Shown here: positions 1 through 64,000 of the stretch, in pieces
Layout of the letters: each line of letters starts with the position of its first letter
How positions within the stretch are numbered: position 1 is the stretch's first letter
NCBI GenBank assembly: GCA_026770025.1
Contig: JAMXDE010000011.1
Location: 1,302,001 to 1,366,000 of the forward strand
Direction: 5' to 3'
DNA: 64,000 bases
From: Craspedostauros australis
Lineage: Eukaryota > Bacillariophyta > Bacillariophyceae > Mastogloiales > Achnanthaceae
Position numbers and translations under genes: made by a program
The notes under the pieces: generated by a model
Database searches by the model: none
Seen by the model: only the letters and a program-made list of their open reading frames with translations
What the model was told of the DNA's origin: nothing

Positions 1-900
1 GACGTTACCATGGCAATGAAGGGTAGTCAAGACCAGAGCCAAGCAACGATGATTTGCTCCGAATCGCAACAAGGGAGCTCCTCGCTGTTCTTCGACACGA
101 ACCAATCGGATTCTCGGATGTCTGTCGAAAGCATCTGCTCCAACTATTCGAACACGATCGATCTCACCCAATCATCGACTCCTGAGCAATCCACCACTAC
201 GAGCAGGTTCTTCAACAAGGCCAGGAATACGACAGAAGTCTGCAAAGTGACATTGGACTGGTCAGGCCAAGCAACGGCAGGCAAGGGAACCGCATCGGCG
301 AAGTCACGCAGCCAATCGGGCGAGGACGTTGCCAGCACGGGCAGCGATGGAAACAGTCTATCTTCACCCGATCATTCAGATCACGAATCCTCAGACGATG
401 ACGATGGCTTCATCCACACGCCAGACTCGTCACCAGCGCGCAAGCCCCAGTCGGCGCACACAACTTTTCGAAGGCTCTACGAGCAGACCTCGAAGGTCTC
501 GTCGCGACCGCTTGGGCAAAAACACAAAGCCATGGGCCCTCTCGCTTCGGCTTTCGAACGCCAGAAGACGCTGTTTCGGCGCAAAAGCGTCGGTACGGGG
601 CTACCAAAGACTGCGGGATCGACTCGCCCCACCATCGGCGTGAAGCGCCGCAGGATGTTGATGCGATCAGCCACAGCCCCGGCATCCATGACACCTGTGA
701 CCGCAGCAGCAGCCCAGTCGACGACTTCGACGCGAAAGAATGCAAAAACAAATGCAAATGAATCTTCGAGCGCGCTGTCAACCACCGCATCATCATCATC
801 ATCATCATCTGCAAAGAGGTCCAAGTACTTCCAATCAACGAAGAAGACCCTTTTTGCGCAGCTGAAGGTTCACGTTCGCCATCCTGACGACGACTTTTGA
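1..900 (+). CDS. Ser/Thr-rich hypothetical protein, 3' end only (partial)
   Basis: The reading frame is open from the first base of the window to a TGA at 898-900, so the 5' part probably lies outside. An ATG at 10 would give 296 residues but need not be the true start. The protein is low in hydrophobic residues and rich in Ser, Thr, Lys and Arg. It has an acidic Asp run near residue 129, a poly-Ser tract near residue 266 and several basic patches near residues 185-220. It ends in a short Lys/His/Asp-rich tail. No catalytic motif, membrane segment or known domain was seen. It looks like a disordered tail of a larger regulatory protein, possibly nuclear, but that is inference. Confidence 0.5.
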   Translation, partial: DVTMAMKGSQDQSQATMICSESQQGSSSLFFDTNQSDSRMSVESICSNYSNTIDLTQSSTPEQSTTTSRFFNKARNTTEVCKVTLDWSGQATAGKGTASAKSRSQSGEDVASTGSDGNSLSSPDHSDHESSDDDDGFIHTPDSSPARKPQSAHTTFRRLYEQTSKVSSRPLGQKHKAMGPLASAFERQKTLFRRKSVGTGLPKTAGSTRPTIGVKRRRMLMRSATAPASMTPVTAAAAQSTTSTRKNAKTNANESSSALSTTASSSSSSSAKRSKYFQSTKKTLFAQLKVHVRHPDDDF

Positions 901-1781
901 TTCGAGTATGGGTCCTATTATCATTCCTACCTATGTACGGGTAAATTCGGAGCGCGGGAGACTACGGGAGCAACGTAGGGAGTAGAACAATACGAATAGA
1001 GCAGACTAGAGTAGAACAGAGTAGAGAGTGGAGCATAGTGCATCAGTAGGGTATCGGAAAGAGCGACGGCACACTCTTGTTTGGACAAAGGTAGATCACT
1101 GCGTGACGCGCCACCGCACTGCAATTGGAACATTCCCATGTCACGGGAACTTGGCACAAGCATGCAGAGAACATGGGATGATCCCAGGCAGTACCAGCAC
1201 GGCTGCTCTGCCCTGCTGTACCCCGCACAACATCTATTGCCTGAAGCATGATCGAATCTAACAAAATAGGGTCGATATCCTCTCTCTCCCCCCAGCAGCG
1301 AAGTAAGGTTGCGAGTACGAGCATTACGTAGATTATGTTCACAAAGTCCAGCAAAGCCCCATCTGCTTTGCCGGCCGGCCTTGTGCGCGTGCACTTCCGT
1401 GTGTTTCTCTGGCCCTCATCTTCCCTTCTCCAGACGCCGCTGTCGCCCATGTCATTATCTCTTGATTTCCTTGTTGCTTTGTTTGCGTTTGTCGGCTTGC
1501 CAGCTCGCCTGCACATACACACACACACACTCTCTCTCTCCTCATTCGTTGGTGAGTTCAACGTCACGTCGGCCGTCCGCATTCAAGTGTGCATGCGTGC
1601 CGGCATGTAATCGTGGACAGATGAGCCCTATCATGTGTAGACTAGGACCATGTCCTCCTGCGAACCAAGCTGGCACTCTACTCCTGTGTCCAACCAATGG
1701 TTTGCACGCCATGCCATCGAGCATACTTCAACCCTGCTCGGGCTTGCGCTCGGAATGGGAGGGTCCTTTTTGCTCTACTGT
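901..1781. other. Intergenic region, convergent 3' ends
   Basis: This spacer lies between two convergent genes, so it should hold both 3' UTRs. It has a short CA/CT microsatellite at about 1516-1541. Open frames here are short, have no recognisable motifs and overlap on both strands. I see no supported gene. Confidence 0.5.
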
Positions 1782-3672
1782 TTAGAATAGAGATCGTCGT
1801 CTGTTGATGCGCCGACGGTTGATGCGGTCGTTGCCATCCTCCGTCTCCGTCAGGTCCGTTCTCGTTTGCAGCGTCTCCAGGAATTCGTGCGCCTCCTCGC
1901 CGGACATGACGATGCGGTCGACGACAGTGTTGAACGAGGAGCAGTTGCGGCACTGCACACCGAGGAAATGCCACGCACGTCCATCGTCCGACTTTGCGCA
2001 ATCGATGCAGGTGATGTTCACAACGCGGGCCAGCTCGGGTGGCACGGCTTGGAACGCGACGCCGGCAGCCATGGCGTTCCAGGTTGGCAGCATGCGCTCT
2101 CTCGTCTCTGCCGTCTTCTTGCAGACCGGGCATCTCGAGTCGTGCGCGGCAAGCTGTCGGAAGCATTCCCAGTGGATGGCGTGCCCGCATGGCATCTCGT
2201 GCGACGCGCTGCGTGAGCTGAAAAGAAACTCCTGGCAGACTGGGCAGTTGGATTTGTACTTTCCGCTTTTGCAGTTGTGGTTGGAGTACAGGCTCTTGTC
2301 AATGCACATGCCGCAATCGTGACAGTGCTGAAATTTCTCGGCACCGCCCACGCGGCAGAAGCCGCAGTCCTTGCAATGGTATGGCTTTTCATCGTTCGAC
2401 ATCCAGAGGTTGCAAATGCTGCAATGGTATTCACCGAACTGGACGTTGCAATTAACGCAGTTGTTGCTGTTGAGATGTTTTAGTGTCGTGATGTGTTGTT
2501 TCAAGTGAAGCGAAATGGCGAAGCGAAATAGTGAAGAGAAGCGAATGGGAAGACAAGAACGCAATTGGAAAGGAGGAAATGTTGAGCCGACCCACCGCGA
2601 CGAGCATGATAATGAGGGGCATCAGAGGATGGTAGAGTATTCTTCATGCGGGTAAAAGTACATAGGGACACACGAGTAGAGCAGACGAAGCAAGGCAGAG
2701 CGGAGTCGCAAGCGCGGAGACAGGAAGCCAGAGCCTCGACGATCGCAAGGCGCAACACGGCATATTTTGCGTTGCCGAATCAAGCGATGCAATGGCATAG
2801 ATGCAAAAGACAACGGTACGATGCATTAAGACTCACGTTTTGGAGGACTGCTTGGTGCAGCACTCGCGACAGATAACTTCCATAACGGCGAACCGGTCGA
2901 TGCTGTGATGAGTTTCCTCTGCCGTTTGCATCGTGGTGAAGCTACCTGGCAGCGACGAACTTCTGGGGTACTTGCGTGAGGCTTTCATCATGAGCAAGGG
3001 AGGAAGGACAGGGCTTTCGTCGTGACATATGCGGCAACCGAAGGCCGCGCCGCAGCATGGGGCCACCATGGTGCAATTGCGGTCGTAGTGGGCACAGCGC
3101 GGCCTTGTCTGTTCGGCGAGTTTGGTGGCTTCGTTGCAGATGGGGATGCACTGCTCGACGTATGCAGGGAAGAGGGCTGTTGTGGGACCGTAGCCGTTCT
3201 GCCCCATCGCCGAGGGATCCATCATCATGGCTCCGCTTGCATTGACAGCGTTGGCCGGCACGGGGACTCCGTTGATCATCATGACATTGGGCATGGCTTG
3301 GGTTGGGCCGCCTCCGTTGGCGTAGCCGTAGCCATACTGCGCAGCTGCGTGATCTAGGTCGAATTCTCCGCCTGTCGCGCCGTGGCTGCTGGAGCTGGAC
3401 GTGACCGAATTGGTCCCCATGCTGCTGCGTCTGCCATCCATGAGGTGCTGGATGGATCGACGGCGTTCGGATGGCGTGATGCTGGTGTCTGCTAATATGG
3501 CCTTGATGCTGGCGCGCCTTTCCCTCTCCTGCTCTTCGGACATCGATCGCCGACGACTCAGCTGACCATCCGTCAATGTTCCCAAGGGCAGAGTTCCGTT
3601 GGTGCCGACTTGCTGCGGTTGCTGCGTCATCAGGTGGTCATCCTGCTGGTCCACATCCATGGAGTCTGCCAT
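1782..3672 (-). CDS. CHY/CTCHY/RING zinc-finger E3 ubiquitin ligase (RCHY1/Pirh2-like)
   Basis: Two exons, 2837-3672 and 1782-2466, are joined across a 370-bp intron (donor GTGAGT, acceptor AG), giving 506 residues. The first ~190 residues are a Ser/Arg-rich low-complexity extension. A CHY zinc finger starts at Cys193 (CAHYDRNC, then APCC), runs across the splice junction and leads into a CTCHY-type Cys/His cluster. A C3H2C3 RING follows (CPVC...CGHAIHWEC...CPVC), then a C-terminal zinc ribbon with two CxxC pairs and an Arg-rich tail. This domain order is that of RCHY1/Pirh2 in animals and the plant CHY-RING ligases, which transfer ubiquitin from an E2 to a substrate. The substrate cannot be told from sequence. 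The long N-terminal extension and a ~30-residue insert inside the CHY finger are unusual. Confidence 0.88.
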
Positions 3673-5413
3673 CTTTGCCCTGTTTTCGTTGTATTTCGTT
3701 GTATTTCGTTTTTGCGTCGTTGTGTTGTTGTGCCGCAGTCGTTACTTGCGTATAGTATGCTGAGTGTGGTTTTGTTCCTGCGCTCTGGTGTCGTAATCGT
3801 ACTTGTGCAGTTTCGGTTTTCTGTTTTGGTGTTGCCTGGATGTCTACAACAGTGTGACCGTGGCAGGGTGACAGGGCGGCAGGGGGCGGGCTTGTTTGTC
3901 TGGCTGTTTTCGTCTCCGAGAATTGGAGAAGGCGAAGGTGAACAGGGTGGTGGCTTGGACAATGTCTTGACCTTGACCTTGCGCTGGGCTGGGTTGTGTT
4001 GCGCTGGGTTGTGTTGTGCTGGGTTGTGTTGCGCTGAACCCTGTGGGAGCGTCGTCGATGTGGACACTTTACGTTATCTCCAATGGTGTTGGATTCTCAC
4101 CTTGTCTTCGATGAATGTGAGCAGAGTTCAGTAGAGTAGAATGGTTTTTGTGGGTGCAGTCAGTGTGCAGAGCTGTCCTGGCAGGTTCTGAAGCGCGGTG
4201 CTCGTATGGTATGTGCGCTTTGTCTCGCGATTTCGATTTCTTTGTTGTTCCTGTTTGTCCTCTCAAGTGATGGAGTACAAGTATGGGTGTGGTGGCAGAC
4301 CACCAAGTCGACAACGGAGAGCGCGGCAACGATGACTCCAATACCGCGTGAAGGAACGAAGAACCAACGGGCTACCTCTGCTCTGCTCTTCACAGTTGCG
4401 GTTGCGTATCGGTAGGAGCAGCTCTTGTGAACGGCGAACACAATGGTGCAACTGCCTTCTTTGTTGTGTCTGTGCCTGTGTCTCTTTTGCTTCGCTCTTG
4501 TCGCTTGTCTGTGTTTGGCAGTGGATGTGTCTGTGAGTGTGTGTGTGTGTGTGTGTGTGTGATCGAGTGTGTGAATGTTGGCAGACGTTGGTACGAGTAC
4601 GACTACGAGTGCTGGTGTTGGCGTTCTCTCTCTCTCTCTCTCTTCGCGCGATGTCCTGGCTCCGTCTTTCGCGAATCTCTCTGTCTGGCTCTTTTTGGTG
4701 ACAGCATCAGGCACAACCTCTCCCTCCTTGCCATCACAGCAGCAACCACAACTCCACCAACACAGGAGAGACGTGGCCGCTGGTGGCGCCTTTTCCTACG
4801 ACGCGCCGCAGATGAATCTGCCGTTTCGCGTTCTCTCGGTCAGTACGAGACCCAGACATGAATTGCACACATCATCAGCGCAAAACCACACAACCACGTA
4901 TCGTCACCGGCTGGCGCAACGAACGGTGCCTTCTCTTTCCTCTCCCTGTTACGTTTCGTTGCCATCTGCGTGTTCGTGGTGGTGGTCATGGCGACCAGAA
5001 GTCATTTCGGTCTTCTCTCGTTTGGTCACAGGATACCAAATGGTACAAAATACACAGTATACTAATAATGTCCAAGAAAACCGAATTTACGGATACTCAT
5101 TCACAGCAGTATACCCAATTGCTGCGCCTTCGCGATTCAGCCAGATTGTATGTTTCGGTTTCACGTGGAACAAACGAACACATCCAAATCGGCGCCACAA
5201 AGTTCAATCCGTTCTCTTCTTCACTTTTCTGCATCATCACACACGCGCACACACACAAAACACGCAGCCAACTGTATCCATGGCTCGTCCTTGTGCAAGC
5301 ACGACGACAAGTATTGGTATCATTCGCCGCATTGGAATGTCGTCCATGCACAACGACGACAAGTTCATTCGAAACTATTCTATGTACCACACCCAACCAC
5401 ACACCCCATCACG
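3673..5413. promoter_or_regulatory. Divergent intergenic region between the CHY-RING gene (-) and the DUF3598 gene (+)
   Basis: Both neighbours are transcribed outward, so this 1.7-kb spacer should hold both promoters and leaders. Next to the minus gene the minus strand is A/C-rich. Next to the plus gene (about 5220-5413) the plus strand is A/C-rich, as expected for 5' leaders in this window. It contains a ~15-bp tandem repeat at about 3985-4031, a (TG)n tract at about 4539-4562 and a (TC)n tract at about 4625-4642. No convincing gene was found. Confidence 0.45.
3983..4036. repeat. 15-bp tandem repeat
   Basis: A unit close to gctgggttgtgttgc occurs about three and a half times in a row. It lies about 310 bp upstream of the CHY-RING start codon and could be in its promoter or leader. 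Confidence 0.7.
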
Positions 5414-6796
5414 ATGAAATTCTCAATCTATGTCGCTGCGTTCGTCGCTCTTTCCCTTGCTTCCTGTGACGGTTTCCAATCCGTGACAACAGCCAGCAGC
5501 GTGTCGTCCCTGCGGCATCAGGAACAGCAGCAGGCTGCTACCGTGACAAACAATGACGGCCTTTCCACCCACTCCCGTCGGATTCCATCGGCTCTGTTCG
5601 CCGGTGCCGACAGCAAGGGTGATGAAGATGACGACGACGAGGATGAATACGAAGCAGAAGCCGACATTGCCATTCAATGGGAGCTGTTCAAGAAGCATCA
5701 CGCGAAGGGTTCCTGGAAAGGCGTTTGGACCACCTACAACTTCATCGGTGACATCATCGACGAGACGGTCGCCAGCGTCGATCTCAATCTGCAATCAAAG
5801 TTCGATGACATGGTCGTGGATCACGCGCACACAATCGTGGTGGGCGCCAAAAAGTCAGATTGCGAGACCTGCTTCGACTCCTTCGACACCAAGACGTTGC
5901 CGGTGGCCAGATACACGCCGGAGACTCTGTCGCAGAGGAACCGGCTGGGTGCCAACGGCATGGTCATCGGTCCATCCATCTTGAAATCCGGCGCCATGGC
6001 CACCGAGCTCGTGCTGTCGTACGGGGATGGTCGCGTGCGTGTCACCTTCCAGCATGCGCCCGTGTGGGCGGCGGGAGTCGAACCAGGATCATGCCCGCCG
6101 CAGGGATTGAAGTTATTCCGTGCCATGCTATCGCGTGAGGCGCTGCGTGAGTCGGCGCCGACCGCCGAAACCGAATCCAAGAATCCTCCGATCGAGGGAA
6201 ATCCAATCTTCTCACGTCCCGTTCCACCATTCAACTATCACAAGAAGTGGGGCGGCAGCAGCTGGACCTGGGGCCCGCAGACTGGTAACAAGGGCTGGGG
6301 CATCGAGGAACTCGAAGAGTCAGACTCGTGGCATGGTATCACACCCGCGGATAGCTGGAATTTACGGCTGCCAGGCGGAATTCACGTCCAGGCGCCAAAG
6401 GTGGTCAATGACGCTTCCACCGGACTGTGCCGCATGGCGTGGCTTCCCGATGATGAAACTTTGCTCCGAATCGAGGGTGGGGTGACTGCGCTGCAACCGC
6501 TGATGCTGGACGATGATCAGATGGTCGGCTTCGAGCCCCCGAGCCTGTCGAGCTACCGTTGCGATGTCATGAAGAAGATGGGAGAGCTCGAAAATATCTC
6601 TCGACCATCGCAGGACTTGAACAAGAGCGATTCTGCAACCAAGCCCAAGTCTGACGATACCGCCAGCAAAACCACAAGCAAGGGCGGCGATGAAGAGAAC
6701 TTTGATGCCACGAAACCGAACGGACTTGCCGAGGGTAGCCAGAAGCCTGATGAGGACTCTGGTTTGGAATCCATCCGAGATGCTCTCTCTCTGTAA
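5414..6796 (+). CDS. DUF3598-like protein, predicted plastid-targeted
   Basis: A single exon encodes 460 residues. I chose the ATG at 5414 because it opens directly into a signal peptide (basic start, hydrophobic core, then Ser-Cys-Asp-Gly-Phe at about residues 18-22). In red-algal-type complex plastids a Phe right after the signal-peptide cleavage site marks import into the stroma, and the Ser/Thr/Gln-rich stretch after it resembles a transit peptide. An acidic Asp/Glu run follows near residues 72-87. The globular part (about 90-390) has the Trp-rich GxWxGxW-type opening (GSWKGVWTTYNFIGD) and later Trp/Gly blocks typical of the DUF3598 family, whose members occur in cyanobacteria and plastid-bearing eukaryotes. 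Its biochemical role is unknown. The C-terminal ~70 residues are charged and probably disordered. Confidence 0.75.
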   Translation: MKFSIYVAAFVALSLASCDGFQSVTTASSVSSLRHQEQQQAATVTNNDGLSTHSRRIPSALFAGADSKGDEDDDDEDEYEAEADIAIQWELFKKHHAKGSWKGVWTTYNFIGDIIDETVASVDLNLQSKFDDMVVDHAHTIVVGAKKSDCETCFDSFDTKTLPVARYTPETLSQRNRLGANGMVIGPSILKSGAMATELVLSYGDGRVRVTFQHAPVWAAGVEPGSCPPQGLKLFRAMLSREALRESAPTAETESKNPPIEGNPIFSRPVPPFNYHKKWGGSSWTWGPQTGNKGWGIEELEESDSWHGITPADSWNLRLPGGIHVQAPKVVNDASTGLCRMAWLPDDETLLRIEGGVTALQPLMLDDDQMVGFEPPSLSSYRCDVMKKMGELENISRPSQDLNKSDSATKPKSDDTASKTTSKGGDEENFDATKPNGLAEGSQKPDEDSGLESIRDALSL

Positions 6797-7128
6797 ACAT
6801 TGTGCCAAACCCAAACTTCTCCATGTACCTCACTCTATTTTGCGAATAATACCAATAGGATGTGACATGAGTAGGAGCTCGTATGCTCTGTTAGTTGCAA
6901 CCTATCAAAAGTTGTGGAGCATGGTATGATATAGAAGCGTCCTACTTTGATTGACGTAGTGTTACAAATCTCCTTGGGGAGCATGGCTTTGTCTTTCGTG
7001 GCATTGCCGGTTGCGTCCAGCACAACGCGACTCCGTCATGGGAGCCGATGAGGGAGTTTGGGCCGTTCACGGAATGAACTCATCCACCCTGCAGGAATGG
7101 AATCCTTTGGTACTATACACCCACGTCA
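6797..7128. other. Short convergent intergenic spacer
   Basis: These 332 bp lie between two convergent stop codons. I see nothing here except 3' UTR sequence. Confidence 0.5.
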
Positions 7129-10100
7129 TCATATGATGTCGGGTTCGTCGACGGGCATGTTTTCGTCATGCCCGTTGCCGCCAGTCTCGTCCATTCCTCT
7201 GGTGTTCATCTTCCTGGCTGCATTCTTTTCTGCAGCTTCCAGCTCGATATGGATCTGAGTTTGCGTTGGGAAGTACATGTTGGAGAAAACCTTGCCTGCA
7301 ACATCGAAAGCGATCGCTGCCACAGGAACGAAGATGATCAACATCCAGTTCACAGAGCGCATGCCCAGCACGTGTGAAGTCACACCGGCGAAGTTGAAGA
7401 AACTGCCAGGACCCTGCTGCTCGCTCACAATCTGTTGTTTGCGGAAGTTGAAGTGGTGAAAAGGTTGGTGTTCGAGTTATGAGAGGTAGAGTGGGATGAA
7501 AAGTGGGGTGAGAAAATTCGCAGATGGAACGCACAGCCAAGGAATGGCATCTTGCAGTGACAGCATGGTACGGTGGGCATCTTGACGCGAAGAAAGATGA
7601 TTGCCCCTGTGTCCACGTGGTCGTTTCCCAGCACATCAGCACAACAGCACGACAACACATTATCACGCCAACGAACAACGCCTGCGTTTCCGCCAATCCG
7701 AAGTTGACGTACCTCGTAAGCCCAAATGAAGAAGAACCAAAAGAAAATGGAACCGAATGTCAGCCCATGCCAGGTGTAGGCAAGGCGGCTGAAGAAGCCC
7801 TCCTTGGCGTCCTTGCTGCAAGTGAATGCCGGCCAGTTGCCATTGATGATAGACTTTGACTCGTAGAGGACCTGTTTGGCAAGAGCGGAGAGAGAGGGAG
7901 AAAAAGAATTGAACGAAAGTGCGAACGAAAGTGAACGTGAGAAAGATGCAAGACCGCATTTTGCACTCCGGCAAATAAAAAACGGAACGATCCACGACAG
8001 CGCCATTCTGTGGACGTACCTTGAGGGCAAGCAAAATAACGAGGCATGTGAATGTGATCGTGCCGACGCTCGTGAGATCCGCGCCTTCTGCCTCTCCAGG
8101 ATGGTCGTCGTCGAGTTTGCTGGAAAGTCCGCGGAATGCAGACGATATTCCACCACCTTTTCCCAATGGCTGCACTGTGAAGTGGTACAAGGAAAAAATG
8201 TGCACGAAAGTCACGATCACCCATCGGAACATCACTCGGATGGTCATGAGCTCGTTCTTGCGGGATGGTTCGTAGACTTCGGGGTTGCGCTTCACGTAGT
8301 CCTTATCCAAGCATCTGTCGAATGCACCGAACACCATGATGGGCACCCCAGCCACGAAGTTGAGCATAGCGATGACCCAATCGTCGAAGAGGGCCGTGCC
8401 GCTGAAGACGGTCTCGCCGTTGAAAACGATAAGACATCCGGCCATGATGGCGTTCTTGTAGAAGGAGAACATGACGACATTGCTCAGGCGGAAGAAGTTC
8501 CACCGACCGTGGACCAGCACAAGGTCCTCGAGGAATCGGAACTGCGCGATAGCAAAGTCGGATGCGTTGACTGCCTGCTTTCCTTCCTTTCCAGAAATAC
8601 CGATGCCGACGTGCGCTTCTTGGATCATGCCAACGTCGTTGGCACCATCGCCGATAGCCAACGTCACTGGTTCTGGGCTCACGTTGTGACGCACCAATTT
8701 CACTAGCAGAGCCTTTTGCCGTGGGCTTACACGGCATGCGATGACGGCGTTGCACCCGCTGGCGATCGAAAACACGAGCTCCTCCAAATCGGGATCGCCG
8801 AGCATGTGTTTCAGGGCGGCACCTTCGATGACGAGCGCCCGTGGTCCTTCACCAGACGACATGCCCTCCTCGGTGTGGGGGGCTGCCTGCTCGCTCGGCT
8901 CTTCGTCGATCGAGGCCAACACGGCCTGCCTCTTCTCCTTCTGCAGATGCCGAATCAGCTTGCCCTTTCGTCTGTCCTTGTCGACTGCGAACAGTCTCTC
9001 CATGAGCGTCCGGCGCTTCAGGTCAAAATCTGTATCGTCCGAATTGGTAGGCATGAAGCTGCTCAACGACAGCACATCTTCGTCGATCAGCGCCTCGTCC
9101 TTGTCCTCCAGCTGGTCTGCTGTGAGGTTGGCAATGGCCGCGTCGCGGTCCTGGGAGAAAGACATGCGGCCCTCCTTTCGGTTCTGCCCCAGCAGACTCC
9201 TTGCGGATTTGGCTCGCGTGAAGACTTTGGGGAGATCGTCAGATGACAGCGCCAACTCTCCGGAAGCGTCGGTGCCTTTGAACGAGGCGGGGCCTGTGGT
9301 TGCCTTGCGGCTTCGCTGGGCCTGCCCCTCGGGGGTTCCGAGGAAGTCGTCGATGATCTTCTCAGCGCGGTTGCGCACCTTCCGTCTCCTCTCAACGTCG
9401 ATGAGCATGCGCTCGTCGATGGCCTCCTGGTCGTCCAACGTCATGATCTTGGTCTCCAAGGCCACGGTGCTGAACCCAAGCAGCCCGACAATCATCTTCT
9501 CGACGGTGAGGAAGAATTTCCGGAACCCGCGGAGGACTTTTCGCAGCGCCTTTCCTACTTCATGCGAAATATGCTCCGACGTGCAGCCCCTGACATCTCT
9601 GTCCACTTCGGACCTTTGGTACACGGGAAGCTTGCCTGCCTTGACGAGCTTGATGAACTCCATGGCGCACTGCGCGCGGACGAAGTTGGCCCCCTTGTCT
9701 GCCACCTCCGTGACGCACATCTTTGGCGTCAGGACCTTTGTTGAGTATCCGATTTCGATGGCAGTCTCGCGCTTGTCGCCAGTCAGAACCCAAAGTTTGA
9801 TGCCTGCCTTCTCCAACGTCGAGATGGTCTTCGGGACTCCGACCTGCAGCTTGTCTTCAATGGCCGTTGCTCCGACGATGGTCAGGTTGCGTTCGATGGC
9901 AAATGCAGCTGCCTTCAGCTTTTCGTCGCGCTCCTTGATGGAGGTTGCCGCGGTTCTGTGCAGCTCTACCCACTCGGCGCACTCATCTTCTGTCAAGACT
10001 CTCATTGCCAGCACAAGGGTTCTGAGTCCCTCCGAGGCAAACTCTCCAAGATGGGATTGGAGACCGTAGATGTGCTCCATCTCCCACTCGTCGCTGGCGA

Positions 10101-13100
10101 ACACGTCGTCATCATCCACATCATCCTCCGAAACCGTCGACAACGAGCGTTTGGGTGGCATCGGCATACGCGAAGGTTCGGTTTCTGCCGTCAGCAGCGC
10201 CTGACCTCCGGAGCACACGTCGGCATCGAGCATCGCCGAGTCGGCGCCCTTGCAGAACAGGATCGGGAGACTGCCCAACTCCGGCGGAGATCTCAGCAAG
10301 ATGGACATGCGCTTGCGTTCTGAATCGAACTTGTTAACAGCAAGGATGGACCAGGTCTCGGTTCTCTGGCTGCTTGCATCAACCATATCTGCTTGGCTGG
10401 GTTCGTAGATGGATCCGCGTCTGTCCTGGTTGATCGATTTCGCCGCAAGCAGCTTGGGAGTGAGCCTGCCAGTCTTCAGACTATCCACAAGTTGTTCGTC
10501 CTCCAGGAAGGACGGGTGCGGCGAGCGGATCTTGATGCCCGTAGAATCTCTGGCGATGACTTGGAAGCCGAAGGAGTTGCTGGCGGCGCTCACGAGCGCA
10601 CCCTCATCTGGACTTTCGGCCTGGTAGGCAAACCCATGCGGGGCGCCGTCCGGCGCCTTCTCGAGCGATTGGGCCTGGTCTGACAGGTTGGATTCTGTGC
10701 TGATAACTCGATCACGTGGCAAACCGTCAGGCGCTTCGATTTCGATCGCTTGCTCTTCGTGGACTGGGCGGAGATTGCCGAAACCAGAGTTGTCGGTCAT
10801 TTCGCTCATGGCACGGTCGCGGTTGCGATTGCCGAAGAGCTTCTTGACGTAACTGCGGGAGGAGGATTGCGAGGTGACAGATTTGGAAGAATCGATGTTT
10901 GTGGACAGATCCAGGTCCTTCTCCACTACGACGGTGTGGCAAAGACTCATGACGCGCAAAAACATCTCAGCATTGAACGTCAGAAGCTTGCTGGGACCAG
11001 CATCGGCCTTGTCCGGTTGACCGGACTTCGATGGGTATTTCGACTTGTCGGGATATGTCCTGTTGCTGTTGCTGTTGCCGCTGCCACCGCCACGACCGAA
11101 GGAGAACAGCCTACCAACGAGCAACTGACGAAGAGGGTGGAAGCTCGACACACGGTCATCGTCATCTTGGTCTTCAGTTTGTGCACCTGGACGTGATTTC
11201 TGCACCGGCGGCCCGAAAACGGACCCATCAACAGAGCAACGCTTGAACCGCATCACATTCTGCGTCAGAGTTCCAGTCTTGTCCGAGAAGATATACTCGA
11301 TGCGTCCCAGATCTGTAACGTTGGTGCTGCGTGCGACTGCGCGCGTGTCCGTGACAGTGTCGTAAAGATCGAGGTCGACGTAGATCAACCAAAGGAAGAA
11401 GAAGTTGATGGCTTCGACTGTGACGTACATACTCAATGGGACGAAGTTACTGAGCAACGTGACGTAGAGAAGGAACATCTGTGCCCAGTTGGGTGTCTTT
11501 TCATCCCAATCTGGTGCATCCAAGTCGGGGAGGTAGGGCCATTTCTCAGATGTGTCCTCGTTCAAACCGACGTACCTGACAGCAGAAGCGATCGAAGGAT
11601 GGAGGCAAACAGTTCATCAGAAGGCGACAGATGTAATGCAAGTGGAAGAGAATGAGAAAGAGCGAGAAGCATGCACATGAAAGATGGAGGAGCATGGGGG
11701 GAAGGATGAGTGGACCTGTTCTTGTGATGAAAAGGGTGCGCATTGCATGCACATTGCATGAAACATTGTATCACTGCGCAGGAAACAAGGAAAGCGGACG
11801 ACTCACCACAAGAACTCGAATTTCTCATCGTTCGCGATCACCGACTGGGTTGCCAGGTAGCTGATGCAAAGGATCATGATAATGATGATGGCAAGTACGG
11901 TGTAGTTCATCAAGATGTCGAGTTGACTGAACTTCGATGGTGTTTCGAACGAGTTCTGGACGAGCTTCGTGTCGGTTCCTGTGAAGCATGCCAAACCGAT
12001 GGCCCACTCGGTGTTCCGCAGGACGGCGCCACGGAGCAGGATGTTGTCTGCGCCGAGCGGGATGTCGAAGGACGGGCCGTCACTCTCGACTGGGGGCAGA
12101 GTGAGCTTTCCGGTGAATGTGTTGACGTGAGGGTTGGGTGGTTCGGTGGTGAGGGTCGCAACGAAGCGCACATCGTCCGTCTCGAATGCCTTGGAATTGT
12201 TGGGCAATTTCATGGATTCTGAGACGAATCCCTTGACAGAGTCCAAGCCCGCGGAGAAGAAGTTGCGCTTGGAGCTGGTACCGAGCGATGAGGCGTCTCC
12301 GGCGTAGTTTGGATTTTCCAGCGCAGAGATCCCGTGCGGGTGAGCCAAGGTGGAGAACCTCGTCACTCGCTTGGTGGCCTGCTCCAAGGTTTCGATCTTC
12401 TCGGTGTCATCTTCTTCGTCCTCCTCTTCGTAAGTCTCGAGCATGGGCGTCGAACTTCTCAGAAAACGTTGCACTCGTTTCGGCAGCTGCGGGCTGGTTC
12501 TCAGCTTGAGGTTGGTCTCTCCGTCGATGGAGCTGGTTTCGATGTAGGAGCTGCCGTTGTCTCCGCTGCTCGCCAGCAGAATCATGTCGGCTGGAACCAT
12601 GTTGCGGTTCTTAACGAGGACAAGATGTCCCTGCCGAATATTCATCCTGCTGATTTTTTGGAACGCCACCTTGACGTTGGAGGAATCGGATGTCGGCGCG
12701 GGCGTCTCCGGCGTTTGATTGTTGGAGGTTTGATGGTATGCCTTATCCAGCCTGACCACGACATCCTTGCCATCCAGGATTGATTCCTCGCGTTCGGCCT
12801 CCGGATCTTCCTTCAACTCGTCGGCGCGCCTCAGGATGACGCATGGCGCATTGTTGGTGAGCCTGTCGCTGATGTGACGTCTCCGATCCGCGGAACCTTC
12901 AATCAGTAAACTGAACGAAATGACCGCCGCCAGCGGCCCAAGCGTTGTCCATGGTGAAATCGCGGATTCGTACAGATCGGTGTACGTTCCAATCGCCATG
13001 ACGCCTCCCACGCACAGAAAGTACAGGTTGGCAAACCGGCGGAATTGCTCCAAAACAGCCTGAAGGATTGCAGGTCATTATGGTATCGGAGTGCATGTCG

Positions 13101-13922
13101 TAGTATGGTATGTCGTAGTATGGTATAGTTTGGCGTAGGATGGTATGATACGGCATGCAGGTGTATTGATAGAGTCGTGTTCGTCGCAACATGACAAGAA
13201 AGCGCCGGTAACGAGGTGTTGGATGTGAAGGCATTACGAGATGTTGTTGAACACAACATAGTGGTCGTGCGGTTGCGATGGCCGTCGGAGCAGGTCACAT
13301 GAGAGGTTCCACGTTGGTGCGTTGGTCCATCGACGCATGGGTTGGTGGGGTTCACGGATCCGCCAAGTTCGGGGCATCACCATTGCGAACGACCAACCAA
13401 ACAAAATTCGTTTCGCCGTTTCGGGATGGCCATGAAGGAACAACCACGAAACAGTCGTGTGAAGGAGACAAGAGATCACGCAAGACCATGAAAGATCGGC
13501 GCGCAAATGTTGCACGATCAAGAATGCCTGTGAGAACATTGCCATGTGCAAGTCACTGCTGCTGTATCTGTTGCTATTGCTTTCGTATCAGGGATCAGCA
13601 TCATCTGGTTGAGACATGATTTCCTGCCTGTGCAAGGGCACATGGCGCAGAGTGCAATAGAGCAGTCTTGTCCGGAACAACGTTCGGCGCATTCAACAAT
13701 TTCCAACGCGCTGCTCTTGCTGAGACCGTATCCGAGAGCGGCGGAAGTACCACAGGCGAGCAGGACAATTGAGCCAGGGTGTGCACTTACGACTGGGACG
13801 AACGTCAGGATGGTGTACCGCGACGTGGTGATGCGGTTGTTGCATCGCTCCAGATCTGGTCGACCGGCCAGCAGGACGCGATCCCGCTGATCGTCGATCT
13901 CCTTGCTTCCTCCCAACCCCAT
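7129..13922 (-). CDS. P4-type phospholipid-transporting ATPase (flippase)
   Basis: Five exons (13791-13922, 11807-13059, 8020-11575, 7713-7871, 7129-7431) keep phase across GT-AG junctions and give 1,800 residues. All main P-type motifs are present. The opening matches the flippase N-terminus (YTILTF... EQFRRFANLYFL). The actuator loop has DGET at about 223-226. The phosphorylation motif is DKTGTLT, with Asp560 as the acyl-phosphate site. KGADSAML lies in the nucleotide domain, TGDKRE is near 1061 and GDGANDVGMIQ near 1437. About six C-terminal membrane segments follow. P4 ATPases use ATP to move phospholipids to the cytosolic leaflet. The protein is longer than usual (about 1,100-1,350): roughly 300 residues separate TGDKRE from the conserved LVIEGAALKHML block. 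The first exon starts 18 bp from an LTR retrotransposon, so its promoter context is unusual. Confidence 0.95.
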
Positions 13923-14130
13923 GGTGTGACGTGATGTGCTTAACGGAATGTGGTGATACAGATGATGATGTTGATGGTGTAACCTAATTGGGATTATGAG
14001 CTTTTCTGCTGTTGCTCTTGTCTTTGTTGATGTTCTTGTTGATGACAGCGGCTGACCCGTTCTCATCGGTCATCCTCTGTGTTGCTTGTGCTCTCGCGCT
14101 TTCTGCGCTCAGTGTGACATCTTCGACCTG

Positions 14131-14568
14131 CAAGACACGGGAAAACCGACGAAACACGATCAGGCTGAGTCGTGAGTCGGTACGACTTCTCTGCCAATTG
14201 TCCTGTTCGGATTGCCTGTTTGACTAAACCGAATACTTGCATGCAGTAGATAACGTTAATTCACGTCTGTAAATTCAAATCAAGACAAATCCTGGTTCAA
14301 AAACAAAATAGGTGAAAGTACTCCAGACTCGACGAAAGTAATTAGGAATAGGTGAAAGTACTCCAGACTCGACGAAAGTACTCAGGATTAGGTGAAAGTA
14401 CTGTTTCGATGAATAACCAAAATGACGGTTATTACCTATTATTTAACGTCCTCAATGGTGTCAACGGAGTTTGACTAATCAGAATAATACATTGGTGCAC
14501 AAATGCCACGTCAGCATTGACATTCTTGGGCGTTTCTTCGATCGTTTCGTCGAAATTCCCGTGTCTTG
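14131..14568. mobile_element. MITE (438 bp) inside the 3' LTR
   Basis: Terminal inverted repeats begin CAAGACACGGGAA at both ends and stay similar for about 25 bp (both continue into CGACGAAAC). The insertion is flanked by the 3-bp duplication ctg at 14128-14130 and 14569-14571. The other LTR has one ctg at this point, so it is the empty site. Inside is a 40-bp tandem repeat (14310-14402). Coding capacity is nil. A 3-bp duplication fits PIF/Harbinger or CACTA-type transposases. The ends do not match the classic CACTA start, so the superfamily is open. Confidence 0.9.
14310..14402. repeat. 40-bp tandem repeat within the MITE
   Basis: Two full units and one partial unit beginning aggtgaaagtact. 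Each full unit contains gactcgacgaaagta, which echoes the CGACGAAA core of the terminal inverted repeats. This looks like subterminal binding-site repeats of a DNA transposon. Confidence 0.85.
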
Positions 14569-16470
14569 CTGTTTGATTCGATGTCCATTTTCGCTCACGC
14601 TCCAATACGCCCCTTCGAGGCATGTTTGGTGGGAACCTTCCATACATGGCTTGATCCTGGCAAGGTTGCAATGGAGCATGCTTGTCATGGTTTGCGTAGG
14701 GCTCTCAGCGGCACCTGGACTCGTTGTGCCATCTTCATCGTCATCTTCATCATGTGTATATGTATCCGGGGAAATGTGAGGGGGTCTTCTGAATAGGGAC
14801 ATGCAACACAGCTTTTTTTCAAACACTCGTTCGGTGCGCGTGCAGTCTCGCTTGGTGTGCGTCTGGGCTGAGAGGGCGGTCTTGATTCTGGTGCCCCTCT
14901 TGCTTGTCTTCTTCGTTGCTTTTGCAGTAAGGGCATGATGATGTTCCTTGTTTTTCGTCATCAGTGGTTTGGTCCACCTGAAGAATAGGTGATGTTGCAA
15001 CTGCCTGGTCCTCGCATACTTTGCGATGATGAACGGATCGTCGAGTTGTACATCGTCAAGTCGGTACCATGACTTGTCACTGTTTCCCCACAACACTTTC
15101 AGCTTCATGTGTTCCTGGTCGATGCCACGGAATAGGACCTTGTGCAGGGTTTCGTGGAGCATCCGTAGTCCAAATGTTTGTTGTTTTGGTTTCCTTGGTC
15201 TGGCAGATCGCCTTGGCAGTGTATCTTGTTGGACTCCTATCCATTTCTTCTTCTTTGCTGTATCCGGTGGCTTTGGGATGTGGTTGACACTTGGCGTCGC
15301 CACAATCATGGCAGCCAGCGGGTCCCCCCCTGAATCCTTGGAGCGTGGCAATGCCCGATCTGGAGGATTTGCGCTTGAGTCACTGGCAGTTCTGCCAGGG
15401 CTTTTGGTAATTGGTTGTCCGGCCCTGTTGCGCACACTGCTCTGCTTGAAGGGTGCAGTAGTGACAGCAGTCGCCCCTTTCTTCCAGACCACCCATGTAA
15501 GCTTTTCAGCTGTTCGTTGGGATTGACCGGAAGTAGACTTGGTGCCACTGACGGACCTGTCTGCGGAGTCGTATGCCAGTGAACGTGGTCGAATGGGCGG
15601 CGAAGGCGTGTCCCGGTCCTTCTTGCGTTGCTTGTTCTTGATGCGTCGTGTGACTTTCGCGTGCTCGGATGGTTGTGACGTGCTGAATGCGTCAGCTGGT
15701 GCATGCATATCGGGGATGGATGCGCTCGTGCGATGCATGGCCTCTGCCACATCATCAAACCCTGGAGAACTGTGCAGTTCTGGCACCTCTACTGTCGCAG
15801 GCATTGTTGGGGCCATGCGCTCCGGCGGCTTGGCTATTCCCGCTCGTCGGCTGATGGATCGTGCGATGCGTTCTGCCATCATTTCTTCGTTTACAGTGGT
15901 CTTGAGGTCGTCGAACGTCTCGATGGTTCCTTGGACGAACTTGGAGTAGATGGCTGGTTGGATGGCATCCATGCCATACCAATCCATACAGTTCTCAGCG
16001 TGCCTTGGCTGCTGTTTTGTTACAGCATGGTGAAGTGCTGCTATCTTCTGGTGTGGGTGTTCTGACACGTAGTTGTTGAAGTCTTCAACATCAAGGATGT
16101 CTGCCTTGACGCAAAGGATGGATGCTCTGTCTGGAACCTCGGACAGGTTTTTGTGCATCTCAATGTATTCTGCAAATGACATGAGCAGTTCGAAGTCCGG
16201 TAACAGTGGAACGAGCATGACTGGTACTCTGGTCGTCATCACCATGATGGAAGGGTCACGTCCACCAATGTGGCACATGTTCTCGAGGACCCTGCTGAGC
16301 TCCAAGCCTTTGTCAGCCTGCCTCTTGGTGTAGAATGTCATGCAATCGATGAACACTCTGCTAAAACCCATGCTCTCAGTCAGGAAGGTAATTGTCGTTG
16401 TTGTTTTATCTGGCGGTTCTTTGGGCATCTGGAACCCAGACGCGGTGTTCACCCCAGTGGATCGCGACAT
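14479..16470 (-). CDS. Gag-like / chromo-like retroelement protein
   Basis: The ORF from the ATG at 16470 has 663 codons. About 621 lie in the internal region, 12 in the LTR and the rest run into the MITE by chance. The N-terminal ~220 residues are a helical Cys/Met-containing region, perhaps a capsid-like domain. A long basic, Ser/Pro/Lys-rich linker follows, and near residues 440-500 a small module has the pattern VLWGNSDKSWYRLDD...AKYAR. That module resembles the chromodomain-like segment found near the integrase or RT junction of some Ty1/copia polyproteins. No CCHC knuckle, protease or RT motif was seen. Upstream in-frame Met codons exist, but I prefer the start in MSRSTG. The MITE replaced the original C-terminal ~46 residues encoded by the LTR. 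Confidence 0.6.
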   Translation of the reverse strand: MSRSTGVNTASGFQMPKEPPDKTTTTITFLTESMGFSRVFIDCMTFYTKRQADKGLELSRVLENMCHIGGRDPSIMVMTTRVPVMLVPLLPDFELLMSFAEYIEMHKNLSEVPDRASILCVKADILDVEDFNNYVSEHPHQKIAALHHAVTKQQPRHAENCMDWYGMDAIQPAIYSKFVQGTIETFDDLKTTVNEEMMAERIARSISRRAGIAKPPERMAPTMPATVEVPELHSSPGFDDVAEAMHRTSASIPDMHAPADAFSTSQPSEHAKVTRRIKNKQRKKDRDTPSPPIRPRSLAYDSADRSVSGTKSTSGQSQRTAEKLTWVVWKKGATAVTTAPFKQSSVRNRAGQPITKSPGRTASDSSANPPDRALPRSKDSGGDPLAAMIVATPSVNHIPKPPDTAKKKKWIGVQQDTLPRRSARPRKPKQQTFGLRMLHETLHKVLFRGIDQEHMKLKVLWGNSDKSWYRLDDVQLDDPFIIAKYARTRQLQHHLFFRWTKPLMTKNKEHHHALTAKATKKTSKRGTRIKTALSAQTHTKRDCTRTERVFEKKLCCMSLFRRPPHISPDTYTHDEDDDEDGTTSPGAAESPTQTMTSMLHCNLARIKPCMEGSHQTCLEGAYWSVSENGHRIKQQDTGISTKRSKKRPRMSMLTWHLCTNVLF

Positions 16471-16657
16471 CTTTCTCTCTCTCTCTTCTGTCCGCACTTC
16501 TGTTCTCTGCATACGTGAAATCCCCCCTCAACTCGTGGTTGCCTTCCGGATTAGAATGCGCCCGTGCCTGTGCCTTCTCTCTCAAATCTCTGCGGCGGCG
16601 GCGTCGGCGGTCTCGTCAGTGTGGCACAACGAAGTGAGCTCTCAAGGTCGTATAAAC

Positions 16658-16883
16658 TAACGGAATGTGGTGATACAGATGATGATGTTGATGGTGTAAC
16701 CTAATTGGGATTATGAGCTTTTCTGCTGTTGCTCTTGTCTTTGTTGATGTTCTTGTTGATGACAGCGGCTGACCCGTTCTCATCAGTCATCCTCTGTGTT
16801 GCTTGTGCTCTCACACTTTCTGTGCTCAGCGTGACATCTTCGACCTGTTTGATTCGATGTCCATTTTCGCTCACGCTCCAATA
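16658..16883 (-). repeat. 5' LTR of the retrotransposon
   Basis: This intact 226-bp LTR is the uninterrupted counterpart of the left copy. On the minus strand it carries an open frame (starting tyr-trp-ser-val in frame with the element ORF in the other LTR) that ends at 16701. It is the empty-site reference for the MITE in the left LTR. Confidence 0.9.
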
Positions 16884-16920
16884 GTGCTGATGCGATCGTG
16901 CACTGCTCAAGAGCGTTCCT

Positions 16921-17412
16921 CTATTGAACGGAATGGATACAAATGGACGAAGGAGACTCCTTTGATCTTTGCACTTTGGCAGTAGCCACTCTCACAGTCC
17001 TCTCGTTGTTTGTAATTTCGTTGTCAGCATTATCAACAAAGCCGTCGTCGTCGCCGCTGCGCTTCTTTGTGTGTTTCTTGTTGTTGTGCTTTGTTTTGCT
17101 TTGCTTTGCTTTCTTGCTGTGGCCTCTCTTGCTCCTCACAGCGTCGTCGGCTCCAGTACTCTCTGGAGGATGGTCAAGCGGAAGCGCTCCGACACCACCG
17201 AAAGTGAAGACGGCCTCTTGCGGGGGAGCACCCTTCGACGAAACCAGCGTGAGAACTCGATAAGTCAACAGGAACCGCGATCGTTTCGCTTCCAAGAACA
17301 GGATCGTAAACTTTTGTTCCAAATCGCAGTTTTGTGTCAGCGACCAGAGTCTATGCGGTTCTTCTGGAGCGTCCCCTGAGAGCACACAGACACGCAGCGT
17401 ATTACCATGCAC
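16921..17412 (-). CDS. Hypothetical protein, 163 residues
   Basis: A single open frame with its ATG at 17412. The N-terminal ~80 residues look globular (alternating hydrophobic and charged). Residues 95-125 are Lys-rich with a following Asp run, and the tail is polar. Support for coding comes from the A/C-rich, G-poor sequence upstream on the minus strand, which matches the leaders of well-supported genes here. The stop codon is 33 bp from the LTR element's target-site duplication. No family was recognised. An antisense frame on the plus strand starting at 17169 is possible but less likely. Confidence 0.4.
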   Translation of the reverse strand: MHGNTLRVCVLSGDAPEEPHRLWSLTQNCDLEQKFTILFLEAKRSRFLLTYRVLTLVSSKGAPPQEAVFTFGGVGALPLDHPPESTGADDAVRSKRGHSKKAKQSKTKHNNKKHTKKRSGDDDGFVDNADNEITNNERTVRVATAKVQRSKESPSSICIHSVQ

Positions 17413-17849
17413 TTCCGGATGACCTCTGTGCGTGATTGTGGAGTGGTGGATCGTCGTTTTGCTATGCTATTGTTACCTCTCCGTGCTCTGTGTTGTGTTT
17501 TGTGTTGTTTTCGCATCAACCAAGATGTCACGATTCAATCTCTCTCTCTGATCTCTTGTGTTCCCCTCCACTCACAAAACCGTGTTGTTCAGTTTGGGTT
17601 CGTGCAGTTTTTGATTGAAACCGGTCGAACAGTGAACTTCGTCCACTCAGCTGCTCGCGCGGAGATGGTGGACATGCAGGATGTCTGCGCAGCAACACAC
17701 GTGTTCGGAAAGTGACCCTCTCTCGTGCCACCAACTCGCACACATCAACGGCAACAACGCCTCCTCCTCCCACACAACGCTCGTACAAAACAGCAAACGA
17801 CGAGGGCAACGACAAAGAGAAGGTCACAGCAGGCGCGCACAATCACACC
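17413..17849. promoter_or_regulatory. Possible bidirectional promoter region
   Basis: The half next to 17412 is T/G-rich on the plus strand, and the half next to 17850 is A/C-rich on the plus strand. That is the pattern expected for two divergent leaders. No other feature is seen. Confidence 0.3.
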
Positions 17850-18041
17850 ATGGCGCAGCTCTCCCACCAAAAACGAAATCACGATACAGAGTCACCGCCT
17901 GGCAGGCTCGTACTGGTACTCGCAACCAGTCACAGCAAAGATCTTTCGGAACGTGCAATTGTACAAGGAAATGTGGTACAACTCATGAATGACTCTTGTT
18001 CCATCAAGTCGTTGGGTTGCAGCACACTCGACAATTTGTGA
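17850..18041 (+). CDS. Small hypothetical ORF, 63 residues
   Basis: The ATG at 17850 follows about 150 bases of A/C-rich sequence like other leaders in the window. The peptide has a central hydrophobic stretch (RLVLVLATS) and no known motif. It could be a first exon of an unrecognised spliced gene or a chance frame. Confidence is low. Confidence 0.22.
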   Translation: MAQLSHQKRNHDTESPPGRLVLVLATSHSKDLSERAIVQGNVVQLMNDSCSIKSLGCSTLDNL

Positions 18042-18463
18042 AAGAACTGGAGCGACGAACATCGAAGAACCTCGCATCAAACCATGCGAATCGCCATCCT
18101 GTCCGTCTGTGCGCCAACTTTCGACTTCTCTGCAGTTCCTCTCTCTTGCACAAGTCCCAATCCACGACAAACCTGTCTCCGAAGTGCCCAAACGAGTGTG
18201 AAAGTGGCACGAACTCACAATCAGAGACAAGCTGCTCGTCGCTGCTGCAACTTCATCGCACAGATTGGTATTAGCATAGTACATGTCCTCGTACATTGTG
18301 AGTGTATGGCATGCAGGTAGTTCACACAGCAGACCAGTAGCCATCCACTCCTCCCTTCACATTTGATGGCAACTGTTCGTTCATCTGCTGGCTCCGACGA
18401 TCGGCAAGTATCACAACAATAAGGTGGATCTGGTGTGGCACATTTCTCTCATGCCACTTGCAC

Positions 18464-18548
18464 AAGCCGCTTGTACATGCCGCTTGTACATGCTGCTCGC
18501 ACATACCGCTTGCACATACCGCTCGCACAAGCCACTCGTACATACCAC
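18464..18548. repeat. Minisatellite, ~15-bp unit
   Basis: Units near cttgtacatgccg and ctcgcacataccg alternate about six times. Units are degenerate, with most changes in the third to sixth positions. Confidence 0.7.
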
Positions 18549-19838
18549 TGCCATTGCCATCGCAACCTGTGCCGTTGCTCCATTTCACTGGCAACACTTG
18601 GATCAGCAGGATGCGGAGATTGTGAGCATGGTGTCGCCATTCCTACAGTTTTGACCAAGGTTGTTGCCACTCTTTGGATCGACGTGGTGGTGAATGGAAG
18701 GTGAATGGAAGCGTCAAATGCATACCCTATCGAGTTGTGGGCCTCGTGTGATGATTGGGCTTGAATGGATTGGAGTTTGATGGAATCATTGACTGGTCGA
18801 TGGATCAACGGATGGATGTGTTGAAGTGAGGTGAAAAGAATTGCATTGTACTATTTAGATTTCTTTCTTGCTTTTGCTTCGAGTGGGGAGGTTGGTGTGC
18901 CTGAGTGATTTGAGCTGAGATGGATTATGTTGGGTTGAATTGAATTGCATTGCATTGCATTGCATTGCATCTTGCTGCGTGGCTTGTACGTTGGACGAGA
19001 ACGTTGGTTCGATTCCGCTGCCGATGTTGATGATATGTTTTGGATTTGCAGTAGTAGATGTGGTAGTAGATATTGCTGCGCTGCTGCTGTGTGGTTGTCG
19101 TTGTAGAATTGATGTGATCTGGGTGGAAATTGGTCACATCTGCTTGTGCTGTGTGTATGGTATGACATGGTACGTGTGTTGGAGTCATTGCTCCCTGTTG
19201 ATGGTGCACAAAATGGGTGTGCTTGTGTGTTCCTGTTGATTGTAGGCGTCTTGAACTGACCATGGTATAATATGTGCTCGTCGTTTGTGATGTTGTTCTG
19301 CACTGAGAGCATTGTTTGTGGTGGGGTTTTGGATACAGTTGTGAACGCCATTTGGTTGAATGCGCCCTCCTCCCAATCCAACCTGCTGCGACCATCGGCG
19401 TTGAGACGTGTATGATACTCTGCGAGTGCTTCTGCCCGAGTTCATTGTGAAAGTTGAGTGTGATTGTTGGTGGTGCTGCAAGGGACGGTCGGAGACAGTG
19501 ACGGATGCGCACGGAATATGACTGTGCCAATCTGAAAGCATGGCTGAATTTTCACTTTGCCTCACTCAAGTTTACTCGGACGAGCAAGGGATGAGCGTGT
19601 GGGTATCAGTTGAGGATGTGATTGTTCAATGTGCTTGTATGCACTCGGACCATCCAGTACTTGGATTAGTCATGGATAAAAGCAACAGACAGACTGCCAA
19701 TAGAACTTTATGATGTTTCAAATTGAGTCCCATGTGTCCCTGTTCTCTCTCCAAGCAATATTTTGAATAATATTGGACATTATATTCACGTTGCGCATGT
19801 CGGTCTGATTCCATGTTAGAAAGCACGGCTGGCATGTT

Positions 19839-20217
19839 TCAGACTGATTCAGAATGGATTCAGACTTTCAGAACCAATTCAGAACTTCAGAACTTCTGAC
19901 TTTTTCCGTTCTGATTCTGAATTGAGAGTGGTTCTTCCAGTGGTTGTCATGGGGGCTTTGCTGCAGACATGCAATAGTTACCTTCTGTGTCGTGGCTTCT
20001 CCATGTGTATCATTTCCAATCATGTTGTTTGCCCATGCAGAAACATAAATGCTCTTCTGTGCACCAACACAGACACAAAGAGAGGAGCAGCCAAACACCA
20101 GCTGCGACATCAACAACATGAAGAACTTGACTTGCATCAGCAAGAGCATTCAAACTTTCAGAATGGATTCAGAACGGATTCAGAACTTCAGAAGTTCTGA
20201 TTCTGAATTCAGAATGA
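19839..20217. repeat. Pair of TTCAGAA-rich blocks about 310 bp apart
   Basis: Both blocks repeat variants of attcagaacttcagaa, and the second ends in the 16-bp palindrome attctgaattcagaat. The blocks are in direct orientation but are partly self-complementary. They may be the ends of a small old transposon. No target-site duplication was identified. Confidence 0.45.
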
Positions 20218-20453
20218 GTTGTCTGATCCAGAACAGTGACAGGAAGGCACTGAAGTGTTCCATGTTGAGTGGCCTGCCCTGCTCTCTAACTGTTATATTC
20301 AATATCCAAATGTGTCTTCACAATTGAAACGTGAACCCACAAAACTGATGGTGAATTAGTCGAATTAGTCGAATACAAACCGTCTTGTTTATCCACGATT
20401 AATCCAAGTACCGGACGGTCCCGGCATCTGACCCCCAGCAACGAGCGCAACAC

Positions 20454-21026
20454 TTAAGCAGTTCCCTCCTCCTTGCTGGTGCCGGCGTCCTCTTCCCCAT
20501 CAGCCTTGGCGGCATCCGCGTCACCGGCAGATCCGTCCTTCTTTTCGTCGTCAGCGTTGGCCTTCGCCTCGGCTTCGATCTCCTCGGCCGACTTCTTCTT
20601 GGACCAGTAGGTGTCCATGTCCTCGTCCAGCTTCTTGGATGCGACAGTCTTGTCCTTGCTCTTCATCCAGTAGTCATCCATGCCGGCATCCAGATCTTCC
20701 GCAGTCACGGGCTTCTTTGGCTGTTGTGGCTGCGACGATTTCTGGGCTTTCTTATTCTTGGCGGCCTCGGCATTGCGGTCCTTGTTCTTGTTGTACTTCT
20801 CCTTGTTCTTCTGCGAGTTGGGACCGACGCCGTACTTGGAGACCTGCTTTCTGCGCGGATTCTCACCTCGTTCGATGGCCTCCTTGCTGAGACGCACGCG
20901 GAGCTTCTCGCGCTTCTTCTTGCCGACCACGGCCTTGCCGGATGCCTTCTCCTTTCTGCCTCCCGTGGAGTTGTTGCTGTTCCTCTTTCCGCCTGGAGAC
21001 TTTCTTGGTGATGATGTTTTCGCCAT
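20454..21026 (-). CDS. FoP/Aly-type mRNA export adaptor with two UAP56-binding-like motifs
   Basis: 190 residues from the ATG at 21026. The frame continues further upstream, but through a 10-bp satellite and Thr/Gln repeats, so MAKTSS is the likely start. The first ~60 residues are Lys/Arg-rich and include a KKKREKLRVRLSKE block. Two tandem copies of a motif of form LDxxMDxYW follow at residues 112-120 and 133-141, each preceded by basic residues. Then comes a long acidic Ala/Glu/Asp tail. The LDxxLDxYM motif is the UAP56/Sub2-binding signature of Aly/REF (Yra1) and of the FoP/CHTOP duplication domain, which link mRNA to the TREX export complex. No RRM is present, so it is closer to FoP/CHTOP than to Aly. 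The exact orthologue is uncertain. Confidence 0.65.
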   Translation of the reverse strand: MAKTSSPRKSPGGKRNSNNSTGGRKEKASGKAVVGKKKREKLRVRLSKEAIERGENPRRKQVSKYGVGPNSQKNKEKYNKNKDRNAEAAKNKKAQKSSQPQQPKKPVTAEDLDAGMDDYWMKSKDKTVASKKLDEDMDTYWSKKKSAEEIEAEAKANADDEKKDGSAGDADAAKADGEEDAGTSKEEGTA

Positions 21027-21668
21027 GCTGCTCTGTCTTGATGCTTGTCTTCTATTGTGCCTGTGTATGTCCTTGTATGTCCTTGTATGTCCTTGTATGT
21101 CCTTGTATGTCCTTGTAATCCACGAAGTGAATGCCGTCTGTCTTGATGATGTTTGGGTTTGGTTTGTTGTGGACGTCAAAGTGGTGGTGGTTGTCGTCGT
21201 CGTCGTCGCCGTCGCCGTCGTCGTGTGGGTATCCTTGTTTGGGGTGTTGCTGTATCGTGCGTTGCGTCGTTTGTGGTTGATTTTGTTTTCGCGATTTCGA
21301 TGCGTTGGTTTTTTGCCGCACCAATGAATGACCGCTTCGATTCGTTGGACCACATGACGCGGCTTCGCCCAAAAACACGATTGTGTGGTTTGGGGGCAAG
21401 GAGCCAAAGATGGGACATGAGGTCAGTATCACATCTCCCCCTTTATTATCCATGTTTCGTTGTTTCAACCCCACTTTTGACAACCGATCAAACCCCGAAA
21501 TCCTCAGACCTCCAAACAACACACAACACACAACGCCAACACGCCAAGCGACCATCACCCTCCTCGCCGACAGCGAGAGGCGGAAACGAGAATGATCCAA
21601 CATGATGTGCCAACCATGTCACCACATGTTATCGCATGCCGCCACATGCCATCGCGTGAACATTTGGT

Positions 21669-21699
<31 letters not shown>

Positions 21700-21704
21700 G
21701 GAGT
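21027..21704. promoter_or_regulatory. Divergent promoter region between the FoP-like gene (-) and the pseudouridine synthase (+)
   Basis: A 678-bp spacer between two divergent ATGs. It contains a 10-bp satellite (TGTATGTCCT, 21062-21118) close to the minus gene and a (GCA)n tract (about 21669-21699) directly before the plus-strand ATG. Both are likely leader or promoter repeats. Confidence 0.5.
21062..21118. repeat. 10-bp tandem repeat TGTATGTCCT
   Basis: Five consecutive near-identical copies, starting about 36 bp upstream of the minus-strand start codon of the export adaptor. Confidence 0.9.
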
Positions 21705-23240
21705 ATGATACGAAGAGCTTCCTCAACGTTGTGCCATCTCCGTACTCGCAGGACCATCCAGAGACACTTGCTCATCGTCGTCATCACCATCATGCTCTTG
21801 CCAAAGTCGATGCTCCTGAGAGCAAGGGCATACGGATACCAGTGCTATTCGATATCCTCGTTGCGACGATCAACGGGCTCTGCGGCCGAGCATGTAGCAG
21901 ATGGAGGCGCAACGAACAGACTTCCCTGGCAAACGGCTGTCAGTGATGCATTCGACGTCGGGATGATCGCGACACCTGCTTCATCTTCGAAGTTGCGGAG
22001 GATTCAGCCGTCGCCAATGTCATTCTCATCAAGACTGCAAGGGTGTGGATCTCTGAGATCTGCCTCCACGCGTCCACCATGCCAGCCATCCGCCATGCAC
22101 CCGCAGCTTGCCATGCACCAGCAGTCTCGCAACCTTTCAACGCGCCTCTTCGCGATGAGAGGCGCGGTCGACGATGGCGGCGGCGGTTCAGATGACGGCA
22201 GTCATGACCAGGACAAGAAGAAGAAAAAGAAGAAGAAGGGCAAAGGCGCAATCAACAACCCTGCGCAGAGCTACCGCGCCGATCGGGTGCTGTCGAACCG
22301 AGGTTGGGGGACTCGATCGGAATGCTTCCAAATCCTCAAGGCCAAGCGCGTCACGATGCGCCGGGGCGACACCTTCGAGCGGGTGCCAGGCCCGGCGCAT
22401 AAGATCCCGCTGAATGCGTCGTTGTGGATCGACCAGAAGGAGGAGGTCGAGAAGCCGCCGCCGCTGATCCGCATCTACCACAAGCCCAAGTGGGTGCTCA
22501 GCGTGATGCGCGATGAGGAATTGCAACGGCCCAACCTGGAGAATCTGCCGTTCCTGCAAAAGGGCAAGCTGCATCCGGTGGGGCGGTTGGACTACGACAC
22601 GTCGGGGTTGCTGCTGTTCAGTTCGAAGGGGACGCTGACGCAGACCTTGCTGCATCCCAATCACGAGGTAGAGAAGGAGTACGCCGCCTTGGTGGTCGGC
22701 AAGGTCACCCACGACGTTCTGAAGACGCGGTTGCTGGAGGGCGTCAACACGACCATGGGCACGTTCTCGGCAGATCTGATCGAGTCGTCGGATGTGCCGG
22801 AGGGCGAAGTGCAGACATTGATCGCGGACATTCTAAATAACTTGCCACCTGAGTACAACGTGAAGAAGCTGGAGGATGAGGGGCACCTGGACTTCCGGCA
22901 CGCGAAGGAATTGAGCCGCGTGCGCGTGGTGGTGCGGGAAGGCAAGCACAGGATGGTGCGCCGGATGCTGGCAAACGCAGGGCACGAGGTGATCGGGCTG
23001 AAGAGGGAGCGGTTGGGTGCCATCCATCTTGACGATCTGCCTGTTGGCGAATATCGTGAAATGACGCAGACGGAAGCATCATGGATCGACGATGTCTTGA
23101 ACGGCAAGAAGAAGAAAAAGAAGAGCAAGAGCAACGTCAAAGCCGAGGCCAAGGTCGAGAACACGAAGGATTCCCACGACAGCAACAAACGCCCCACGGA
23201 CAAGTCAACTCGGAGTCAACAACCGCAGTCTTCTCAGTAG
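21705..23240 (+). CDS. RsuA/RluB-family pseudouridine synthase, organelle-targeted
   Basis: 511 residues in one exon. The first ~45 residues are Arg-rich with a strong hydrophobic segment and no acidic residues, so an organellar presequence (mitochondrial, or signal peptide plus transit peptide) is likely. A Gly/Asp stretch and a Lys run precede an S4-like RNA-binding segment (about 187-225, YRADRVLSNRGWGTRSEC). The catalytic motif is GRLDYDTSGLLLFSSKG with the nucleophilic Asp at about 296. The family signature KEYAALV and the late block RMVRRMLANAGHEVIGLKR also match. The enzyme should convert a uridine in organellar rRNA to pseudouridine. The tail is Lys/Ser-rich. The (GCA)n tract ends just before the ATG and was taken as 5' UTR. 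Confidence 0.88.
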   Translation: MIRRASSTLCHLRTRRTIQRHLLIVVITIMLLPKSMLLRARAYGYQCYSISSLRRSTGSAAEHVADGGATNRLPWQTAVSDAFDVGMIATPASSSKLRRIQPSPMSFSSRLQGCGSLRSASTRPPCQPSAMHPQLAMHQQSRNLSTRLFAMRGAVDDGGGGSDDGSHDQDKKKKKKKKGKGAINNPAQSYRADRVLSNRGWGTRSECFQILKAKRVTMRRGDTFERVPGPAHKIPLNASLWIDQKEEVEKPPPLIRIYHKPKWVLSVMRDEELQRPNLENLPFLQKGKLHPVGRLDYDTSGLLLFSSKGTLTQTLLHPNHEVEKEYAALVVGKVTHDVLKTRLLEGVNTTMGTFSADLIESSDVPEGEVQTLIADILNNLPPEYNVKKLEDEGHLDFRHAKELSRVRVVVREGKHRMVRRMLANAGHEVIGLKRERLGAIHLDDLPVGEYREMTQTEASWIDDVLNGKKKKKKSKSNVKAEAKVENTKDSHDSNKRPTDKSTRSQQPQSSQ

Positions 23241-23858
23241 CAGCACACCCAAGTACAATACCGCGTGACACAAGTAAAAAACTCTCCGGGAATAGTTTGG
23301 TATCTCCCTGAGTGCCTGCCTATCTGCCCACATGATGATGTTCGTTGAGCACTCCAATGTGGGAGCTCTGTTCCAGATTGCTCCACTAGTCGACGAGCTA
23401 CCTACTACAGTCTCTATCCGACGCCACCTCAATCCCGCTGCCGCCAAGCACAAACAGCCAGTCGCCAGCGTTTCGCAACGTGGGTCCCGTTATCATCGAC
23501 ATCACGCCACGAACGATGCTCCAACTCGACTCAACGCCACTGGACTCGACAACACGATAGTCGTTGCTTTTTTGTCTTTTTTAGTATTATGTTATATTTG
23601 AATAAGAAGTGCTGATGTACGATAGTAGTGTCTCAGTTGCGCACGCAGGTGTGCGTTTGCAGCGGTGTTTTGTTTGATCCCCCAAATTCCCCAGGACAGG
23701 AATTGAAATTCATTGCGCGGATGATCCATCGCCAACAAATGATGGCGATGGGGTCCGTGACGGATGCTCGACTGGCGAGTGATGGCAGCGTTAGCGTTGC
23801 TGCCTGCAGATGGAGCGAAGTGGCTCAGGTGTGTGCCGTTTTGTTGTTTTGTTTTTCT
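23241..23858. other. Convergent intergenic spacer
   Basis: The plus gene ends at 23240 and the minus gene at 23859, so this holds two 3' UTRs. A short segment at about 23281-23311 (tctccgggaatagtttggtatctccctgag) has an inverted-like partial match at about 41390-41425. Nothing else is seen. Confidence 0.45.
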
Positions 23859-24935
23859 TCAGCGTCGCCTTCCGGCGCGCTTCTGCGAATCGCCCATGTC
23901 GGATTCACTCCCGATTTCGGAGTCGGTTTCGACGAGAGAGGAGTCCTCTCGGTACCCCTTCTGGAATCTGGGGGCGATACCGCCCTCGGTCATCTCTGTG
24001 TGGCAGAACTCCAGCCTCGTGTAGATCTTGAGGTCTTTGCGGTTGTGCGGCGGCTTCTTCTTCTTGTAGTCCTGCGGACAGACGTTGGAGATCTCGTAGA
24101 CGCTGAGGTAGATGGGCTGCTTGCCGGAGACGGCGCTGAGCGAGAATGGACGCACGCCCGGCACGTTCATGGACTTCCACTTGATCCAGTCGCAGTAGGC
24201 GCTCCACAGACACATGGTGTAGGTGTCGTCCAGGTTCCAGTCGACGCTGCCCGCGCCCATGCGGCGACGGCGCTTGACGGATTCCGGCGTCTCGAAGAGC
24301 TCGTAGCCCAGATCGGGCAGCTTCTCGCTCGGCTTGGTGATGACGATGCGGTCCATGCTGGCCTCGACGGGGAAGGAGAGGTGGGTCTTCTCGTACCTGC
24401 CCTCGTTGATGGCCTCCTGGTCCAGCAACGAGGGCTTCTTCATGTCGATGCCCCAGCTGTAGTGAAAGCCCGAGTTGATTCTGCGGATCATGGCCAGGAG
24501 GACGTTGGAGAGGCCCTTGGTGAACCTGGAGACCTTGATGGGGTCGTTGACCTCGCAGCCCAGGAAGAGGGGGCCGGTGGGCACCTTTTTGAGCTTGACC
24601 TGGAATTGGAATTCGAAGCGGCGCTTGTAGCTCTTCATGTAGTTGGAGACGCGGCAGGGGATGTCGCCGCGGGGCTTCATTTCCTTGATGTCGTCTACGT
24701 CCGGCGTTCTTACCAGGAGCATGATGTGTCCGGAGAAGCACTCGTTGTCGATGGGCATGGGGACGTTGTTTGGGATGATCTCGTTCATGGAGTGGCAATC
24801 GACGATGCTGACCCGCTTCAGCTGCGGGTGCTGGTCAGCGTGAGTGGCGTTCATGCTGCTGTCGCTTGTGCCGCTGCTGTGTTTGGTGTCCGAGGCTGTT
24901 TGATGTTGCATTGTGTCCACTTGTGCCACGCCCAT
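23859..24935 (-). CDS. DUF1769 domain protein (UPF0590-like)
   Basis: 358 residues in one exon. The first ~50 residues are polar. The core starts with a block around ECFSGHIMLLVRTPD and continues with RRFEFQFQVKLK, a GPLFLGCEVNDP segment and an FHYSWG segment. This order matches DUF1769, a conserved eukaryotic domain of unknown function found in fungi, plants and stramenopiles. A second block (WNLDDTYTMCLWSAYCDWIKWK and the following segment) corresponds to its C-terminal part. No membrane segment or catalytic motif was seen. The upstream minus strand is A/C-rich, which supports the start. Function is unknown. Confidence 0.75.
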   Translation of the reverse strand: MGVAQVDTMQHQTASDTKHSSGTSDSSMNATHADQHPQLKRVSIVDCHSMNEIIPNNVPMPIDNECFSGHIMLLVRTPDVDDIKEMKPRGDIPCRVSNYMKSYKRRFEFQFQVKLKKVPTGPLFLGCEVNDPIKVSRFTKGLSNVLLAMIRRINSGFHYSWGIDMKKPSLLDQEAINEGRYEKTHLSFPVEASMDRIVITKPSEKLPDLGYELFETPESVKRRRRMGAGSVDWNLDDTYTMCLWSAYCDWIKWKSMNVPGVRPFSLSAVSGKQPIYLSVYEISNVCPQDYKKKKPPHNRKDLKIYTRLEFCHTEMTEGGIAPRFQKGYREDSSLVETDSEIGSESDMGDSQKRAGRRR

Positions 24936-27900
24936 GCTTGCTGTTGCTGTTGTTTGTGCTGTTGCTGCTTCGGTTGCGGTTGCCGTTGATGCTGGCTGCG
25001 GTGGTGGTTTGCTGGACGATTGAATCGTTGCCTTGTGTTGGTTGCTGTTGTGTCTGGGACGTTGGTCGTGTCCTTGCGTCTGCTCCTGTCGCTCGTGTTC
25101 TTGTGTCTGCTGCTATTGATATCTGCGATTGTGTCTGTGTCTGTGTGTGATGCAGTATTAGAGGTGGTGGTGATGATGGTGGTGATACAGCTGTTGGTGG
25201 GAAAGTGACTGTTGTGGACAATGGGGATTGTCACTGGGTGTGCGTCTTTTCACGCGGTGCTGGATTATTATGGATCGTTGGTGATTTGCGCGGGCGGGTG
25301 GGATACTCCTGACGGCTGTTGTTGCTGTTACTGTTGCTGCTGCTGCTGCTGTTGCGGAAGCTAGTGGAGTGTCGCTGGTTGTCGCTGGTTGTCGCTGGTT
25401 GCTCAGTGTCTCTGCTGTCGTCGTGTTGGTAGGAGGTGCTGCTCTGCGCCTTTCCGGTTCTTCTTCCGACTTTTCTGGCGCTGTTTCAGTTGTGGGCTTG
25501 TCGGAACAAACCAGATCAAGCGTGTTATCGTACAATGGCGCAATGGGACAGTGATGTGTTGCAATGTGCTGCAGTGTGTTGTGGAGGGTGAACCAGAAAG
25601 GAATCGGCGCTTTGTTCTACTGCTGTGGGCAACGCCGGAATGCGATTGTTTGCTTCCTTGTCTTGGCGGATGGCTCAGTTGATTGTTGTGGTACAAGAAG
25701 CGTGCTTTGGAGTGTGCTTGAGGCTGTGGCTGATGCGGTGGCTGAGGCTGCGGCTGAGGACGATGCGAAAGCAGAAGGCACAATGCAATGGATGGTCCGT
25801 AAGTGCGTTGGTGGAGTGACTGTGTGGTATGCTCGTGTAGTATGTTTGTTCCGTCTCCAGAGTGGTGGTTGTTCTGCCTCACTGTGCACACTACTGTTCC
25901 GCTCTATTCTGCTGTTTCTCTGCTTCACTTTGTGCGTCTCCGGTGATTCTCGGAAGTGTGCGTGTCTCCTCCGTGCCAAGAAAGATGCGTTTCTCTGTTG
26001 TGGTCTGCTTCGCTCTCTCTCTCTGTCTCTGTGTCTCTCTGTTTTCTACTCCCGCCTTTGCGCAGCCCCATGACGATTTTGTCGCGTTTCTCACGAGGGC
26101 ACTCGTGTGTACGTACAAACTCGTAGCGTCACACGTAGAAACACGTGTACACCACAGCGCAGCCCACTGCTGTACGGACAACAAAGACGACACAGACAAA
26201 CGTTAAGAACAATCCCGCAAGCACCTGCCGTGTGCCAAAGCGACGCAGATGGAAGCGGAAGTTCTTGGCCAAAAAAAAAAAAAATTCACGAACGTTGGTT
26301 GGCTGCAACGCGAGAGAGACGATTTTTTCGCGACGAATGCGTGCGCGTGAGCCCGACCACGAGGAAGACCGGGTCATCCGGCACAAAAGCGTCTTTGACT
26401 CGCCAGTGTCTGCCTCCGCAAGTGCCAGCAGCATCGTGAAAAGATGTTAGCAATGCCCTCCGCCCAAAGGCATCGGACAAACCGTGTGACACCAGTGATA
26501 CATAGAGCGATCGTGGATGACTCCTCAATCCATAAATGGAAAAGGGCTGTCTTTATGCCACACACATACCGGTTGCTTCCTCGATGGATCGCTGAAAGTA
26601 TCTCTGACACGGCGCAGGCCTTTTGCTGGTTGTGATGGAGAAATGATGTGACTATCGCTCTAGCTCCGATATGTAGCCTGCGGGCATGTGCAGCGCCAAA
26701 GACCTCCGGCAAATGACCTGCATCCAACGAACGATCTCCGTCGTCCAAGCCAAGCATGTTCTTTCAGACGAATCGGATTGCGGCGCAGACAAATCGGATG
26801 GTCGGAGGCAAGGAGAGGAAGATGCGGGTGTCTGCAATGTTCTGCCCAAAAGCTCCGAGGAGGATGAGGCAAGGCGAAGACTAAGTACGACCTACTCGTA
26901 CATAAGAGCCATCCATGGCGCCAACGGGCGTTGCGACAGCAGTGACAGCATTGCGAAAGATGTTCATCGGAGCACTCCGCATGCGCGCGGAGATCGATCT
27001 ATTTCGTCTCCCAAGTCACGATCACCACCCCCAAGAACACAATCCGGATCATGGTCGTGATTTCCTCAGAACTTCATCCTGTGGTATGCCACTCGACTTG
27101 TTTTTTATTCTTGCTTGCTACCATCGTTGTGATCGTTCGTTGGTCCTCTTCATCCAACCAAGACATGGGACATGGGACCTTGGAGCGCGGAGCGCAATTT
27201 CAAGACGCAATTTTAAAGCCATCAAGGCAGATCGGGGTTGACCGCCGCTGGCGACTCCGGATTGGCTTCCGTCTTGCTCGGACCAAAACCAAGCAAGACC
27301 AAACAATGCAGGACCTGCAGGTGTCAATCACTCTCTTGGAGTTCGCGACAACAGCCAGCACGAACAAGATGATGCCCCTGGCCAATCGTGTCGCACGCAA
27401 GGACACGACCCCGTCTCACACCCGCGTCCGCGCTTGCAAATGCCTCAGTGCGTGCTACCATGCGTGCTTCCTCGATGTGTCAATCAGGTTTGATCATGTT
27501 TTTCTCCACATCCACAACCACGTTCCACTCCAACCAACGCTGGTCGTTTCAGAGTGTCCTCAATGCACAACACCAGACCACAACGATGCCGTTTTCCATT
27601 ATCTACTTTTATTATGCGTTTGCCGCATTGTCCGTTGTGTATGTCTGTTTGATATTCTAGATGTCTGTTTGTCTCGTTGTTGTGTGCTTGTAAATTGGCT
27701 GTTTGTAAACAACTGTCTGTTTACCATATCGACCAGATGGACCACTTCAACGGTTCCTTCTTGATCGTCCCAATCGCTGATGCCCCTTTCTTTCGCAGTA
27801 TCCGTGACTGGCCGAATCACTTTTCATTCGGAGAGACTCAGAATGACTCGCAAAGAAACAAAGAGAGACAACCAAGGATCCACGCTGTAATGCGTCGCGG

Positions 27901-28420
27901 CGTGTCGCATCGCTGGACATCGTGGAATGTCCATCCAAGCGAACAGAAACAACACGAACGCGTGAAACGCCGTGCACAACTGGTCAGAACCCGGCAGAGA
28001 GAAGAGGTGGGGAGATGGGAACAGCGCCACCATCAACAACTGGCACCACCAACGACAGCAACCCCGGCAGCTCCGACTAACGATAATACCACGAGCTGCA
28101 CTACTACAACAGCACATCCGGAGAGGATCCATCAACTCTGTCCACTCTGCTTCACAATTACTCGTAACATCCTCATACAATCCATCCGCGAAAGCTGCGG
28201 GTCGAGCAGGACACTTGCTTGCTTACGTGTGTACTCACGAATACCCAAACAAAGGCACACACTGACCCAGACCATCGCACGCAACACGCAGCACACAACA
28301 CCCATTGCCTGCCAACGCTCCCCAAAGTGCATACGCGGACTCCATCATCAACTCCGGCGACGAAGCAGATAGCGAACGGATTTGAACACAATCGAAACCC
28401 ACACACAAACAAGCATCAGC
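24936..28420. other. Long intergenic region without a confident gene
   Basis: About 3.5 kb. The part to ~25540 is T/G-rich on the plus strand, as expected for the leader and promoter of the minus-strand DUF1769 gene, and has a TTGTCGCTGG repeat (about 25373-25402) and CTG tracts. An A-run lies at about 26271-26283. Between 26440 and 27060 several overlapping frames of 60-127 codons occur on both strands (for example 26686-27060 plus, 125 codons, Ser/Arg-rich; 26374-26757 minus). A spliced small gene here is possible, but no frame shows a recognisable domain, and I do not call one. The segment from about 28220 is A/C-rich on the plus strand and is probably the cyclin gene's leader. Confidence 0.4.
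25373..25402. repeat. 10-bp tandem repeat TTGTCGCTGG
   Basis: Three consecutive copies within the T/G-rich upstream region of the DUF1769 gene. Confidence 0.7.
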
Positions 28421-30977
28421 ATGCCACCGTCAGACGCATCGCACTGGAAGAGCGCCGTCGATCCCAGATCGGGACGCACGTACTACTACCATGAAGTGAC
28501 TCGGGAGACCCAGTGGAGGAAGCCCCTCGAGCTGGCCTCGAAGGAGGAGCGCCGCGCCATGGAGGAGAAGGAACGCAGGCAGAAGGAGTTCTTCGCCGCC
28601 ATGGAGTCCAACATCATGACCAGTCTGTCGCAGGGCATCGTGCCAGGGACGCCCAACCCCAGCACGCAGCCGCTTCTGCGCAAGAAGAGCAGCGTCAGGT
28701 CGAAGAAGAAGAAGAAGGGTGGTTCGGCGACGCCGGCACCGTACAGACCCATGGAGCTGGGCTCCGTCGGGGGCTCAAGGAAGCCAGGTCACGATGCAGG
28801 CGCTGCCGATGACGACGACGATGATGACGACGACGAAGGTGACGAACGCCCAGGGTTGATCCGGACGATCAGTGCCATGGACGAGACCGTCCTCAGCGAT
28901 TTGATCCGACGGCAGCCGTCCTTCCGGGCGATCAAGAAGGAGTCCCTGAACCCTGGATCGTTGGGACGCACGCTGTCCACCCCGCTCAACCCGCTCACCG
29001 AATCGGCGAGCGAGTTTGCCGCTGACGACGGAGATATCTTGTTTGATCCATTCCAGGGACTTCCGGATGAGGACCCCGGTGCCGATCTGGACGTCAGCGA
29101 GAGCAGTGAGGACAGCCTGGGGAATCTTCCGATCGGCTCCGCAAGGTCCAGCCGCTCTGCAAAGTCGCACGGCAGCGCTCTCAGCGGCATGAGCGGGAGG
29201 ATGAACGAGTCCAGCATATCCGGCTTCGGCTTGACGTGGGAGGAAACCCAGGCGCTCAAGCAACTGGCCAAAATCACGAAGGAGATGGTGGACGTCGAGA
29301 ATGATGACATCCAGGCCGTGGAGCGCAAGCTGTCCAGAACCACCCTGTCGAGCTCCGTCGCTCCTGGGAGTTCGAGCGCTCCCGCCACTCCGAGCCTCGT
29401 CGCCAAGTCGAAGGATCTCGGGTCGAAGGGCAAGCGAGACCTGCCAATCGAGCTGGAGCTGGACGATGACAACAGCGAATCGAGCATCGGGGATGCCGAA
29501 GCGGCCCTGCCAGCCACAGACAAACCGACGCCGGCCAACTTCGGAAAGGAGAAGGCGAGGCCGCTGCCCCGCGAGCTGGAGTTCGATGACTCCGATTCGG
29601 ATCCAGAGTCGGACATTGAGGCTTCGCCTTTCCCCAAAGCCGAAAAGCGCAAGTCCGTGCGAATCAAGGAAGACAACGCGCCAGGCAAAGGAGGCAAGGG
29701 TGGCAAGTCGGAGCGCCCCAACATCACTCGGCGAAACACCTGCAGCACGCTGTACGTCGGAACAACCATGTCCGCGCCCGACAAGGACGCCACCATCAAG
29801 GTAAGTTTGCCTTTCGTACCGCACGCACTTGCGTCTGGTCGTGTGTGCGCGCCTGCCAATGTGTTTGGAAGTGTGAAAGGTGTCGAGGTGTAGTCCAATG
29901 CACATATGTATGCGAAGGTGTTGAGATGCGGCGTTTGCATGGCGTCGGATGATCGCAATATCATGTCACGACATGCATTGACGCCACGCTCGAACAGTGT
30001 TGGTGAAATGGAACCATTGGCGATTTGCATGAACCAGGCATGGATGCATGGATCCATGCACATGAGTGTTACACCAACACGAGCTTTGCACATCGTTGGT
30101 CCCCTTGACCTATTCAAGTCTAACCCCAACCATTGCCAATTCGTCTGTATCTTGAAATTCATGTATTTCATGTACTCACATGCACAAATACGCACACGCA
30201 CGTAAACATGATACGTTATAGTGCGTCTGCGGAGTGTACCGCGCTCACATCCTGTCGTCCGAACAAGACTTTGTCGGAAAGCAACAGCTCAAGGAAAAGC
30301 ACACTATCTTCAACGATCTGGAATCCCAGCAGCAGCAGATCGATGACGACGGCTCGATGCCGCAATACTCCATCCCATCTCTGGAGGAGGTTGGCAAGTT
30401 CTACCGCGATATCTTCGTCAAGGCGCAGATGGAGTCCGATTGCATCATCATGTCGCTGATCTACGTCGAGCGCCTCATCAAGACGACGCGCGGCACACTG
30501 CGACCAAGGGCGAGCAACTGGCGCTCGATGCTATTCAGCTGCATGGTGCTCTCCAGCAAGGTCTGGGACGACCTGAGCATGTGGAATGCCGACTTCAGCC
30601 AATCCTGCCCACCAGGCGTCAGCTTCCCGCTGCAGCGCATCAACGAGCTGGAGCTGGCGATCCTGAATGTGCTCGAGTTCCAGGTGAAGGTCCCGGCCAG
30701 CGAGTACGCAAAGTACTACTTCCTCCTGCGCTCCATGCTCATTAAGAGCGGTCTTGGTGGAGACCAGATCACCACCCTCAACCCACTGGACGTCGTCGGA
30801 GCCCTCCGCCTGCAGCAGGTGTCGTCGCAGTATGAAGCGGACTCGCTGGCCAAGGTCAGGGTGACGAGATCATTGAACAACCGCAGCAAAAGCCTCGGGG
30901 TTGCTGACAGACAGCGCGTTGCCAATATGCAAAACACGCCCACCAAGATCAGCCTGGAACAGGTCGTTAAGATGTAA
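28421..30977 (+). CDS. WW domain - cyclin Y-type cyclin fusion protein
   Basis: Two exons (28421-29800 and 30222-30977) joined over a 421-bp GT-AG intron in phase 0 give 711 residues. Residues 8-38 form a WW domain (Trp9, Tyr triplet 21-23, Trp32, Pro35). It is followed by a charged helix, a Lys run and a ~380-residue Ser/Asp-rich disordered linker. Just before the junction, RRNTCSTLYV matches the conserved Ser-containing segment of cyclin Y. After it come CVCGVYRAHI and a cyclin box (about 505-625) with EVGKFYRDIF, SLIYVERLI and SKVWDDLSMWN, typical of the CCNY/Pho80-like group. Cyclin Y binds and activates PFTAIRE/CDK14-type kinases at membranes in animals. The splice is supported because cyclin Y homology runs through the junction. 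The WW domain should bind Pro-rich peptides. Confidence 0.88.
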
Positions 30978-31610
30978 AGCTTGCTCGGCGATGGCTACGG
31001 CCTGACCTTGCTTCGGCTATGGGGCTGTGTACATCCGCGAGGATCCTCGTATGGGTTGGTAGACGGACCGAAGCAGTGTACTCCAATAGCATTGTACTCT
31101 CCGTCTGTCTATCTCTCTAAAGAGCACAAGTACTTTACCATCCAACTAATTTACGAGTATTCCAGTTAGAAGCGCAGGTGCAGGTAGAATGTGCCAGTAT
31201 GATGTATACTGGCAGTTGCGACGAAGAGCAGAGCACATGCTGTCTACTCGTACTGCACCAGCTTGAGAGTCGATAAGATGGTGCACGCGCTTGTCGTCTT
31301 GTGTCAAAACCGAATCTTCGCGCTCTTTGTTTCGACTTCCTACCACCACCAACACCATCACAAAAGCCAACCCAAACGTGGCTCGCTCGGATGCCCGAGG
31401 AACCATCACACAGCAAGCGCCGACAACCACAACAAGTATTCTCCACGAGCAACAGTCTCATCCTTGTGATCGGAAGCTCCGTTCGCCATCCATAGTTGGC
31501 ACAAAAGCAAGAGCTTGACGACATCGACCTCGCGTTGAAACAGCCAAACAAAGATACGTTCAGTTGCCTCCGAGTACTTGAATTTGTAGCAAGACCACAC
31601 ACCTCCGACC
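30978..31610. other. Intergenic spacer and 5' leader
   Basis: The first part is the cyclin 3' flank. From about 31330 to 31610 the plus strand is A/C-rich and G-poor, fitting the leader of the GTPase gene that follows. No gene is seen. Confidence 0.45.
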
Positions 31611-33368
31611 ATGCTCCGAACAACGACAGCAACAGCAACAATGTCGCGGGGCTGGAGTCGGCACGGTGTCGTCTCGAGTGTCGCCACAGCATCAGCGGCT
31701 GTGGACGCGGCAATGGCTGTGATGACCCCGCGGAATACTGCTGCAGCCGCTGCTGCCACGCAAACTGCAGCATGCTCAAGATCATGGTTCGTTGTCGAAA
31801 GATCTCATCACATCACCAAGCGCTCCTTTCAGACTTCCGGGTTCTCGCAGACCACAACGCGTTTGCGGTCGGCACACAACTTCTCGTATGGTCTGCGCCA
31901 ACCGTCGTCGCTTCGTCACTTCTCAAGGACGGCAGTCGTCAGCGATATCAACGACGGTGCAAATGTAAACCCAAACGCAGCTGACAACCGTCCCGCCCAA
32001 GAAATCCTGGATCAATGCTCCAACCTGTACGATTCGCTGACATCTCTCAACGACAAGATCGGCGGGACGGCCATCCCTCCATCGTCCGATCGAGCAACGT
32101 CGTTGCCGTTCTGCTTGCTGGTTGGCAACCATTCCTCCGGAAAGTCCTCATTCATCAACTACATCCTGCAGCGCAACATCCAAAAGGCTGGAGTGGCCCC
32201 GACCGACGATACCTTCACGGTGATCGCGCCCTCGGTCGATGGCGAGGATGCCGACGCCGATGGCCCGACCCTGGTTGGAAATCCCGATCTGGGATTCTCC
32301 TCCCTGCGACAATTCGGCCCAACCCTGATCCATCACACGCAGCTCAAGGTCAGAACCTCGCCGCTGGGTTTCATGCTGGTGGATTCGCCAGGCATGATCG
32401 ATGCACCCACCAACACCCATCCCAATTCTCGCAAATCCGACTACAAGATGGATCGGGGCTACGACTTCCAGAGCGTCGTGCGGTGGCTGGCGCAACGAGC
32501 CGACGTGGTCCTCCTCTTCTTCGACCCGGACAAGCCAGGAACGACGGGCGAGACCATGAGCGTCCTCCTCAATTCGCTGTCGGGCATGGATCACAAGCTC
32601 CTCATCGTGCTCAACAAGGCCGATCAGTTTCACAAGATCCACGACTTTGCGCGCGCCTACGGTTCTCTGTGCTGGAATCTATCCAAAGTGATCCCACGCA
32701 AAGACCTCCCGCCCATCTTCACCATGTGCCTGCCAAGCTCGGGTGACGACGACGCAAAAACGACGCTGTCCTCCAGCCTCAGCGACTTGGAGCACACGCG
32801 TGACGACGTCGTCGAGCAGGTCATGCAGGCCCCCAAACGCCGCGTGGACAACGTCATCACAAACCTGTACGATTCCACGAGCATGCTCGTCCTCTACTCC
32901 AAGGTCTGGAACGACGTTGCCAACCGGTACCGCAAGGAATGGCGCGGCTGCCGTTTGCAAGAGGCCGCCCTGGTCACGGCGGGCGTCTCCGTCTTTGGCG
33001 CTCTCAACTACCTCGGCATTGACCCCACCATTCAGGGCGGCGTTCTGGGTTCCGGTATCCTCGGTTCCGGCGGATTGTTCTGGTACCACCAATTCGTGCT
33101 GAAAGGTCTGAGGGAGCGCCTCACGTCGGCCGAAAGCCTGGCGACGTCCTTCCAGCGCACACACAGCAGAGAAGTGCAGGACGCTGACGAGTTCATCGCC
33201 AGCCTATGGCAGCGCGTGCGAGCCAGCCTCAAGCGCTCGCTGGATGATGCGTTCGATGGCGGTGCCATTCCATCATCCGTCACGGCCAAGGAGTTGGAAC
33301 TGCTGGAGAATATCCTGACGACGGAGATTCCGAGGCTGAGGCGGATCGCAAGTGACACCAAGTACTGA
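31611..33368 (+). CDS. Dynamin/EHD-like GTPase, organelle-targeted
   Basis: 585 residues in one exon. The first ~110 residues are rich in Ala, Thr, Ser and Arg with few acidic residues, as in mitochondrial or plastid presequences. The GTPase domain has the P-loop GNHSSGKSSF (about 172-181), a likely switch Thr in the following TDDTFT segment, DSPGM (G3) and NKAD (G4). The RGYDF...VVRWLAQRADVVLLFFDPDKPG region matches EHD and sarcalumenin-like members of the dynamin superfamily. Near residues 450-490 a Gly/Ala-rich hydrophobic stretch could be one or two membrane segments. The C-terminal helices may be a stalk. No EH domain is present, so it is not a classical EHD. A role in organelle membrane remodelling is inference. 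Confidence 0.8.
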   Translation: MLRTTTATATMSRGWSRHGVVSSVATASAAVDAAMAVMTPRNTAAAAAATQTAACSRSWFVVERSHHITKRSFQTSGFSQTTTRLRSAHNFSYGLRQPSSLRHFSRTAVVSDINDGANVNPNAADNRPAQEILDQCSNLYDSLTSLNDKIGGTAIPPSSDRATSLPFCLLVGNHSSGKSSFINYILQRNIQKAGVAPTDDTFTVIAPSVDGEDADADGPTLVGNPDLGFSSLRQFGPTLIHHTQLKVRTSPLGFMLVDSPGMIDAPTNTHPNSRKSDYKMDRGYDFQSVVRWLAQRADVVLLFFDPDKPGTTGETMSVLLNSLSGMDHKLLIVLNKADQFHKIHDFARAYGSLCWNLSKVIPRKDLPPIFTMCLPSSGDDDAKTTLSSSLSDLEHTRDDVVEQVMQAPKRRVDNVITNLYDSTSMLVLYSKVWNDVANRYRKEWRGCRLQEAALVTAGVSVFGALNYLGIDPTIQGGVLGSGILGSGGLFWYHQFVLKGLRERLTSAESLATSFQRTHSREVQDADEFIASLWQRVRASLKRSLDDAFDGGAIPSSVTAKELELLENILTTEIPRLRRIASDTKY

Positions 33369-33731
33369 ATTTGGAGGAGACGACTTGCCGTACGCATTCG
33401 CGGGCAACCTTGTGCGATAGCAGACATGGCAGAGCGGATGGCTATGCGTGTCCAGCAGAATGAGGAAGCGCGGCATTCTTTGGCAACCACATCCACAACG
33501 TCATGCCACATCATTCTCGTGTCGACAATGCCCCATGCATTCTCCACCACTTTCTGCACTAACTCAAATAGAGCACATCGTGATGAAAGTGAAGTATTGT
33601 GGAGTAGTTGTAATGCAGAGTAAAGTCGAGAAACTAATTGGAGGACTCTATTACTTCTCTATCCGCGCTACGAATGTACGAGTATACGAGCATATGGTAG
33701 TACCTTGCGAGCAATGTCGCCCTTGGGCTTT
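33369..33731. other. Convergent intergenic spacer
   Basis: These 363 bp lie between convergent stops. Nothing is seen beyond 3' UTR sequence. Confidence 0.5.
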
Positions 33732-34361
33732 TCACATTCCTCCTCCCCGAAGCTGCAACACCATGTGGATGGTGGCACCAGCGGCAATGTTGTACGATTC
33801 GAGAGTCTTGTCGTCTGCCAGCTGCTTTCCGGAGTGGATTAATCGGATCTGGTCCACCTGGATACCCTCCTTCTCCTGCAGAGCCTGCTTGACGGAGAGA
33901 ACCTGGTTCTCTGGCTCAAAGTTGAATGCCTGTTTGCGGCCTGTCAGCGTCTTGATGAAAATCTGCGGGCAGTCGCAGGCATCGTTGTGGTCGTTATCGT
34001 CGTTGTCATCGTCATCGCAATCGTCATTGTCATCGTGGATTTTTATTTGGTTCAGAGAAGAAACATCAAGAAATGGAGAACATTGCAACAAGCGCCAAGT
34101 AACAGGCAAAGGAGAGGAAATCATGAGTTGAGGTTGGGGGGGAATCGCATGCACAACACTCGATTCAAGGGTGAATGGAGACTTCTCGCTCCGGTCTGCT
34201 CTGTTCCATTTCGACGGCCAATGCGCACCCGATGCTTATGTGGCCAGTCCGTGTTGAAGAGGGAGAATGCCTTCGTGCACCGGGAACAGGAACCTCCCGT
34301 CAAATCCAAATGGCTGCGACCAAGATACCATCTCGGAGCAAGTTCACATGCTCACCTGCAT
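33732..34361 (-). CDS. NEDD8/ubiquitin-like modifier, Gln72, with a two-codon first exon
   Basis: Exon 1 is only ATG CAG (34356-34361), followed by GTGAGC. A 393-bp intron ends in AG at 33963-33964, and exon 2 runs 33732-33962. The product is 78 residues. It begins [10 protein letters not shown], keeps ubiquitin-fold positions Leu8, Ile44, Lys48, His68 and Val70, and ends LQLRGG plus Gly-Met, so a protease would have to remove two residues to expose Gly76. Residue 72 is Gln. Ubiquitin has Arg72, while NEDD8/RUB proteins have a small or neutral residue, and this position selects the E1 enzyme. Lys11, Lys29 and Lys63 are replaced (Arg, Ala, Ala), while Lys6, Lys27, Lys33 and Lys48 are kept. The [12 protein letters not shown] and GATIHMVL segments resemble NEDD8. 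NEDD8/RUB1 is the preferred call; a separate divergent modifier is possible. Confidence 0.78.
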
Positions 34362-35002
34362 TGTTGTTGATGGGTTGTTGCTTTATGCTTTGCGTCTATT
34401 GAGATTACGTGCTAATGTTGCGTGTTGCGTGCTGCGTGCTGCGTGCTGCGTGCTGCGTGCTGCGTGTTGTGGTTGTTGGTCCAGTGGTCGCGTTGAATGC
34501 AAACGTGTTGTTGATTGTGTCAGTGATTGTGTTGGGGGTGGTTTTGTGGGCAGACGATCTCAGGAGGTCTGTTTCTTGCGTTGGTTTCCGCGATGTTTGC
34601 TGCTGTTCCCGCCACGTCTGTGCGAGGAGGTTCTGTTCGTTTCGTTTCGTGTGGTTGTTGTTGCAGAGCGAAGCGTGGGAAGAAATTGATTCGTCTGACC
34701 GAGATTCTCGCCATGACCCCATTTCATCCACGATGATCCACACGTTTGGAGCCACGACATGCACAACTTCACTCCAACAAAACACGATGAGACAACTTGT
34801 CCACGCTCGAGGACACACGAGCAATCTTCATCGCGGAATGTCCTCGATTTCATGGAATCGGCAAAGAATGAAGCGCCCTCGCTCGTACACACTCCACTCC
34901 ACTCCGCTGTGCCTCGCTGTACTGTACCCGAATCGACTCTCTATCTCGACCTATTATTCTATTATATAATATATGATATGATATTATATGTTGTTACAGT
35001 TT
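34362..35002. other. Intergenic region with a 7-bp satellite
   Basis: On the minus strand the stretch next to 34361 is A/C-rich, fitting the modifier's leader. A 7-bp tandem repeat lies at about 34417-34469. The remainder includes an AT-rich patch (about 34955-34993), probably the 3' flank of the sulfotransferase-like gene. No gene is seen. Confidence 0.45.
34417..34469. repeat. 7-bp tandem repeat GCGTGCT
   Basis: About seven units in a row, with GCGTGTT variants at both edges, lying about 55 bp upstream of the modifier's start codon. Confidence 0.85.
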
Positions 35003-36184
35003 CTAGTTGGTTGCCTGACTGCGAATGCTCCGACATAGCGTAACCACAGCATCGTGGACCTTCACCATGGATCTCATGTATGGTTGGTCGTTGAGAGAAA
35101 CACCGCTGCGATCTTGTTCAGGTCCATTGATTGGAGTGCGCGTGTCACCCGTCCCCGTTTCCTCCTCCTCTTTTTTCTTCTTGTAGACCATGTTCACAAG
35201 ATCATCAAAGGCTTGGTCATCTTTCATTTGGAGCAGGGGTTGAACATCCGCCCTCCAACTGCTTCGGTCATCATAGTCCCAGCATCCCACGAGGCTCTTG
35301 GGCCGCATCATCAGCTGCGAATGCAGCGTGTGCAACTGGGTTGTGTACAGGTGGATGGCCCCCAGCACATCCGTGTTGAAGTTCCGATTCAATGTCGTGG
35401 ATTTGATGACCGCGTATGGGTTGCGGTAGATGTACACGTGCTCACACGTCACGCCGGCCATATTGCATGCCTCGTACCACACATCGAGGTTGGGATACAT
35501 GAGAGCCCGGCATGGATTCAGGAAGTTTGGATAGGACATGACGCCGAACTCGTTCCCACCCGACAGGAAGTTGACGGGGAACACGATATCATCATCGTCA
35601 GTGTGGCCAGGCCCCCCAGCATCACCATTTGGTTTGATCTGCGACTTGACATGCTCGGACATTTCTGTGAGCAACGCTGCGAGGTCCTGCTGAGCTTGCG
35701 TCGTGTTGGACGCGGGGTCGGTATCTGCCCATTTGCACGGCGCACTCCAAAGCCCGCCCCACCGTTGCCTCTTGTGCCGGTACAGCAAGCGCATGAGTCG
35801 CTTCGAGAAGTTGGGATACAGCTCCGTTTCGACGAGCCTGCTGCGGACCGCAGAAGCCTTGATGAGGTCCTGCCAGAAGTGGTGACCGGTTCCCTCCAAC
35901 CCCAGGAACATGACGAAACGCAGCGGGCCGTTCGATCGCGGTTGTTGCGCATTGACCGCATCGGGATCCATCTGGCCAACGGCAGCGAGCGACGCGCTCA
36001 TGAACTGCTCGTAGTATCCGTAGTCATGGCTCTGCCTGACATACAGCAGGTATGCACCGATGACCAGGAGCAGAAGGAGGATGTGAAGCCATCGTGATCC
36101 TGCACCGCGAAAGCACCACACTCCTATTCTCTTCACAAAGCTCTTCTGCAGATTGCTTCGTTGACGCAGCTGGTTTATTCTCAT
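35003..36184 (-). CDS. Sulfotransferase-like type II membrane protein
   Basis: 393 residues from the ATG at 36184. The frame is open further upstream, but that part is less protein-like, and the ATG at 36184 places a membrane anchor at residues 32-49 after a basic segment, as in Golgi type II enzymes. The lumenal part starts with FVMFLGLEGTGHHFWQDLI (residues 90-108), which looks like the P-loop-like 5'-phosphosulfate loop of sulfotransferases. A later block, VYIYRNPYAVIKSTTLNRNF, resembles the 3'-phosphate-binding region (Arg and Ser). The family transfers sulfate from PAPS to sugars, proteins or small molecules. The acceptor is unknown. It is 445 bp from PPWD1 and divergent from it. Confidence 0.6.
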   Translation of the reverse strand: MRINQLRQRSNLQKSFVKRIGVWCFRGAGSRWLHILLLLLVIGAYLLYVRQSHDYGYYEQFMSASLAAVGQMDPDAVNAQQPRSNGPLRFVMFLGLEGTGHHFWQDLIKASAVRSRLVETELYPNFSKRLMRLLYRHKRQRWGGLWSAPCKWADTDPASNTTQAQQDLAALLTEMSEHVKSQIKPNGDAGGPGHTDDDDIVFPVNFLSGGNEFGVMSYPNFLNPCRALMYPNLDVWYEACNMAGVTCEHVYIYRNPYAVIKSTTLNRNFNTDVLGAIHLYTTQLHTLHSQLMMRPKSLVGCWDYDDRSSWRADVQPLLQMKDDQAFDDLVNMVYKKKKEEEETGTGDTRTPINGPEQDRSGVSLNDQPYMRSMVKVHDAVVTLCRSIRSQATN

Positions 36185-36628
36185 TGCTCTGCAACTCTGA
36201 CACTCTGACACTCTGTTGTGGCCATGTCTCAAGAGACGAGCACGGGATGGAGGATGGGAGACGCGGGATGAAGTGTCGCGAGGGTTGATGGTCACAACAA
36301 GCGAAGCGACAACCATGAACAGACAACAACACCACATCCTCTTCGCAGCACCAAGAGGATTGAACAATTTTGTGTCGTGGATACGACCACTTCGAGTACA
36401 CCAACCACCAACCAACCAAAAAATGAGATTCGGGAACAGATCATCTCCGTGGTCCTCATCTCGGCTCCACCAACACCACCAACGCTGTCGCAACCATCTC
36501 CACCACCACCTTCTACCTCGACTCTACTTCTCACTTATAGTCGTATGCGAGAGAGCGGCAACACACATTGTTATCCAGCAGCCAAGCAGAAGTCTCGAAC
36601 AATACTCTCCAACAGCACCGGCGACATC
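36185..36628. promoter_or_regulatory. Bidirectional promoter, sulfotransferase-like (-) / PPWD1 (+)
   Basis: Only 444 bp separate two divergent ATGs, so leader and promoter elements must be shared or tightly packed. The half next to PPWD1 (about 36360-36560) is strongly A/C-rich on the plus strand. No TATA box could be assigned with confidence. Confidence 0.5.
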
Positions 36629-39085
36629 ATGGGCAAGCAGCAGCAGAAGAAACGCAAGGAAGAGGAGGCCGACGAGCAAGGCAAGGCCGCCAAGCGCCCG
36701 CGCAATGTGAACGTCGTGCTGGAGGAAATGCCAAAGTCCTCCCACTACCAGATCTCCTTCATGCACAAGGGCATCGTCACGCACGTTGCGTCATCGGCGA
36801 AGCACGGGTACGTTATCACCGCGTGCACGGAGGGCGTGATCAAGTTCTGGAAGCGCAGCTCGGCGGTCCTCGAAAAGAAGCCGGATGGGGCTCCACCCAA
36901 GAAGGAGGACGAATCCACAACGGCGTGCCTAGAATTCGTCAAGTCCTTCACGGCGCATATCGGGCCGATCATTTCCCTGCTGGTGGATCCCTCGCAGGAC
37001 ACCGTGGCCTCCGTGGGCAAGGACGGGACCATCAAGCTCTACGACGTCTCCACCTTCGATGCGACCTCCATGCTGCGAACGCAGAACTCTTTCGCTCCGG
37101 CGGCCACATTCCTGCTCGACGAATCCCAAGATCTGCTGCTGGCCATCGCCGATAAGAATTCGGGCAAAATCTTCGTGTACTCCGTCGGGACCCTGGAACT
37201 TGTGCAGGAGCTGTCGTTGCATTCGAAGCCGGTCACCGCCTTGGCCTACAACAGCGAACGCAAATGCTGCGTGAGCACGGACGAGAAGGGCACCATCGAA
37301 ATCTGGGACTGCACGTCGGGCACCAAGCCTGGCGAAGTGGTCGGCGCGGCATGCTCCCCAAAGAACAACAACGTCACCTTCACCTCCAAGATGGACACTG
37401 ATCTGTACGGACTTGCCAAGAAGGGAACCTCCATCCTGTCGCTTTCCATGTCCAAGAATTACTTTTGCGTCTTCGGGTCGGACTTCAAGGTGCGCCTGTA
37501 CGAGGTTGCCACGGGCAAGATGGCCGTGCGATACGATGAGCGGATAAGCGTCTACACCTCCAAGTTCGCTTCGTACGACATGGACTCCATCGAATACGGC
37601 AAGCGAGCTGCCACCGAACGCGAGATGATGGACCAGTCCGACCTTCCCACATCCAACCTCGTCCAACTCGATCCGACGGAACGGTACATGATCATTTCGA
37701 CCATCGTGGGGATGAAGCTCATCGACTGGCGAAAGAACAAGGTCGTCAAGGTCATTGGCAAGGCAGATGCCAGCCAGCTGCGGTTGCTCTCCTTCTGTCT
37801 CTGCCTCGGGGACCCGAAGGTCAATCAACAGATGAAGCTGGCGCTCAGTTCTGGAAGCTCCAGCGCCGTCGGGGAGAAGAAGGAGAAGGTCCAGCAATCC
37901 ATCCTCATCGCGCTCGCGTACCAGCAACGTCGATTCTACGTCTTCTCGCACCACGACCCGCTGGAGGCCGACGACGCAGACGGAGCCGCCAGCCGCGATG
38001 TGTGGAACGAGGCCCCATCCTCGCAGGACAAGATCCTGGGCATGAGCGGAGGCCGGGCGGCTGGCGGGGCGCAGAAGGCTGGATTTTCCTCCGCAATCCT
38101 GCGCACCAGCGTGGGCGATGTGCATATCAAGCTGTTCCAGGAGGTGCCGAAGACGTTGGAGAATTTCTGCGGCCACGCACAGGCGGGATACTACGACAAC
38201 GTCATCTTCCATCGCATCATCAAGGGATTCATGCTGCAGACGGGCGACCCGCTTGGTGACGGAACTGGCGGAGAGTCCATTTGGGGAGGAGAGTTTGAAG
38301 ATGAATTCGTGCGAGAGTGAGTCTTGTCCTGTGGATGCATGGGTGGGGAGAGAGGGGCCTGGCGTTGGATGTTGCAAAACTATGATCGAACGTTTGCCCT
38401 GACGATGCTCTGAATGATTCGTACAACGTACAACGCATTCCATGTGCCTTGTGTATGCTCGCGTCTCTGGTTTGTCCTGTGTCACTCTGTGTTCTTCGCT
38501 TGTTACTCACACCGACAACAACTCTGCCTTCATTTTTTCCATTTGATTTCTTCCAATTCCATTCTATCTGCAGCCTTCGCCACGATCGACCATACACCGT
38601 ATCCATGGCCAACGCTGGTCCAAACACCAACGGATCCCAATGTAAGTTCACACAATTGGCAAAGACTGAATATGAGTATATTCGTTCCTGGTTGGTTGGT
38701 CTGTGAAGCGTGCTGAAAAGATACGAGGAGTTCACACGAGTACCAACATGCATGCATCCCGTCCATCTGACACACTGCACTTGCACCACCTGTGCTCTTT
38801 CCTTCTCTTTCTTGTTGCGCAATTTGCTCTATTCTGCCTGTGCCAAACATGGCCAATACCTGCTTGTATTGTATCATGCACAACATGCACTTCCTCCGTC
38901 AACACATATTCACAAATACAGTCTTCATCACGACTGTTCCAACGCCATGGCTTGACAACAAGCACTCCGTCTTTGGCCGAGTCACGAAGGGTATGGACAT
39001 TTGCAACATGATCGAGAATGTGAAGACCGACACGAACGACAAGCCGCTGGATGAGATCCGTATCTTGAGCATCGACGTGGAGTAG
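36629..39085 (+). CDS. PPWD1: PPWD1: WD40 repeat - cyclophilin peptidyl-prolyl isomerase
   Basis: Three exons (36629-38316, 38574-38641, 38922-39085) give 639 residues. All junctions fall in conserved cyclophilin sequence, so the splicing is well supported. A Lys-rich start is followed by an N-terminal WD40 region (about 40-390) with recognisable repeats such as [13 protein letters not shown] and [12 protein letters not shown]. The C-terminal cyclophilin domain (about 485-639) keeps the isomerase residues: [47 protein letters not shown]. The Trp of PTPW is present, so the enzyme should be active and cyclosporin-sensitive. PPWD1 is a component of activated spliceosomes. The middle exon is only 68 bp. 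An ATG earlier in frame would add a Ser/Thr-rich stretch, but [10 protein letters not shown] fits the family. Confidence 0.95.
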
Positions 39086-39687
39086 AGGAGAGGAGAGTCT
39101 CCCCCAGTTGGTCTTGTGGAACTTCTGCCGACACGATGGTGTTTGACGATTCAAAGCATCCCGTATGGTGTAGTCGCACAAACGAAGGAATGGCAGCCCG
39201 ATGCTGCCGGTAACGAAAGCAGTTGTATAGCTCCATACATATCAGAGGCGCAACGTATTGTCATAAGTAGGGTACTCCATTCAATTGTTTTGCAGCAAGC
39301 ATGGCAGGTACCACAGCAGCGAGAGTCTTCAAGGATAAATGGAATAATCGGGAGGCAAATCTGGTGGACCTAGTTGTCATCGTGCTCGCAGTCTGCGACC
39401 AACGCTATCTGGGACGAAGCAATCGTGTTTGTTTGTCGGCTTGTGTCCCGTGAGTTCAACGAGACGGGACTCACCAAAAGACGAGAAAGTCACAACGACT
39501 GGCACGCAAATGCCAATGCCAGAAACGCAACCGGTGCGGAGGCACAACATTGAAGACCAAGCCTCGGGAGGGGGAGCAAGAACAACAAAAGCAGCAATAC
39601 CGACAGCGGTCGCAACTTACCCAGATCATTGTCAAACCAAGCCGAGCTAAGAGGAGGTTTGCGGTCAAGGACGTTAGTACTACAAGC
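39086..39687. other. Intergenic spacer and leader
   Basis: PPWD1 3' flank followed by the 5' region of the receptor-like gene (A/C/G-rich, T-poor on the plus strand from about 39480). No gene is seen. Confidence 0.45.
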
Positions 39688-41211
39688 ATGACGAAGAAAT
39701 CATCATCAATACTGGCAGCACACCACCGTGGCAGCCTGAGATGCCTGCTGTCTCTGCTGGCAGTTGGAACCGCTCTGCTGGGAGGATGTGCTGATGCAAA
39801 GACCGTGTCCGGTGATTTCAAGCTCTCAGGTCTCATGACGGAACACGTGATGGGATCGTTCGCGGTCGCCGCGGGCCACACGGGTACAATGACGGTGGAT
39901 TTGATATCGAAGGACGGGCCTTACAGTGCATTCAGCGCACGCATGTACAAGGACGACGAGTGGCCGAAATTCAAGAAGGCGTTGCTGTGTGACCAGAAGA
40001 CCAAGCTGGCTTCCACTACCGAACCTGTGGTGTTCGCCCGCGACCGCAAGAGTCCTGGGCAACACAAGGCGCACATCGCGATGAAGATGGACAACTCGAA
40101 GGGCGACCGTCCTCGATACTACTATTTCGCAGTGGATGAATGCCAATTGGAGATGTACATGCATGATGCCCAGGTGCCGAAGGTCCACTACAAGGTGCAG
40201 ACCTGGGACGAGGGGTCGCATCTGTCGGCGGATGAAAATCATCTCATCACTCTGCACACCATGACGATGCTCTTCAGCGGCATCCTGGCAACGTTGCTCG
40301 GCCTTTCCATCATGGTGCAGATGATGCAGAAATCTTCCGTCCATGCCGCCATGTTCCTCGTCACGGCGGCCGCGATATGCGACTCGGCATCGAGTATGCT
40401 CGAGCTCATGCATCTGCGCGCTTACTCTTCCAACGGCGTGGGCAGTTACGCGCTGGACGCGCTCTCCGCTCACATGGAGGCATTGTGCGATTCGATGGTG
40501 ACCTTGATGCTGCTCTTCGTGGCTTCGGGATGGACTCTGCCATCCGACGTGATTTCCGTGCAGCAGAATGCAACGCTCGTGCAGAAAGTCATTGGCGGTC
40601 TGCAGAATCCATTCAGAGCGTTGGCCAGCGGCAGCCCGGGGGCAGTGTTTGCGATGTTCATCATCGCGGCGCATCTCATCCTTGCGCAGTGGGGGAGAAT
40701 TTACAACGACGACTTTGACTCCTACCACGATCTGGAGCACTTGCCAGGGACCATGCTCATGCTGCTCCGCATGTTCCTCGGCCTTTGTCTCATCATCTGC
40801 TGCTTTCAAACCAGGAGCAGATGCCCCATCTCGCTGCATGGCTTCTACGTCAAGCTTGCGATCGTCGGCACGGCTTGGTTCCAGTCGTTGCCCATCGTCA
40901 TCTGGGCATGTAACGCATTCGTCTCGTATCATCTGCGTCATGCTGCGGTTGGCAAGTGGTGCGCGATCGTGCAGACATCGTCCCTGGTGCTTCTATCATG
41001 GCTCGTCACATCGCAATCATCATCATCGTACCACAAGCTCAGCCACATGTCATCCGGCAAGGACAATTTAACAGAGAGCCTCAGCGGAGCAGGTGGCGGT
41101 GATATCGGTGCAGACAGTGGTGGTGGTGGTGGCAGCGGTGGTATCCTTGGTGGTGCTGCTAGCAGGGGCCTCACGTTCTCCATGGGGAAATCCAAGGTTC
41201 GGCTGGACTGA
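39688..41211 (+). CDS. GPR180/TMEM145-like seven-transmembrane protein
   Basis: 507 residues in one exon. The ATG at 39688 gives an N-terminal signal peptide (basic start, hydrophobic LLSLLAVGTALLGG, then CADA). An extracellular, mostly beta domain (about 38-180) follows, with the DEC-type cysteine block FAVDECQLEMYM. The membrane part (about 185-440) has seven hydrophobic segments and the family hallmark YNDDFDSYHDLEHLPG between segments. These features match the intimal-thickness-related receptor group (GPR180, TMEM145; Pfam GpcrRhopsn4), found across animals and many protists. The tail is Gly/Ser-rich and disordered. The ligand is unknown. An earlier in-frame ATG at 39550 is possible but would hide the signal peptide. 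Confidence 0.82.
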   Translation: MTKKSSSILAAHHRGSLRCLLSLLAVGTALLGGCADAKTVSGDFKLSGLMTEHVMGSFAVAAGHTGTMTVDLISKDGPYSAFSARMYKDDEWPKFKKALLCDQKTKLASTTEPVVFARDRKSPGQHKAHIAMKMDNSKGDRPRYYYFAVDECQLEMYMHDAQVPKVHYKVQTWDEGSHLSADENHLITLHTMTMLFSGILATLLGLSIMVQMMQKSSVHAAMFLVTAAAICDSASSMLELMHLRAYSSNGVGSYALDALSAHMEALCDSMVTLMLLFVASGWTLPSDVISVQQNATLVQKVIGGLQNPFRALASGSPGAVFAMFIIAAHLILAQWGRIYNDDFDSYHDLEHLPGTMLMLLRMFLGLCLIICCFQTRSRCPISLHGFYVKLAIVGTAWFQSLPIVIWACNAFVSYHLRHAAVGKWCAIVQTSSLVLLSWLVTSQSSSSYHKLSHMSSGKDNLTESLSGAGGGDIGADSGGGGGSGGILGGAASRGLTFSMGKSKVRLD

Positions 41212-41929
41212 TTCCTTGGAATCCCTCCAAGTACAGATTCCTCGAGAGAGCACATCGCTTGTCACTGGTACGTGTGTAGTGCATAGAGAGCTCGCAGCCG
41301 ACGTCAAGACGGCGCCCAGCTGGTCAAGACCACCCCCACGAGGAAAGATCCCTTAAATTCTGTTTTTCAGCACCACAATACAAATTCTCAGGGAGATACA
41401 AGTTTTCAGAGAATACTCTCCAGTTTCATGACACAACAGGAGTGCTCTTCAGGCGCATTCTCGAGCGTATTAGAGAATATGGTTGTGTACTTTCTCTCTG
41501 GAGAATGACTGGTGGCCATGCGTCGGCTGCATTTGCGAGGTTACTGCTTCTATTGCGGGCAGGGATAGGGAATAGTTTACGAAGCAGAGTAGGACTTGAT
41601 ATCGTTCGTCAGGGCTAATTGGTCCGTTTATATTTGTGCGTCCGTCAAATGGTGTGTTGACCGTATGTTTGTTTACTGTCAATCTCATCCGACCGTTGGT
41701 AACTCCCAGCACATCCGCACACATCACAGACCCGGAAACAAATGACAGCAACAACAACAAAAAAGTGAAACAACACACACGCACCTCAAATTCAAACAAT
41801 TGTCGACATCAACAAGGAACGAACAGCACGCAAACGAAAAGGACCGAGTCCTTTGTCATTAGGCTGCACACAAATACTCAACGATTGCGTCCCATCGGAA
41901 AGACGTGTTGGACAGGATCCGGCATCACC
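41212..41929. other. Intergenic spacer with small inverted elements and leader
   Basis: Between about 41390 and 41510 short self-complementary pieces occur (cagagaatactctccag and a later ctctggagaatgac). They may be remains of a small hairpin element related to a motif near 23281-23311. From about 41700 the plus strand is strongly A/C-rich, probably the leader of the next gene. Confidence 0.4.
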
Positions 41930-42568
41930 ATGTTACCCACCAGAGTCCTCGCTCATTCTTTCACCACGTGCGTGACACAGCACAACCCGCAGCGAGGTGC
42001 GTACTCCATGTCATTGAAATACGCGTCGGACGGTGACACAGACTTCTCGTTGCCACCAAGCGATGATGGCCCGGCTGTGCCGTTTGAATCCATCGACGTT
42101 CTCGGAACGGACGAGATTGTGGGTGGTGTGATTCTGGCGGTCCTGCTAGCATTCACGGCATCCTTCCTGCAGGGTCGTCGATCGCAGAACGATTTCGTGT
42201 TGTGGGAGAGGAAAGCCGAAGACAGCGAGGGTTTTGAGAGCTCCAAGAGGAACAACACGGATAGGGTCGTGTTCGACGCAGAATCATGGCAGGAGATGAG
42301 CCAGCCTGACAACTACGTGCTGTACCAAGATAGAATACGCAAGTCGAAGGAGCGATCGTCACGGCCAAAGACTCTGTCTCCGTCCTCAGTGTCGAACATG
42401 GACGTGGAACAACGGATCGTTCTCGTGCTGCTCTTGGTGCTCTTTATGCCAATTTTCTCGGTCGAGCTCTTTTTCGCGCTGAGCCGCCAAGCAATTTGTA
42501 ACATCGACGGCACCAGCATTGCGCCGGACTGGGTCAATGGTCTTTGTTCACCGTACACTGGCAGATGA
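41930..42568 (+). CDS. Small two-TM membrane protein, unknown function
   Basis: 212 residues from the ATG at 41930. A first hydrophobic segment (about 67-82, VGGVILAVLLAFTASFL) is followed by a basic FLQGRRSQNDFVLWERK stretch. A polar loop carries Ser/Lys clusters, and a second hydrophobic segment (about 165-185, IVLVLLLVLFMPIFSVELFF) leads to a short Cys-containing tail. The first ~25 residues could be a presequence (Thr/Arg/His-rich). The frame is open further upstream, but the A/C-rich leader argues against using it. No family was recognised. Confidence 0.55.
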   Translation: MLPTRVLAHSFTTCVTQHNPQRGAYSMSLKYASDGDTDFSLPPSDDGPAVPFESIDVLGTDEIVGGVILAVLLAFTASFLQGRRSQNDFVLWERKAEDSEGFESSKRNNTDRVVFDAESWQEMSQPDNYVLYQDRIRKSKERSSRPKTLSPSSVSNMDVEQRIVLVLLLVLFMPIFSVELFFALSRQAICNIDGTSIAPDWVNGLCSPYTGR

Positions 42569-43346
42569 TCGTGGGCGGTGGCTGTAGATTATTAGACGTC
42601 GGAGTAAACGTACATACAAAGCCCAACTTGAAGAGATCTTCCGTAATCATACTTAGACACATTATACTATTCTATCATAGGGGACGCGCACTTTCCCTTC
42701 TCTCTCAAACGAACAAACCAAGCCTGCCATTATGTCATGGCTTGGGGGGAGGCCAATTTTTTGGTAACTGCTGGTAACACTACTATTTGGTCGTACGCGT
42801 CATTTTGGCTGCAAACGCTGGCACCTTGTGCGCACCAGTCCCACGCAAAGCGGCCCAAAACCACCTTTTCTTTCACAAACCTCCTTGGCAAGTCTATGCC
42901 CCTCTGTTCATTTGAGCTCTCCTTTCGTGACCACTCTGGTGTGCAGCTTTTCATCGTCCTCTCCAACTTTGGTGGTGATTGGTTGGATAGTTGTCGAGAT
43001 CTGCTCGCTTCTCTGGACCCGCCACTCGTTTTTCATTCACGAATGCCCATCACCACAATGTACCTATCGTGGAAGATTTCGGTACAACCCTGTGGTGATC
43101 ATCTTGTTTCATCCTGGAACTATCACGAATGCTCAACATTACAATGTATCATACATTCCGTTCATAGTATGTTAATGTAGTTAAGTTCAGACAGTCAGTC
43201 CAGGGTCCTCAATGCGTTTCAATGCATGTTGCTCCAAGCAATTGCTTCTGCTGCCATCTTCCCCAACTGGAGAGCAGCACTACATCATTTTTTTCGTTGC
43301 TGCATAAGGGCATTCGTGGCAGACGCACTTCACACTCTTCTTGCAT

Positions 43347-45793
43347 CTACAGCACTCGCCTCTTTTCTTCCTCCGTCCCATCAATGTCTGCCCCTTGGAG
43401 TTTGTGCAAGTTGAGGATGGAGCCTTCGGTGACTCGAATGCAATGATCGCATATTTGGAACTCTGCGTTCCTTTCTTTTGGACTTGTTGGTGGTGGAACA
43501 ATATCTACCCTGCTGTTTGACCCATCACTGGTTGTATCACTTGATGCTGTGCTGATGCCAACAACAAGTGTTTGGTCGCATCTTGCAACGCGGTCTTCCT
43601 TGTTTTGTATCATGTCTTCTGCAAGTAGATTGACAAAATCATAAAGAGGCATCTGCTTGTGTCTGTGGTTGCCCGCCAAGTGATGTCGGTATGCCAGCCA
43701 TGCATCCACCACAGTTATCCCAAACAACGTCGTCACAAGGCGAAAGTAGCCATTGCGGGTCCTCCACACCTTCTCAAGACCAAGGGTGTCTTGGTGTGCT
43801 TGATTGTGGCTATCCACTTTGCCACAGTCATGGAAGTTTTTTGCTGCAACTTGGGGTCTTGGAACTTCCCTGGACTCTGCAGTATCTTCATCTGAGATCC
43901 ACTGGGCGATGTATGGGTTTCCCGGGTTTGCATGCCCCGTCCCTTCTGAGAACACGAACAAGACCACTTTCTTCTTGCAATACTTGTACCCCATCGCATA
44001 GTATGCAGTTCTTGCTTCATTGCTGCCATTGTCACTGTCTTCGTCATCGCCTTTGCACCGAAGGAGCAGCTGCGATCCAGATGGCCAATTCTCCATTGAC
44101 TTCTCGAGAAAGGCTTTTGGGAAACTGCCAGGGTTGTTTTTGACGATGCCCATAAAATCAGAATCTGCTTGAGTGGTCAAGGCATGAACTGTTCGATAGG
44201 AACCAAACCAGGCATCGCCAAGGAAGATGCTCTTTGGAAGGTGCGGTGGGTGGTAGTGAAGGTTCTGTTCCCCCATTCTGCTGGTGGCAATTGCCATGCA
44301 AAGGATGCAGGCTACATGCACTTACTTCAAAATATCAAGATACTTTGCGTTCTCCATTCCCTTCTTGCCTCTCTGTATCTCCAGATGCAACATGATGCCA
44401 GTTGCACCATCAGCCACCAATTTGAACTCAGTACCAAATGGCTCTGGCTTGCGATTGACGAATGTCAGGCGCAACAGGTTCCCAGTCTTCTTTGCTTGAA
44501 GCTGAAAAACACTCATGGATTCATTAAGTACTTTGATATGACTTGGTATGACAACTTTGGAATGGCAGTGGTTGAATGCCTTGGCACCTGCTTGAATCTG
44601 CCACCATGGATTCTCGCCTCTCCTTGATTCGTCCGCAAAATACCATTGGCATTGGAATCTCACGGAGTTGGTGGAAGCGTCCTTTGGATATGTGGTTTGA
44701 GATATTTGTAGGCCGCAGGAAGCCCTCCTGTTGCCCCCCTGGCCCCAAAGGCTGCAGGTGACGTGCAGATTTCCCAGAAGAATGATCCCCAAAACACCCA
44801 GAACTCACTGTCGGAGACAGTGCAGGGGACTCCAATCAAGTTTCCTGCTGAGTTCACATTGGTGATCCGCTGGTTGAAGCAGTCTGCCTGCGCTTTCCAG
44901 TCACCTGGCCAGATGTGTTGCATCAGGTGCAACAGGTTGGTGTGGCTCCTTTGGCTGCTATTTGACGTTTGCAATGTGTCGCAGAAGTTAGACCCCGCCA
45001 CTGCCACAGTCTTGTATGGCGAAAGGCTGTGGGCCTGGATGCGGCTGTCAGAAACCACACTCTAGATCTGAGTGCCGAAGCCCTTTCCCACAACCACATT
45101 CGTCCCCATAAGGGCAAGCTTGGCTGACCTGTGCAGCATTGCGTCGGCCAGTCAGTCGCCTCGAAAGAAACATTCGAGATGCAGTCCATCATGGACCGAC
45201 AAGACGCTGGCTTCGTTGCCCATTGGCACATCGTCGCCGCCATCAGCGCCATCAGAGGCATTGTGGCTGCTGCTGCGAACATCAGTGCAAAGCTCGTCAC
45301 CATTGGAGATTGCTTTTTCAACGCGACAAGAGTGAGGGACAGAGTCTGATGCAGCGGGAGGAACACTTGGCATTGGTTCAGGATGGCCATGATGGGAGTG
45401 ATTGGGGTGGTTTGAAATCGACGCGTGGGCGATACAGACACCAGCGATCACGTTCCTGACTGCTGAGCCAATCTGAGGCGCTGCATGGGGTGGGGCGATG
45501 AATGCACGTTTCTTCTGGAAGCGTCGCAGTGCCAACACACCCTTCCCAATGTAGCAGGTGCGGATGAGGTCAGTGATCTCCTCAGGAGGGGCATGATGGA
45601 TGGGTTTGTTGATCAGCTTCAATGTCGCAACTTGGTGGTCACACACCACCTCAAGCGAGGTCCAGTGGATCACCCAGACGCGGTCCGCAAGGGGCTTCAG
45701 CATGATGCCACGGAGAGGGACCTTCTCACCATGAGATCCATGGGAGGGATGGTTGAAGTTGGAAAAGATGTGTGAACCAACCTTGAGAGGCAT
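43347..45793 (-). pseudogene. piggyBac-family transposase (DDE), frame-broken
   Basis: The coding sequence is spread over at least three minus-strand frames (about 45793-45152, 44792-44322, 44321-43347), so frameshifts or stops split it. The first fragment has a chromo-like piece. The middle one has the block KTGNL...NRKPEPFGTEFK...MLHLEIQRGK, typical of the piggyBac DDE_Tnp_1_7 family. The last has GDAWFGS (second catalytic Asp region), VDSHNQ and FRLVTTLFGITVVDAW (third Asp region), followed by a Cys-rich C-terminal region. Where family members have an Asp-Glu-Ser-Met-Ser block at the first catalytic Asp, this copy reads Asn-Glu-Ser-Met-Ser. With the frame breaks, it should be inactive. Confidence 0.85.
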
Positions 45794-45859
45794 GGTGAAG
45801 AGGAGTTTGGTGGTGGACGAGTTGGTTGTGATACTTGGAGGAGTACTGATATGGAGGAA

Positions 45860-46611
45860 AGTTGGTATATTTTTGGAGGAAGTGAAGGACGAAGACCAAC
45901 ACTACATGGGCGAGTTCAGGAGAGGATACTGCGTCGATTGAAGGCAACAAAACGAAGTTCCAACATCAGGGCGATGCACAACCTTGCATAAGGTAGAGAG
46001 GCTCAGGTGAGTAGCACAGTACGAATCAACAACATGAAAAAAAACATGACAATCATTGGCGTGAACTTTTGTGTGTTGACAGATTGATGATCATGGCTGT
46101 CGCGAGCAGTAGTGACTGACTTGAAGCACCCAAGGCAACGCACAAAAGCGCTCCGGACTGTTGACCAGCACACCACACAAAACAAAATGAATCAACGAAT
46201 TCAGCCATGTCATTTACTTGTGCAACAGGTGAAACAGAATTGGATGTGGGTCTTTGGAAGACCATTGGTCGAGATTGGACGAAAAAGCAATACATCTCTG
46301 TACCAGAATGCCGTAGAGTCTACGCAGTTACCAATGCGTGCCAACGAAAAAGTTGCGGATTTACGTCCGTACGTCGTCCGTATGAAAAAAGACCGAAATA
46401 GGGTCCAAAGAGGCATCGAGCTGAACAGAAAGCAGAGACCGTTTGCTGACAATGAACACATCAACAGAGAGCTCTGACTTTGCTCTTTCCAATGATGTGA
46501 AGATGGCGGTAAACGGCCGTCAACTCATCGAATGGTTGCTTGTGCCATCGGCGATAGGCCAATGGTTACCAAACAATACCAAAAAGCGCCAACAAAGCGG
46601 AACATAGCCAC
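45860..46611. repeat. 752-bp dispersed repeat, copy 1 (without SINE)
   Basis: Nearly identical to 52673-53701 after removal of the SINE-like insertion there; both are then exactly 752 bp and differ at about nine positions. It forms the right end of the piggyBac-like element. Short frames on both strands (for example plus 46112-46477) are of unclear meaning. Confidence 0.9.
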
Positions 46612-47768
46612 TAGCCACTAGAGTGTGCGCTTGGTTTCCCCTACTCAATGACGCGAAGAGAGACACACATGAGCAATAGATGTCAAGTCGAGTTGTGTTT
46701 TTTGTTTGTTGGTGACTTTTATCTCTATTAGTTTTCTACTTTGTAATATGTTTTCTGAGTGGTGTCGCAACGATCGTTACTGTGACTCTTACGAACCAAA
46801 GAGGGCGCACTTTTTGTGAGCTTGTGCAATACTGTTGACATGCCTTCAACTCCTGTCATCCCAACACCCCCAGCTTTATGCACTGGCTGCAAGGTGAGTC
46901 TCTCCCCTGTTACCATATTCTGCTCACTGTGCTCTAACTTGATACCCCTCTCCTCATGCACACATCTCTCTGTCTCTGTGTACTGATGTGCTCATTCCAG
47001 TGCTTGATCCAGGCAGGTTAATCCTGCACCATGAACAGGCATCCATTCAGCCTACTCCATCAGACCTCACTCAGTGGAATCAACCACTGTTCCCAAGAGG
47101 AGGCAATGATTGTTTGCATCAGTATAAATGTCATTCATGACACCACTCCTTTTCAAGTGCTGAGGATGTTCTTATAATGGACTGATATAGTGCCTTCTTT
47201 GCACATACAAAATTGCTTCCACCACATCACGATACACAACGTACGAGTACTGGTGGGGTCACAACTGTTGATCCATGACTGTCGTCCGTCCATCCATCCA
47301 AATGTTCAACCGTTACCGAATTCTGTCGTCCTCTTTTTTCTCTTGGTGCGGTTTGAACAGGGCGGTTGCGTCGCTCGTCAACGGCATTGTTGTTCCAAAA
47401 GTTGTGGCAAAGCAACCATTTTGCAGTTTTATTTTTGTATCACGAATCTGAGAAACGACGAACAACCCCGAAACATGCTGCCACCCAAAAGTTCGCACAA
47501 ACCCAGAACGCTTGTCGCTGACATGTGGGAAATTGAAATTGGGCTCACAAACTCCACAATAAAACAAACTGGTGCTCTGCCTTCGATTGTCACAGGCCAC
47601 CAAGAAAAGAGGAGAGTTACTTCATCGATGGCATGGATAGATGAGAGGAAGACAAAGGTCGCATGTGCCCGAGATGCCCAAAGTGGGCGCACATGCTCAC
47701 AGCATCATCGTCGTGCAGGGCAAGAACGTTGTTTGTTGATGGAAGACCAAAAAGTGTTTCTGCAAAAA
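46612..47768. other. Intergenic region, no gene seen
   Basis: No supported coding sequence or repeat. A frame at 47190-47810 overlaps the tRNA gene and is taken as chance. Confidence 0.5.
47764..47768 (-). terminator. Pol III terminator of tRNA-Pro
   Basis: A run of five T on the minus strand directly after the tRNA 3' end. Confidence 0.8.
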
Positions 47769-47840
47769 GGTCGTCTCCGGGAATCGAACCCGGGACCTCC
47801 ACCACCCTAAAGTGGAATCATGCCCCTAGACCAAGACGAC
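47769..47840 (-). tRNA. tRNA-Pro(AGG): tRNA-Pro (AGG)
   Basis: The 72-nt minus-strand sequence folds as a tRNA. The acceptor stem pairs GTCGTCT with AGACGAC, with discriminator C as usual for eukaryotic proline tRNAs. The D arm contains GGTCTAGGGG. The anticodon stem CCACT/GGTGG closes a loop TTAGGGT with anticodon AGG, and the T arm has GGTTCGATTCC. There is no intron. Five T residues on the minus strand follow directly (plus strand 47764-47768), a good Pol III terminator. Confidence 0.96.
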
Positions 47841-50800
47841 TCCGATGCTCATTTATGACAATTTTATGATCCATTAATGTTACTGCGTTATGTCCCGCCT
47901 TGTCATCGTGCAGAGATCTGTCTTATTGCTTTTTGATGGAATGTATCGTTGATGATGGACTGTACCCGAGTATTCTATCGTCGACCACACCACGACGAAA
48001 GTAAGGGATTACATCACGATTGTGAATAATGGCTGGTGCTCGGATGCATTCGTGCCAACGCCACCAACCTGGAAATCACGACGTCTTCTCCTGTTGGCGT
48101 GGCTCCTGGACCGTCTGGTAGCTGCATCTGTGATGAACGACTGATTCACGGAACGAGACGAAGCTCATCAAAGATACTCAAGTGCAATACTCCTAAAGAG
48201 ATGAGCGTCAAGAGGAAGGCAGGTGAGAAAAAGGACTTTGTCCTTCAACCAAGTTCGGTCTGTGGCATCCTGCATCACACCATGCAATGAGTTTGTTGGA
48301 CATCGCTGCCCATTTGTAAGTGGTCTTCGTAAAAATGTTGCAACTTTCTCGGGAAGCCCTCTCAGACTTCCTTATAATCTAATATGATGTTCCTTTCTAT
48401 GAGGAACTTACGGATCGGCCTTCCTAGCATTTGTTAACTTTATATTTTATAGAATAAGTTATGAGGGCTTGAGTTGAGAGATTTCCCGCAGTCGCCCGTG
48501 CATTAGATTATTAGCCTTCAGTCGGACATGGGTGCGACTCGTCATTGTCTTCAACTTGGACGTGGGTGAGCCGCGAAGATGCTCTTGTTTCCTCCCTCAA
48601 ACGGACTTCGGCAAGGCGCTGGAAGCCACATTCAGACGTGTCTACAGTCGTGCGAACGGCCCACATTTCGGCTGTTTTTGGCCCCGATTGATTGCGCGCA
48701 GTTTCTCACGGTGGACTTGGAACAACAGGTCTGCAGGAGCAAAACCGCGCCAACACGCGATGACATGTGCACTGCACTGTGATGTACGGTATCAGGATGG
48801 GATTGCACAAGGCGCAGAGCTATCAGCATATTCCACCAGGTATAGTGATATGTTGCTTTTGCTGTTGCTGCTGGTACTTTGGCTTGTGTGCTACGAGCCT
48901 CCTATTCTTCGCGAGTGGGGGCACTGTGATCACTGGTGGGTTCGTCACACCATGATCATGCGCATTCTATGTGTGATCCCTCGTGTCCTACAAGGGGCAC
49001 GAAATGCTGAGCCAACATAGAACGATAGGGTAAAGTTCCTGTCCTGTATTCCAAAGTTGCCCATTGCCATTGCAGCACATTCCTGATGTACACTGCTCTG
49101 CTCTTCTTGAATGAGACAAAAACAAGCCAGAAAGCATAGTATTGATTCCAGTCCTGCACGTGACCTGACTGACCTACGTACGCAAAGTGCGCACCTTGCG
49201 CCCACTTTCCTCCTAGAACAGAGCAAGACACTAACAGGAGCTAAGACCGCAACTCCTCAGCTCATCAATGCAATATCTCGTAATATTAGCGAACAACATT
49301 GATTCACACACTACTCGTCTTATTGACACATAGAAGCAAAGTGGTGCGTAGAAAAGCAAGAGTTTGTGGCAAGGACAACACCAGAGTGATGGAAGAGGCA
49401 ACTGTGTGCTGATGACGTTGTTCGGACAGAGTCATGAGGTTGCTCAGGGTTAGAGCTAGGGTTGGGGTTCCAGTTGGGGTTTCGGCAACACTGGAGCGAC
49501 GGGAGAGAGGCGAATACGTGCGGCTGACATTGCACAGAAAAGCCATTAAGTTACTCAATGTTAGGGTTAGGGCTGGGGCTGGGGATAGGGGGCCAAAGAG
49601 CCAAGACTTGAGTTAAATATGTGTGGGTTGGGGTTGCTACTGCTTCCAGGACTGGGATGAAGGTGCTGTCCACTTCCATCTTGGCACCAGAAATTCACAT
49701 CATCAAATTCAGCTCTGCGCATCTCGTGCCTGTGCACCCACCTTGCCACCACTCTGACGTGACATACAGAAGGCAGAGGGAAAAGGACGGTCCCTACAAT
49801 CCTGGTCGGCAGCCCGTGGCACATCGCACCGCACCGTACCGTACCGTACCGCATCACATTACATTCCAGTACATCACTCGCTACGCAACAGAACAGTTTC
49901 GTGTCCATACCAACGATTCTGTGTGAGCACAAGGTAGAGTCACGCTCCGGAAATCTGAGAATAGCGAAAAAGGCCAAAAATGGAAGGAAAAATCATTTTG
50001 CGTCAACTGACCACTGCGACTCAATTGAAGCATCCACGAGCACACGAACGTTTGTACGTGATTCACCTACAACATAGATTTCCCATGATTTTCACCGCCA
50101 CAACTAAAAATGATTGGACGGAACAATTGTAACTCTTGCCATATGGTGTGGAATATGCAGGGAAGAGATACATGTAGCTTTCCTTCACATCAAAACGCCT
50201 CTCTAGAGAAAGGTGTAACAGTTTCGCTCAGGCGGGTTTTCTGGGCTGCGGTCTGGCTTCTCATGTAGTCATTTGCAGATTTCGAATCAGAGGTTCTGAA
50301 TCATCCTATTATAGTGTAGGGAGTGTATACATGAAGTTACAGGCTCCTGGTCAATGTAGTTGAACTGATTATTGTTCACATTAGCCTATGACTAGAGACG
50401 GTTGGCATGCGGACGGAAAGAGTCAACTTGGGTTCGGAATTTCCAGTCGTGCTTCAACTTGCTGTCCAGTCGTGCTCTTGATCAAGACACTCACATTTCA
50501 TTTGCTGGGCGGTTGGGTGCGAAGAAATGTTGAGGATTGCGCGGTGGCGGTAGGCATGCTGATGGTCTGTCTGTGCCGTGGATCAGTTGATGAAATCCAG
50601 ACATGTGGGTTGGTGGGAACTCCAGATCTTGACCCCTAGCTTGGCTTTCACAATCCCTTGTTCTGGATTCTGCCGCAGTTCGTGGCCCCTGTGGTTGAGC
50701 TTCGTCCACGTCCCAATCAGCACACACTGCCTTCCCTCCATATGCCTAATCTAGACAACTGCCTCGTTCTTGCTGGACGTATATTTCCTGCTTGTTCCTT

Positions 50801-51600
50801 TGGACCTCCTCTCTGCTCGTCGTCAACAACGGCCATCGCTGGCTTCTAGTCGTCATTCATCTGTTCTCCTCTTTGCTTCCTGTTTAGGTGCCGACAGCGT
50901 CATTCTTCCAATTTGCATGTGGTTCTGCAACTTTTGCTGTTTCCGGAAACGTGTAATCGTCTTGTTCTCAACGTATTTCACGTTTTGGACCAGCACGAAC
51001 GCATGACGTCAACATATTATTGTTCAAAATTTCGGATTTCTGATCCAACCTCGATGAGAGGTGTCCTTCACGAAACTGGTTGAACTTCCAGTGACCGACT
51101 ATTTCTCCTCGATCATGCCAACCAGCCACAAGAAAGATGGACAGACCTTGTATTTCGCAGTGAAACTTTGTGTGGTTGTGATCTTGACGGGAGAGAGTTC
51201 AAATCGTCATCTTGTGGTGGAGGGTGCAATCTCTCCAAGTTCACCAACCTTTATCGCGCCCACGCACCACAAGCTATGATGCCAACAACAACAACAAAAA
51301 ACATCCCAACTGCAACAGCAGCTCTTGGAGAATCTGCGTTGAGACCGCCGATTGTGCAATGGAGGCCGCCAAGAGCACGGCCGACATCCATGGAACACAA
51401 GACCAGCGGCCCTAGTTTCACCAACAACAACAATTCCGTAACACAGATGTGACAAACTCTGTGGAAGAGACTGCTCCATCTTCACTCAGCACAACCTCTG
51501 CAACGAGGAAACGTACGAACGAATGGGCTTCTATTTCATGGATGGGTGGTCAGGAGAGGGACGCGGAAGGTGACATTGTCTAGTGTCTCGTGACTTGAGG
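47841..51600. other. Gene-poor region with telomere-like degenerate repeats
   Basis: About 3.8 kb without a supported gene. Frames are short and overlap on both strands (the longest is 48532-49020, unrecognised). Degenerate (TTAGGG)-like tracts lie at about 49438-49490 and 49556-49600. Around 48346-48490 two arms (ctcgggaagccctctca and, inverted, ttgagagatttcccg) suggest a decayed hairpin element. Around 49841-49853 a short (CCGTA)n tract is present. Confidence 0.45.
49438..49600. repeat. Degenerate telomere-like (TTAGGG)-type repeats
   Basis: Two clusters of GGGTTA, GGGTTG and GGGCTG words on the plus strand with unrelated sequence between. An interstitial telomere repeat or a G-rich microsatellite are both possible. 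Confidence 0.4.
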
Positions 51601-51907
51601 GAAGGCCAAATTTTTTGGAAACCATTGGTAGCAATTGGTATATAGTCGTATGAGTCATTTTCGCTGTAGGCGCTGGTACATTTTGTACGTCTATCCCACG
51701 CGAAGCAGCCCAGCAACAACCTTTTCTGTCACAAACCTCCTCGGCAAGTCCATGCCGCTCCATTCGTTTGAGCTCTCCTTTCGTGAGAACTCTCATGTGT
51801 GGCTTGTTATCACCCTCTCCAACTTTGATGACAGTTGGTTGGGTAGTTGTCAAGATCTGTTCGTTTATCTGGAGCCAGCACTTGTTCTTACCATTCACGA
51901 ATGCCAA
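51536..51907 (-). CDS. Transposon-associated ORF, 123 residues, unknown function
   Basis: An open frame on the minus strand with a basic block (RVLTKGELKRMERHGL) and two closely spaced Cys. A frame-broken relative lies at about 42740-43030 next to the piggyBac transposase remnant. Similar protein-level sequence in two copies suggests it once was coding. It extends slightly beyond the shared region, so the true ends are uncertain. Confidence 0.35.
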   Translation of the reverse strand: MAFVNGKNKCWLQINEQILTTTQPTVIKVGEGDNKPHMRVLTKGELKRMERHGLAEEVCDRKGCCWAASRGIDVQNVPAPTAKMTHTTIYQLLPMVSKKFGLPSSHETLDNVTFRVPLLTTHP

Positions 51908-52672
51908 TCACCGCGATGTATCGTGGCGAAGTTCTGTGTGCCCCAGCGCATGTCAGCACGCGGCCGAAATGATTACAAAACAATGTGGTACCGACCGATG
52001 CGTTCCTCACCTGCTATGATCTGTTCCATACATCCTGATATCATCTATTGTGGCTTCGTTCATCGCATAGCATTGCAGTTGATGATTTGGTTGATACTTT
52101 CTACAATAGCGTTTCAGTTCTACTCCGGAATACCGTATACCAGCATCCGTCTTGGCAACAACAACTTGGATGCACGCATATCGTTGCATCCATCCTGCTT
52201 TGGGGAGCAATGATCCCTTAGTTAGCAGCAGCAGACAAGATCAGTCCAAAATAGAGTAGAGTAGATTGTTTCACACTGAGGAGTTCAATCTCGCCATGCT
52301 CTGACCGCTCTTCATTGGATCTTCGACATTGCGGAGCATGTGCATCTGCGCTGCGCAGAATTTCCACGCAATGTGCGCACATTTTAGCATGTATCGCGTG
52401 TGCAATGTAGAGGCCAGCAGTCAATTGGCCATAGCAGCGCTGAAGATCAGTAGATAACGTCAGGCTTCCTCCATAGATCGGTTCGAACAAGGTTTGATGG
52501 AGCACGAACAGCGACTGCATCAACGACTTCACCCATGGCACGAGCGCGAGATATGTGACCAGTCTTTGCGAGGGTGTAACAGCCAGTGTCATTGAAGACA
52601 GTGGTGGTGCGTGATCAGGAAGCGGGGCTTCCTTGCAAGGATAGTATGCGGAAAGGGATGAAAAGAGCCTAC

Positions 52673-53701
52673 AGTTGGTATATCTTTGGAGGAAGTGAAG
52701 GACGAAGACCAACACTACATGGGCGAGTTCAGGAGAGGATACTGCGTCGATTGAAGGCAACAAAACAAAGTTCCGACATCAGGGCGATGCACAACCTTGC
52801 ATAAGGTAGAGAGGCTCAGGTGAGCAGCACAGTACGAATCAACAACATGAAAAAACACATGACAATCATTGGCGTGAACTTTTGTGTGTTGACAGATTGA
52901 TGATCATGGCTGTCGCAAGCAGTAGTGACCGACTTGAAGCACCCAAGGCAACGCACAAAAGCGCTCCGGACTGTTGACCAGCACACCACACAAAACAAAA
53001 TGAATCAACGAATTCAGCCATGTCATTTAATACTAATAATAACGCGCTGATTATCCCCTCTCAAGAGGGGTGCCTCGAAAGCTTTAACGTCGCCGGCATA
53101 CAGCGAGCCCATACGGGCCGACTGCGCTCGAACGACCTACCTAGGTCTCTCACTCCCGGGTCTACCACTGGTTGCCACTCCACCGGGCCATAGAACATAC
53201 CGCACTGGGCATCCGGAATCCTCCGCTATGCACTTCACTCTCTTTTTGTTTGTATGGCCAAGGGCTTCTCGCCGTCCGTTGCACGCTACTTCAGCCATGT
53301 CAATTACTTGTGCAACAGGTGAAACAGAATTGGATGTGGGTCTTTGGAAGACCATTGGTCGAGATTGGACGAAAAAGCAACACATCTCTGTACCAGAATG
53401 CCGTAGAGTCTACGCAGTTACCAATGCGTGCCAACGAAAAAGTTGCGGATTTACGTTCGTACGTCGTCCGTATGAAAAAAGACCGAAATAGGGTCCAAAG
53501 AGGCATCGAGCTGAACAGAAAGCAGAGACCGTTTGCTGACAATGAACACATCAACAGAGAGCTCTGACTTTGCTCTTTCCAATGATGTGAAGATGGCGGT
53601 AAACGGCCGTCAACTCATCGAATGGTTGCTTGTGCCATCGGCGATAGGCCAATGGTTACCAAACAATACCAAAAAGCGCCAACAAAGCGGAACATAGCCA
53701 C
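52673..53701. repeat. 752-bp dispersed repeat, copy 2 (interrupted by SINE)
   Basis: Matches 45860-46611. The extra 277 bp are the SINE-like insertion plus its 17-bp target-site duplication. Confidence 0.9.
53030..53289 (-). mobile_element. SINE-like insertion with tRNA-like core
   Basis: A 260-bp insertion flanked by a 17-bp direct duplication, ttcagccatgtcattta (53013-53029) and the same with one mismatch (53290-53306). The sister repeat at 46204-46220 has the site once, so it is the empty site. On the minus strand the insertion contains TGGCAACCAGTGGTAGACC (53177 down to 53159), which looks like a tRNA D arm/A box. 45 nt later comes GTTCGAGCGC (TTCGA at 53132-53128), which looks like a T arm/B box, so the spacing is that of a tRNA. 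It ends in a short ATT-rich tail (ttattattagtat). There is no coding capacity. A long duplication and simple-repeat tail point to LINE-driven insertion. The tRNA-like part lies ~110 nt inside rather than at the 5' end. Confidence 0.72.
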
Positions 53702-55654
53702 AGACACATGTGCAACAGACAGGCTGACAAGCTACAGCTCGATTGACTTGGGTCATGATCCCACCCATCCGCGCAGCAATCACTGCCGATTGAAGCATGT
53801 AGGTGGTTTCCATGAATCAACGCATCAACAGGATGAATATACAGTGGCCGCATCGGGCGTCCTGGTGACTGGTTCGGAGTCATACACCTGTTGGTATCGG
53901 TCATCATCAATGTCCACAATCAACCATCACCAGTAAAACTTGCAACAGCATTGGATTCCATCATGGCTGATTGTGACACAAGGAGGATTGTCTGCTGGTG
54001 GCTTCTTCCCGCAACAGATTGGTGTCAACCTACGTATCCAATGGTCTAAAGTACCATCTCATTGGTCAGCACAATGCCAACAACAAGTACAACTGACCAT
54101 CAGCGGTGCTCATGCTGCATTTGTTGGCTGGGGAAAGCAATGGAACATGGCATCTGGTAATGTCCCAGTGATACAAAAAAGCTGAAGATCGTTTGCTGTT
54201 CAGCAATATCCGATCAACGAGCTTCACAGCAACTACCATCGACACCCACAGATTTGTATGGGAAACCTTGAACCAGACAGAGGAAAGGAGCTCATGTTTG
54301 TTGGCAAGTTCCGTGATTGGATGCCTACGATTGTGGAAGATGGTGTTGGTTGATAGTCGTTTGTTTGCTATTTCATCCCGTTGGCACTCCAATCCTCTTG
54401 GTGTCCGTTCTCTTGCCCGATGCTCTCGGCGCTTCAATCTGTTTTGTAGATTCGGTCTCCGACTATGAGTCGGTACGCAAGATGCTCTCTCGCTACTATT
54501 CGTATTCTCTCTCTCTCAATATCGTGTATTTGCATTACACAATACTCTGTGTTCGATGCATACTCTGCATTTGACACTCCATGAGTTTATTGCTGGTTCC
54601 TACTCCATGAGTGCTTAACACTTGAACTCCTCTTCGTGTATCCATGATCTCAATGCCTTTTGGTCATCGAATCTTCACCTTTCTGGTTCTGACATGGAGA
54701 CAGATGTCGACATGGTGACACAATGGCATCCTGTCAACGTCAGCTGTCATCCTTCTGCTCTACAGATGTCACATTCCATCGATGATACAATGGTCTGTCA
54801 GATGATATTGTCATCTGAGGTTGAGTTGGGAGGTACCTCAAGATTCGCTCGATACCATACGTTTCCTTTGACGGATGGACGGACGATGTTTCTGATTCTC
54901 TCAGAAATCGTTGATTGCAAATTTCCTCCAGAAATTCTGCTCATTTTCGTGTGTTCCATTTCCACTGATTCTGACAAATCACAGCATACTATCTACACGA
55001 GTGTAGTTGTACCGTCCAGAAATATATAAGAGCATAACGGGTGAACAATGCACATATACACGTACATCTCGACATATCCTCACATGTACATCTCGACACA
55101 TGTTCACGAGTGACAACCAATAGGCAGAGAGCACAGCATGCAGTCTAGGGCTCAGCAGCGCATGTCGAAAACATCAGAGAGCACCACATTCAGCTGAGGG
55201 TATCCAGCAAAGCGTCCATCATACATCAATACAGGATCAAGCAATGAGCATCGAGCACTACGCAGACTGAATTTCGACACCACCAACAGATCAGCAGACA
55301 TCTTTCAGCAAGAGCATGGAACATCTGCCAACGATCAACAAGTAGTAGGCAATTTCCAGCAGCAGTGGGACAGCTTCTGACCAGAACCAACAAATTTGTA
55401 CACAGTGCAACATCGAGCAGAGTATCCAGCTGCAACCAGCCACCAATGCATCAGCAGTAAGCATCACCAGATGGCATTCAGAAAAAGCAATGAATAAACA
55501 GAGATATTGTAGAACAGAGAAGAGTATGGGCCAAGTATTCATCCCCACAGAAGAATTTGCCAACTATCCAACCAACAGCATTGAGCAAAGCTCGCCTGGC
55601 AGAGCATCTTGCAACAACCAATGAATCAGCAGCATCATCGAGCAGAGTGAATCC

Positions 55655-55657
<3 letters not shown>

Positions 55658-55687
<30 letters not shown>
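55658..55687. repeat. (AG)n microsatellite
   Basis: About 15 AG units inside the T-poor block. Confidence 0.9.
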
Positions 55688-55690
<3 letters not shown>

Positions 55691-56795
55691 CATCCAGACA
55701 CACTCACAAATCTACAGAGAAAATCCAGCAGGAAGGAACCAATACCAGGCAATGGATTGAGCAGCGAACTTGCTGCAAAGCAATTGGCAACAAGCAACCA
55801 ACCAACTACAAATCTGCAACACCAGAGCACTCAACAGAAAGCAGAGCGCATGTGGTAGAGTATCTCAAAACAATCAACAGATCAATCTACATCGTTCAGC
55901 AGAGAGGAGTGCGCCTGTGGGCAGATCTTTCTCCAAGAGTATACCATGCTCAGCACCAACATTGCAATACGTTTGCAGTGCATGCCAGTTGAATACTTCA
56001 ATGGATACATGGATGAGTTGGTGAATGGATGGGCAAGCCCATTGTGTGAATGCAGGAGTAGATCGTATTCCATGTTGAAGGCAATGATTGCAGCAGTCGA
56101 GCAAGAACTGTCCTGCTCAACGCACCCACCCCGGATATCCACAGGTGCATAAACGATCCAACGGATCACCCGATGTGACCACAGCGGCCAAAAAAGGCCA
56201 TCGTGGCCAGGAGCAGTCCGCCCCTGACTTTGCCTCCTGAGCAAAAATAGGCATTAAATGCTGTATGACTGATCTGCACCAGCACTGGTTGTTCGAGTTT
56301 TGGCAGCGAATGGTTTGACATCAAAGCCCATTCTCACATTGCTTATCTCCATTCCATCCCTCAAATCGACAAATTCAACATCTGGTCCACCACCAAGACT
56401 ATCATCACCAAACGTGCTCTGACGCCAGATCGTGCAAACCGAATCCATGGAAGGAGAGAAATGCAGTCATTTGTTATCTTCTTCCAGCCCAAATCGTGTT
56501 GTAATGTGCACAATGATGGTTGCCGCAGCAAGAAAGGTCAAAGTGAAACTGCAAGCACACGAATCACAACACAAGAAGCAACACGACCGCCACCAGTCTC
56601 TTCCCACGCCATGCCAAAAGCTCAGCAGCTGACCAAGGCGTCCCATGTCCAAGGGGAGCAAAGCAGGTTACGCAAGACTTTGTATGAACAAACTAAGCTC
56701 AGTTCTAAATAATATATATTTTGCATACCTGAGGATAAGTCACTGTGCTCCATTACATTATGTTGTGTTGTGTAATATTCGCAAGTGTTGCTGTT

Positions 56796-56832
56796 GGCGT
56801 GGATGTGGATGTGGATGTGGATGTGGATGTGG
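56796..56832. repeat. (GGATGT)n microsatellite
   Basis: About six units of GGATGT, ending in a GGACAT variant. Confidence 0.9.
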
Positions 56833-57714
56833 ACATGGACGTGTTGGGATGCCACCACCAACGCTGAGCTGTTTGGCGCAACACGCACAAGAGAGGACAG
56901 ACCCAACCGAGCCAAATCACCAACAACGCGAGGAATCAATGTGACACTGAATCTTCCACAACATCACCACCGATGCCGTTGGATACCATCGCAGTCTGAC
57001 ATCGACCGGCAATGACAGCATTGCATTCGTCCACAGTGAGGACAAGCCAGCCAGCTATTTGTGTCGTATGAGCTAGCTAAATATATCTAAGCCTATCACA
57101 CTACACGCGACATTGTGTTCTAATAAAATCACGTTTTACCATGTCAAATCCGCGGGATGATACTCAACCTCGCTGAATGGGGTCATGCAATCAGTTTATT
57201 GGGCATCGTGGCTCGCAATTGTTGGACCAAATTGTCTGTGCCCGGACCCAATCACGTGATGTCTTGTTTCCATCACGCGTGAACATTTCTCGGGAAACCA
57301 CATTTTGCCCGAACTTTCCTTCGGTTACCAAGAACGACATGAAGTGCCAGGTTCAAATCGCCCACTGCGAAAACAGTTGTCTTGCTTGCCGGAAGGAAAA
57401 AAAACGAAGTTGTGTTGTTGCCAGTTTCCGTCCACTTTGTTCACACAACCACAACCAATTCAGCCACCCAGAGCAAGCCATTGTTTCGAGACAAGGCTCG
57501 AGGGACTCTGCGCGCACCAAGCCGACGAAGGTCCGCGTTGTTGAAGACGGGTCAACCGATCAGTGCGAGCGATACGATCAAGAAGGCCGCATACACACAC
57601 ACGCGTACACGAACACACTTGCTCATACATAGGGACACCGTGCGAATGTGCTTGCTGTCCAACGACCCAAATGGACACCGACGGAATTTGGCGGGCCGCA
57701 AAGCACAGGAATCG

Positions 57715-59528
57715 ATGGCACAGCCGCATTCGAAATCGGCAGCCAGCTTGGTCCAACTTCTCAATGACCAAGACCCAGAGCCTGATTTCCCGATCCTCAC
57801 GAGGCGAGCCAAACGCCAGAAGACCGTCGCAACAAGTCAGCAAAGCCCGCGCTTGTGGGCGCCTCAAGATCAAGTTGACCGCATCGAATACGACACTCGT
57901 TTCTACAGGTACTCGGAAGGAAGCAAAACGCTGGAACGCACGAATACGAATGTTTGTCGTGATGCCAACCCATCCCAGCCCGGTCCTCGGACTGGGCTTG
58001 GGCGGGACGACGACCACTGCTTCGAAAGATATTTGGCACTTGCTCCGCAACCACAGCTGCAGCCCAGACCATTTCATGCCAAGAAGAGGCAAGCAGCGAA
58101 CACTCACGGGAAAACTAGACAGAGACGGGATACCAGCAACAGCGCGAATGCAAAACGGAGCGATGCAACCACGTCCGACCCTACAGCTGCAAGGCAGCTT
58201 TGCCGATCGCGAAAGAAGAATGTAGCGACTGACATTCCAGCATGTTGCGGAGACACGTATGTCAGAGGTGACAGCATTCCAGTGTACGTGGTTACTTTTC
58301 CGGTTCAACTCCCCGGACTTTTCGTTCAAGTGGAGCATGCCGTGGCATGTTGCGCCCTTGGGTGTTCGATTGGCAACCGCTACACTCGCGTAGAGCATAG
58401 CCTATTGATCTGCTGTGATCACCGCGGCGAGCCATGCATATCTTGTCCCATTCAACGGCGCTCGCGCACCCACATGCACACTCACACTGATACGCCACAC
58501 CATCTATGCTCACCCATCCAATCTGCACGGTCATCTTGATTCTCATCTTCATGCTTCATCAACACAAACCGCCAATCACCTTCATTCATCGTCCTGCCCA
58601 ACATCGCAGAACGCCACAGATTTGGGATCCAGTTCGCGCGAACGAAGCAGAGAGACGAGGCGAGAACATTTCTGCTTTCCTAACGCAGGTCACCGAATTG
58701 GTCCAAACCGACTTCCTCATGGAACTCTTGCACAATGTCGACTACTCGGTTGCTGCCGCGCAGGCCCAGTATGCCCAGCTGCGCAAGGTCATGGACGTAC
58801 CATCGACGGCACTCTCACGGGGAGAGAAGCGCAAGTTGATCCTCATGGTCTGCAGCAAAGACACGAAGAAAGACTTCTCGAAGATCTCAAAGGCCATCAA
58901 TCGAAACATCGGAGATTGCCTCATCGAATACTACCGTTGGAAGGGCACCGAAGAGCAAGACTACATGTACATGAAGTCAAAATGGCGATCCGATTTCTGC
59001 ACGATCTGCGATGACGGGGGGACATTGCTCATCTGCGACGTATGCGAACGAGGGTACCATCTCGGATGCCTGGAACCACCGTTACGGGAAATACCAGACG
59101 GCCAATGGTTTTGCGAAAAGTGCGAGTGTCTCTGCGAGTCACAGAGGCTCGAGATCGCCATCAAAACCAAGCAACGGATCGCCAACAACGATGATGCCAA
59201 AGAGCTGATTTCAGACGGCGATCCTTGGCCCAGCCTCCGGAGTTTTGACCACCTGGACAGCGAAAGCAGCAGCGACGATGGAAGTGGCGACAATGAGAGC
59301 GACAGTGATCGTGCCAGCAGCGCCAGCGACAACAACGATACCGCGAGTAGCAGCATTTATTGCGGCATCGACAGCGAGAACGAGAATGAGATCGAGAGTT
59401 CGGGTTTTACCCTCTCTCCACATGCAAATTCATCGTGCAAGTCTCATACATCCAGTGCCTCGCATGTACAGTACTTTTCTGATGTCCTGTCGATAGACAC
59501 GCCAGAGCTAGCTACTGCTGATCGGTGA
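57715..59528 (+). CDS. SANT-like / PHD-finger chromatin protein
   Basis: Two exons (57715-58256 and 58610-59528) with a 353-bp intron (GTATGT...CGCAG); phases match and give 486 residues. An in-frame ATG at 57646 would add 23 residues. Exon 1 is polar, with an RRAKRQK basic cluster like a nuclear signal. Exon 2 has a SANT/Myb-like stretch (RGEKRKLILMV...DFSKISKAI...DCLIEYYRWKG) as in corepressor proteins. A canonical PHD finger follows (C4HC3: FCTIC, LLICDVC, GYHLGC, WFCEKC). The C-terminal ~130 residues are a Ser/Asp-rich acidic tail. PHD fingers read histone H3 tails, and the acidic DDGG before the second Cys pair favours unmodified H3K4, though this is inference. The exon 2 boundary was chosen by phase; the alternative acceptor at ATTTGG would shift the frame. 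Confidence 0.75.
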
Positions 59529-60148
59529 CGTCACCAGCCAACCTGAGACCAAATCAAATCCTAGGTTTTGGTTTAGTTCAACACTTCCATCCGTCAAGGA
59601 GAACCAGCAATTGCAGCATCGATGCTGGTGGCGAGTGTAACTGAATGCATATGGTACGACCTAGCAGTCATGGCTCCCAGACCGCCTGCCCGTGAATGTG
59701 CTGATAAATCCAACCAAGCCCACCTCCGAACATTCGGAAAGTCTCGATCATGAAAAGACTGCCAGGCACAGCAGGCATCGTGGTAGCCCAGATTCAGACC
59801 AAGCAGTACTGGCCTCGTTGCTTCATCCTGCGCCCAGTCTTCGGCTTGGAGGCACACAGCCATCACCAAAGCCAGCATCAGATCCGCCCGCAACATTGAC
59901 GATTCAATATTCGCCAGTCTCTTGAGGAACGGGCGTGCTAGGTTCGGTAGGTCAAGATCGGAAATCACACCCATACTGACGGGTACTCTAAATAAAAAAA
60001 TAACCCGCTGATTCAAGCGAAGATGCATGTGAAACGGTTAAAACAGCGTTAACGTGCGAAAACGGGCGTCGCCAAATGTCAGGAGGCAACAGAAGGTGTG
60101 GTGAGCCTCCGTGATCTGAGTGTTCAAGATCTGAGTCTTCATGGTTGT

Positions 60149-60307
60149 TGACAGCTTTCACTGTACCTCTTACCTATTTACTAATCGTATCAATCAAGTA
60201 CTGGTCGAAGATCGTCTTCAGACAACTCACAATAAAAGAACAAGAGCTCTGACCAGGGCACACAACAATGGGCCAATACGTCTACAGTAGTTACTTGTGC
60301 ACTTTGA
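60149..60307. repeat. Direct repeat, copy A (~159 bp)
   Basis: Begins tgacagctttcactg and ends cttgtgcactttga. It is about 90% similar to copy B at 60690-60849. The 382 bp between the two could be the inside of a very small LTR-type (TRIM) element, but no target-site duplication, primer site or TG...CA ends were found. Confidence 0.8.
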
Positions 60308-60689
60308 AAGTTGTGACGGCATGGATCAACCGCTCCTTATCTGCGACTGTGTCAATGACGCTTTTCTCTGCCTCCTTTCAACTTCATGTGGCACGCAAAG
60401 GGGGAACTGACCCAGGTCTGCTCTGTTTTCTTCATGTTGGCACTGGTGCCAGTGTCGGTTCCCGCTCCATGGTCCAAAAGCCATTGGCAGCAGCAACCTT
60501 CATCCACTTGTGCAAGGGCCTGCTACCAGCAGGTACCTGTAGGATTGTGGCCGTTTGCTCCATCCATACTACTTGGCCCGATGCAGGGCCGTAACAGCCT
60601 GGATATGTGGATTTGGCATGGCTATGTGCAGCATTGTTGTTGTTCAATTGTGCAAGGATGGCCTGCAACCGTTCCCGCATGGCTAGAAG

Positions 60690-60849
60690 TGACAGCTTTC
60701 ACTGTACCTCTTACCTTTTTACTAATCGTATCAATCCAAAATACTGGTCGGAGGTCGTCCCTGGACAACTCACAATAAAACACAAGAGCTCTGACCAGGG
60801 CATGCAACAACGGGCCAATACGTCTACAGTAGTTACTTGTGCACTTTGA
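60690..60849. repeat. Direct repeat, copy B (~160 bp)
   Basis: Second copy of the repeat at 60149-60307, with small indels and about 12 substitutions. Confidence 0.8.
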
Positions 60850-61634
60850 CAAGAAGCATGGCTCCTTCTTCAGAGGCTTGGTTGGTGTCCATATCATCAT
60901 TGCAAGAGGACCCTTGATTCCACGCAATGCGCCGGATCACCTCCGATGCCCACTTGTCTGTGGTCCGGCAAGATCCCTGCGACGCGAGAAAAAGAGCTTG
61001 TTGTTCCACCCGTCGCGTGCTCAGCAGGCCGAATCTTAGCGACCGCGGCCCAACTAACGGATACTTTGCTCAAACAATACCGCAATCATCGACAAGCAGC
61101 ATGATGGTTGTGGGCACACCATGCTCACTTGACAAGGAGTTTCACCATGCACAACCACAGAGCAATGGATACGGCACACTGCAAACATGTTAACAGCGCT
61201 CTGCACGTCCCTTGCGACAGCTTGCGATGATCAACCAGATAGCTGATTTAACTGCAATCTACGGGTCTGTCGCTATCGTGGCGATCATCCCCAAGAACAC
61301 TGCAGGCCGTACAGACACATGCCTGAGACGACTCGCACCAAGGATTGTGCTGAATCGTTGACAGGCCATAAACAAGCCTACTCAGCATGATGGCTTGGAT
61401 CGGAGTCACTGGAGACCAAAATGAATCAATCACCGAGCAGGCATGAGACCTTACATTGGGCTGAGATGTGGCTGTGCAAAAATGAGCCAATCTAGCATGC
61501 GGTATGCATGGTTCTCCATTCCACCTCCCATCCTGTTGGAGATGATCTTGCCATCACTGTGTCATCCATCCGCAGGGAAGCGAGCGACACTGGCTCGTTT
61601 ATCGCACGATGAATCCGAGCAAACAACAACAACA

Positions 61635-61635
<1 letters not shown>

Positions 61636-61683
<48 letters not shown>
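61636..61683. repeat. (ATAG)n microsatellite
   Basis: About 12 perfect ATAG units. Confidence 0.95.
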
Positions 61684-62157
61684 GTAGAGCGGATTGCGAG
61701 TATGATATGAAGAGTTGTCTATGGCATCATATCAGCACTCTTTCCGATAAGTACTGCTCGTTCTAGCATGCCTGACATGCGTGGTGCCTCTTCCTCCCAA
61801 AGCAGCCACTCATCGTTGGGGCAGCCGGAAGGTCTGTGTTTGGGTATGCACTCCAGCATGGATGCGCACATGTCTAAGTATGTTCCAGTTGTCGCACGTC
61901 TTTGGCATGATCGGACCCCTCCCCCCATTGCACAAGCACGGTGATATCCTGCCGTCTCTGTGTCGTACGCCATGTCGATCTATCATGACTGTCTCTTTCT
62001 GGAGAGTGCTACCTTTGCACCTATTGCTGGCTGTCTATTCTTGATCATGGGCTATCGTACCGCACTCTTCTCAGGCTGCCTGCGCGTTCACGTGTGCCTG
62101 TGTACTCTTGAGAGTCCATTCATATGGAGCTCCCTTCTTCGCTTTTCATACTATACT

Positions 62158-64000
62158 CTATGGATATTTCGGTGACTTGCGCACTCCTCCCTGTCTGTGC
62201 GACAGTTGGGCCAACTGCGACAGCTTCGCCATTTTCGTTTTGGAGGATCGCTCTTTCTTCATCTTTCCGCGAGATACATACGGCGATGGGCTTCGATGAG
62301 ATCTCGTGGGTGATCTTGATTGCTTTCTCGTGCCCCTTTCGCGTTGGTTGAGCTTTCCCGCTCGTTGGAATGTGTTCGGATACTGCAGGTTGAAGTGCGG
62401 CTTATCCGTCTGGAAGTAAGGATTCTTATTTTCGTACACCCGCTGCGTCTTCTGCATGTGATCCCAAAGCGGCCCGCTGGACACCATCTCCGGGTAGAGG
62501 ACCGGTGACGCGGCAGGCTTTGTGTGCTTCTGGCTCCGATCTCGCTTTGGTGATGCAAATCGCACATGATCCTCTTCACTTCTCGCATCCACGCTTCGTT
62601 GATTGCGGCGTTCATCACGGGTGCATTCCTTGACCTTCTTTCTCAATTCCTCGTTCTCGCTCTGTAACTGGTCGTAACTGTCGCGAAGCTCCTGCTTTTC
62701 AGACTCCAGCTGCATGATCCGGCGTTGCAAGTCTTCGATATCGGCAACGGTTGCCCGCGGCGAATGAGGGGATGCGGATTCTTCACCATCGGACTGGTAC
62801 GATGACGGTGATGATCGATAGGAGCGCGGCTCTATCGGCTCCGGACTTCGGTCCCCATGTTTGTCCGTCCTCCTCTCATCAATTTTCGGCGTCGCACGAC
62901 CAGGTCCAGAAGTGCTCCTGCCGTATCCGATGTCGGTCTCCTTCACGGCAGCGATGACACGACCTCCCGACTTCTTCAATGTTTTCAACATCTTCATCGG
63001 GCTTCTCCAAATCATGTTGGCCACCGGTGCTGTCGGGAGCGGCGCTGTCGGAGGTGGTGCTGCCATAGCATCGTCCACTTCGACCTCGCCATCATACTCA
63101 GCTCCTCCATAATGTCCAACGGATGCATCCGGTGATGCTTGCCCCTTATGCGTGATGTCATTTCTGTATCGCTCAGGGGAGTCCGCAAAGCTGGCGTTCG
63201 AGTGATCCGTCGGTGATGGTGGCGGTTGTGATCGCTTGCCACCGACTACCATCGATGGTTCGACGAACATCTCTCGCGCAACTCCGCTGGTCGTTCTGGG
63301 CACGTGAACACCGGGAAAGTCGGACATGAGGGAAGCTTGGTGGGGCGACTTGGCGAGCTTGGGTCGCGGGGATACTGACTGCATCTTGTTGCTCTTCTTG
63401 CTTCCTTGGCCACGCCCACGCCCACAGTCATTCTTGTGCTTGTGCTTGTGCTTGTGCTTGTGCTTGTTCGGAATGTGCGAAGTGGGCCTTGCAGGATCTT
63501 CAGCTGAGCAGGCTGGAGCAAAGGGCGGCGGGCGAGTGATATTGTCCTCGCTGCAATCTGATGACTCTGTAGCAGTTAGCGTAATGGAGTGGCATGGACT
63601 TGCTGGTCGCCGATTGCCGCCGGATTTGCCATCCTTTGCCAAAGGAGATCTGGTCTTGTGGCTCTTTTGCATGCTGCGTAGTTGATGATGCATGGCATGG
63701 GGGTTGTGGCGATGTGGCGACCGGCCGCGTCGACCGACTGAAGGTGAACGTGCATCTCTGCGTCTATTGTGGACAACAGTATCGTATCGATGGTTGTCAT
63801 CCTGAACAGGAACGGAATCGTCGTCACTGCTAACACTCTCATCACAGGCCTCGGGGATGACCTGCTCTTCCAACCCGGTCGATGCGAAGGCGTTGTGAGA
63901 AAGCAACGAAGCCCCGCACAGCAGCTCAATGTCTTGCAGAAGCGATCGTTTCTCGAAGTAGTCGGCGTGCCCTGGATACGCCGCTTGAAGCAGCGAGATG
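62158..64000 (-). CDS. Disordered coiled-coil protein, C-terminal part (partial)
   Basis: The minus-strand frame is open from the right edge of the window (no ATG needed) to a stop at 62158-62160, about 613 codons. Near the edge it reads ISLLQAAYPGHADYFEKRS and DIELLCGASLLSHNAF, which looks like the end of a folded domain. The rest is Ser/Pro/Arg/His-rich, with a (Lys-His)n run near plus position 63450 and SPxR repeats. A leucine-zipper-like coiled coil lies around plus position 62650-62740 (IEDLQRRIMQLESEKQELRD). Short basic clusters at the end may bind nucleic acid or act in nuclear import. No catalytic domain is seen in this part. The 5' exons lie outside the window. Confidence 0.65.
   Translation of the reverse strand, partial: ISLLQAAYPGHADYFEKRSLLQDIELLCGASLLSHNAFASTGLEEQVIPEACDESVSSDDDSVPVQDDNHRYDTVVHNRRRDARSPSVGRRGRSPHRHNPHAMHHQLRSMQKSHKTRSPLAKDGKSGGNRRPASPCHSITLTATESSDCSEDNITRPPPFAPACSAEDPARPTSHIPNKHKHKHKHKHKNDCGRGRGQGSKKSNKMQSVSPRPKLAKSPHQASLMSDFPGVHVPRTTSGVAREMFVEPSMVVGGKRSQPPPSPTDHSNASFADSPERYRNDITHKGQASPDASVGHYGGAEYDGEVEVDDAMAAPPPTAPLPTAPVANMIWRSPMKMLKTLKKSGGRVIAAVKETDIGYGRSTSGPGRATPKIDERRTDKHGDRSPEPIEPRSYRSSPSSYQSDGEESASPHSPRATVADIEDLQRRIMQLESEKQELRDSYDQLQSENEELRKKVKECTRDERRNQRSVDARSEEDHVRFASPKRDRSQKHTKPAASPVLYPEMVSSGPLWDHMQKTQRVYENKNPYFQTDKPHFNLQYPNTFQRAGKLNQRERGTRKQSRSPTRSHRSPSPYVSRGKMKKERSSKTKMAKLSQLAQLSHRQGGVRKSPKYP

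Follow-up and report, generated by a model that had tools for sequence, protein, structure and literature searches.

The closest described relatives of the family reported here are the Ty1/copia CoDi elements of diatoms (Maumus et al., 2009, PMC2806351), which, in the part of that paper available to us, have like it a Ty1/copia reverse transcriptase and an LTR pair with a target-site duplication (TSD). Three CoDi families also lack TG/CA at the ends of their LTRs, and the cloned insertions are described there as intergenic, sometimes near coding sequences; in our partial search of the literature we found, beyond this remark (PMC2806351), no count of the positions of diatom Copia elements relative to genes. 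Unlike the CoDi elements as presented in the same part of the paper (PMC2806351), the copy in our window (the whole stretch of DNA that was analysed, 64 kb) lies 18 bp from the ATG of a gene, is a deletion derivative and carries a MITE in its 3′ LTR. The source genome is probably that of a diatom; its rubisco large subunit matches solved rubiscos of diatoms, the five best at 1049-1072 bits.

The element measures 2,943 bp from LTR to LTR. Its LTRs were recovered as two pairs of direct repeats, 13941-14130 with 16658-16847 (97%) and 14569-14607 with 16845-16883 (100%), and they end in TA..TA rather than TG..CA. The features of the element are:

13941..16883, minus strand: non-autonomous Ty1/copia element (LTR pair, TSD, similarity to the C25 and C1 copies)
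16658..16883, minus strand: 5′ LTR, 226 bp, sense strand TATTGG..CCGTTA (direct repeats, ends)
13941..14607, minus strand: 3′ LTR, 226 bp split by the MITE (direct repeats, ends)
13936..13940, no strand: target duplication on the gene side, AGCAC in sense (flanks of the element)
16884..16888, no strand: target duplication on the upstream side, AGCAC in sense (flanks of the element)
14479..16512, minus strand: 677-aa ORF (N-terminus resembling residues 1-338 of the C25 ORF, followed by later remnants of that ORF)
14131..14568, no strand: 438-bp MITE with CAAGACACGGGAA.. as terminal inverted repeats, a CTG/CAG TSD and, inside, repeats 20-40 bp long (LTR comparison, repeat search)

A search of the assembly found copies of the LTR at C25, C65 and C1 with 93-99% identity, each with a different 5-bp TSD; because the LTR recurs in this way, the LTR pair seen in the window is no chance resemblance. 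The relative at C25 has identical LTRs and a long intact ORF with a Copia-type reverse transcriptase (RVT_2, E 6.3e-20), and judged by similarity to it the window copy is a Ty1/copia derivative that is non-autonomous and has been deleted internally. Integrase models gave no match to the C25 relative at E 0.1, and a Pfam scan of the 677-aa ORF, which terminates within the MITE, revealed no domain; motifs read by eye in an ORF of the family hint that integrase precedes reverse transcriptase. The gene-side flank (13061-13940) occurs in one place in the 74.8-Mb assembly and so does the upstream flank (16884-18400), apart from a 47-bp partial match, so that no empty allele has been assembled. The few flank bases that aligned at the C65 and C25 LTRs do not mark a duplicate or alternative haplotype, the C65 flank being other sequence and the flippase 5′ region occurring in a single place.

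The 3′ LTR consists of the same 226 bp as the 5′ LTR plus the 438-bp insert, which is bordered by a 3-bp duplication, CTG. Since the MITE is present in the 3′ LTR only, it came later than the LTR element, and this order of the two insertions is established. All nine distinct element ends, from six copies, adjoin CTG/CAG (11 of the 20 matches represent these ends; nine internal or chance matches were left out). At C22, where one of the long copies lies, a Pfam scan of the longest ORF (about 270 aa) revealed neither a transposase nor any other match.

The gene next to the element is, by its domain matches and open frame, an intact P4-ATPase (flippase) of the Drs2 class, with a DRS2 match of 5.4e-115 and a PF16212 match of 2.5e-41. 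It is arranged as follows:

13791..13922, minus strand: flippase exon 1, ATG at 13922, context CACACCATGG, followed by GTAAGT
11807..13059, minus strand: flippase exon 2, beginning at 13059 after CAG
7663..11575, minus strand: flippase exon 3 region, with DKTGT and PF16212 (domain matches, frame)

The spliced frame is open over exons 1 to 3 for 1,765 codons, with DKTGT in frame; the gene likely has a C-terminal intron, and the 3′ end given for the exon 3 region is provisional. The ATG at 13922 is backed by a P4-ATPase N-terminal model that matches exon 1 and exon 2 with the frame joined across both. The P4-ATPase C-terminal model, for which three candidates were scored, has a single match in the genome, at the flippase, and loss of the gene would therefore probably be costly. 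The original prediction had named a further coding exon upstream of the element as evidence that would count against it; none was found, as the ORF at 16921-17412 gave nothing over the Pfam cut-off and the N-terminal motif is continuous over exons 1 and 2, although a short, non-conserved exon is possible.

That prediction had also placed the edge of an LTR of the same orientation 18 bp before the flippase ATG. The coordinates hold (13941 versus 13922), and from the CAT at 13920-13922 and the TSD at 13936-13940 the gap is confirmed as 13 bp plus the 5-bp TSD. The native upstream region has indeed been pushed away, by 2,948 bp, and now lies beyond the element; it and an in-frame ATG within the LTR are placed as follows:

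16889..18400, minus strand: native sequence upstream of the flippase (single occurrence in the assembly besides the 47-bp partial match)
14064..14066, minus strand: ATG of the LTR that shares the flippase frame and precedes its ATG by 48 codons, no intervening stop (ORF reading)

No ATG occurs in the 141 nt (14063-13923) that precede the flippase ATG, and a transcript initiated in the portion of the LTR nearest the gene would therefore have a clean leader. Any expression of the insertion allele would almost inevitably involve a 5′ leader that comes from the LTR; an mRNA with the ATG at 13922 escapes LTR sequence only by starting in the last 18 bp or by using a weak acceptor at 13938 (score −1.5). 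Mobile-element sequence now probably forms the beginning of the flippase message.

The reading that we favour, at somewhat short of an even chance, is an insertion into the promoter-proximal or 5′-leader region with the allele still in use. A non-autonomous Ty1/copia element would have integrated into this region of an intact P4-ATPase gene, the choice of site following the apparent gene-start tendency of its Copia clade; a MITE with a CWG target would afterwards have entered the 3′ LTR, and the insertion allele would have remained in use, its 5′ leader now supplied by the LTR. We infer that this allele is expressed and that transcription initiates in the LTR or the MITE; the message would most likely arise by initiation within the 3′ LTR or its MITE, and wherever it began downstream of 14064, no ATG would precede that of the flippase in the leader. 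The proposal that the LTR had been taken over as a promoter keeps its geometry (same orientation, displaced upstream region, ATG-free 141 nt), but the position could also be explained by the insertion habit of the clade, and splicing over the element is likelier than had been thought.

Several features of the locus speak against a promoter in the LTR. The 5′ LTR precedes the 3′ LTR and might occlude it, and the MITE interrupts what is presumably the U3 side of the 3′ LTR; the CpG decay of the LTRs suggests methylation; and transcripts from the native promoter could use a strong 3′ splice-site match. Among nine poly(A)/TATA-like strings tried in the 3′ LTR, CATAAT alone was found, at 13998, and no LTR promoter element was identified there.

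The insertion habit of the clade was examined at 16 other sites, where 8 gene-start flanks were counted versus 1 gene-end flank, in both orientations (sign test about 0.02, one-sided). Non-coding control positions (n = 998), drawn from the one 64-kb window, gave 0.28 starts and 0.26 ends per position. The ORF scorer was trained on seven ORFs of the window and left flippase exon 1 and an ORF at C65 uncounted; several of the genes beside counted insertions are Pfam-supported. Query L034 gave 20 matches, of which 9 were used (6 loci) and 11 set aside (2 of a nested C28 copy, 9 weak or partial); query L040 gave 39, of which 12 were used (7 loci), and the 27 that were set aside include one nested in the C17 copy. 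Also dropped were five diverged LTR matches (C5, C29, C59, C14 and C6), the last four with shared flanks. A preference of this Copia clade for gene starts is supported by these counts but not proved. Because starts exceed ends 8 to 1, with both orientations represented, integration preference, not promoter capture, may explain the position of the element at the flippase. The counted start flanks are 3 in sense and 5 in antisense to the element (5 and 5 after adding the window and the uncounted C65 ORF); nothing in these numbers shows that promoter use decides where copies are placed. Targeting through Pol III, as by Ty1 just upstream of tRNA genes, does not account for the sites: the tRNA scan found no tRNA gene in 26 flanks (L061-L086) or at the C25 and C65 loci; the window has one tRNA gene, more than 30 kb away, and one tRNA pair lies 1.1-1.4 kb from the C1 copy.

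It is possible, though doubtful, that the clade has no such preference and that insertions near an ATG, including the one at the flippase, reflect chance together with the loss of insertions within genes. The sample is small, nine of the 16 sites (C17, C13, C48, C32, C19a, C4, C45, C65 and C1) being without a counted start and seven with one; the sign test gives 0.02 one-sided, and within 60 bp the comparison is 2/16 sites versus 142/5,204 control positions (p 0.07). ORFs of lower score (16-30) mark gene ends at five loci (C4, C6, C45, C19b and C65), and weaker ones mark gene starts at three (C17, C13 and C19b); an ORF score cut-off of 20 gives 9 starts versus 2 ends. A further 15 related loci stand outside the count, and the control comes from a single window. 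However, the control positions have starts and ends about equally, in contrast to the 8 and 1 of the sites, and loss within genes would not be expected to favour starts over ends.

The native promoter beyond 16889 could still drive the flippase if the transcript were spliced over the element, since the edge of the MITE together with its CAG duplication makes a strong 3′ splice-site match:

14127..14145, minus strand: candidate 3′ splice site, MITE end plus TSD CAG, TTTTCCCGTGTCTTGCAG^G, first exon base 14127 (weight-matrix score)

We consider this route unlikely. The leader would be 205 nt long, of which 187 nt are LTR. The match is the strongest near the ATG and outscores the two flippase acceptors scored (5.0 versus 2.8 and 2.9), but by a generic weight matrix not trained on this species. 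It ranks 8th among the window's 7,462 AG sites, both strands counted; acceptors this strong occur at 0.0625 per kb, with 0.013 expected in the 208 nt concerned, and the 5′ LTR, which has no MITE, offers nothing above 0.7. Candidate donors are available upstream at 17476 (GAG|GTAACA, 2.4) and 17575 (TTT|GTGAGT, 1.0), compared with 0.8 and 5.1 for two flippase donors, but donors of such strength occur about once per kb. Some other high scorers (among them 8100, 8595 and 8947, plus strand) are antisense to the flippase frame, so that a high score alone is no proof of use. The leader would moreover carry ATGs at 14120, 14073 and 14066, and as the MITE is younger than the LTR element, the gene first lived without this acceptor.

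Quite unlikely, finally, is an insertion allele that is weak or silent, the assembly representing one haplotype and an insertion-free second allele or other P4-ATPases supplying the function. All five LTR-LTR differences are CpG transitions; for this reason, and because two of the sites agree with different relatives, the LTR divergence (K 0.0226) was not converted into an insertion age. CpG observed/expected is lower in the element (interior 0.76, LTRs 0.71-0.78) than in the flippase region (1.07), and a transcript reading through from the native promoter would first meet the 677-aa ORF and many ATGs. The LTR retrotransposons tested in Phaeodactylum are methylated, according to the part of PMC2806351 available to us. 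This CpG decay faintly suggests the silenced allele that the original prediction had offered as its second possibility, but the flippase frame is open across exons 1-3, the MITE shows no decay (1.38), and neither flank has a second copy in the assembly, although a collapsed assembly would hide one.

A mobile element landing before the start codon of a flippase is, though instructive, nothing out of the ordinary; the locus provides a clean natural example, resolved to the base, of a native upstream region displaced in this way. If the gene-start preference is true, it tells where a Copia clade goes in diatoms. An improbable wider reading is that a Ty1/copia clade of diatoms directs its insertions, whatever their orientation, to the 5′ ends of Pol II genes, and that two nested insertions rebuilt the start of the flippase with an LTR leader (perhaps a promoter or an in-frame N-terminal extension) and a 3′ splice site from a CWG MITE. 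At NAIP an LTR has reportedly been recruited as promoter of the host gene. Like LTRs so recruited, the window LTR lies directly upstream of a gene in the same orientation. Tf1 is not a Copia element. Tf1 and Tf2 of fission yeast are distributed in Pol II promoter regions (PMC4600332, available part), a gene-region preference such as is suggested here on 16 sites. ATCOPIA93 of Arabidopsis is an LTR element that, in the part of PMC6668482 available, prefers exons and H2A.Z nucleosomes, unlike the gene-start tendency found here. The MITE shares its 3-bp CWG target duplication with NuwaI of the PHIS superfamily; in the accessible part of PMC4482050, these DNA transposons are reported from animals only, and the terminal inverted repeats of NuwaI start with GGG, whereas those of the MITE begin with CAAGACACGG (CAAG). 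Introners have both splice sites at or near the element ends, whereas the MITE has a 3′ match only, predicted from its sequence (the opposite end, read on the sense strand, lacks a GT over its first 28 bases). Like an introner, it has terminal inverted repeats and a TSD able to contribute to a splice site (PMC9860276, available part), and its edge offers a testable instance of a splice signal formed jointly by a transposon end and a target duplication.

The original prediction had put an LTR next to the start codon of the minus-strand P4-ATPase (flippase) gene, and its coordinates were right. The window is the stretch 1302001-1366000 of contig C9 in an assembly of 74.8 Mb and 90 contigs. This is most probably a diatom genome, since the rubisco large subunit encoded by contig C90 aligns with solved rubiscos, entries from diatoms, at up to 1072 bits. 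The features are:

13941-16883, minus strand: LTR element
5' LTR of the element: 226 bp, uninterrupted
3' LTR of the element: the 226 bp of the 5' LTR, interrupted by a 438-bp MITE
13922-13791, minus strand: flippase exon 1, with the ATG at 13922
13059-11807, minus strand: flippase exon 2
from 11575, minus strand: flippase exon 3 (introns GT..AG)

The 5-bp target duplication AGCAC is found on both sides of the element, and the gap between ATG and LTR consists of 13 bp of native sequence and this duplication. The insertion at the flippase start is real, well described and of a known kind. The same intergenic region harbors at 19647-20421 inverted repeat arms of 34 bp with 707 bp between them, which look like another TIR element.

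The joined exons give a 1,765-codon frame, the end of which probably runs into a C-terminal intron; the P4-ATPase N-terminal motif spans exons 1 and 2, DKTGT is present, and the best solved relative is DRS2 (5.4e-115). The P4-ATPase C-terminal model matched the genome once (of 3 scored candidates), a count that paralogues with other intron patterns could escape. A literature search found nothing on this flippase. Its N-terminus, MGLGGSK (13902-13922), fits the N-myristoylation pattern, which an LTR-encoded N-terminal extension would take away.

Between MITE and gene the LTR contains sense ATGs at 14120 (3 codons), 14073 (29 codons) and 14066, the last in frame with the flippase, to which it would add 48 LTR-encoded residues; the length of this open frame alone is unremarkable. 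Downstream of 14066 there follow 141 nt without ATG up to the flippase ATG (context CACACCATGG), which is the first ATG in any message begun downstream of 14064; messages begun in the MITE or further upstream have several ATGs ahead of it. Any mRNA with the flippase ATG includes LTR sequence, with two exceptions: one whose start falls in the final 18 bp, and one that uses the weak acceptor at 13938. That the LTR acts as the flippase promoter is our leading reading, unproved and given somewhat less than an even chance.

The original prediction had named splicing over the element as the route that would speak against such a promoter. One form of this route would be a native upstream transcript spliced onto the MITE edge. 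By a generic splice-site matrix, the top acceptor within 13923-14200 (first exon base 14127, score 5.0) is formed jointly by the end of the MITE and its CAG target-duplication copy; it ranks 8 among the 7,462 AG sites of both window strands, the two flippase acceptors scored reaching 2.8 and 2.9, and the 5' LTR without MITE has no acceptor scoring above 0.7. Some of the seven higher-ranked acceptor-like sites are antisense to the flippase frame, so that a score by itself does not prove use, and the upstream donors are ordinary (best 2.4, with equals about once per kb). The acceptor match and the ordinary donors together keep such splicing in consideration, as an unlikely alternative to the LTR promoter. 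Both MITE ends are common to longer elements of several kb, in one long copy of which no transposase was found. CTG or CAG adjoins all nine distinct element ends (6 copies), and wherever this MITE family inserts, one of the strands would therefore gain an end that resembles an acceptor.

Of the 226 sites compared between the LTR pair, 5 differ, in each case by a CpG transition, which fits decay of methylated CpG. Judged against other copies, the 5' LTR carries the changed base at 4 sites and the gene-side 3' LTR at 1, numbers too small for distinguishing the two. The element interior has a CpG observed/expected ratio of 0.76, the flippase one of 1.07 and the MITE one of 1.38. Since at two of the five sites (54 and 61, both CpG) the 3' LTR agrees with the relative on contig C65 and the 5' LTR with that on C25, CpG sites may have changed more than once or undergone conversion, and LTR divergence is a poor clock. 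That the insertion allele is weak or heterozygous is an unlikely alternative, slightly less probable than splicing onto the MITE edge.

Insertion sites were compared at 17 loci; the window's family contributed 4 of them, and two related Copia families defined by the LTR queries L034 and L040 contributed 6 and 7. The target duplication was an exact 5 bp at 12 loci and 4 bp at 4 (boundaries uncertain by a base); one locus (C45) had none. In the main count (ORF score cut-off 30, distance 800 bp, 16 sites without the window), outward-pointing gene starts were seen in 8 flanks at 7 sites and a gene end in 1 flank (one-sided sign test, 8 of 9: 0.02), versus, per non-coding control position of the window (n = 998), 0.28 for starts and 0.26 for ends; 9 of the 16 sites lacked a counted start. 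With all 17 sites, starts to ends were 9:2 and 8:1 at cut-offs 20 and 40 within 800 bp, and 5:1, 4:0 and 4:0 at cut-offs 20, 30 and 40 within 400 bp; the window site never scored. Two starts lie 9 and 54 bp from an LTR, each antisense to the element; starts within 60 bp occur at 2 of 16 sites versus 142 of 5,204 control positions (0.07). Because the sample is small, a gene-start preference of these Copia families is a lead. The 8 gene-start flanks divide into 3 sense and 5 antisense, an orientation pattern that does not point to LTR promoter use as governing copy persistence.

Ten gene-start ORFs, including some that score below the cut-off of the count, were compared with Pfam, and 6 passed its cut-off; the ORF beside the C25 copy passed, and the first ORF beside the C65 LTR had a weak match below it. 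The nearest LTR is a solo one of a related Copia family (C6:1010578-1010838, duplication ATAGA; flank L083, C6:1009078-1010577), 9 bp from the ATG of an oppositely oriented gene with weak WD40 matches; a full-length Copia copy on C23 lies antisense to a UBA-domain gene with a weak PUB match, 54 bp ahead of its ATG (flank L061, C23:157370-158869). No tRNA gene was found in the 26 flanks L061-L086. Two tRNA-Met genes precede the 5' LTR of the copy on C1 by 1.1-1.4 kb (locus L012:674-941).

The C25 relative (199595-211056), with identical LTRs and the duplication GGTAC, has an ORF of 2,565 aa that includes a Copia reverse transcriptase (RVT_2, 6.3e-20). The window copy's 677-aa ORF, in which no Pfam domain was found, matches residues 1-338 of this C25 ORF at 93% and further on three pieces of it at 53-84% and, weakly, a fourth at 30%; from the partial match and the missing domain the window element is judged to be an internally deleted, non-autonomous copy. 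The C1 copy has the deleted layout in common with it (1.86 kb at 86%). In the C25 relative about 3.35 kb (locus pieces L010 9477 to L011 2930) separate the 5' LTR from the region that directly follows the LTR in the window copy, and the long frame crosses 183 of the 226 bases of the 3' LTR (L010:1638-1820). C65 has a solo LTR (duplication AAATC) adjoining the first of two tandem ORFs with similar starts (locus piece L009, from 7497 and 9410). Copia elements are numerous in the genome, with at least 150 matches to one reverse transcriptase piece (150 scored of 1,366 first-look candidates).

In its CWG duplication the MITE family is like NuwaI, for which such duplications are the defining feature (PMC4482050); the TIR start given there is unlike that of the MITE. 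The sense-strand LTR ends of the window element, TATTGG..CCGTTA, are unlike TG..CA, and absence of TG/CA is shared with three diatom Copia families reported by Maumus et al. (PMC2806351). In the PtC34 case found in the literature, the distance to a downstream 5' UTR is 82 bp.
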